The notes under the pieces were generated by a model. The model was not told where the DNA came from. It made no database searches and saw nothing but the letters and a program-made list of their open reading frames with translations. A DNA stretch of 36,027 nucleotides, taken from Acidobacteriota bacterium. GTDB taxonomy: Bacteria; Acidobacteriota; Terriglobia; Acidiferrales; UBA7541. Where the stretch lies: contig QHYZ01000095.1 in NCBI GenBank assembly GCA_003225295.1, positions 1 through 36,027 on the forward strand, in the 5' to 3' direction. The first letter of the stretch is position 1; each line of letters opens with the position of its first letter. Of the stretch, positions 1-36,027 are shown one piece after another. The position numbers and the translations under genes are program-made.

Positions 1-2
1 TT

Positions 3-799
3 CTGGAACAGAAAGTGGCGACGACACCGGAAGGGATGAAGCAGACATTTGAGAGGATACCGCGAAGTCTCATGGCCCTGGAGACCGGAACACATTCCCC
101 GTGGGTAAGCCGGCTGCTAAAGGAGCTGGGACACGAAGTGCTCGTGGCGCACGCGCAAAAGGTGAATTTGATCACCAAGAGCACTCGAAAAGATGATCGC
201 CACGATGCGCGGACACTGGCACGGCTGGCCAGAATCGATCCTGAGCTGTTGGGGCCGGTGCGGCATCGCAGCGCGAAAGCACAAATTCATCTGACGGTGA
301 TTCGGGCACGGGCGGCATTGGTGAGTGCAAGAACCGCCCTGGTGAACGCGGCGCGCGGGTTGGCAAAGTCTTATGGCCAGCGGCTGCACAAGTGTGGCAC
401 GCAGCAAGTGAGCCGGGAGCTGGCTGCTGAATTGAGCGTGGAGTTGCGAGAGGTCATAGAGCCGCTGCTCAAAGAAATCGAATCGTTAAACGAGCGCACC
501 AAGGAATACGACGTACGGATGGAGAAAATCGCAGGGAGAGCTACCCGCAAGTCGCGCTGATCAAACAGGTGAAGGGGGTAGGAACGCAGATCGCGCTGAC
601 GTATGTCCTGACCCTGGAAGATCCGCAGCGGTTCCCAAAGAGTCGCGACGTCGGCTGTTTTCTCGGGTTGCGCCCTGGGCGCAGGGACTCCGGAGAGAGC
701 CAGCCGCAGATGCACATCAGTAAAGAAGGAGACCCTTATTTGAGGACCATGCTCAAAGCTGCCTGCTTTTTTTGCTGCTTACCCCGATATGGCAGTTGA
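3..799 (+). pseudogene. IS110-family transposase remnant (5' end outside window, frameshifted, 3' truncated)
   Basis: The reading frame is already open at the window edge, so the gene starts upstream. The first segment (to 560) has the DEDD-transposase pattern of IS110 elements, including ALETGTHSPWV and the RKDDRHDARTLARLARIDP stretch with acidic catalytic residues. At about 530-540 the frame shifts by one base. The homologous reading continues as SYPQVALIKQVKGVGTQIA and runs into the C-terminal Transposase_20 part (VGCFLGLRPGRRDSGES, then HISKEGDPYLRTML). After YLRTML the family sequence stops and about 13 unrelated residues precede a TGA at 797-799. The usual last 40 or so residues are missing. 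The copy is therefore dead in two ways. The family assignment is firm; the exact IS subgroup is not. Confidence 0.88.
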
Positions 800-1126
800 G
801 ATGGCGGCATCAAGGCATTCAGCCGGATGGATGGGGCCCCGATCCTTTGCATCGAGATGGCGCTGAACAAAGCGTACACAGCTCTCTTCGGCGTCTCCAC
901 GCAGGACTTTTTCAACTTTATCAAAGGCGACCCGTCGCTTTTGGCTGGCATCCCCACGCTTTCGCGCGTGGCGGCTTGGGGTGGAGGGTTTCCCATTAAG
1001 GTGGACGGAGAAATTGTCGGGGCGATCGGGCTGAGCGGGGCGCCCGCCGTGCAGAACGACGTCGACTGCGCGAGAGCAGCCCTGGCCCTGGTGTCCGATG
1101 CGGTGCCCATTGGACTGAATCGGTAA
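800..1126 (+). pseudogene. HbpS/GlcG-type haem-degrading-domain protein, 5'-truncated
   Basis: From 800 the frame reads DGGIKAFSRMDGAPILCIEM and continues to the family's C-terminal GGGFPIKVDGEIVGAIGLSG and the final DCARAALALVSDAV helix. This is the second half of the HbpS/GlcG fold (PF03928 family), whose members are about 130-150 residues. The first 35-45 residues are absent. The fragment begins directly after the stop codon of the IS110 remnant and in the same frame, so it is the right side of a recombination or deletion junction. An internal ATG at 827 could start a 99-residue protein, but there is no clear ribosome binding site before it. It is best read as a remnant. In the family these proteins bind or degrade haem, or act as accessory proteins in operons. 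Confidence 0.8.
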
Positions 1127-1214
1127 CCAGAGCCGGCGACAGCTTCATTGTTCGCGAGGGACTGGACGCCAAAGAGCTAGTGAGAGACGAATGGACTTCA
1201 GAAGGAGAACTGAT

Positions 1215-1558
1215 ATGAATACACAGGTTGTTTTGATTACTGGTGCACTGACGGGAATTGGTCGGGCCACAGCTCTTGCGTTTGCCAAAGAAGGCTCACG
1301 CATTGTTATTTCTGGCCGGCGGGAGGAAGATGGCAAGAAACTTGTTGCTGAACTCCGCAAGCTAGGCGCGGAGGCTGAAATTCGTGAGCTCCGACGTGCG
1401 TTACGAAGAAGACGTACGAGCCTTAGTGGATAAGACTGTCGCGCGCTTTGGTCGTCTGGATGCTGCTGGCCCAGACCATCATGTTTCTCGCATCCGACAA
1501 GGCGTCGTTCATCACAGGTGCCTCGTACCTCGTGGACGGCGGCAAGACAGCCCAGTAA
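1215..1558 (+). pseudogene. Short-chain dehydrogenase/reductase, internally deleted and frameshifted
   Basis: The start ATG at 1215 follows a good ribosome binding site (AGAAGGAGAAC). The N-terminus has the SDR cofactor motif TGALTGIG at residues 9-16 and the RRE(E)DGKKL segment after beta-2. Near 1381-1390 the frame shifts; the next part (SSDVRYEEDVRALVDKTVA, then FGRLDAA) is in another frame. The sequence then jumps directly, in a third frame, to the SDR C-terminus (TIMFLASDKASFITGASYLV then DGGKTAQ), ending at the TAA at 1556-1558. The NNAG motif, the catalytic Ser and the YxxxK motif are gone, a loss of roughly 130 residues. It cannot be a working oxidoreductase. It lies 86 bp upstream of the intact SnoaL-like gene and was probably in an operon with it. 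Confidence 0.85.
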
Positions 1559-1644
1559 TTTCCTCGGCCGTCGCGTTTCTTGGTTCAGACACGCGACTCT
1601 CTTCTGAAGGCGTGACGCCATACCGAGATATTAGGAGAGGTACA

Positions 1645-2046
1645 ATGAATCAGACGATTGAATCGAAAAATAAAGCGCTTGTACTTGAAGCTTTCGACAC
1701 GCTGTTTAATAAGCGAGACTACGCAGCGGCTGAGCGCTATTGGTCGCCCAACTACATCCAGCACAGCGCCCATATCGAACCTGGTCGTGACGGCCTCTTT
1801 AAGCTCATCAAGAGCATCCCTCCGACGCTGAAGTACGAACTGGGAACGATTGTGGCGGAAAAAGAATTTGTGATCGTGCACGGGCGATTTTCGGGCTTCG
1901 GCCAGCCGGTGAACTGGATTGCGGCGGACATCGTTCGCGTCAAGGATGGCATTCTGGTCGAGCATTGGGATGTGATCGAAGACGAGGCCACACAAGAACA
2001 ATCAAAGAGTGGTCAGCCAATGTTCGGGGACAAGTTCCCGACCTAA
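1645..2046 (+). CDS. SnoaL-like / NTF2-fold protein (COG4922-type)
   Basis: This is an intact 133-residue protein. The start at ATG 1645 is set by TAGGAGAGG just upstream and by the family N-terminus (NKALVLEAFDTLFNKRDYAAAERYWSPNYIQHSAHI). The central GRDGLFKLIKS and the C-terminal DIVRVKDGILVEHWDVIEDE are characteristic of small SnoaL-like proteins with an NTF2 alpha+beta cone fold. Family annotations describe predicted aldol-condensation or small-molecule conversion activity, but substrates are unknown. There is no signal peptide, so it is cytosolic. A redoxin gene follows 56 bp downstream on the same strand, suggesting co-transcription. The longer open frame reaching back to 1384 is only the overlapping remnant of the deleted SDR. 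Confidence 0.88.
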   Translation: MNQTIESKNKALVLEAFDTLFNKRDYAAAERYWSPNYIQHSAHIEPGRDGLFKLIKSIPPTLKYELGTIVAEKEFVIVHGRFSGFGQPVNWIAADIVRVKDGILVEHWDVIEDEATQEQSKSGQPMFGDKFPT

Positions 2047-2102
2047 ACGAGTGGCCGACAAAAAGCAGAAATGTCGCATTGTCTTTGAGGAGGTTGAACC
2101 GC

Positions 2103-2699
2103 ATGAGAGCGGACATTGTACCTGGCGCGCTATTTCCCGATTATGAGCTGACCGATCACACCGGCAAACGTCGAAAGCTTTCCGATCTACAGGGGCCAGA
2201 TCCCATGATCCTTGTGCTCAGCCGGGGAGGATACTGCCCAAAAGATAGGCGTCAGGCCGAGGGTCTGGTACAACTTGACCACGAGATGGAAGTCGGTTAC
2301 TGCCGCCTGGTCACAATCAGTACCGACAACATGCTTCTGACGAATGAGTACCGCGACGGTGTCGGCGCTCATTGGACCTTTTTATCCGATCCGGGACGCA
2401 AGGTTCAGAAAGATCTCGAGATCGCCGAGTACACGGACCCCGAGCACAATCCGATGATCCCACATGTCATCGTCCTCGAACCTGGTCTCGTTATATTCAA
2501 GATCTACAATGGCTACTGGTTTTTTGGCCGACCGACCATTGAAGAGCTTCGGCAAGACCTGCGTGCGGTATTGAAGAAATGCCGTCCGGACTGGGACATT
2601 ACTAGGCCCGAACTGAAAGCCGCTTGGGAACAGGGTAAACGTGATCGCTTTTATCCGTATGGCAAGACCTACGGACAGGTGTTTCGGGAGCAAGAGTAA
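2103..2699 (+). CDS. Redoxin / AhpC-TSA family thioredoxin-fold protein
   Basis: This is a 198-residue protein. ATG 2103 is chosen because GAGGAGG lies about 10 bp upstream and the protein then begins with the peroxiredoxin-like PGALFPDYELTDHTGKRRKL. The thioredoxin-fold core carries one Cys at about residue 45 (SRGGYCPKDRR), at the position of the peroxidatic Cys, though the classic PxxxTxxC context is only loosely kept. A second Cys lies at about 67. It ends with a basic tail (GKRDRFYPYGKTYGQVFREQE). It probably reduces peroxides or serves as a thiol-disulphide exchange protein in the cytosol. It is the last gene of the plus-strand block and overlaps antisense sequence of the ArsR open frame. 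The fold assignment is good; the catalytic role is inferred. Confidence 0.82.
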   Translation: MRADIVPGALFPDYELTDHTGKRRKLSDLQGPDPMILVLSRGGYCPKDRRQAEGLVQLDHEMEVGYCRLVTISTDNMLLTNEYRDGVGAHWTFLSDPGRKVQKDLEIAEYTDPEHNPMIPHVIVLEPGLVIFKIYNGYWFFGRPTIEELRQDLRAVLKKCRPDWDITRPELKAAWEQGKRDRFYPYGKTYGQVFREQE

Positions 2700-3083
2700 A
2701 CGGCGATAGGGCTTCGCTTGCTCCGGCCCGACCGTAACCAGCTTCCGCGCTATTTTAAATAGAAGGAAGTTGCCGTGATTTTGTAGAGATCGGAACTCGC
2801 CAATAAGCGATCCATCAGAACGCGCCGATGGAGTGTCTAGGTATTTCCAGGAGGTTCTACCGACCGATTGGCGCGACCGGCAGATGATCAGCCCAGCTTC
2901 GCTCAGAATCTTGAGATGGTGAGAGACGGTTGCCGGGCTCACGCCACGCATCGACACGATCTCGCTGCTGTTGATGTGGTCGGTTGCTGAGATGGCCTCG
3001 AAAATTCGCAGGCGAGTCTCATCGGCCAGGGCTTTTGATATTTTCACAGGTGTGACGACAGAATTCAAAATGGAGCGATCCAT
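2382..3083 (-). CDS. ArsR/SmtB-type winged-helix regulator with an anomalous C-terminal extension
   Basis: From ATG 3083 the protein reads through a typical ArsR winged helix: KALADETRLRIFEAISATDH, then SSEIVSMRGVSPATVSHHLK and ILSEAGLIICRSR. The helix-turn-helix recognition helix (VSPATVSHHLKIL) is clear. ArsR-type proteins usually end after about 90-120 residues, but this frame continues for 233 residues and runs antisense through the last 318 bp of the redoxin gene. The beta-wing (SVGRTSWKYLD) already departs from the family. A small indel near 2860-2890 may have put the frame into non-genuine sequence. No metal-binding Cys pair (ELCVCEL type) is present. A longer start at 3185 is open but adds residues unlike the family. 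The DNA-binding role is well supported; the 3' end is not. Confidence 0.6.
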   Translation of the reverse strand: MDRSILNSVVTPVKISKALADETRLRIFEAISATDHINSSEIVSMRGVSPATVSHHLKILSEAGLIICRSRQSVGRTSWKYLDTPSARSDGSLIGEFRSLQNHGNFLLFKIARKLVTVGPEQAKPYRRLLLLPKHLSVGLAIRIKAITFTLFPSGFQFGPSNVPVRTAFLQYRTQVLPKLFNGRSAKKPVAIVDLEYNETRFEDDDMWDHRIVLGVRVLGDLEIFLNLASRIG

Positions 3084-3245
3084 AGAGTGAGACAGTTCTA
3101 TACTCACAATTGCTGACGCCGTGCCGCTCCGCCATTGACGCCCTACATGATCGGCGTGGCGGTTGGTGACATAGATCGTCTCCAAACTTGAAGCTTCTAC
3201 GGCTTCGTTGTTGTTGTTTCTGGTTCCTTCGAAAGTAGAGCCACA

Positions 3246-4249
3246 TCAGTAGTCGACAAACTTGAACAGGATCTTTCCGCTGCGATTCGATTTCAAAGAT
3301 TGCTTGAACGCTTCCTTGAACTGGTCGAGCGGGTACACATGCTCCACTGCGGCGGAGAGCGATCCACCAGCTACGAGGTCTCCCAGCTTCTGGTAAATCT
3401 CTTCGATCTCTGTGCGCGGCGCGTTGCGTATCCAATTGATGAGCCAGAATCCGTGGAGGCTAAGACCCCGCTAAGACCACGGTAGATGAACTCCCTGGGC
3501 GGCATAGCTGGGAACTGCCCACTTTGAAGGCCGCAGACGACAACCGAGCCGCCAGGTTTAAGCGATTTGGCCAACTCGCCCACGGGAGCTCCACCCACCG
3601 TATCGAGGACGAGGCTAAGTTTCTCCCCGTCGAGAGCCTCCTCAATATCCTTGTGTAGGTTGCCGCCTTGGAGGACTACGCGGTCACCTCCCCACTCCCG
3701 CACCTGTTCGGCAGCTTCTTCCCGCCGGACGACATTCACCGTCTTGACTCCTGCAAGCTTCGCGAGTGCAATGATGTACTGCCCCATGGCCGCGTTGGCT
3801 GCGGTTTGACCGATCCAGTCGCCGGGCATCAGGGAAACGTATCGGTTCAGCAAGAGATAGGCAGTAACCGGGTTAATCCCTATCATAGCAAGTTGCAGGG
3901 GATCGGCTTCGTCGCTCATCGGCACGAGGTTGCGCACTGGGGCGACAACTTGGTCTGCCCAGGTGCCCTGCTCGTAGGTCGGGATAATCAGGACTCGCTT
4001 TCCCCGCAGAGCAACATCAACCTTCGATCCGATCTTTGCAACTCGGCCAACACCCTCCGCGCCTACCGAGGATGGGAAGGTCGGCCGAACGCCGTACATG
4101 CCGCGGACAAACACAAAGTCTGATGGATTGAGCGGGGCCGCTTCCATCGAGATTAGAACTTCTTCCGGGCCAAGAGCCGGATCCGGCACTGTACTGAGTT
4201 CGATGACATCGGAAGGTTCGCCATGAGCTACGAGTTGCAACTGCCGCAT
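3246..4249 (-). pseudogene. Medium-chain reductase (enoyl-reductase/quinone-reductase-like, ETR_like type), broken by an 11-bp tandem duplication
   Basis: ATG 4249 follows AGGAG at the right distance. The N-terminal GroES-like domain reads AAPLNPSDFVFVRGMYGVRP then SSVGAEGVGRVAKIG. The Rossmann part reads MIGINPVTAYLLLNRYVSLM then IGQTAANAAMGQYIIALAKL and LVLDTVGGAPVGELAKSLKP. This matches 2-enoyl thioester reductase-like proteins of the zinc-independent MDR group, which reduce enoyl or quinone substrates with NADPH. At 3458-3481 the unit GGTCTTAGCGG (minus-strand sense) is repeated, shifting the frame after REFIYRGLS. Removing one copy restores LHGFWLINWIRNAPRTEIEE and a normal end (KSNRSGKILFKFVDY, stop at 3246). 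The ArsR gene follows downstream on the same strand. Confidence 0.88.
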
Positions 4250-4458
4250 TAGAAAACTCCTTTCGTTCGAAACAATTTTTCCGGTAAGCAACAACTCGAA
4301 CATGCCGCTTACACGAATACAGATCGCGTCCTTGCCTGTAAGGACGAATCCTCATGGTCCACTACGCGAGTGACTCCCTCTCTCTGTCACCCACCTTCGA
4401 TGAGCCATGAGACCGGCGCGCCTCGAGTTAGCGATGCTTTCGTACTACGCGCTCGGCA

Positions 4459-5058
4459 TCACACCCGCTGCTGAGCGGGCTCACCAATCCTGTATCGCCG
4501 CGCCGGCACGGAATTCCCGAAACGCTGCGAGATGGCGCGGCACGCGGCCTCAAAACGGGTCCATTCGTCTCCATCATGAAGGCCGGGGATCGTCACCAGT
4601 TCGCCCTGGTCGAGCCCGACCAGCGCTGCATCGACCATGTCTTCCACCGGCATGACGATCGACGGAGGCAGTTTCTGCCATGGGAGGCCGGCGATCTCCC
4701 AGAGGTCGGTCGCGGTCGCGCCCGGCAGCACCGCCTGGACGCGGATACCTTTGTCGGCGAGCTCGTTCTGCAGAGAATGGCGGAACGCAAGGACATAGGC
4801 TTTGCTCGCGCCGTATACACCGTTGAGCGCCTCGGGCGAGACGCCCACCACCGATCCGATGTTGATGATCGTCCCATTGCCGCGCGCGACAAATGCAGGA
4901 GCTGCTGCATAGGTCAGGCGCGTAAGCGCAGTAATGTTGAGAGCGATTATTTCGTCCATCTTGTTAACGTCGGCATTCAGCAGCGACGCAACGGAAGCCG
5001 TGCCGGCATTGTTGATGAGCATGGTGATGCCATTCCGTAGCGTAGCCTCGAACGAGCA
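4459..5058 (-). pseudogene. Short-chain dehydrogenase, N-terminus missing
   Basis: The minus-strand frame carries the SDR second half: MLINNAGTASVASLLNADV (NNAG motif), ALNITALTRLTYAAAPAFVA, the INIGSVVGVSPEALNGVYGASK segment with catalytic Ser and YxxxK, then GIRVQAVLPGATATDLWEIA and a C-terminus ending ARRYRIGEPAQQRV. The first 70-80 residues with the TGxxxGIG cofactor loop are missing. Homology stops near 5050-5060, where plus-strand ADOP permease sequence begins. The frame stays open further upstream to 5571, but only as antisense of the permease. This would have been a YdfG-like NADP-dependent oxidoreductase; without the cofactor loop it should be inactive. Confidence 0.82.
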
Positions 5059-5905
5059 CCCGGAGCTTTCTTCAACGACGTCGACCCACCCTATTTCGAC
5101 ACACTCCGCATTCGTATGATCCTCGCCCGCGCTTTCACAGACGCCGACAGTGAAACAGCTCCGCTCGTCGCGATTATCAACGAGACGATGGCTAGGCATT
5201 TTTGGCCTGGAGAAGACCCAATAGGCAAACGCTTTAGTCTGATCAGCGATGTCGGCCCATTCGTCGAGATCGTAGGTGTTGCGCGCGACGGCAAATACCG
5301 CATTCTCGCTGAAGACCCGCAACCTTACTTTTATGTCCCTCTCACCCAGCACTTCACTGCGCAGCGTACCCTGCAGATTCGTTCCTCGATGCCTCCTGAA
5401 TTGCCTGCCCCCCCTAGTCCAACACGAAGTACAGGCGCTCGATGCTAGTGACCCCATCGAAGAAATCCAAACGATGAGGGAATCGCTGGGCGGCACATTG
5501 GGATATTTCATCTTTCGACTCGGAGCGTCGCTCGCGGCGGCCATGGGCCTGCTCGGATTGCTTCTCGCCATCGTCGGCGTCTACGGCGTAGTTTCCTACG
5601 CCGCAACGCAGCGCACGCAAGAGCTCGGCGTTCGCATGGCGCTCGGAGCAAGCCCGCGCCAGATTCTCGCACTCCTCCTCAGGCAAGGCGCGCAACTAGT
5701 AGCCGCTGGCTTGCTCTTCGGCCTCGTCGGCGCCTGGACCCTCACGCGCGCCATGTCCCACATGCTTGTCGGCGTCAGCCCAAGCGATCCGCTCACCTCT
5801 CTATCTGTAGCGGCTCTGCTCTCTTTCATCACGCTACTCGCCTGCTGGATTCCCGCGCGCCGGGCCATGCGCATCGATCCAATAGTCGCGTTGCGCTACG
5901 AATGA
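5048..5905 (+). pseudogene. ADOP/MacB-FtsX-type permease, C-terminal half with a frameshift
   Basis: The homology starts in the periplasmic MacB_PCD-like domain (PPYFDTLRIRMILARAFTDA, then VAIINETMARHFWPGEDPIG) and goes on through EIVGVARDGKYR. At 5408-5414, a run of seven C, the frame shifts. The continuation is LVQHEVQALDASDPIEEI, then the C-terminal FtsX domain: GLLLAIVGVYGVVSYAATQR, QELGVRMALGASPRQILALL and CWIPARRAMRIDPIVALRYE at the end. Three transmembrane segments and the typical TQRTQELGVRMALGA motif are visible. ADOP permeases are about 800-900 residues; the N-terminal half is missing. The family is greatly expanded in Acidobacteriota and its substrates are mostly unknown. The C-run slip could be a sequencing error, but the N-terminal loss is not. 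Confidence 0.86.
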
Positions 5906-6082
5906 ATCGGAAATCTCCTCCAATCGCCCTGGAAGCCCGACAGTATGAAGCTCTACCGGTACTTGCAGCCAATTCCGGCCGTTTGACGGGCAACCGGGAA
6001 GTTGGTCCGTCGGATTACTACGGACAAACGTTGTCCGGTGGACCTGGTACAAAAGCTGACATTTCCTAGACCGGTGACATAC

Positions 6083-7683
6083 CTACTGTGGCTTCGCGTA
6101 TTCCGCTTTCGCTTGTTTGAGGATAGGGATATCGGGGTCGGCGTCTTTCCACACCGTGAGGAAATCCTGATAAGCCGTCTTGGCTTGGCGATGTTCCCCT
6201 GGATGGTATTGGCACGAGCAAGTCCGAGATGCGCTAACGCTCCCGTCCAACAGTTCCAGACAATGCCGCCGTGGTCGAGAATCTTCTGAAACTCGGCGGC
6301 GGCAGCACTGCCCTGTCCGGCCGCCAGGTGCGCCTCTCCGCGCACATACACCGGATAGAGGCAGGAAATATTGATGACGAACCAAATTTGCCCCAGCTCG
6401 CTGGGTGATGCAGCTTGCGGAGCATTCAGAGCGGAAGCTGGGTTCTTTCTGTCCAGAGCCAGTTTTGCCTGAATCACTGGCAGCCAATGCGACTGCATCT
6501 GAGTGTCCAGCGGAAAGCGTTTCCCTAAGTCTTGCGCCAAGGACTCGGCTCGTGACGTATCGCCCGCCATCGCAAACGCAAGCGCGGCTTCGCTCTCGGC
6601 GCCCAAACTCGCGGGAGCAAGCTTCAAAGCCTTAGCCGCTGTCTGCCGGGCTTCGGGGGCGTTGCCGTAAGCGGCTTCCCTCTGGGCAGCAATCGCCTGA
6701 AATATTGCCCCGTTTTCTTTGTTGTCTGCGCGGATGGCGGAATCCACAGCCCTCTTGGTCAATTCCCGCGCCTTGCCAAGATGACCGCCATATCCTTCGG
6801 TGTCAGATTCGAGCGCAAGTCCCCAGCTCTCAAACTGTGGCCTGTCCGCATACCACTTTTGCTGTTCGGACATCGCAGCAGAATCCGCCCCGAGAAAAGC
6901 AAGAGCATAGAGAACATTATGGAAATAGAAATCATCTATTCTCTGCACCTGCGCCCCGTGGATGATCTGGCGTGCCTCGTCGAAGTGTTGTAAGGCAAGG
7001 GAGTAGTGGGCGAGATTGGCGAACGCATTGTCTCGATCCGCTGCAAGGCGCATGGCTTGCCTACAAATTTCCGCAGCCTTCTCGTACTGCCCCCGGGAGG
7101 CGTACAGCACGGCCAAATTGACGTACGCGCCAGCTTCCCGGGGGTAGCTCTCAATCTCCTCCTGAAACGTCTGGGCCGCTTTATCGAGTTCCCCGGTAAC
7201 AATGGCATAGAAGTGGGCGGTGATCGCCAGCTTCTCGCGTTCACTAGCATGTTCCCGCATCCGGAACTCTTTGGTGAAATACTCGCTGGCCCGCCCAACT
7301 TCGTCGAGACTGGCGTAGTCGCCGCCCACTGCGCTGTAGCCCATGGCGAAATTCGGATCAAGCTGGATGGCACGTTGGTGGTACGCCAGGGCGGGGGCGG
7401 GTCCTTTCTCTCCGTAAGTCTTCATGCCCTGGCTATATGCCTTCAGCGCTTCGAGCGAAGACGTGGTGACCTGTTCGAGAGGTGCATTATACTTCTCCAC
7501 CGCAGCCAGCGATTCGCCTGGTTCGCGGCGCAGCTTGGACGCCGCCCCGCCCAGCACATTCAGCACCTTTTCCTTGGACACCGCAGTCACCTGCTCCTCT
7601 GCCAGCGGGCCAAGACAATTCAATTGACAGCCGTTACATGGCGTATATAATCGGCGGTCATAACCCGAGAGGCACATAGTCAA
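6083..7683 (-). pseudogene. TPR-repeat protein, probable C-terminal part of a kinase- or winged-helix-TPR protein; frameshifted
   Basis: The recognisable part begins near 7614 (PLAEEQVTAVSKEKVLNVLG) and continues through tandem TPR units: AYHQRAIQLDPNFAMGYSAV, AYVNLAVLYASRGQYEKAAE, NLAHYSLALQHFDEARQII, ESEAALAFAMAGDTSRAES. It then reaches YPVYVRGEAHLAAGQGSAAA and a final IVWNCWTGALAHLGLARA. In acidobacterial relatives this region follows a Ser/Thr-kinase or winged-helix domain, which is absent here. Residues 1-23 of the open frame look unrelated, so the gene is 5'-truncated. One base is missing at about 6179-6188; the other frame completes KTAYQDFLTVWKDADPDIPI and ends EYAKPQ at 6083. TPRs mediate protein-protein contacts; no partner can be named. 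Confidence 0.82.
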
Positions 7684-7684
7684 A

Positions 7685-7751
7685 GAAGTACGTCACTCCT
7701 GATTGACCGCGACCTGCTTCTGTCCGCTCACAAGATTTTGAGACGTACTTC
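7685..7751. promoter_or_regulatory. Perfect 10-bp inverted repeat in the leader of the peroxidase operon
   Basis: GAAGTACGTC at 7685-7694 is the exact reverse complement of GACGTACTTC at 7742-7751, with 47 bp between them. Both lie in the 112-bp gap before the peroxidase start codon. The spacing suggests two operator half-sites bound by a dimer or by looping, or a long-range RNA stem. No convincing -35/-10 pair could be fixed between the arms; a TTGACC at 7703 lacks a matching -10. Function is inferred from symmetry and position only. Confidence 0.4.
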
Positions 7752-7795
7752 GGTGCTGCACGGCCCACGAGTTCGCAATCCGGGGGAGGAACATC

Positions 7796-9505
7796 ATGAT
7801 AAACCCGGCCATCAGTGCAAAAAAACGGCAGCCAGCTGCGCACGGAGGAGGAGTCCGAGGTGACAACTCCGTTCCACGATCGTCACAGTTCGAGGGCCGC
7901 TTTGGGCGTATGTTTCGATCGCTGCCATCGGCGGAATGGCCCAAAGAAGCGCTCCTCAACCTTGCGAACGCGATGACGTCGCCGCCAGAGCACCTTGAAA
8001 CGGACCCGAAGGTTCCGACGGCGGCATTCGAGGATCTGACAAAGCGCATCCACGACGACGAAGAAAATGCTGGCATTGCGGCTGGCTATACTTACCTAGG
8101 CCAGTTCATTGACCACGACATCACGTTCGACCCGGCTTCGAGCCTCCAGCAGCAGAACGACCCCGACGCTCTCATCGACTTTCGCACCCCGCGGCTTGAT
8201 TTGGACTCGTTGTACGGTCGCGGACCTGGCGATCAACCGTTTATGTACGTAGGCAAGAAATTCCGGCTCGGGCGCGAGCTGAAAGAAAATAAAACGGACA
8301 GTGCGGCACGCGATCTACCGCGATTCAACGACCCGATTAACCCGGGTCCTAAGCGAGCGCTGATCGGTGACAAGCGCAATGACGAAAACGCGATCGTAGC
8401 GCAACTTCATGCTTCGATGCTTCAATTTCACAACAAGCTTGTGGATAAGCACCCGGACGACTCCTTTGAACGTATTCAACAGAGAGTGCGCTGGCACTAT
8501 CAGTGGGTTGTCGTGAATGATTTTTTAAAGACGGTTTGCGGTGCGGAAGTTGTCGAGGACATTCTTCCCGATTTTGGAAAGAAAAAGCCGATCTGGAAGC
8601 TCAAACCGAATCTTTCGATCTTCAAGTGGCGAAATGACCCCTTCATGCCTATTGAATTTTCGGCTGCGGCATACCGCTTTGGGCATTCGATGGTGCGACC
8701 TATCTACCGCCTGAACACCAAACTCGACGGCGGCGACGCAGCCCAGGCCACAGAAGTTGAAAGAAAGCGTGGACTCGCTGGACGTTTCTTTATTTTCGCA
8801 GGGGTGCAAAAGCGTGGCCTGAATGGGTTTGACGAATTTCCCGAACAGTGGGCCATCGATTGGAAGCTTTTTTTCGATATTGATGGCTCCATCAACAAAA
8901 TCGGCATCGAGCGAGTACAGCCGGCCTACAAGATCGACACATCGCTGGTGAACCCGCTGGGATTTCTCCCGGAATTTTCAAAGGCGCCTACGCCTCTCAT
9001 TCCACCGCTCTCGGTGGAGCAATTGCAATCGAAACCCTTGGATCCCAAACATCCGAACGTTGATCCATCGAACCTTGCCAAGCGTAACTTGCTTCGCGGT
9101 TTGGCGATGGGGCTGCCGAGCGGCCAGACTGTTGCTATTTCAATGGGGCTCGACCCTATTGAAGACAAGGATTTGCGCGTCGGAAAGGCTGTGCTGAGCG
9201 ACCTGGCCGGGAATCCAACGCTGACTTCTTTCGATAAAGATAGCAATAGTTTCAAAGAGAATGCGCCGCTCTGGTACTACGTCCTCGCCGAGGCGCAAGT
9301 CGAATGGGGCAAGCGGGCCACCGCTCCAGGCAGCAAAGGCAACGAAGAACCTCTTCGCTTGGGAACTGTAGGTGGACGCATCGTGGCGGAAACGCTCATT
9401 GGCTTGATTTGGGGTGATAGGCACTCTTATCTGCGACAAGCGCCGAACTGGAGACCGGACACGATTCGCGGCATGGGAGACTTGATCCAGTTTGCGCGGA
9501 GCTGA
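7796..9505 (+). CDS. Animal-type haem peroxidase (An_peroxidase superfamily)
   Basis: This is an intact 569-residue protein. ATG 7796 follows GGGGGAGGA by 5 bp. Key residues of the peroxidase-cyclooxygenase superfamily are present: YTYLGQFIDHDITFD at about residues 98-112 gives the haem-linked Asp106, distal His107 and calcium-ligand Asp108. RNDEN near 194-198 supplies the distal Arg and the Glu that contacts haem. AAYRFGHSMVRPIY near 291-304 gives the proximal His297. It should oxidise halides or organic substrates with H2O2. No signal peptide or membrane segment is visible, although many bacterial relatives are exported. It is the first gene of the four-gene operon, 67 bp before the GH31 gene. 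The family is certain; substrate and cell location are not. Confidence 0.93.
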   Translation: MINPAISAKKRQPAAHGGGVRGDNSVPRSSQFEGRFGRMFRSLPSAEWPKEALLNLANAMTSPPEHLETDPKVPTAAFEDLTKRIHDDEENAGIAAGYTYLGQFIDHDITFDPASSLQQQNDPDALIDFRTPRLDLDSLYGRGPGDQPFMYVGKKFRLGRELKENKTDSAARDLPRFNDPINPGPKRALIGDKRNDENAIVAQLHASMLQFHNKLVDKHPDDSFERIQQRVRWHYQWVVVNDFLKTVCGAEVVEDILPDFGKKKPIWKLKPNLSIFKWRNDPFMPIEFSAAAYRFGHSMVRPIYRLNTKLDGGDAAQATEVERKRGLAGRFFIFAGVQKRGLNGFDEFPEQWAIDWKLFFDIDGSINKIGIERVQPAYKIDTSLVNPLGFLPEFSKAPTPLIPPLSVEQLQSKPLDPKHPNVDPSNLAKRNLLRGLAMGLPSGQTVAISMGLDPIEDKDLRVGKAVLSDLAGNPTLTSFDKDSNSFKENAPLWYYVLAEAQVEWGKRATAPGSKGNEEPLRLGTVGGRIVAETLIGLIWGDRHSYLRQAPNWRPDTIRGMGDLIQFARS

Positions 9506-9572
9506 GTAATCTTACCCAGCAATCCTATATGCTGTCGTGAATAACTAGCGGCACCGCGGAAAGAGACCCGCC

Positions 9573-12511
9573 GTGAATCGGATTGGAAATACCTGGCACA
9601 TCCCCACGTCCGTTGAGCCTCGGAACACGATGCGCGATCCGGTGGCCGGGATATCTGCTGCGACAGCGGTCTTTATTTTCAGCGGCAGCCAATTTCAGGG
9701 ACCGGGAGAGCCCGGAAATCAGCTCGAAACTGGGAGTGCCGTTTTCTTCCGGCGTCGCGGCGATGCCTTATGGTCTTCTTTGCCGATGAAGTTCGATGGC
9801 GACCAGGGCAACAACAAATACTACGCAGCTCTGTTGCCGCCGAATACATTCGCGACAGGCGATGTCGTCGAGTATTATTTGCGAATTCCCTTCAGCGACC
9901 ACCTAACTACGTTCGTTCACGGGAGCGACACCAACTCCCTGGCGACACCATTAGAGACCGCCGCGCAGGCGGACCCATTCTCCTTCACCGTCCAAGCTTC
10001 GGGAACACTTGTCTCACTTGATTCGGCAGACCTTCAGGTCCGCGCGTTTTTAGACTCGGGCGAATTGACACTAGCGGGACCCGACTTGCAGGGCAGCCCG
10101 CATGCCAACGTCATTACGTTCTTTGCGCCGACGGTGCGTGTAGCTGGCACAACCTTGCCCCTCGCGCCAATTCGCGATGCGAAAAAAGTGCCAAACGGAT
10201 TGGAGCTTACTTACGATCTCGCTGGCGCGACGGTCGTTGCGCAACTCACATTTCCCGGCGAAGGCGTGATGCAGTACGAGATCGTAGGATGGAACGGCGT
10301 CGTTGCCGAGCAAACAATCGTCACTGTGCGTTCCCACGCCAGCGAACACTTCTTCGGTTTTGGAGAGAAGTTCGACAGCCTCGATCAAGCGGGCAAGGTG
10401 GTGCGGACTGTGACGATGGATGATCCGGGCATAAAGCGTGATCATTCTTACAAAGCGGCGCCGTGGTTTCTCAGTACCCGAGGTTACGGCTTCCACCTCG
10501 ACTCGTCCGCGGAGAGCCTATTCGATCTGCGTGCCAGCCATGCGGACAGCTACTCGGTTACAAATCCGTTCCCCACGCTGCGCTTCAGAGTCGTATACGG
10601 ACCCAATTTATCCGACGTGCTGACGCGGTTCACTGCCTACTCTGGCCGCCCATTTTTGCCGCCTCCCTGGGTATTCGGGCCTTGGATCTCTTCGGATATT
10701 TGGCGAAGCGGTGGCGAAGTCCGCTACGCGGTTAGCAATTTCGCCGGCAATTTCAAAGGTAGAGGAATTCCTCCTCCGCCATCGTCTTCGATTCGCCTTG
10801 GGAGATCGCTTACAACGATTTGAAGTTCAACATGACGCAGTTCGGGTTGGGAGAAGACTTTGAGGGTGATCACTATGACGGCTTTGCTTCCCTGCCGGAA
10901 ATGATGAGCTTCTTGCAAAAGAATGGCCTGAAGGTGATCTGCTGGATGGCCCCATTCGTGAACGTGCAGTCGAACTCAGAAACACTACCGAACCGCTTTC
11001 AGCCCAGCAGTGCGTTAACGAGGGTACCCGGTCAGAATATCGGCAAGGCGTCCAATTATGACGAAGCAGAGAGCAAAGGTTTTTTCGTGCGCAAGGATTC
11101 CGGAGGCACGTTGGTTGTTCCTTGGTGGAAAGGACGAGGCAGTCCGGTTGACTTCACCAATCCAGCGGCACGCAAATGGTTTACGGACCAGCTCGAGGTT
11201 CTACTAAAAGACAGCGAAGTTGCTACAGCGAACGTGGCCAAGGAACCCGCAATCGGCGGATTCAAGACAGACGATGGCGAGACGCAAAACAACGCGCAAC
11301 CACCTGACGTGTACATTCCAGTCAACGCATCGTATGCAGACGGACGAAGAGGGACTCAGATGCGCAACGCATACTGCTTCGAATATCAGCAATGTGTTTC
11401 GGGCGTGTTGGGAAGCAATGGAGTGCTGTTTGCGCGTAGCGGCTTCGTGGGGTGTCAGGCGTTTCCCGGGCACTGGGCTGGAGACAATGAGCCCAACTTT
11501 GATGCTAATGGCTTGTCCGGTGTCATCGTCGCGGGTCTATCCGCGGCAATGTCGGGTTATTCGGTTTGGGGCCATGACGTCGGGGGATATCAGGACTCTA
11601 ATTTTGGCGCATCGACCGCTGACCGTGCCGATCTATTCATGCGTTGGACTCAGTTCGCCTGTTTCTCGCCGATCATGCAGATGCATCGTCAGGTTCACAA
11701 GCAGAAAAAACAGGACTTCACGCCTGGAAAGACGGAGGACCTTCGCCAGTATCCGTGGGGTTACGGTGCGGAGGCGCTTGCTAACTATCAATTCTACGCG
11801 CAGCTTCACACTCGCCTCTTTCCATACATCTACACATATGCTAAGGAGTCCAGCGCAACCGGCGTTCCCATCCTGCGACCCCTCATCTTGATGAATCAGG
11901 GTGATCCGAAGACGCTGGGAGTCCAGCATGCCTACCATTTCGGCAGAGAATTCCTCGTCGCTCCGATCATCGCGTTGAAAGCAAACTCGCGGCAGGTATA
12001 TCTCCCGACGGGCAACTGGGTGGACTTCTGGACGAGTGCAGCCCACATAGGGGAGCAGACCATAGACTGGAACGGCGCGAATCGTAGGCAGTTCCCGCTG
12101 TTTGTGCGAGAAGGTGCCATCGTGCCGCTGCTGCCGGAGAATGTGCAATCCTTATGCGACACGAACTATGTCAACAATCCCACAGTTGCCTCAGCAAAGC
12201 AGGATCTCATTTTTCTGATCTATCCCGGGAGCGCTACATCCCAATTTACGGTTTACGATCAGACGCAAATTCAGTGTCAGCGCTACGGTAACGTTCGGCG
12301 AATCACGCTTAACTCGATTGCGCGTCCAGTGACACTTCAGGTCTCAGGAGCCGAACCTGCCGGCGTCACGCTCGATAATTCCGATTTGCCAAAACGGGGC
12401 ACGCTTGCGGAGTTCGAGGCCTCGGCCACCGGATGGCGTTTCGATTCTGCTTCACGATTTGCGTTCATTAAGTTTCCGCATGCCGGAGGTTCGGCCGAAG
12501 TACGGTGCTGA
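9573..12511 (+). pseudogene. Glycoside hydrolase family 31 (alpha-glucosidase/alpha-xylosidase type), interrupted by one frameshift
   Basis: A GTG at 9573 follows GGAAAGAG. About 160 N-terminal residues form a beta-rich extension. Then come the GH31 N-terminal sandwich (HFFGFGEKFDSLDQAG, AAPWFLSTRGYGFHLDSS) and the start of the barrel (FLPPPWVFGPWISSDIWRS). At 10770-10782 one base is missing in a CCTCCTCCGCC tract. The next frame resumes with AIVFDSPWEIAYNDLKFNMT and continues to the end. Catalytic residues remain: the nucleophile in GGFKTDDGE (first Asp, codon 11270-11272) and the acid/base in GHWAGDNE (Asp codon 11483-11485). The C-terminal beta domain (FGREFLVAPIIA) is complete. With the frame restored the protein is about 980 residues. 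The lesion may be a sequencing error, since everything else looks functional. No signal peptide is seen. Confidence 0.9.
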
Positions 12512-12568
12512 TCATGGCGACTAAGAATCGCCTCGCAGCCGCAAGAGTTCAGCTATACGGAGGTTCGC

Positions 12569-15040
12569 GTGCCAGTCAGCGTTTTGACCCAACATAACGA
12601 CAACATTCGCTCCGGGGCCAATCTGCGGGAAACCACACTCAACACTACTAATGTGAACGTGAATGATTTTGGATTGTTAACCTCGCGCGACGTGGTGGGG
12701 CGCATCTACGCGCAACCCCTATATGTTCCCGGCGTAAAACTAGCCGGCAAAGTGCGAAACGTCGTGTATATCGCGACGATGCACAACTGGCTGTACGCCT
12801 TTGATGCGGACGATTTGTCTCCTGGCGCTGTGCCTCTCTGGAAGCGCCAGGTGGAACCTCACCCAGTTCCCTCACACTTCTACGGCCAAGGCTATGTTGA
12901 CATCAGCAACAACAATGATGACCCGATCGGTATTTTGAGCACGCCAGTTATCGACGCGGCCTCGAACACGATCTATTTAGTCGCTGCGGCCTACGACCCT
13001 GCGATTCTTGCGGGACCCGTAGCGGTGGCGCCGAATGCTTTCAAGCAGCTGCTATTTGCGCTTGACCTTTCGACCGGTGATCTCCGACCGGCCACCGCCG
13101 GCTCGTCGAATCCGATGCCCATTAGTGGATCAGTTCCTGGCGTTGGGTACCGTGACGGCCGAGAAGTCGGTCTGGGAGCGCCTGTTCACAAAACGGCGAA
13201 TGGCGCCAGTGTGGAGGTGACCGTCCATGACAGAAAGATGACCGTTGTTGACGCCGACAACGATAAAGTCTTTTTCAGTCCAATGCAGCAGATGCAACGG
13301 CCCGCACTGCTGCTTGCCGATGGATTGCTTTACATCGCGTTTGGGTCTCACGGCGACTTCGACCCATATCACGGCTGGGTCTTTGCGTATGAGGCCGCAT
13401 CCCTTAAGCAGCGCGGTATATTCTGCACTACGCCCGGAGGCGCAGAGGCCGGCATCTGGCAGGCCGGCGAGGGCCCGGTGGGTGATGGCAAGGGGCACGT
13501 GTACTTCGGCAGCGGGAATGGCGATTCAGGACCTTCGGTAGTCGGTCCGAACCTTGGTGAGAGTTTCATCCGCTTACGCGCCACGGCGACATCCCTCGAT
13601 TTGGACGCCTTCATAACAATCATTCAGGACGCTACGAACCCTGTTGCGGACGAAGACCTTGGGGCTGCCTCACCGACCATTCTTCCGGACGGATTCTTGG
13701 TGGGTGGGGGCAAAGACGGCAACTTTTGTCTCCTTGATCCCGCGCAGATGACCAACACCGGCGCCGCGGCTTCGCTTGTGCAGACCTTCCTTGCGACCAG
13801 AGGCCGAGGCAGCCGTGCCGAAGTGCCCGCCAACGGGAAAACGATCAGCACTCATCATATTCATGGATCGCCAGTTGTTTATGACTCGCCGAATCACGGC
13901 GTGCTCGTTTACGTGTGGGGCGAAAACGAAGTGCTGCGTGTATACCAGTACGATCCTGGCACGCATCGCTTTCCGGGCCAACCCAATGGGCGAAATGCGC
14001 CAGCCCAGAGTGTCGCGATCGGAGCTATGTACGCATCGAACGACGAACTCGAGCGAAATGGGATGCCCGGTGCCATGCTTTCGCTCAGCGCCGATGGCAA
14101 GAAGGCTGGCACCGGCATCCTTTGGGCGTCGCTTCCGCCCTTCAAGAATGCTAATCATGGGAGTGTTGATGGCATTCTGACTGCCTATGATGCTGCGCAG
14201 TTCGACGCACAGGGTCGTATTGTGCAGCTCTGGCATAGCCATCAAAACCCTGACGATGATCCCGGCATCTTTGCGAAGTTTTGTTGCCCAACTGTCGCAG
14301 AGGGTAAAGTGTTCCTGGCAACCTTCAGCAATAAGCTGCGAATCTACGGCCTGCGCCCGACCTCCGATGGAGGCTACGGCGTAGGATTTGGGGGACATAA
14401 CGGTCTCACGCTGAATGGAAGCGCTCGAAGTGCTGGGGGGCCCCTACGCCTTACGGGAAAGCATACTTTTCAAGCTGGAAGCGTCTTCTGCACCGCACCA
14501 GTTAACGTTAAGAAATTCAACTGCTCGTTCCGGTTTCAGACTACTGCAGGAAATGGCACTGCCGACGGTTTGACCTTCTGCATTCAAGGCGAGGGTCCTT
14601 GTGCGCTCGGCGGGCCAGGCGGCGGCTTAGGGTTCGGACCCGATCCCAATAATCCCAACGACCCAGGCTTCAAAATTACCCAGAGCGTAGCTCTCAAGTT
14701 CGATCTTTTTGACAATCAAAACATTCAACCCGGGAGTTTTCTGGGTCTATATAAAAACGGCGACATGCCGACTGCTGCTAATGCTATTGGCGGTGAAATC
14801 CAACTCGCAGCACTGGGCATGGATTTGCACTCCGGGCATCAATTCCTTGCGACCTTGACCTACGATGGCGGGACGCTGCAAATGATTCTGAAAGATCCGA
14901 CTCTGATGACACAGATCACACGCACGTTCCCGATCGACATTCCGTCTATAACCGGGAATACAGCGCATGTGGGCTTTACAGCCGCAACCGGTCTTTCAAC
15001 TGCGGACCACGAAATCCTCACTTGGAAGTTCAACTCGTGA
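12569..15040 (+). CDS. Pyrrolo-quinoline-quinone-like beta-propeller protein with C-terminal L-type-lectin-like domain
   Basis: This is an 823-residue protein starting at GTG 12569, set by GGAGG 5 bp upstream. Residues 1 to about 590 resemble PQQ/YVTN-like propeller proteins: VLTQHNDNIRSGANLRETTL, GRIYAQPLYVPGVKLAGKVR, VVYIATMHNWLYAFDAD, then repeated blade motifs such as VYFGSGNGDSG and GVLVYVWGENEVLRVYQY. From about 605 to the end a legume-lectin-like sandwich is seen (GFGGHNGLTLNGSA; NGTADGLTFCIQGEGPCALG; GGGLGFGPDPNNPNDPG; ALKFDLFDNQ), typical of bacterial L-type lectins that bind glycans with calcium. Whether PQQ is bound is unclear. No signal peptide is visible. It lies 57 bp after GH31 and overlaps the amine oxidase start, so it is part of the same operon. 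Confidence 0.85.
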   Translation: MPVSVLTQHNDNIRSGANLRETTLNTTNVNVNDFGLLTSRDVVGRIYAQPLYVPGVKLAGKVRNVVYIATMHNWLYAFDADDLSPGAVPLWKRQVEPHPVPSHFYGQGYVDISNNNDDPIGILSTPVIDAASNTIYLVAAAYDPAILAGPVAVAPNAFKQLLFALDLSTGDLRPATAGSSNPMPISGSVPGVGYRDGREVGLGAPVHKTANGASVEVTVHDRKMTVVDADNDKVFFSPMQQMQRPALLLADGLLYIAFGSHGDFDPYHGWVFAYEAASLKQRGIFCTTPGGAEAGIWQAGEGPVGDGKGHVYFGSGNGDSGPSVVGPNLGESFIRLRATATSLDLDAFITIIQDATNPVADEDLGAASPTILPDGFLVGGGKDGNFCLLDPAQMTNTGAAASLVQTFLATRGRGSRAEVPANGKTISTHHIHGSPVVYDSPNHGVLVYVWGENEVLRVYQYDPGTHRFPGQPNGRNAPAQSVAIGAMYASNDELERNGMPGAMLSLSADGKKAGTGILWASLPPFKNANHGSVDGILTAYDAAQFDAQGRIVQLWHSHQNPDDDPGIFAKFCCPTVAEGKVFLATFSNKLRIYGLRPTSDGGYGVGFGGHNGLTLNGSARSAGGPLRLTGKHTFQAGSVFCTAPVNVKKFNCSFRFQTTAGNGTADGLTFCIQGEGPCALGGPGGGLGFGPDPNNPNDPGFKITQSVALKFDLFDNQNIQPGSFLGLYKNGDMPTAANAIGGEIQLAALGMDLHSGHQFLATLTYDGGTLQMILKDPTLMTQITRTFPIDIPSITGNTAHVGFTAATGLSTADHEILTWKFNS

Positions 15041-16458
15041 GGGCGCGCCGGGATTCCCATCGGGGCAAGAAACAGATTCGACGCAGCGGCACGCATTCTC
15101 AACGAGCACCAGAAAAGCCGCGCTCATGCATAGTGATCGGTGCCGGCCTGGCTGGCTTGTCCGCTGCCTATCGGCTTAAGACGCGGGGATGGAATGTGAC
15201 CGTCCTGGAAGCTTTACAAAAAGTGGGCGGTCGCGTCTTTTCTTACAAGTTTGAGCAAGCCCCGAAACTCACTTGTGAACTGGGAGCGGAGTGGATTGGT
15301 GTACAGCATAAAGCTATAAGAAGACTGTGTGATGAATTGGGCTTGAAGCTCCAGCGCCACCGCTATTCCTTTGCATTTTGGAATGGAGGCAAGCCGCCAT
15401 CACGGTTTTTCAAGCCGGGGGCGTGGTGTTTTTCAAGGAAGGTGGGCAGAAACTTCAAAGCCTTTAAGAAGCTGTTTGTGAACTACGATGCGGCGCAGAT
15501 TCGAGATCTGGATCAGTTTGATTGGTGGAGCGTGTTGCGCTCGCTGGGGTTCACAAATGAGGAGCTCCGCAATCGCGACTTGATGGACAGCACCGATTTC
15601 GGGGAAACAATTCGCTTGACCTCTGCCTATGGAGCGGCGGCGGAGTATTCAGAGGGCACCGACACTGACGCCATGGACTACAAAATTAGGGGCGGTAACA
15701 ACCAACTACCCTACGCGCTCGCGGGCGAGTTGGACCCAGACGCTTTGTATCTGAGCGCCAAAGTCCGTGCGATCCATCAAACCTCGGCCGGAGTGAAAGT
15801 CTTCGTCAACGGAAGAAAAAGGCCATTCCGTGCGGAGTTTTGCATCTGCTCTGTCCCCGCGCAGTGCTTGCTCAAAATCAAATGGAAACCTGCCCTACCC
15901 GAAGAGCAGGCAGCCGCCGCTCAGCAGTTACAGTACTCGCGCATTATGAAGACAGCAGTGTTGTTCAATAGGAGGTTCTGGCCTCACTACAAAAGATCAG
16001 GGTTTTCCGCATTTACGACGCGCATCTCCGATTTCTGTTTCGACAGTACCTACGGCCAGCGTGGCTCAAAGGGCATCCTGTGCAGTTATTCGATCGGAGA
16101 CAAAGCTGACGACCTGTCATCAGAGCCGAGCAAGGCAAATATCAAGGAATGGATCCGGGGCGACATGATGAAAGTGACTCGCACCAAGGAAACTCAAAGC
16201 AAGAAGCCTAAAGGTAAGAAATCTCAAGGCAAACAATCTGAAATCGTCGCAATTGATGTCAGGCCGCAAGCCTGGCAGAAGGTCCCGTGGATCGGCGGAG
16301 CCTACGCTTTCTATCGTCCTGGCCAGTGGTTCACTGTCAGGCCCATCTTGCAGCGAGCCCATGGTCGTGTGCTGTTCGCCGGCGAACACCTTGCTGACCT
16401 GCAAGGCTTTATGGAAGGCGCCGTAAATACCGGTGAAGCTGCCGCGGACCAGCTTTGA
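15037..16458 (+). CDS. FAD-dependent amine oxidase (flavin monoamine oxidase family)
   Basis: The protein has 473 residues from GTG 15037, which overlaps the previous stop as GTGA; GGAAG lies 8 bp upstream. This 4-bp overlap fits translational coupling better than the TTG at 15022. The FAD-binding motif CIVIGAGLAGLSAAYRLKTR (GxGxxG near residues 34-39) is followed by VTVLEALQKVGGRVFSY, and CELGAEWIG binds the cofactor. The C-terminus GRVLFAGEHLADLQGFMEGA then VNTGEAAADQL is the standard flavin-contacting end. An unusual Lys/Gln-rich stretch (KETQSKKPKGKKSQGKQSE, about residues 384-402) looks like a loop insertion. The family oxidises amines, giving aldehyde, ammonia and H2O2, which could feed the peroxidase in the same operon. 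The true substrate is unknown. Confidence 0.9.
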   Translation: MRARRDSHRGKKQIRRSGTHSQRAPEKPRSCIVIGAGLAGLSAAYRLKTRGWNVTVLEALQKVGGRVFSYKFEQAPKLTCELGAEWIGVQHKAIRRLCDELGLKLQRHRYSFAFWNGGKPPSRFFKPGAWCFSRKVGRNFKAFKKLFVNYDAAQIRDLDQFDWWSVLRSLGFTNEELRNRDLMDSTDFGETIRLTSAYGAAAEYSEGTDTDAMDYKIRGGNNQLPYALAGELDPDALYLSAKVRAIHQTSAGVKVFVNGRKRPFRAEFCICSVPAQCLLKIKWKPALPEEQAAAAQQLQYSRIMKTAVLFNRRFWPHYKRSGFSAFTTRISDFCFDSTYGQRGSKGILCSYSIGDKADDLSSEPSKANIKEWIRGDMMKVTRTKETQSKKPKGKKSQGKQSEIVAIDVRPQAWQKVPWIGGAYAFYRPGQWFTVRPILQRAHGRVLFAGEHLADLQGFMEGAVNTGEAAADQL

Positions 16459-16934
16459 AACGCCGATGACCGCACTACGCCAGCAGCTTGGCCCACTGGT
16501 GGGCAGATTCCTTCTGCGTCAGAAGGACGCGGCAACACAGTGCCGGTTCGCCCGTAGTCGCTGAGCTGGGCAAGTCAGCGACGCATATACCTATTCGGTT
16601 GAGACTAATAATAGATATTAACAACCCGAGGCCTACACTTTACTTTCTACTCACCAGATGTCAGGCCGAGTTCGAAATGATCGGCTTCCCGGTCGTCTTC
16701 ACGAGCTCAAACGCAGACCTTGCTGATCATTCGCTATCCTTATGAAAGGTTTCGAGCGTTCGCTATTATAGTAATCAAGCCGGCTCGAGAAAACAACTTT
16801 CGTTAACGCTTCTTGCGTGTATGCCATCAAGGAGGCTATCGGCCATTATGTCGGCTCGCTTCCGCTGCCGTTTGGATTGCTCATCCGGGCCAGGCCAATT
16901 GGAAAAGCTTGCGGCTTCCAATCTGAAACCCGGG
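16459..16934. other. Intergenic region without a convincing gene
   Basis: Open frames of 75-85 codons occur on both strands but none resembles a protein family. A short hairpin CCTTCTG-cgt-CAGAAGG lies at 16510-16526, about 50 bp after the amine oxidase. It has no T-run and is only a weak terminator candidate. The right end is the sequence flanking the group II intron 3' end. On the minus strand a 74-codon frame (ending LDGIHARSVNESCFLEPA) crosses the intron border and is probably not real. Confidence 0.5.
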
Positions 16935-16935
16935 G

Positions 16936-17006
16936 GAGTAGGCCCGCGGAATGTCACCGCGAGCCTCTCGCAGAACCGGACATGAACCTCTCGGCGCATC
17001 CGGCTC
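16936..17006 (-). ncRNA. Group II intron domains V and VI (3' end of a bacterial group II intron)
   Basis: On the minus strand 17006-16973 gives a 34-nt domain V. Its outer arms GAGCCGGA and TCCGGTTC pair completely (one G-U), it carries the AGC catalytic triad near the 5' end, and it has a GAGA tetraloop of GNRA type. It is followed by a domain VI stem, GGCTCGCGG paired with CCGCGGGCC, and the typical CCTACTC near the intron 3' end with a candidate branch-point A. It begins 3 bp after the reverse-transcriptase stop codon, the normal arrangement. The intron's 5' portion (domains I-IV start) is not present, so it cannot splice. The exact last intron nucleotide is uncertain by a few bases. Confidence 0.85.
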
Positions 17007-17009
17007 CCA

Positions 17010-17480
17010 TCAATTAAACACTCCGGTCATGCCGATATCCCAATGTACGAAGAGAGCCCGTTGTTCCTTGGCGAGCCTTTGTAGGAACTGGCTCGCCCGG
17101 ACTTTGATGGCCTTTAAAGCGCTTGTACTTTCGCATCACCCAGGCCACCAGCATCTGATTGATGTGCCGGAGCAAGGGGTACAGCGCCGATGAGGCGTAG
17201 CGCCCGTAGTACTCGATCCAACCCCGCAGGAGTGGATTGAGCTGCCGGGCGATGTCCTGCAACGATAGCTGTGTTTGATGGTTAAGTTTCAATTCCCGAA
17301 TCGCCGACCGCATGGCTTTCATCGCCGAGGAGCTAACTGCGGGATTGAATCCGCAGAATAGCGTGTTATCCCGGAAACGTCTTACCAGTCGTGGCCGAAA
17401 GCAGTATCCAAGAAAGTCAAATTTGACGTTCGGATACTCGCCTTTGCGCTTTTTGTCTTTGCAGTAGGCGATTCTGGTGA
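17010..17480 (-). pseudogene. Group II intron reverse transcriptase/maturase, C-terminal fragment with frameshift
   Basis: The minus-strand frame starts without an ATG at the junction (TRIAYCKDKKRKGEYPNVKF, then DFLGYCFRPRLVRRF). It continues through the maturase (GIIM) domain: QLNPLLRGWIEYYGRYASSA, LYPLLRHINQMLVAWVMRKY, KRFKGH. At about 17100-17108 one base is off. The alternative frame gives the family end VRASQFLQRLAKEQRALFVH then WDIGMTGVFN and a TGA at 17010-17012. Roughly 150 residues of a protein of 400 or more remain; the polymerase YADD region is missing. It encoded the protein that splices and moves its intron, whose domains V and VI follow immediately. Confidence 0.88.
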
Positions 17481-17746
17481 ATCGTATCGGGCTTGGCCGT
17501 GGCCGCCACGTCCTCCAGCAGCATTCGAGGCAGCCGGTGACCGATCTCGGCCAGTGTCGCCTTTTCTCCTTCCGAAAGCAGTAACCGACCCTTGATCTGA
17601 CCTCTCAGGATCCGGTTCTCCGCCGCCAGATATTCGTTTTCGCAACAGGAGTTCTTGATCGACTGTTTCGGTGGCATAGGCAAGCAGCCGCGCCCAAAGC
17701 ATTCCAGAGCCTCCCTAAACTTGATCGTCGAACCCGCATTGTACAT
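17480..17746 (-). pseudogene. Integrase/transposase N-terminal fragment (helix-turn-helix part), fused to intron remnant
   Basis: The segment NEYLAAENRILRGQIKGRLL then LSEGEKATLAEIGHRLPRML and LEDVAATAKPDTI is the N-terminal helical region of a widespread rve-type transposase. In that family the next residues are normally similar to LAWYRKLIARKFDGS. Here the match stops after AKPDTI, where group II intron reverse-transcriptase sequence begins. The DDE catalytic core is therefore absent. The frame runs on to 17417, but those residues are shadow sequence of the reverse transcriptase. Upstream residues (before KNSCCENEYL) are not recognisable, so the start is uncertain. Confidence 0.72.
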
Positions 17747-17993
17747 GCTCTTGAGGTTTCAGAAACCAGCTGTGCGAGAACATTGTGAGACCGGAAACCA
17801 AGCCTTTTCAATGCGTTTGAGATTTTTGACCATACGGGACGCGGTCACGCTGGCGCGGTTGATTTATACTTCGAGACTATAGCGTTCTGGATTGTTATAG
17901 CTGACCACAAGGCAGGACATACATTAGCCAGTGGCAAGCACCACAAGCTTCGGGTTTTCGCGGATGGCGGAGTGCGCGGCAAGGAGCTAACGC

Positions 17994-18446
17994 ATGAAGA
18001 ATCTCTTTGAAGTGGCGACGGTGGAAGAGGTGAAGGAGCGGATGGCGCAACTGAGGCCGGATAGCGAGCGACTGTGGGGCAAGATGAATCCAGCGCAGAC
18101 GCTGGCGCATTGTTCCGCGGCAATGGAGATGGCGGTAGGGGAGAGAACTCCGCGGCGGATATTGATTGGGCGGCTGCTGGGCCGGTTCGCAAAGAACTCT
18201 ATGATCGTGAATGAGAAACCGATGCCCCGCAATGTGGGGACGGACAAGAGCTTGGTGGTGAGCGATGAACGGGACTTCGTGGTGGAGAGGCAACGGCTGC
18301 GCGAATTCGTTGACCGCTTTGCAGCAGGTGGGCCTGGGGCATGCACGAAACATCCGCACTTCTTTTTCGGGCCGCTGACTCCGGAGGAATGGGCGGCGTT
18401 GATGTATCAACATCTGGACCATCATCTGCGGCAGTTTCGGGTTTAG
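17994..18446 (+). CDS. DUF1569 domain protein
   Basis: An intact 150-residue protein begins at ATG 17994 after AAGGAG. The family pattern is complete: LRPDSERLWGKMNPAQTLAH then CSAAMEMAVGE at the front, EKPMPRNVGTDKSLVVSDER in the middle, and HPHFFFGPLTPEEWAALMYQ then HLDHHLRQF at the end. DUF1569 proteins resemble DinB-type four-helix bundles; the conserved His residues (AHCS, YQHLDHHL) may bind a metal. No biochemical role is established. There is no signal peptide, and it appears to be a single-gene unit. The antisense frames of similar length here have no family match. Confidence 0.9.
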   Translation: MKNLFEVATVEEVKERMAQLRPDSERLWGKMNPAQTLAHCSAAMEMAVGERTPRRILIGRLLGRFAKNSMIVNEKPMPRNVGTDKSLVVSDERDFVVERQRLREFVDRFAAGGPGACTKHPHFFFGPLTPEEWAALMYQHLDHHLRQFRV

Positions 18447-18627
18447 TGCATGTGCACTCTGTCTGAGGACGGAGCTCCTGTGTAGCCTTACCGGACAATG
18501 AGATTCAAGTTTCCGATACCGCGTTACTCAGGACTTGACCCCGACGCTTTAAGAATTTTCAGAGTTCTGCTGAACGACCTCCTCTCCGCGGCACTTGGGC
18601 GCACAGTAAAGTGAAAGGTTCTGACCT

Positions 18628-19551
18628 ATGCGAATGGCTCTCTTTCTCGTGGGATTGCTTGCTTGGCCCATTCAGCTTCGAGTGGAAATCCGTGATTCCG
18701 AAGTTTGGGTAGTCCGTGATGGACGTGAGTATCAGTTCACGCACGACGGCAAGTCTAAGTTGCAGGCGGAGCTGTCGCCCGTACAAAAACGAATTGCTTA
18801 CTATGAGCAATGTATAGAAGCGGAACACTGCACGCCTACAGTGATCGTCCTTGACCTCGAAGGCCATCGAATCACTTCCTTCCAGCCGAGGCATCAGGCC
18901 TTGCCCCCAGCAGAGCCTTGCTCCAGCATTCTTTCCATTGCGTGGGTCGGGGGCAACGTAGTTTCGGCCGTCTGCCATGGCAATCCTTCCATGAGCGAAT
19001 ACCTCGAGATTGATCTATCGACTGGCCAAACTGTCCGCGACCTTGTCGGATATAACTTCACGGTTTCACCCAACAGGAAAGAGGTCGCGCATGTGGGCTG
19101 GATTCCTCACTTTGCGCCACCTTTTGCCAAGAGCGAGTACCTGCAAATTGACCACACGACGATATATCCCCTTCCAAAAGGGATGAGCCCTGTCGAGCAA
19201 GAGGGGCTACCAGAGCCGCCGAAAGTCGTGCATCAAAAGGGCCTGCTCTATCAAGGCATCCACGAATTCATGCCTGCGATGTATTGGTCGCCTGATTCCC
19301 AGCGGATTGCGTTAGTTGATTGCGTCTATGACTGGAAGGCAAACAGCGCCGAATCGCAATCTGAAGGAGATGGGGAACAGTCGAACCGCCGATGCTCACT
19401 CGTGGTTGTTTCGAAAAATAACGAGGCTGTGCTGTTCTTGCTGAATGATTTCTCTGAAGAAGACCTTCGAAAGCTTTCCATGTCCTGGATCGATCCCCAC
19501 CAACTCTCGCTTGAGACTGGCGGCCTGACCAAGACCTTTACCGTACCGTAG
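18628..19551 (+). CDS. Hypothetical protein with possible PD40-like propeller segments
   Basis: A 307-residue protein starts at ATG 18628. The N-terminus (MRMALFLVGLLAWPIQL) is short and hydrophobic, like a signal peptide without a clear cleavage site. The body contains segments of beta-propeller flavour, such as MYWSPDSQRIALVDCVYDW and YNFTVSPNRKEVAHVGW, resembling WD40-like PD40 blades, as well as LEIDLSTGQTVRDLVG. No catalytic motif is recognisable. Codon use and length suggest a genuine gene. The neighbour at 19676 is convergent on the other strand. The function is unknown; the propeller interpretation is an inference from two or three motifs. Confidence 0.7.
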   Translation: MRMALFLVGLLAWPIQLRVEIRDSEVWVVRDGREYQFTHDGKSKLQAELSPVQKRIAYYEQCIEAEHCTPTVIVLDLEGHRITSFQPRHQALPPAEPCSSILSIAWVGGNVVSAVCHGNPSMSEYLEIDLSTGQTVRDLVGYNFTVSPNRKEVAHVGWIPHFAPPFAKSEYLQIDHTTIYPLPKGMSPVEQEGLPEPPKVVHQKGLLYQGIHEFMPAMYWSPDSQRIALVDCVYDWKANSAESQSEGDGEQSNRRCSLVVVSKNNEAVLFLLNDFSEEDLRKLSMSWIDPHQLSLETGGLTKTFTVP

Positions 19552-19675
19552 CGCGCCCATCGAGATGGATACATTGCCCGTTCCTCAACACAGTCGGGTC
19601 GCGAAACCGTCGTCCATGCGCTCGGCTAACTTTCGAGGCGGACATGTACGCGTACCGCGTTTCTCGGGGTGTGGC

Positions 19676-20497
19676 CTATTTCGATGGGCACAATTTCGAT
19701 TTCTTGGCATCAACGCAGAGCTCATCGCGTATCGTGGCTAGCTGCTGGCGGTCTTTTACTGTAAGTACCTGCGGCTGTCCATGCTGGATAGTGTAAATAG
19801 TCGTTGTATCTTCAAGAATTTTCGCTTGCTCGGTAATGGCTAGACACCGAACAGCCAAATCGCCGAAACCGTCGCCATTGAAATCAGCGAACTTAGAAAG
19901 GCAATCGTCCTTGGAGTCTTCCTCATTACCTACGGAATAGTCACTGCCAATCAGGATTTCAGTGCTCTTTTCGCTCCACATCCTTACTTTCCATTTAGCT
20001 TCAGTTGAATCAAGACGGAATGAACTGAGGAGGTAATCCGCCTCGCATTCGGTGCAACTAGGATGAGTGAAGACAATATCGGGTGCTCTTGAGGAATCGA
20101 ATCGAATGAGTTTCTTGAATTTCCACTCCATAAAGCCTTTGTTAAACGATGTCAATGATGCCTTTTCACCACTCTTGAGATCGTAATTGAAAGCGACGAA
20201 ATAGTTGCCATACGTAGAGGTTCGCGTCTCACGTTCTCCGATCAGCACAAGAGCAGATGTTTCGAATACCCCAACACGGCTGATCCACTTATACTCCTGC
20301 GCGACGACAGGTTTTACTTTCTCGGGATCATCGGGCTTCAACTCGTCTGCGAAGGCCGTCTTTACCCGTTCGAACAGAGTCGCGTCTTTGCTGGAGAGAA
20401 GCCAATGGAACGCTGTCGATGAAGGATGGGCGTTCTGACCGATGGAGGAATGAGACGCAGCTAATATGAGAATGGCGATCAACACAGTGCGGCCCAT
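19676..20497 (-). CDS. Hypothetical secreted protein with a DxNxDGxxD-type calcium-binding motif
   Basis: The protein has 273 residues. The N-terminus MGRTVLIAILILAASHSSIG is a good Sec signal peptide, with likely cleavage near SSIGQNA. Near residue 210 the segment KFADFNGDGFGDLAV matches the FG-GAP/dockerin-like calcium loop (DFNGDGFGD). A CxxC pair (THPSCTECEADY) and two later Cys residues suggest disulphides outside the cytoplasm. No known domain covers the rest. Location is probably periplasmic or extracellular. It is transcribed toward the preceding plus-strand gene, so the two are convergent. Confidence 0.75.
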   Translation of the reverse strand: MGRTVLIAILILAASHSSIGQNAHPSSTAFHWLLSSKDATLFERVKTAFADELKPDDPEKVKPVVAQEYKWISRVGVFETSALVLIGERETRTSTYGNYFVAFNYDLKSGEKASLTSFNKGFMEWKFKKLIRFDSSRAPDIVFTHPSCTECEADYLLSSFRLDSTEAKWKVRMWSEKSTEILIGSDYSVGNEEDSKDDCLSKFADFNGDGFGDLAVRCLAITEQAKILEDTTTIYTIQHGQPQVLTVKDRQQLATIRDELCVDAKKSKLCPSK

Positions 20498-20645
20498 AAT
20501 CCCTATGCTACTAGCAGTCTCAGACTCAAGCGCGCATAAACGCCGTGGCTACTACAACTGGTAAACGGACGGAGCCACATCCTGATAAGTCGTACTCGTA
20601 CAAGTGCCCGTTACTGGCCAGAAACAGCATTTTACGAAGTTTGGG

Positions 20646-20770
20646 GAGTTTGCGGTGGCGGATCCCCATCCTCGGCCACACACATTCGCGGATTCAACTT
20701 ACATTTCATCAATTGGATTTGCCGACCCCCTGTTGGCGGGCTCTACGTGTATTACGCATTTCTATGACAG
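20646..20770 (+). repeat. Dispersed repeat of about 120 bp, copy A
   Basis: This stretch matches 24833-24956 in the same orientation at roughly four bases in five by eye. Shared blocks include CTCGGCCAC, CACATTCGCGGA, TTACATTTCATCAAT, CCCCTGTTGGC and ATTTCTATGACAG. It lies between genes and codes for nothing recognisable. Confidence 0.7.
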
Positions 20771-20864
20771 GACGTGGTTCTGTGCGGATACAGAATCGAG
20801 TTCAGTTCACGTAAGCAATTGGAACGATAGAAGAAAGTGAAAAAAAAGTTATAGTCTCGCCATC

Positions 20865-20896
20865 CCGGACCATCTGTCAAAAAAGCAGATGGCCGG
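20865..20896. repeat. Conserved-loop hairpin, copy 1
   Basis: CCATCTG (20870-20876) and CAGATGG (20886-20892) pair around the loop TCAAAAAAG. CCGG arms outside, separated by one unpaired A, extend the stem. The same loop and inner stem recur at 29749-29779 with a different but still paired outer stem. Both copies lie just beyond the CCA end of a tRNA-Arg-like fragment. It could be a terminator for the ancestral tRNA (minus strand) or part of a mobile unit. Confidence 0.55.
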
Positions 20897-20947
20897 GGTG
20901 AACGTCGTTTTATCCAACTCATACTGTTTCAATGAGTTCCAAAAGAG

Positions 20948-21011
20948 TGGCGCGCCCGGCGAGACTCGAACTCGCGACCCCCTGCTTAGAAGTCAGTTGA
21001 CCACTTTAACC
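20948..21011 (-). repeat. tRNA-Arg(TCT)-like 3' fragment, copy 1
   Basis: On the minus strand this reads from GGTTAAAGTGGTC through an anticodon loop CTTCTAA (anticodon TCT), GCAG, GGGGTC, a perfect T-arm GCGAG-TTCGAGT-CTCGC, the acceptor strand CGGGCGC, discriminator G and CCA. The expected 5' acceptor strand GCGCCCG and D-stem 5' strand are missing, and the anticodon stem is only partly paired. It is therefore a 5'-truncated tRNA or attachment-site-like piece, not a working tRNA. Copies 2 and 3 are at 29811 and 34934. Confidence 0.65.
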
Positions 21012-21087
21012 AGAACTTGCCGGAGCGAGCGTAAAGCGGGGGAAAATCAGCAACTTGTGATTAACGGTGACAAACCACTTACTCCTT

Positions 21088-21153
21088 TTTCATCACCTTT
21101 AACCAGCAGTTTTGGCGCCATTCGTCACAATTAGTATTACATTTTTATGACAG
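21088..21153 (+). repeat. Possible third, diverged copy of the dispersed repeat (3' half)
   Basis: It starts with TTTCATCA and ends with ATTACATTTTTATGACAG at nearly the same spacing as in copies A and B, with TTTTGGCG against CTGTTGGCG in between. The middle is poorly conserved, so the match is tentative. Confidence 0.35.
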
Positions 21154-21321
21154 AGAAAATCGTGGTAGCAATCAAGATATCGTACACGGGATCTATTTTG
21201 GCTTACTTGTCGAGCGGCTGACCGACCTCACGGTCCAAACGGCGTTCTGGGAGATTGGAGCGCGAGCAACATTCAGCACCGCCCCGCGGTCTTGTAAGTT
21301 TTTGTAAAACCTATGAGCGTT

Positions 21322-21367
21322 ACTTGACACGGTAGAGGTCCAGGGTTCGAGTCCCACGTGCTCGCAC
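21322..21367 (+). repeat. tRNA-Val(GAC)-like 3' fragment
   Basis: The sequence has an anticodon-loop-like TTGACAC followed by GGTAG, AGGTC, a T-loop GGG-TTCGAGT-CCC and GTGCTCGCACC. The 5' half of a tRNA is missing, the anticodon stem is not paired and the T-stem keeps only three pairs. Like the Arg-type fragments, it preserves the part from anticodon loop to 3' end, the part typically kept at integrase attachment sites. It is degenerate and should not be called a functional tRNA. Confidence 0.35.
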
Positions 21368-21594
21368 CGTGCATCCTCGAACGGGACTTGAACACACCGT
21401 GCTCGGGCATGCGCTTTGCCCCTTCGCGCTTCCGATACAACACTAAGACTTCTGGCTCCCATCTCCAAATTGAAATCAACAGTAGCGCATCAACCACGCG
21501 CGAGCAGAATGGGCTCCAATTTGCCGCAAGCATACTCTGGGACGTCGTGAGCACGAAAACGCCTCGCCGGTTTAGTCTGTTGCGACCGGGGGCG

Positions 21595-22275
21595 CTACGG
21601 CTGCCCCAGGGGAGCTGAGGGCGGCTGTGCAACTTCATCTTTCAGGAATGTCTCGCCCTTCGTCAGCCAGGCGGTTCCGAAAGCGAGCAGCGAGGTCGAT
21701 TCGAAGCAAAATACCGGTCCGAGGCCCAGGATCGAGTACTTCAGTCCGAAAATCTTGGTCGCCGCAATGGCCAGGATTGACGCCAGGATCACCCATCCGC
21801 ACACGGTATAGACCCTGTTCCTCTGCAATTTCCTGCTGGTCACGGTCCGGTTCGTGGCGGTCATCTTGAATAATATCAGGCAGAAGTACGCTAGCGTCAG
21901 AAACAGCAGTGCGGCAAACGCATAATGCGCCCACCCGACTTCCCTTTGAAACGCCGAGGGGCTCACGGGCGTCGTTGGAAAAAATGCCACGCCGAGCGCG
22001 CAGAGCGCAGAAAACATCCCGGCAAGTTCGTCTTTCCAGTCGAATCCGCGGCAGCAGAGCAGGAACATAGCGATCGCGCAGAGACTGCCTACAAAGAGAT
22101 TGCGCATCCCGGTGTAATAGTAATCGCTGATCGAGCTTTGCAGCGCGTGATCCCGCAAAAGCCACCACGGGATCGCTAGCGCGAACGGGAGCAGCACCGC
22201 GATTCCCCCCACTGCCTTTCTCAGCATCAAATACGTCAGGGTGGTCGCCTCTTTTGCGTTGGGTGCGATAAGCAT
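21595..22275 (-). CDS. Polytopic membrane protein (DUF998-like)
   Basis: ATG 22275 is chosen because GGAGG lies 6 bp upstream; an in-frame ATG at 22311 lacks one. The 226-residue protein has about six hydrophobic segments: AVGGIAVLLPFALAIPWWLL, FVGSLCAIAMFLLCC, MFSALCALGVAFFPTTP, YAFAALLFLTLAYFCLILF, VCGWVILASILAIAATKIF, and a final one near FCFESTSLLAFGTAW. The signature SISDYYYTGMRNLFVG between the first two helices and FFPTTP after the third resemble DUF998-type bacterial membrane proteins. The role is unknown. The C-terminal tail is Pro-rich and probably cytosolic. It has no obvious operon partner. Confidence 0.78.
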   Translation of the reverse strand: MLIAPNAKEATTLTYLMLRKAVGGIAVLLPFALAIPWWLLRDHALQSSISDYYYTGMRNLFVGSLCAIAMFLLCCRGFDWKDELAGMFSALCALGVAFFPTTPVSPSAFQREVGWAHYAFAALLFLTLAYFCLILFKMTATNRTVTSRKLQRNRVYTVCGWVILASILAIAATKIFGLKYSILGLGPVFCFESTSLLAFGTAWLTKGETFLKDEVAQPPSAPLGQP

Positions 22276-22694
22276 GGAAACCTCCGTCCACGCGGCGGCA
22301 AGATGCCGCAACGGGTAACTACCTGTAGCCTAATCGGAGCACAGGGAAAGGCAACATCCAATCTCCGATAGGACACCCTCGTCCTCAGCGGCACTTAAGC
22401 GACGACTTCCGCCATGCGCTCGCGCCCTGCGTCAGGCGGTTGTTGTGTCAGATAACGAAAAGCGGCTGCGGACAATTTCTCGATAAATATAGATGAAGCA
22501 GCCGACTATGTCCGCGGGTGCGGCCACTTCCCTGAAGGCGACTTCTGGCGGTTCAGGGGGCACCTGTCCGATTAGTGCTTCCTGTTCTCAAGTTTCAACT
22601 AAACGCAGGGCATCGCGGTTTCCATAGTATCTGGCTAAATGTCAAAGACTCAGGAATCGAAATGTTGTAAACTTCCTTTGTTTGGACGGCCAAA
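22276..22694. other. Intergenic region between divergent genes
   Basis: This 419-bp gap separates the divergently transcribed membrane protein and the 22695 gene, so both promoters should lie here. I could not fix a convincing -35/-10 pair for either. No repeat, RNA gene or coding frame is supported. Confidence 0.5.
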
Positions 22695-23579
22695 ATGGGA
22701 ACCTTGGTCACGCTCTGCTCCAGCACCTTCTCTGTACTGATCCTTGCTACATCAGTTGGACTTCCGAAGTTCATTGTCCCGAATCTCCCTGATCTCGCGA
22801 TCAAAACCCGCCGCACATCCGGCGACTGGTTGTCGCAACTGGATACGCTTTACCTGAAAGGTGCGCGGCAACGGACTGAGACCGTGGTCGAGAAGCCGGC
22901 GGGGGCGGATGCGATTAATTGGGCGGTCATTCGGCAGTGCGATGAAAAGCGGGTTTTCAACATTAATGAACGAGACAAAATCTATGCCTCTTCCGAAATC
23001 GAGGATTGGTCCGAGCGGTTAAAGAAAGCACGTCCAGTCACCCTGAGGCGGACGCCTGGAGCGGAAGTGATGATGACAATCGACTCCATTGATACGGGTG
23101 AGCGCCGCCAGTTTGAGCATTACACCGCGCGCCACGTCAGAGTCAAAATCCAAGTCGAACCTAGTCCTGGTGCTTCAACGCCTGCGAGCGTAGAAGAGAC
23201 AGACGGCTGGTACATCGACCTCCCAGGATTCGGATGTCAAGAGCAGGCATCAAGTGGCTTCGCTAGGCTCTTTGCCTTTAGCGGCAACCGCCAAGATCGA
23301 TTGCAAATCAAGTGGCTCGGTAAGGCACCCCGAGGATATCCGATCGAAGAAACCTCGTTTATAACCGAGCCGGGAAACAAGACGATTAGCAAGGTAGAAC
23401 TACTGAAAATCTCCGAAGCACCTCTCCATGCCTCGATCTTCGAGCTGCCTGTGGGATACAGACAGGCGTTGCAGACGGGGAATGGCGGTGCCGATCTAAC
23501 AAAGCCGGACACCATCTCTAACCGCGCGCAGTACTACTGGACGAAGCTTACTTTCTGGGTGCGCGGTTTATTTCGCTGA
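22695..23579 (+). CDS. Hypothetical exported protein, DUF4412-like
   Basis: This is a 294-residue protein from ATG 22695; only a weak GGACGG precedes it. The first 25 residues (LVTLCSSTFSVLILATSVGL) are hydrophobic and suggest export or a membrane anchor. The body begins IKTRRTSGDWLSQLDTLYLK and continues with KPAGADAINWAVIRQCDEKR and VFNINERDKIYAS, a pattern of acidobacterial proteins in which an outer beta-rich domain follows a signal, reminiscent of DUF4412/LolA-like lipoproteins. A DGWYIDLPGFG segment and a late FELPVGYRQ are notable. There are no catalytic motifs. The family placement is tentative. Confidence 0.68.
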   Translation: MGTLVTLCSSTFSVLILATSVGLPKFIVPNLPDLAIKTRRTSGDWLSQLDTLYLKGARQRTETVVEKPAGADAINWAVIRQCDEKRVFNINERDKIYASSEIEDWSERLKKARPVTLRRTPGAEVMMTIDSIDTGERRQFEHYTARHVRVKIQVEPSPGASTPASVEETDGWYIDLPGFGCQEQASSGFARLFAFSGNRQDRLQIKWLGKAPRGYPIEETSFITEPGNKTISKVELLKISEAPLHASIFELPVGYRQALQTGNGGADLTKPDTISNRAQYYWTKLTFWVRGLFR

Positions 23580-23877
23580 CCGGAACCAATCCTAACTCCC
23601 GGTGGCGTAACCGGACACTGACCAGAAACGGCGTTCGCGGAGATGAGAACGTAAGCGATTCTATACGTAACCTCGCTTCCTCGAACGGGACCGCGTAGTA
23701 GAATTCATATTTACACGTCGTGCGTTGGTTAGGGGTTTCAGACCGCCGACCGACGAAACCTTAGAGATTGCTTTGGCAAGCTCCAAGGAATTTGAGCGCT
23801 ATCGTTGATAGCTTAAGATGTTGGCTGCCAAGCGCGAATGTGTTGATTCAACTGGGGACGACTATTGGAGCAATTGA

Positions 23878-24465
23878 ATGCCAAGATCCAATTTCGTTGC
23901 TATTCTTTTCTTCTTTGTGGCTGCAAGCACAACGCTACTTTGTGCGCAAAACCCATCCAAGCAGCAGTCTTCTCCACCGGGCGTAACGGTGTCCCAAACA
24001 CCCGCCGCGAAGCCTTCTGACGTTGCCTCGCCCGTGGCGATTCTGGCAGCAGTCTACGACGTGATCTCGGGCCCAGCCACGCAAAAACGTGATTGGGATC
24101 GATTCAATTCACTTTTTTATCCCGATGCGCGGCTAATACGCACAGCTCCCCAGAAGGAAGGCGGCTTCAGCGCAACTACATTTACTCCACAGGGCTATGT
24201 CGATCGCGCCACCTTGTATTTCGAGAAGAACGGCTTTTTTGAACGAGAAATTGCGCGGCACACTGAACGCTGGGGGAACATCCTACAAGCTTTCAGCACC
24301 TACGAGTCGCGCCACGACGCGAAAGATGCGCTTCCCTTTGCCCGTGGTATCAACAGCTTTCAACTCTTCTTCGACGGGAATCGCTGGTGGATCCTCACGA
24401 TATTCTGGCAGGAAGAAACCGCCCATAACCCTCTGCCTACTGAATTCCTTCCCGCTTCGCGCTAG
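23878..24465 (+). CDS. Secreted SnoaL/NTF2-like protein
   Basis: The protein has 195 residues. MPRSNFVAILFFFVAASTTL then LCAQNPS is a classic signal peptide, cleaved probably after LCA. A Pro/Ser/Thr-rich linker follows to about residue 50. The rest looks like an NTF2-type domain: ILAAVYDVISGPATQKRDWD, RFNSLFYPDARLI, then FTPQGYVDRATLYFEKNGFF and ERWGNILQAFSTYESRHD, ending in NSFQLFFDGNRWWILTIFWQ. Such exported NTF2-like proteins are common in Acidobacteriota; ligands are unknown. It appears to be a single gene, and the ATG is supported by the signal peptide rather than by a strong ribosome binding site. Confidence 0.8.
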   Translation: MPRSNFVAILFFFVAASTTLLCAQNPSKQQSSPPGVTVSQTPAAKPSDVASPVAILAAVYDVISGPATQKRDWDRFNSLFYPDARLIRTAPQKEGGFSATTFTPQGYVDRATLYFEKNGFFEREIARHTERWGNILQAFSTYESRHDAKDALPFARGINSFQLFFDGNRWWILTIFWQEETAHNPLPTEFLPASR

Positions 24466-25194
24466 CCTTGCCCGCGTTCAATATGGATGTCGGGAAAACC
24501 AGGCCTTTGGTTGTGCCTCAACTGAAGTTCGTGTCCGTCTGCACCATTTTCGCGATCGGGACTTTTGGCCCGGAATAGCTGCCGAGTAACGGCGTCATCC
24601 GGGCACGCTGGGGGGCGGCGCTACGGTCCCTGGCTGTCACCGCTCACCTCTGGCTGATGTTCCGTCTGCATGGTTGACCACCGTCACGGTCACGTGAGAA
24701 GGATACTGCTTCTTGTATCCCCACTCGTCTCGTTGCCCAACGTATGGATTTTGGCAACAGTTCGCGTTAACTGACGTTCGCAGCGTCAGATAATCCGACA
24801 CGGCGCGGCACGGGCAAAGAACGGCAATGTAGGAAGTTTGCGTCGGCGGATCGCCACACACTCGGCCACGCACATTCGCGGAGGCCAATTACATTTCATC
24901 AATAGGACTGACCGAACCCCTGTTGGCCCGCCCTACGTGGACATTTCTATGACAGACCTCCTGCACCATCGGAACGATCGGGCTCAGGCATGGCGCGGGC
25001 TGGGAACCTTGCGGGAATAGCAGAGGAGGCGAGGAACCGCCCTTTATGTCTCATGCGGATTCTGGGTGGCCCACCCTAAAACGGACGGGAAGGATTTGGA
25101 TGCTCCGCCCCCGTGGGAGACGACCTCGCGTATTGCGGGCGAGAACAGCGGCCATGGAAACGGCCTTTGCGCAAACGACTCTTTTTCAAACCGG
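24466..25194. other. Intergenic region containing dispersed repeat copy B
   Basis: About 730 bp without a supported gene. The repeat copy at 24833-24956 is the only recognisable element. Open frames of 60-130 codons are present but none resembles a protein family, and they cross the repeat or lie out of frame with the upstream gene. Confidence 0.5.
24833..24956 (+). repeat. Dispersed repeat of about 120 bp, copy B
   Basis: This is the partner of the stretch at 20646-20770, in the same orientation. It differs by scattered substitutions and a deletion of a few bases before ATTTCTATGACAG. The copies are about 4.2 kb apart and flank three genes (21595-24465). Confidence 0.7.
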
Positions 25195-25470
25195 CTAAGC
25201 CAATGCCAGCCGCCTGAGCTTAATGCGGTCCGTGCGGGCCAGATCGTACTGCGCCTGCTGCGTAAGCCAGCCTTCGGCGCTGCCTCCGAAAACCTTCGAT
25301 AATCGCACGGCCATTTCAGGAGAAATCCCGCGCTTCCCGTTCACCAGTTCCGACAGTGTGGTGCGCGTGACTCCAAGGGCGGCAGCGGCATCCGTGATCG
25401 TCAGGCCCAAAGGCTCAATACACTGTCGCAGCACAAAGCCGCCGGGGTGCGGTGGATTCTTCATCGGCAT
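25195..25470 (-). CDS. higA: HigA-family antitoxin (XRE-type helix-turn-helix)
   Basis: ATG 25470 has GGGAG 7 bp upstream; a TTG two codons earlier is less likely. The 91-residue protein opens with [20 protein letters not shown], the hallmark of HigA antitoxins, then a helix-turn-helix: [40 protein letters not shown]. It ends with [18 protein letters not shown]. HigA binds HigB and represses the operon. The cognate toxin frame lies directly upstream, 12 bp away, but has lost its N-terminus, so this antitoxin has no full partner here. The order toxin then antitoxin is the normal one for higBA. Confidence 0.92.
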
Positions 25471-25482
25471 GTTCAATCTCCC

Positions 25483-25689
25483 TCAGTGGTAATCGACATA
25501 ATCAACGTCCGATGCCTCTCGGTCGGCAAAGTGGAAGATCACTCGCCAGTTCGCCCGAACGGTCACCGCCCAAAAGCCTTTCAACTCCCCTTTGAGCGGA
25601 TGTAACCGAAAACCCGGCAAATCCATATCGGCAACCGTGGCGGCAGCATCTAGACGCGCACAGCCTCGCGCAACGAGATTCAGCGTCGC
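25483..25689 (-). pseudogene. higB: HigB toxin, N-terminus missing
   Basis: On the minus strand the frame reads LNLVARGCARLDAAATVADM, DLPGFRLHPLKGELKGFWAV, TVRANWRVIFHFADREASDV and DYVDYH with a TGA at 25483-25485. This is the C-terminal two-thirds of HigB/RelE-type ribosome-dependent mRNA interferases, with the family's LHPLKG, WAVTVRANWR and DVDYVDYH motifs. About 25-35 N-terminal residues are missing. The homology begins immediately after the natural TAA stop of the TonB-dependent receptor upstream and in the same frame, so the break coincides with the receptor's 3' end. No alternative start restores a full toxin. Confidence 0.82.
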
Positions 25690-28600
25690 TTAGAAGACGA
25701 CTTTGAAGCCGAACTCGAGCGAACGAGGGGCGCCCAGCGCAAACACGCCGGAGCCCAGCCCAACCAGGTTCGAACGATCTCCGCGGGTAGTGCCATTCAA
25801 AGTTCCCGGCGTTCCATTCAGGATGCCGCTCAGCGGCTGGCTTGGCGAGTCAAAGTTCTGCCGATTGAAGAGATTGTAGATGCTAACCTGCGGCTCGACG
25901 GTCAGCCGTTCCCATCTATGGGTCGGCTTGATCTTCCACCCAAGCTTCAAGTCAAACGTAAACATGTTGCCGAGACCTTCCTCACCCGCTGGCGGAGCCG
26001 CAATCGTCGGAGTGACTGCGCCGAGCGCGACCAGTTGCGCTTGCGTAAAGAGCCCTGCGTCTACCAGCGCCTGCCCTGCAGAAGTCAGCTTGCGTGCGCC
26101 GCTCGAATTCCACTGATTGATCAGCGCTGCAAGTCCACTGACGCCGACACCCCTACCGAAAGAGCCGATCGTTGTGCCCGGGAGGAGGTCGCCGGATTGG
26201 CCGCTGGTGTTGCCGGCAAGCGATCCGTCACCATCGAGATCGGAAGTAAAGATGGCTCCCGGCATCCCATTGGAGGGCGAAGGCAGGAAAAGGTTTGACG
26301 GTAGCGGGCTGTACCAGTGCGTAATAAAACTCAGTGACGCTCCGTATTTGAAGTCCATCGTTGCGCCGCCTGAAAGCTGGTGTCTGCGGTCCAGTCCATT
26401 CGGCCCGCGGAGATTAGTATTCCGAAAACTAAATGCGTTATTGATGAAGTCTCCGTCGCGCGCCATTGCCGACAGCCGCGAAAACGCGTAGGAGACAACA
26501 AAGTTCACACTTTTCATGCCGGGTACCGGGTCAGTCTTTTGCGACGTGAGTTTCATTTGCAATCCGTTGTAAGCGGATCGCCCAATGGGGAAGAGCATTT
26601 GGTTCGCGCCAACGCTCGGGTTGATTCCCGGAAAAGCGGCACCCGTATCCGGGGTACGGCCGGTAGCAGGAGCTCCGAGACTACCCAAGAAACCGTAGCC
26701 AGAATCCAAACCATTCCCTGCGTAATCAAAGATTGTAGCCTTTGCGTTGATTGCACAGTTGATGGAAGCGGCGTCAGTACCGGTTCCGCATCCAAAAGCA
26801 TTATTGGTTGCGGAAATAGCATTTAGTGCAGCATTCACGTTGAGGTACCGCGCATCGCCCACGTGGTTCGTATCGTAGCCAAGCAGGCTGTGCAGGCCAA
26901 CATTGCGAATGTAATCCACGGTCAACACCGTGCCCGGGTGGAGTTCGCGCTGGACGCCAATGTTGAATTGCATGGAATACGGCGTGCGGTAGCTTGGCGC
27001 CAGAAGTTCGGTTCCGGTATTGTTGAACGAATCCGCTAAGATGTTGCCGATAAATCCGGAGTTGCTCTGGGCGCCTGCGGCCACCGTTGCCTGCTGTAGT
27101 GCCGCCTCGATGGCGTTTGCGTCGGCGACAACGCTCCCGATGGGCTGGCCGCAAACCTGCGTGGCAATGCTCTTGCCGTTGATCGTCGTCTGCAAGGTTC
27201 CGCTGGGCATGGCGATCCCGCCTTGGCTGCAGACTTCCTGGATGGCAAAGAAAATGCCCTTCTGCAATCGTGGTGGCCGGTCGAAGAGAATGTTGTTCCA
27301 AATTGCATTCTCGTAGTAAATGCCAAATCCGGCTCGAATCGCCGCCTTTCCATTCTTCCAAGGATCCCACGCCAGCCCGATTTGCGGCCCGAAGTTTTTG
27401 TTTGGCTGGCGCACTCGTGCACCCAGCCCGGGGCCGAACTGATCGAGGAGATTACCCGTGCAATTGAGGATGGATGCCGAGCACGGAATCGGAGCAATGT
27501 CATTGTCCGTCCGCCCTGTATCGCGCACATACCGCAACCCGATGGTAGCTGTCAGATTCGTGCGCAGCTTCCATTGATCACCGAAATACGCAGTGAATCG
27601 TGTGTCCGACGATCCGCCAGCCGGGAACCCAAATCCCGGTTTTTCGGTAAAGAAGCCTTGGCCGTTTCCGATCAAAATGGCGTCAACTGGATAAGTCAGC
27701 GGGTCCGATTGGCCGGCGACAGGAGTCAGTGAGGTTACGATCGGTGCCGTCCCAACAAAGGCCGCAAAGACGGCTCCCTGAATTCGATTTACGCCGGCGC
27801 CGTACCGTAATGTGTGCCGCCCGAAGCTGATGCTACCGTCGTATTTCGTCTGTTTGTTGCTCTGAAATGTTTTCTGAGGCGCCAGGAAGTTAGGACCGGA
27901 ACAGAATGCATCCACTCCCGCACCCAAACAGGTGATGTCGCCGCCAATAGCAATGGCAATCCCTGGGGCAGGGTCTGTGATCCCCGTTCCCAGTACCGCG
28001 TCGACGATTCCATTTTTGAATTTCGTGTAGCCGAACCGAATGTTGTGCGAAAACCGGCCGGTGTTGAAGTCGACTCCTGCCGCGTGCACAGGAGTATGAT
28101 CAACGTTCTTGAAGGGGGTAAAGGTATTGGGAATGAAACCGCGAACCACGCTGTTCTGCTCAAAAGAAAATCGGTAGAACAGTTTGACGGTTGGCTTCGC
28201 CTGCCAGTCCAGCTTTCCTATCGGCTCCAGGTCCCGGAACGGCGCGTTGTAATTGCCGTTAAAGGTATTGAAGGGGGAGGGGAACACCTGCGCTGCCTGC
28301 AAGTCCTGGTGGGTGCGCTCCAGGCCGCCGAAAAAGAACAGCTTGTCCTTCAGGATTGGCCCTCCAAGGCGCGCTCCAAATTGCTTACGATCGAAAGGCA
28401 CGGGGATCAAGCTTTGCTTGGCCGCAACGCTGTCGCCCCTCCAGTAGAAAAATCCTTCGCCATGGACATCGTTTGCGCCCGAGCGCGTCACGACGTTGAT
28501 CGTGCCGGTGGATGTCAGCTCCGTCGATAGATCGAGATTCGATTGGCCCACCTGAAACTCACCGATTGCGATCTGCGGGATATTCTGCGTGGTCGTCCCG

Positions 28601-29247
28601 ACGGTTTCGTCGCTGATATCAATCCCGTCCACCTCAATGCGAGCCGTTCTTCCGAAATGCCCCGCGAAAGAGACCGACGAGAATCCATTCTTGGTGGGGT
28701 CGAAATTGGCGCCGTCCTGAATCTGGACGCCTGGTTCGAGCTGCGCGAGATCAAGAAAGTTTCTCCCGTTGACCGGAAGGTTTTCAATTTGCTGAGCAGA
28801 GAGTATTCCCTGCACCGTCGCCTGTTCCGTGTTCACGGAAATCGCGGAGCTCTCCACCGTCACCACAGTGTTCTCTGAGCCCAGCTCAAGCGTAATGTTT
28901 GCAGATGTGATTATGCCGACGGCCACCTCAACGGTCTGTTCGACGGTCTTGAATCCTTGCGCTGCCAAGCGAACCACATACCGCCCCGGGGGGAGTGGAC
29001 CTGAATTATACGTTCCGGCAGAGGTCACTTCGGATTCCAGCTTTTGCCCCGTGTCCTTGTTCGTGATCGTAACCCTAGCAGAGACTACGACCGCGCCTTT
29101 CGGGTCCACAATCGCTCCCTGCACGCTTCCGGTCGAGATCGTAGCCTGTGCCCTCGTTCCTGGCGGAGCCCCGAGCATTACACCCACGAAAAGAGCGGCG
29201 ACTATCGACAGAGCGACAAAGGAGATACCGCTGCGCATATGACGCAT
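25690..29247 (-). CDS. Oar-like TonB-dependent receptor (carboxypeptidase-regulatory domain, plug, barrel)
   Basis: This is an 1185-residue protein. ATG 29247 follows GGAGG. A signal peptide (SFVALSIVAALFVGVMLGAP, then TRAQA) leads into a CarboxypepD_reg domain at about 38-120 (GAIVDPKGAVVVSARVTITN, LPPGRYVVRLAAQGFKT). A TonB plug follows at about 140-260 (ILSAQQIENLPVNGRNFLDL, ARIEVDGIDISDE, TSTGTINVVTRSGAND) and then a long beta-barrel (GARLGGPILKDKLFFFGGLE). It ends EFGFKVVF, the aromatic C-terminus needed for outer-membrane insertion. Such proteins import or bind large substrates, often oligosaccharides or siderophores, driven by TonB. No susC/susD partner or regulator is adjacent, so the substrate is unknown. 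Confidence 0.93.
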   Translation of the reverse strand: MRHMRSGISFVALSIVAALFVGVMLGAPPGTRAQATISTGSVQGAIVDPKGAVVVSARVTITNKDTGQKLESEVTSAGTYNSGPLPPGRYVVRLAAQGFKTVEQTVEVAVGIITSANITLELGSENTVVTVESSAISVNTEQATVQGILSAQQIENLPVNGRNFLDLAQLEPGVQIQDGANFDPTKNGFSSVSFAGHFGRTARIEVDGIDISDETVGTTTQNIPQIAIGEFQVGQSNLDLSTELTSTGTINVVTRSGANDVHGEGFFYWRGDSVAAKQSLIPVPFDRKQFGARLGGPILKDKLFFFGGLERTHQDLQAAQVFPSPFNTFNGNYNAPFRDLEPIGKLDWQAKPTVKLFYRFSFEQNSVVRGFIPNTFTPFKNVDHTPVHAAGVDFNTGRFSHNIRFGYTKFKNGIVDAVLGTGITDPAPGIAIAIGGDITCLGAGVDAFCSGPNFLAPQKTFQSNKQTKYDGSISFGRHTLRYGAGVNRIQGAVFAAFVGTAPIVTSLTPVAGQSDPLTYPVDAILIGNGQGFFTEKPGFGFPAGGSSDTRFTAYFGDQWKLRTNLTATIGLRYVRDTGRTDNDIAPIPCSASILNCTGNLLDQFGPGLGARVRQPNKNFGPQIGLAWDPWKNGKAAIRAGFGIYYENAIWNNILFDRPPRLQKGIFFAIQEVCSQGGIAMPSGTLQTTINGKSIATQVCGQPIGSVVADANAIEAALQQATVAAGAQSNSGFIGNILADSFNNTGTELLAPSYRTPYSMQFNIGVQRELHPGTVLTVDYIRNVGLHSLLGYDTNHVGDARYLNVNAALNAISATNNAFGCGTGTDAASINCAINAKATIFDYAGNGLDSGYGFLGSLGAPATGRTPDTGAAFPGINPSVGANQMLFPIGRSAYNGLQMKLTSQKTDPVPGMKSVNFVVSYAFSRLSAMARDGDFINNAFSFRNTNLRGPNGLDRRHQLSGGATMDFKYGASLSFITHWYSPLPSNLFLPSPSNGMPGAIFTSDLDGDGSLAGNTSGQSGDLLPGTTIGSFGRGVGVSGLAALINQWNSSGARKLTSAGQALVDAGLFTQAQLVALGAVTPTIAAPPAGEEGLGNMFTFDLKLGWKIKPTHRWERLTVEPQVSIYNLFNRQNFDSPSQPLSGILNGTPGTLNGTTRGDRSNLVGLGSGVFALGAPRSLEFGFKVVF

Positions 29248-29589
29248 TACGCCTCCATTTCTCTACCCGAGGTTCAAACAGGATTTCATCCGATACCACC
29301 AGCCAGCCCTGAGCCCCGATCCAGGTAGATCTACTGATGAGACCAGCGACATTCGGAGCCAAAGGTTTCCCGCCTTGCCAGGTCGCTTATAGTGGGCTAA
29401 ATAGTGCAAGAAACCAGCCAATGTCAAGCCAAAACAAATGGAAATCAATCAGTTCGTTAGGCAGAGGTTGACGAGCTTAACGTCGCCTGTATTTATCTAT
29501 AATTACTTATATAGTTGCATATATTGGTATCGAGACCCATTTTGTCCGGTAAGCGTTTATCAGAGTTGACGGCACTCAGTCTAACCAAA
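29248..29589. other. Upstream region of the receptor gene with an AT-rich patch
   Basis: About 340 bp without a gene. A strikingly AT-rich stretch lies at about 29490-29525 (contains TATTTATCTATAATTACTT). It is the only such patch nearby and could hold the receptor's promoter on the minus strand, or mark a foreign boundary. No exact -10/-35 could be fixed. Confidence 0.4.
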
Positions 29590-29742
29590 TTAGCGAAGCT
29601 CGACGAGGACTAGGGACATATCGTCAGTGAGCGGACCGTGTCTCCACTCAGCGACGCCGGCCAGGATGGCCTGCTTCATTTCGGGAAGGGTCTTCTGTGC
29701 TGACTTGCGGACCAGCTCCTCCAGACCCTCGACGCCGAGCAT
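29590..29742 (-). pseudogene. SpoIIE/PP2C-type phosphatase, C-terminal fragment
   Basis: About 50 residues remain: MLGVEGLEELVRKSAQKTLP, EMKQAILAGVAEWRHGPLTD, DMSLVLVELR. This is the end of a SpoIIE/RsbU-type serine phosphatase, with the family's final DDMSLVLVELR strand. Everything upstream is gone: the frame runs into the hairpin at 29749-29779 and then the tRNA-Arg-like fragment. It would have dephosphorylated an anti-sigma-factor antagonist or similar target. It now marks one side of a recombination point. Confidence 0.65.
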
Positions 29743-29748
29743 TTCGTC

Positions 29749-29779
29749 GCGGTCGTCTGTCAAAAAAGCAGATGATCGC
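29749..29779. repeat. Conserved-loop hairpin, copy 2
   Basis: GCGGTCGTCTG (29749-29759) pairs fully with CAGATGATCGC (29769-29779), using two G-T pairs, around the loop TCAAAAAAG. The loop and the CTG/CAG base are identical to the hairpin at 20865-20896, while the outer stem differs yet stays paired. It sits between a tRNA-Arg-like 3' end and the SpoIIE fragment. Confidence 0.6.
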
Positions 29780-29810
29780 TTCTCGCGCAAGTCGTTGAAA
29801 AGAAATGAAA

Positions 29811-29863
29811 TGGCGCGCCCGGGGAGATTCGAACTCCCGACCCCCTGCTCTGCTGCTTAGAAG
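29811..29863 (-). repeat. tRNA-Arg(TCT)-like 3' fragment, copy 2
   Basis: The minus strand carries CTTCTAAGCAG, then a duplicated CAGAGCAG, GGGGTC, a perfect T-arm GGGAG-TTCGAAT-CTCCC, CGGGCGC, G and CCA. No D-arm or 5' acceptor strand is present upstream; the sequence before the anticodon loop is unrelated to copies 1 and 3. The extra CAGAGCAG breaks the anticodon arm. It is in the same orientation as the other copies. Confidence 0.6.
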
Positions 29864-30610
29864 GTACACAGTACAAAACTCTAAGTGCCGCTGCTGGTGT
29901 CGCTTACGAGGAAGCGCGTCATTTATCTCGCCCCTGAATTGGACCGAAGTTGGACTGAAATGTTTGGGGTCGCCGATTTCCACGTATTTTCAGGACTTTA
30001 CGTTGCTCTTGGGTTGCCGTGAGATTGCCTCATTTGCAGGTTGGAGTGAACCAAGAGTTTTCACAAATACCCAAAAGCGTGAAGGGATCCGCCGCCTCAA
30101 TTCGCCCGCTCCTTGGTCCACTGGCCCCACCTGGGCTCATCCCGTGTATGCCGGGCAAAGGGGATTTCCAGCGAGTAATCAGGTGGAAGAATTGTAGCTG
30201 TCAACCGCGATTACTGTGGTTTCGCATACTTGTCCTGGGAATCAAAGCACGCGGGAAATGCCGAGACGAATGTCTTTCCGGCCGCATCAGGCGGAGGACC
30301 CATCGGGGAGTGGCAATCTGCGGGACAACGAGCCGAGACCGATTTCGTGTATTCGATAAATTATCTTGACCGGACCTGTGGATTGGCATATATGGGCGTC
30401 ATCATTCTTACCTTTCGGTAGGAACGTGCCTGCCAGGGTCGGACCTCTGCGGTCATTCGACGAGCGGTTTGCGAGGGGATGTGGTTGGTGGTAAAGCGAG
30501 TGACGGGGGAATTTTCCGCTTGTGGCCAGAGTTTCTCTACGTTGGTGCGCTTGCGCTTCTCATCTCCCCCCTATTCGCCAAATGTCCAGAGGTAGAAAAG
30601 GGGTGGATCC
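29864..30610. other. Gene-free spacer before the second receptor
   Basis: About 750 bp. Open frames on both strands up to about 130 codons are visible; those starting near 29805 and 29983 translate the tRNA-like fragment (for example GGREFESPRARH on the minus strand), and the rest match nothing I know. The last 100 bp should contain the receptor's promoter. I see no confident promoter, repeat or RNA gene. Confidence 0.5.
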
Positions 30611-33600
30611 GTGAAAAAATCAAACGCAATTCTCTTTCTTGCCAGGCTATTTTTTATACTTTCAACCATCTCGCAACCTGCAAGAGCGCAAACGGCAACC
30701 TCGGGGACTGTAATTGGAACCGTCACTGACCCGAGTGGCGCCGCAGTTCTCGATGCGACGGTCGTATTGCATAACAAAAGCACCAATAGTCAGGCAGCCC
30801 AAAATACAAACGCTGCTGGCCAATATACGTTTGTAAACGTGGTTCCCGGGGAGTACCAGGTTACGGTAAAAAAGGACGGGTTCCGGACGGCGGATGTCGT
30901 CGCGCTAGCCGTGGATGTAGCGAAGAACTATACCTTGGACTTCAGGCTGGAACTCGGCCCCATGGGTCAGCAAGTTCAGGTGGAGGCGACCGCACAGGCG
31001 GAATTGCAAACCAACGACGCCCAGGTCGGTAGCGAGGTTACAAGTGATGTGATGACTCAACTGCCGACGCTGCGCCGAAATGCCGCAGCGCTGCTCACAC
31101 TGCAGCCAGGCGTAACACCCGGGACGGGCACTTTTCCACGAGTCGGAATGCGCGTCGCCGGGGCGATCGATGACCAGAACACTTTCACGTTGGATGGAAT
31201 CGACGTTACCGACAATATAGTTGGCGGGCTTGGCGCTGACATTGCGGTGATCCCGCTGGGAGTGGACTCCGTGGAGGAATTCCGCGTGGGTGTGAACAAT
31301 CCGAATGCATCATTTGGACGAGCTTCGGGTGGCCAGATCGCTGTTGTCGGCAAGAGTGGGACGAACAGGTTTCATGGTTCCTCTTATTGGTACCACCAGA
31401 ACGACTACTTTAATGCTAACGAGTGGGAACTCAACCGAATCCACCGGGCCAGACCGGTCATTAGGGACAATCGGTTCGGCGGAGCAGTGGGCGGCCCGCT
31501 TTGGAAGGACAAAACATTCTTCTTTTTCAACTACGAGGGCAGGCGGTTTCCCCAACAATCGTCATTTACGCGGCTGATGCCGAGCAACTTGCTCAAGCAG
31601 GGGATTCTACAGTTCAAAGATGCTTCCGGGAACACGATTCAGTACAACCTCGCAACTTCGACGTTATGCGGAAGCGGCACCACGGGATGTGATCCGCGCG
31701 GACTGGGAATCAGTCCATCAGTTGCAGCGCTTTGGGCGTTGGATCCCGCAGGTACGGATCCGAGCGTGGCTGGCGCCGATGGTCTGAACACTCTGGGTTT
31801 CCATGGCACGGCAGCGACTCCGCTTTCCACGAACTTTTACACACTGCGTTTTGACCATCAAATGAGTCAGAAATGGCGGTTCAACGGCAGTTATACCTAC
31901 TACCAAACCACGCAGGTATCCGGCGGGCAAGGTGCGCAGTATGACATTCGTGGTGGTACGACAAAGGCGGTCTCTACGTCTCCAACGGACCGCGATGCGA
32001 TTATTGCTGGGCTAACGGGACAGATCACACCGCATTTGTATAATTCCTTCCATTTCGGATGGGTCAGGGCACGCCAGTCGTTTAATCGGCTGGCGCCTTC
32101 GGCCGCCGCGGCACTGGAGAATATTGTTGGAACAGGTTCGTCTGCGGGACAGATTGCGCTGGCGCCCGGCCAGGCACAAACAAATCTAGTAGACGCGCCG
32201 ATCGAAGTAGACACACAAAGGGCGCGCTTTCAAAACAGCACTGGTCGGAATATCCAATACGTGGACGACGTAAGCTGGATTAAGTCAAAGCACACCCTGC
32301 AATTCGGCGCAAACTTCCGGCACATCCCGACCATACACATCCGGAATGACAAAGTCGTGGGTTCATTGGCATCGCTCGAAGCCCTGTCAGACGCAGACGT
32401 GAGTACCTTCTTATCGGCAATTCCTACGTCGGAACGCCCCCCAACGTGCTCGGCGACATTAACGACACTCTGTTTGCAAAGCGGCGACGCTCAAAGGTGG
32501 GACCGGCTCTACGCGTCGACGCTAGGCCTTGTGGATAACATTGGCATCCTAACCACTCGCGATGGCAGCCTAAACCCGCTGCCGTTCGGAACTCCCCTGG
32601 CGAACGACACCACGCTAAATGCCGTAGAATTCTATGGCCAAGATGTGTTGCGCATTACTCCTAACCTGACGCTCACCTGCGGCCTATCCTATGGTTGGCA
32701 GACCGCACCTAAGGAAAAGCTAAACCGGCAGACGTTGGTAGTAGACACGACCAACAACCAGTCATTAACCGGCCCCGAATACATCGCTGCGAAGGAGGCG
32801 GCTGCGCTGCAAGGCAAGACGTATAACCCAACGCTAGGATTCGAGCCGGTGAAGTCGGCCGGACGCAATGTGTTCAATATTGATTGGGGCGATGTGGCTC
32901 CCCGTGCGTCACTGGCTTGGACGCCGAGTTTCGATTCTGGATTCTTGCACCGCATGACCGGAAATCGGAAAACGGTCATCCGCGGGGGATTTGGTATTGT
33001 CTACGACCGCATCAATACAGTTCAGAGCGTAATAATCCCGATGTTGGGAGTAGGCTTTGCGCAAACGATCAGCGTTGGCGCTCCCTTATGCAACGCCTCC
33101 GGCACACCAGGAAGTGGCTGCAATGCGGCTGCAGGTACAGGCAGCCCGGGAGCCGCATCATTCCGTGTCGGCGTGGATGGAAACCTACCGGTACCGACTG
33201 TCCCCGCAGTGAGCATACCTGTTGTGCCGAGCACACCATTCGGCGAGCTGTTCAGTTTCCAAGATGACCCAAATACCAAGATCGGACGAAGCCGGGCGGG
33301 TGATTTAACGATTCAGCGCGAAATCCCGGGAAACATGATTGTGGAGATTGGCTGGACGGGACGGTGGTCAGACAGACTGCCACAAGGCGTGAATTTCAAC
33401 TCCGCTCCGTACTTCTTTGTTGACACAGCATCGAAACAGACGTTTGCACAAGCCTATGACGCGGTGGCGGCGGCGCTCGCGGCCGGACAGACGCCGGCAG
33501 CCCAGCCTTTCTTTGAGAATCAACTCGCAGGCTTGATTGGTTCGGCTTGCGCGGGTAGTTCGACCGCGACGACCGCCACGCAATTCTTGGCGAACGCCGC

Positions 33601-34567
33601 AGCTTCGAACTTCACCGGTGGGCTGGTGAGCTCACTCTTTTCAGTGATGGATGGCCGGCGGACCTGCCTTGGACTGACGACATTCCAAAACCGGCAGCTA
33701 TTTGACCTCCATATGCGGACGTACATCGGCAAGTCGAACTACAACGGGTTAATCGCGACCCTGCGGAAGCGGACATCTCACGGGTTAACGTTCGATGCAA
33801 CCTACACTTTCTCTAAGACGCTGGATCAGAACATCTCAAACCAGAACCAGGCAGGAATCTATTCAAACAGTTACTTCCCGAATGTCGATTACGGGCCGTC
33901 TCTGTTCGACCGTACGCATATCTTCAATTTCTCTTATGTGTACGATCTGCCGCTGGGCAAGGGACACCGATTCGGCGGGGGTTCTTGGACCAGCCGTCTG
34001 CTTGGCGGATGGTATACGTCGGGGATCTTCTCGGCGTTTAGCGGACTTCCACTTTTCGTGACCGAGAGTAGCCAGGTCTGGGGTGGGGGCAGTATCTTCG
34101 GATTTGCCGTAGGCATGATCCCAACGGTGAACCCGAGCTCATTCGGCAATTCCGTGCACGGTGGCGTAACCGGCTCGAACGGAATCGGCACATCTGGCAA
34201 CCCCACCAATAAGGGCACAGGGCTCAACCTATTCGCTGATCCGGCCACTGTGTTCGGCGACTTCCGAAACGTGCAGATCAGCAAAGACGGACGCACGGGC
34301 CGCGCAAACCCAATTCATGGGCTGCCGTTCTGGAACTTGGACTCATCATTAGGTAAGAAGACCGCACTGACCGAGCGGGTGTCGTTCAGGATCACGGCGG
34401 ACTTCTTCAACATCTTTAATCACGTGAACTTCGTTGATCCGACACTCAGCCTTACACAAAAGGCTAGCTTCGGCGTGATCTCAACGCAGTTAGTACCAAC
34501 CAATCGGGACAACACGCTCGCCGACGGGAGCCGCTGGATACAGCTCGGCTTACGCTTCGAATTCTAG
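30611..34567 (+). CDS. Oar-like TonB-dependent receptor (second, larger)
   Basis: A 1318-residue protein starts at GTG 30611 after AAAGGGG. The signal peptide (AILFLARLFFILSTISQPAR, cleavage after ARA) is followed by a CarboxypepD_reg domain (GTVIGTVTDPSGAAVLDATV, VNVVPGEYQVTVKKDGFRT) at about 30-115. The plug (LPTLRRNAAALLTLQPGV, FTLDGIDVTDNIVGGLG, FGRASGGQIAVVGKSGTNRF) comes next, then the barrel (DNRFGGAVGGPLWKDKTFFF). It ends WIQLGLRFEF, the expected aromatic C-terminus. It should sit in the outer membrane and take up or bind a large substrate with TonB energy. A terminator-like hairpin follows 25 bp downstream, so it is a single-gene unit. The ligand is not deducible. Confidence 0.94.
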   Translation: MKKSNAILFLARLFFILSTISQPARAQTATSGTVIGTVTDPSGAAVLDATVVLHNKSTNSQAAQNTNAAGQYTFVNVVPGEYQVTVKKDGFRTADVVALAVDVAKNYTLDFRLELGPMGQQVQVEATAQAELQTNDAQVGSEVTSDVMTQLPTLRRNAAALLTLQPGVTPGTGTFPRVGMRVAGAIDDQNTFTLDGIDVTDNIVGGLGADIAVIPLGVDSVEEFRVGVNNPNASFGRASGGQIAVVGKSGTNRFHGSSYWYHQNDYFNANEWELNRIHRARPVIRDNRFGGAVGGPLWKDKTFFFFNYEGRRFPQQSSFTRLMPSNLLKQGILQFKDASGNTIQYNLATSTLCGSGTTGCDPRGLGISPSVAALWALDPAGTDPSVAGADGLNTLGFHGTAATPLSTNFYTLRFDHQMSQKWRFNGSYTYYQTTQVSGGQGAQYDIRGGTTKAVSTSPTDRDAIIAGLTGQITPHLYNSFHFGWVRARQSFNRLAPSAAAALENIVGTGSSAGQIALAPGQAQTNLVDAPIEVDTQRARFQNSTGRNIQYVDDVSWIKSKHTLQFGANFRHIPTIHIRNDKVVGSLASLEALSDADVSTFLSAIPTSERPPTCSATLTTLCLQSGDAQRWDRLYASTLGLVDNIGILTTRDGSLNPLPFGTPLANDTTLNAVEFYGQDVLRITPNLTLTCGLSYGWQTAPKEKLNRQTLVVDTTNNQSLTGPEYIAAKEAAALQGKTYNPTLGFEPVKSAGRNVFNIDWGDVAPRASLAWTPSFDSGFLHRMTGNRKTVIRGGFGIVYDRINTVQSVIIPMLGVGFAQTISVGAPLCNASGTPGSGCNAAAGTGSPGAASFRVGVDGNLPVPTVPAVSIPVVPSTPFGELFSFQDDPNTKIGRSRAGDLTIQREIPGNMIVEIGWTGRWSDRLPQGVNFNSAPYFFVDTASKQTFAQAYDAVAAALAAGQTPAAQPFFENQLAGLIGSACAGSSTATTATQFLANAAASNFTGGLVSSLFSVMDGRRTCLGLTTFQNRQLFDLHMRTYIGKSNYNGLIATLRKRTSHGLTFDATYTFSKTLDQNISNQNQAGIYSNSYFPNVDYGPSLFDRTHIFNFSYVYDLPLGKGHRFGGGSWTSRLLGGWYTSGIFSAFSGLPLFVTESSQVWGGGSIFGFAVGMIPTVNPSSFGNSVHGGVTGSNGIGTSGNPTNKGTGLNLFADPATVFGDFRNVQISKDGRTGRANPIHGLPFWNLDSSLGKKTALTERVSFRITADFFNIFNHVNFVDPTLSLTQKASFGVISTQLVPTNRDNTLADGSRWIQLGLRFEF

Positions 34568-34592
34568 GCCGGGCAATTCAAATCTTTTTTCC

Positions 34593-34628
34593 GACGGCGG
34601 AAAGGTCCAGCATTTGCCTTCCGCCGTC
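34593..34628 (+). terminator. Hairpin after the second receptor gene
   Basis: GACGGCGGAA (34593-34602) and TTCCGCCGTC (34619-34628) form a perfect 10-bp stem with a 16-nt loop, 25 bp after the stop codon. The T-run (CTTTTTT) lies before the stem, which suits a terminator for the opposite strand better than for this one. The plus-strand 3' side has only CATCTGCTTTCACC. Confidence 0.55.
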
Positions 34629-34841
34629 ATCTGCTTTCACCTACCCTTTTGCGAAAGTTAGTATCGTTTCCGCATCCTCATTCGGCCACGATGCCTCGCG
34701 CTGTCGTCGCAAGACGAATTGGTTTCGGCTTCGAACTTCCGATCGAAAACGGCATCGTTGGACCGCATCGACCGAAAATCACAGTTGGAGCAAATGGAGA
34801 AGTCGCCGTACGCTGTTGAAAGGATAATGGTTGCGCCGTAT

Positions 34842-34890
34842 GCGCGATTAGCTCAGTTTGCGAGAGCACCTGCTAAGAGAGCAGAGGGTC
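34842..34890 (+). repeat. tRNA 5'-half-like fragment
   Basis: GCGCGAT, TA, a perfect D-stem GCTC/GAGC around AGTTTGCGA, then CCTGC, a degenerate anticodon loop and GCAGAGGGTC form the first half of a tRNA. The D-loop lacks the normal GG, the loop has no U33, and no T-arm follows. It stops exactly where the minus-strand 3' fragment (34934-34998) has the same GAGCAGAGGGTC, in inverted orientation. It is not a functional tRNA as it stands. Confidence 0.5.
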
Positions 34891-34933
34891 AAGGCGAAGA
34901 GCAATTCTTCTTACTCTTTTTAATTCAATGAGA

Positions 34934-34998
34934 TGGCGCGCCCGGGGAGACTCGAACTCCCGACCCTCTGCTCAGAAGTCAGTTGACCACTTTAACCG
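34934..34998 (-). repeat. tRNA-Arg(TCT)-like 3' fragment, copy 3
   Basis: The minus strand reads GGCCGGTTAAAGTGGTC (a plausible D-arm), a loop CTTCTGA, GCAG, AGGGTC, a perfect T-arm GGGAG-TTCGAGT-CTCCC, CGGGCGC, G and CCA. It shares more than 20 identical bases upstream of the anticodon loop with copy 1. The 5' acceptor strand is replaced by unrelated bases and does not pair with CGGGCGC, so it should not be charged as a tRNA. Confidence 0.6.
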
Positions 34999-35138
34999 GC
35001 CAAAGTTCGAAGAACGGTTTGTTCTCAGAGATGGCTCGTTCTTCAGCCTGTCTTGATTTTCTTCTTCTCTTGTTCAGTTCAGACTCAATAGCCTTTCCCT
35101 TTTACTTTTTCTCTTTTCTTCCCCGCCTCCGCGGTTTT

Positions 35139-35171
35139 GTTTCTCCTCCAGATGTTCACTGGAGGAGAAAC
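35139..35171 (+). promoter_or_regulatory. Hairpin that buries the ribosome binding site of the small zinc-finger gene
   Basis: GTTTCTCCTCCAG (35139-35151) and CTGGAGGAGAAAC (35159-35171) form a perfect 13-bp stem with a 7-nt loop. The 3' arm contains GGAGGAG, the ribosome binding site for the ATG at 35174. In an mRNA that includes both arms the site would be closed, which lowers translation of read-through transcripts. This arrangement is known from insertion sequences as protection against external promoters. Confidence 0.65.
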
Positions 35172-35173
35172 GT

Positions 35174-35588
35174 ATGCTCCCGAGGCGGAGATGTCCTTTC
35201 TGCCGTCGTTGGTTTCATCCCCATCCGCGGCTCAAACAACGACAAAAGACCTGTGGTCGGCCGGACTGTCGCCACAAGCACAAGCAGAAATCTAATCAGG
35301 AATGGCGGACTGAGAACCCGGATTACTTTCGCGGGGTTTATGCGCTGCAAAAGGAAAAGTACGGGACGCGCTTCGACTACAGGCGGTGCTACCGTCAGCA
35401 ACATCCCCGACTACGTGCGGCGCAACGCGGTTTCCGTCCGAAAATGGCGCGAGCGGCTGAGATCGTCGCCTGTAAGTTCCACAAGCCCTGATCTGCACGT
35501 AACTATCGAGTCCGAAAAGACTTCTATCCGCATTGCCCATGTAAGTTCCACAAGCCGCGATATCTTCGTAACTCTCAACACTTCTTAG
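35174..35588 (+). pseudogene. Small Cys-rich zinc-finger-type protein of an insertion-sequence module, frameshifted
   Basis: ATG 35174 follows GGAGGAGAAACGT. The N-terminus RRRCPFCRRWFHPHPRLKQR then QKTCGRPDCRHKHKQ has a CxxC and a CxxxxC pair, a probable zinc ribbon. RTENPDYFRGVYALQKEKYG follows. At 35405-35408 (CCCC) one extra C shifts the frame. The better continuation is HPDYVRRNAVSVRKWRERL in the other frame, ending VSSTSRDIFVTLNTS at 35588. I recognise this type of short basic Cys-rich protein as one often found near transposon-like genes, but it has no formal name I can give. The role is probably DNA binding. The slip could be a sequencing error. Confidence 0.6.
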
Positions 35589-35633
35589 GGTTGCAGGAAA
35601 GTATCGCGGTGAATCCCAAGTAAGTTCCACAAG
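35472..35633 (+). repeat. Three direct repeats of GTAAGTTCCACAAG
   Basis: The 14-mer occurs exactly at 35472-35485, 35541-35554 and 35620-35633. The first two copies start longer units of 69 and 79 bp that also share CCNNGAT and CGTAACT; the third unit diverges after the core. Copies 1 and 2 lie inside the corrected reading frame, where they encode VSSTS(P/R)D; copy 3 lies between the small gene and the next one. Confidence 0.8.
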
Positions 35634-35689
35634 GTTCGATGGCTTTTCCCAACCCTCTGCCCCTACTTTGAGCCCGCGGAGGAATGAAA

Positions 35690-36004
35690 ATGCCGAAGTC
35701 CCGACCCCAACCGCCCCGACCCGATCGCCGACGTTCCATCCGCGGTTCCTTCAGCTGGATCGATCACCGCTTCCTGCGCGAGGGATTCGATCAAGGCCTT
35801 ACTCGCTTGGCGACACCGGTGGCAGTCAAGGCGCAAACGTCATCTGGCAGTCTGATGAAAGGTCGGAACTTGCGCCATGTAAATGTGCGGGTCTCCGATA
35901 TTGCGCGCTCGAGGCGTTCGATCGAAACTTGTTTGGCTTCTTTCCAACCCGACGGGTCCAAGGGCCGGACAACCATGGATTTGATCTGCCAGGCGGAGGG
36001 TTGA
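35690..36004 (+). CDS. Small basic hypothetical protein, second gene of the probable insertion-sequence module
   Basis: ATG 35690 is preferred to 35684 because GGAGGA ends 6-7 bp before it. The N-terminus (PKSRPQPPRPDRRRSIRGSF, SWIDHRFLREGFDQGLTRLA) is basic, and the RSIRGSFSWIDHRFL part looks like short helix-rich accessory proteins that often follow the Cys-rich protein. After TRLA (about 35816) the sequence loses this character, so the gene may be truncated or rearranged there, and the remainder (VKAQTSSGSLMKGRNLRHVN) may not be native. It ends 23 bp before the window edge. Function unknown. Confidence 0.45.
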   Translation: MPKSRPQPPRPDRRRSIRGSFSWIDHRFLREGFDQGLTRLATPVAVKAQTSSGSLMKGRNLRHVNVRVSDIARSRRSIETCLASFQPDGSKGRTTMDLICQAEG

Positions 36005-36027
36005 TCAAATGCCGAGACCTGCACTCG

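Follow-up and report, generated by a model that had tools for sequence, protein, structure and literature searches.

Within a bacterial glycan pathway, that of GlxA and DtpA in Streptomyces, H2O2 produced by the former, a radical copper oxidase, has been shown in vitro to be used by the latter, a peroxidase (PMC4736821). The role of another group of bacterial haem proteins, the family 5 peroxicins of the peroxidase-cyclooxygenase superfamily, is called 'completely unknown' in the accessible text of a 2015 survey (PMC4420034). A LodA-type glycine oxidase does carry a Tat signal (PMC3948610), whereas an antimicrobial flavin L-amino acid oxidase turns up in supernatants although no signal peptide is detectable in it (PMC6316408). 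The open-licence literature yielded no paper on bacteria that brings haem peroxidase together with amine oxidase and glycoside hydrolase family 31.

The window analysed here is a 36,027-nucleotide contig of an 8.13-Mb draft genome, coded G000 among the 36 genomes of its genus (G000–G035). The host is a soil bacterium of the Acidobacteriota.

A lineage-restricted four-gene unit

As the original prediction had proposed, the window carries four co-directional genes for an animal-type haem peroxidase, a GH31 glycosidase, a propeller-lectin protein and a flavin amine-oxidase-family enzyme, an assignment borne out by the ORF map and the Pfam profiles (Table 1); the spacings of 67 and 57 bp between genes, followed by a GTGA overlap, were likewise recovered from the sequence. 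The exception is the GH31, which had been counted among the four genes with no break noticed and is found here as two ORFs in different frames, with one uncompensated break near 10.77 kb. Directly downstream of the unit in G000 lies a group II intron remnant.

Table 1. Positions of the unit's features within the window
Feature	Coordinates	Strand	Basis
Promoter-like site TTGACA-N16-TATAAT	7624..7651	+	12/12 consensus, pattern match; ~145 nt 5' of peroxidase start
Animal-type haem peroxidase, 569 aa, without leader	7796..9505	+	PF03098, E 3.7e-12
GH31 5' ORF, as far as the frame break: N-terminal region, mutarotase-like domain	9573..10823	+	PF13802, E 4.5e-16
GH31 3' ORF: barrel carrying the two catalytic Asp motifs, plus C-terminal domain	10820..12511	+	PF01055, E 1e-49; PF21365, E 1.9e-21
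8-bladed propeller fused to legume-type lectin domain, 823 aa, without leader	12569..15040	+	PF00139, E 9.4e-17; model
FAD amine-oxidase-family enzyme, 473 aa when started at the GTG within the GTGA overlap, without leader	15037..16458	+	PF01593, E 3.4e-58

Orthologues of the peroxidase (approximately 85% identity or more) occur in three of the 36 genus genomes, G000, G024 and G032, the G000 and G024 copies being 84–85% identical, while those of the GH31 (at least 76%), the propeller-lectin protein (above 80%; 82% for the G024 copy) and the oxidase (at least 79%) are each found in G000 and G024. The full set was found in two of the 36 genomes, with the G024 oxidase incomplete, cut by the contig end. 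G024 represents a second, sister species, in which the gene order and approximate spacing are the same and the GH31 is intact as one 985-aa ORF. In a blastn comparison the two contigs become similar at the peroxidase start and stay so across the unit until the G024 contig runs out; the upstream genes differ, those of G024 including pieces of a GMC oxidoreductase in two ORFs. The order is thus not peculiar to the genome in which it was noticed, and the idea of one conserved unit stands; that of a widespread system is not supported. In the third species, G032, the contig holds the promoter but stops 150 residues into the peroxidase, and no orthologues of the GH31, propeller-lectin protein or oxidase were found elsewhere in the G032 genome.

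Nei-Gojobori estimates for G000 versus G024, obtained with a custom script, give dN/dS values of 0.055 for the peroxidase, 0.121 and 0.077 for the GH31 before and after the break, 0.069 for the propeller-lectin protein and 0.060 for the oxidase (over 148 codons compared), figures that are rough because synonymous divergence exceeds 1. The range of 0.055–0.121 lies far below neutrality and, at the level of codon comparison, indicates that all four genes are under purifying selection. Since the ratio is low before and after the GH31 break alike, that break is either recent or an assembly error.

Upstream of the peroxidase, a perfect sigma-70 consensus was identified as a promoter-like pattern match, from which a transcription start site is predicted. 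The same TTGACA-16-TATAAT sequence precedes the gene in G024 (L019, 7236–7263) and G032 (L020, 3293–3320), so that the 12/12 match is common to all three genus species bearing this peroxidase orthologue, and with its N16 spacer it is the single occurrence in the whole G000 genome. When spacers of 15–19 are allowed, G000, G024 and G032 have two, four and three perfect sites, respectively, one in each being the site of the unit. Across 86 peroxidase stretches, which include two duplicate records (G017 as L022 and L096; G015 as L023 and L132), sites of at least 11/12 within 400 nt upstream are limited to these same three genomes, against 0.0011 such sites per stretch predicted from the background rate elsewhere. 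No plus-strand site of 9/12 was found between the unit genes, and one promoter-like site of that score lies on the plus strand inside the oxidase gene. With order and spacing kept in the sister species, purifying selection and a promoter match in three species, the unit is beyond chance: it is real, lineage-restricted and under selection.

Encoded proteins and absent export leaders

The peroxidase scores 46 bits against PF03098 (curated cut-off 25) over profile positions 143–328 of 530, and it retains all four haem-site motifs, each of which is present in 74–77 of 77 family rows; by comparison with myeloperoxidase we take these to be the distal His, the catalytic Arg, the proximal His and the Asn. 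No solved chain was found to match it by sequence. The oxidase reaches 198 bits against PF01593 (curated cut-off 19.8) and keeps the FAD fingerprint as well as a motif Lys that is presumably the active-site Lys of flavin amine oxidases; its nearest solved chain is 7eme (E 1.2e-39), followed by engineered and natural L-amino-acid oxidases, and it is probably a peroxide-making enzyme. The proposed pairing of an H2O2-making with an H2O2-using enzyme is supported to the extent that both keep the motifs presumed to be required.

In the GH31, the barrel and the C-terminal domain pass the profile cut-off and both catalytic Asp motifs are present. The best solved sequence match of the intact G024 protein is the cycloalternan-forming enzyme Lmo2446 (5i0d, 4kmq; E 3.5e-71), which covers residues 253–974; the first ~240 residues fall outside the match, and the GH31 differs further from Lmo2446 in lacking a leader and in being broken in the window. 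Its predicted model was unusable (mean pLDDT 32.5). If the break is genuine rather than introduced in assembly, the GH31 step has probably been lost in G000. For the third protein, the lectin part alone has a Pfam match and none was found for the propeller part. Residues 28–596 of its model (mean pLDDT 59.1 overall) align with known 8-bladed propellers, among them BamB (4xga_A, Z 29.3, rmsd 2.4, 333 residues), and the top Foldseek rows are quinoprotein-dehydrogenase-like, with TM scores on the query of at most 0.4; judged by this model, the protein is an 8-bladed propeller with a legume-type lectin domain.

The four proteins had also been noted to lack signal peptides, and this was borne out by a crude hydrophobicity rule of our own and by reading each frame back to the preceding stop, which yielded no start with a leader for any of the four genes in either the window or G024. 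Because the hydrophobic FAD strand confused the rule for oxidases, their calls were replaced by frame reading or motif inspection. By the same crude rule, 74 of 77 rows of the peroxidase family lack a leader, as do the peroxidases at L084, L068, L111 and L127, where the neighbouring partner carries one. In contrast to the unit copies, most relatives of the other three proteins appear to have leaders. Outside the operon, propeller homologues show one in eight of ten cases by the rule and in a ninth by eye, the leaderless tenth being the copy at L088, 2.7 kb from a peroxidase; GH31 homologues do so in nine of 13 cases by the rule; and a Tat-like RRxF motif is present in all 17 oxidase relatives of 42–46% identity in the phylum (family f31) and in one of two more distant relatives. 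The nearest oxidase outside the unit, that of G043 (49–52% identity), is itself leaderless in a genome with no match to this peroxidase, which weakens the notion that recruitment to the operon cost these proteins their leaders. Where the unit proteins work is a question that their leaderless state makes plain.

Neighbourhoods of related peroxidases

A scan of genome contigs confirmed 517 peroxidase loci, the best 80 of which were examined. Among these, the other three genes were found beside the peroxidase only at L060, which is G024 itself, and 79 of the 80 loci lack the oxidase. The nearest seven peroxidases (L061–L067; 63–67%), from Acidobacteriota and Pseudomonadota, have none of the other unit genes within the stretch examined. 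Comparable partners, meaning oxidase-like genes, GH13 or GH31 enzymes and propellers, adjoin the peroxidase at four of the best 80 loci. At L084 (Planctomycetia) a galactose-oxidase-like gene lies directly downstream and a GH31 (42–48% identity), in more than one frame, 2.4 kb away; L088 (Terriglobia) combines a GH13 gene, two propellers, a radical SAM gene and a ferritin-like gene whose LodA_C match falls below the curated cut-off; L098 has a galactose-oxidase-like protein beside the peroxidase; and L127 has a propeller together with a 1295-aa protein whose C-terminal part is galactose-oxidase-like and whose first 580 residues, without a Pfam match of their own, are 55% identical to the GH13 protein of L088. 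All three galactose-oxidase-like proteins contain the Cys, Tyr, Tyr-His and His that we take to be radical copper oxidase residues, the last His having been placed by eye in two of them. Furthermore, a GMC oxidoreductase accompanies a ferritin-like gene at the Bacteroidota loci L081, L086 and L093.

In a rapidly built peroxidase tree, the four partner-bearing loci are scattered and need at least three label changes, counted against other labelled rows only; a single gain with two subsequent losses may account for these. The two operon-bearing genomes, G000 and G024, are placed away from them. Oxidase families account for six of 226 ORFs near peroxidases versus one of 205 far from them, a difference without significance (p 0.13), and given this p value and the choice of seeds from the near set, the neighbourhood signal is suggestive only. 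A general conserved peroxidase neighbourhood was rejected, as even the most widespread partner clusters, which are response regulators and ABC ATPases, reach at most 13 of the 86 stretches (of the 153 ORFs lying up to 1 kb from peroxidases, 152 entered the Pfam tallies, each covering the first 25 families; the one left out, L116:11170-13221, overlaps the peroxidase). Carriage as contractile-injection cargo was likewise rejected: the sheath family PF04984 is present in two of eight peroxidase-bearing genomes, several of them drafts (G000 and G013, as opposed to G015, G017, G024, G030, G032 and G059). A scan of viral contigs for close relatives found none.

Candidate functions and described systems

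Taken as a whole, the original observation is partly confirmed and its interpretation partly supported. The account that we favour, at a confidence just short of even, is a co-regulated relay that would hand H2O2 from the oxidase to the peroxidase and act together with an alpha-glucan module, comprising four leaderless proteins under one promoter. One strong promoter would give a single transcript for the four proteins; the flavin oxidase would oxidise an amine or amino acid with release of H2O2; the haem peroxidase would take up this H2O2 to oxidise a second substrate; and the propeller-lectin protein may hold, and the GH31 trim, an alpha-glucan-like glycan that serves as scaffold or target. 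These steps would proceed in the cytoplasm or, after release, outside the cell. The relay is the best reading of a gene order kept in G024 next to different upstream genes, of the low dN/dS values, the promoter match and the complete redox motifs, and, by analogy, of the reported GlxA-to-DtpA transfer (PMC4736821); the galactose-oxidase-like, GMC or weakly LodA-like genes, GH13 and GH31 enzymes and propellers adjoining other peroxidases of the family are suggestive in the same direction. Against it stand the presence of the set in two of 36 genomes, the partnerless state of the seven nearest peroxidases, the enrichment p value, the G043 oxidase in a genome without the peroxidase and the broken GH31.

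A rival account is a set that is co-transcribed with no relay, each enzyme having its own substrate and the peroxidase, for instance, scavenging peroxide or oxidising a halide or Mn(II). Nine neighbourhoods read among the 17 oxidase relatives of family f31 show no recurring peroxidase, G043 has the oxidase relative alone, nearly all of the peroxidase loci examined lack the oxidase, and Mn oxidation by another haem peroxidase, MopA, has been published (PMC6247904). We nonetheless regard separate substrates as somewhat unlikely, given that oxidase and peroxidase have been kept together in two species across saturated synonymous divergence. The missing leaders and the leaderless L-amino acid oxidase of supernatants (PMC6316408) would also suit an antimicrobial set held inside the cell and freed by lysis or a leaderless route; once outside, the oxidase would encounter its substrate, the peroxidase would turn H2O2 into hypohalite-like oxidants and the lectin would aim at glycans. 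This compartment variant of the relay explanation is improbable: the unit's surroundings show no recognisable gene for lysis, secretion or immunity, and contractile sheath genes do not track the peroxidases. Marginally less probable again is a decaying passenger cassette, acquired together and fading in G000 with the GH31 first to go; its frame break, a second G000 peroxidase locus likewise split in two ORFs, the downstream intron remnant and the patchy distribution would all be expected of it, but dN/dS does not exceed 0.121 in either part of the GH31 or in its three companions, the break is single and uncompensated, and an error in the draft assembly would give an identical picture of the GH31.

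A broader proposal, which we hold to be doubtful, is that animal-type peroxidases form the core of recurrent, repeatedly assembled modules of an oxidase, an alpha-glucan enzyme and a propeller or lectin, which would carry out peroxide-driven glycan oxidation or cross-linking in the cell or after release, with a peroxidase that bypasses classical export. Were this so, the operon would be a compact, one-promoter member of the group, and the role-less peroxidases would gain a function. The unit itself links one of the short bacterial animal-type peroxidases, whose role has not been assigned, to a particular oxidase that probably makes peroxide and to glycan-related proteins, and so offers a candidate partner and substrate class.

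Among described proteins, the family 5 peroxicins, to which the unit peroxidase may belong, resemble it in being short bacterial members of the animal-type superfamily; the partner-rich setting of the unit peroxidase differs from their description in the survey text available, from which operon partners are absent (PMC4420034). The flavin L-amino acid and amine oxidases (7eme, MAO, putrescine oxidase, Pl-LAAO) share family and fold motifs with the unit oxidase, which differs in that its operon also encodes a peroxidase and glycan-related proteins; Pl-LAAO also resembles it in having no detectable signal (PMC6316408). A parallel to the proposed relay is GlxA-DtpA with CslA/CslZ, where an H2O2-making oxidase and a haem peroxidase serve a glycan pathway, with transfer demonstrated in vitro in Streptomyces. 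As described in that work (PMC4736821), GlxA-DtpA pairs a radical copper oxidase with a DyP-type peroxidase, a combination not found in the unit, which has a flavin oxidase and an animal-type peroxidase; its genes form two separate groups, whereas the acidobacterial genes form one unit with no glycan synthase; and DtpA is exported by Tat, whereas the unit proteins have no leaders. If the relay holds, the unit would be a flavin-based counterpart of the oxidase-peroxidase coupling shown in Streptomyces.

Genes beside the operon and other peroxidases

Upstream of the operon in the sister species G024, which has the same gene order, the GMC oxidoreductase pieces are split over two ORFs and are accompanied by two PF04185 phosphoesterases and by a 432-aa protein with no match in Pfam or NCBIfam. 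The peroxidases of L087, L089 and genome G017 likewise have PF04185-like genes nearby. L087 and L088, which belong to different phyla, both carry a three-gene set composed of an uncharacterised protein of 540-554 aa, a radical SAM protein (in L088) and a ferritin-like protein. At a further peroxidase locus, L127, the 1295-aa fusion protein, with no obvious leader, lies 2.6 kb from the peroxidase.

The second peroxidase of the window's own genome, G000, has a copy in G015 that is the first gene of a same-strand run, followed by an uncharacterised 263-aa protein and a 475-aa BNR-propeller protein, with no obvious leader at the start of either.

Features near the operon and the related peroxidases
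Feature	Location	Strand	Description
Three-gene set	L087 4885-9586; L088 11581-16171		two peroxidase loci
Region 5' of G024 operon	L019 148-7072		GMC oxidoreductase pieces, PF04185 phosphoesterases, 432-aa protein
Group II intron remnant	window 16933-17322	-	RF00029 and maturase GIIM domain
1295-aa fusion protein	L127 3463-7350		GH13-like and galactose-oxidase-like domains
74-nt stretch	window 17769-17842		counterpart L020 3090-3163 (G032), 92% identical
Second G000 peroxidase	L003 2731-4379 (contig C149)		two ORFs
G015 copy of second G000 peroxidase	L023 11865-13424		intact

Intron remnant, shared 74-nt stretch and plasmid relatives

The group II intron remnant lies a short way 3' of the four-gene unit, and 71 nt of it match a G017 segment (L022 943-1013) close to that genome's peroxidase and phosphoesterase. 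The G032 copy of the 74-nt stretch is situated ~330 nt 5' of the G032 peroxidase. Peroxidase relatives, all at <60% identity, are also carried by 33 of 72,556 plasmid records, mostly from Rhizobium and Sinorhizobium.
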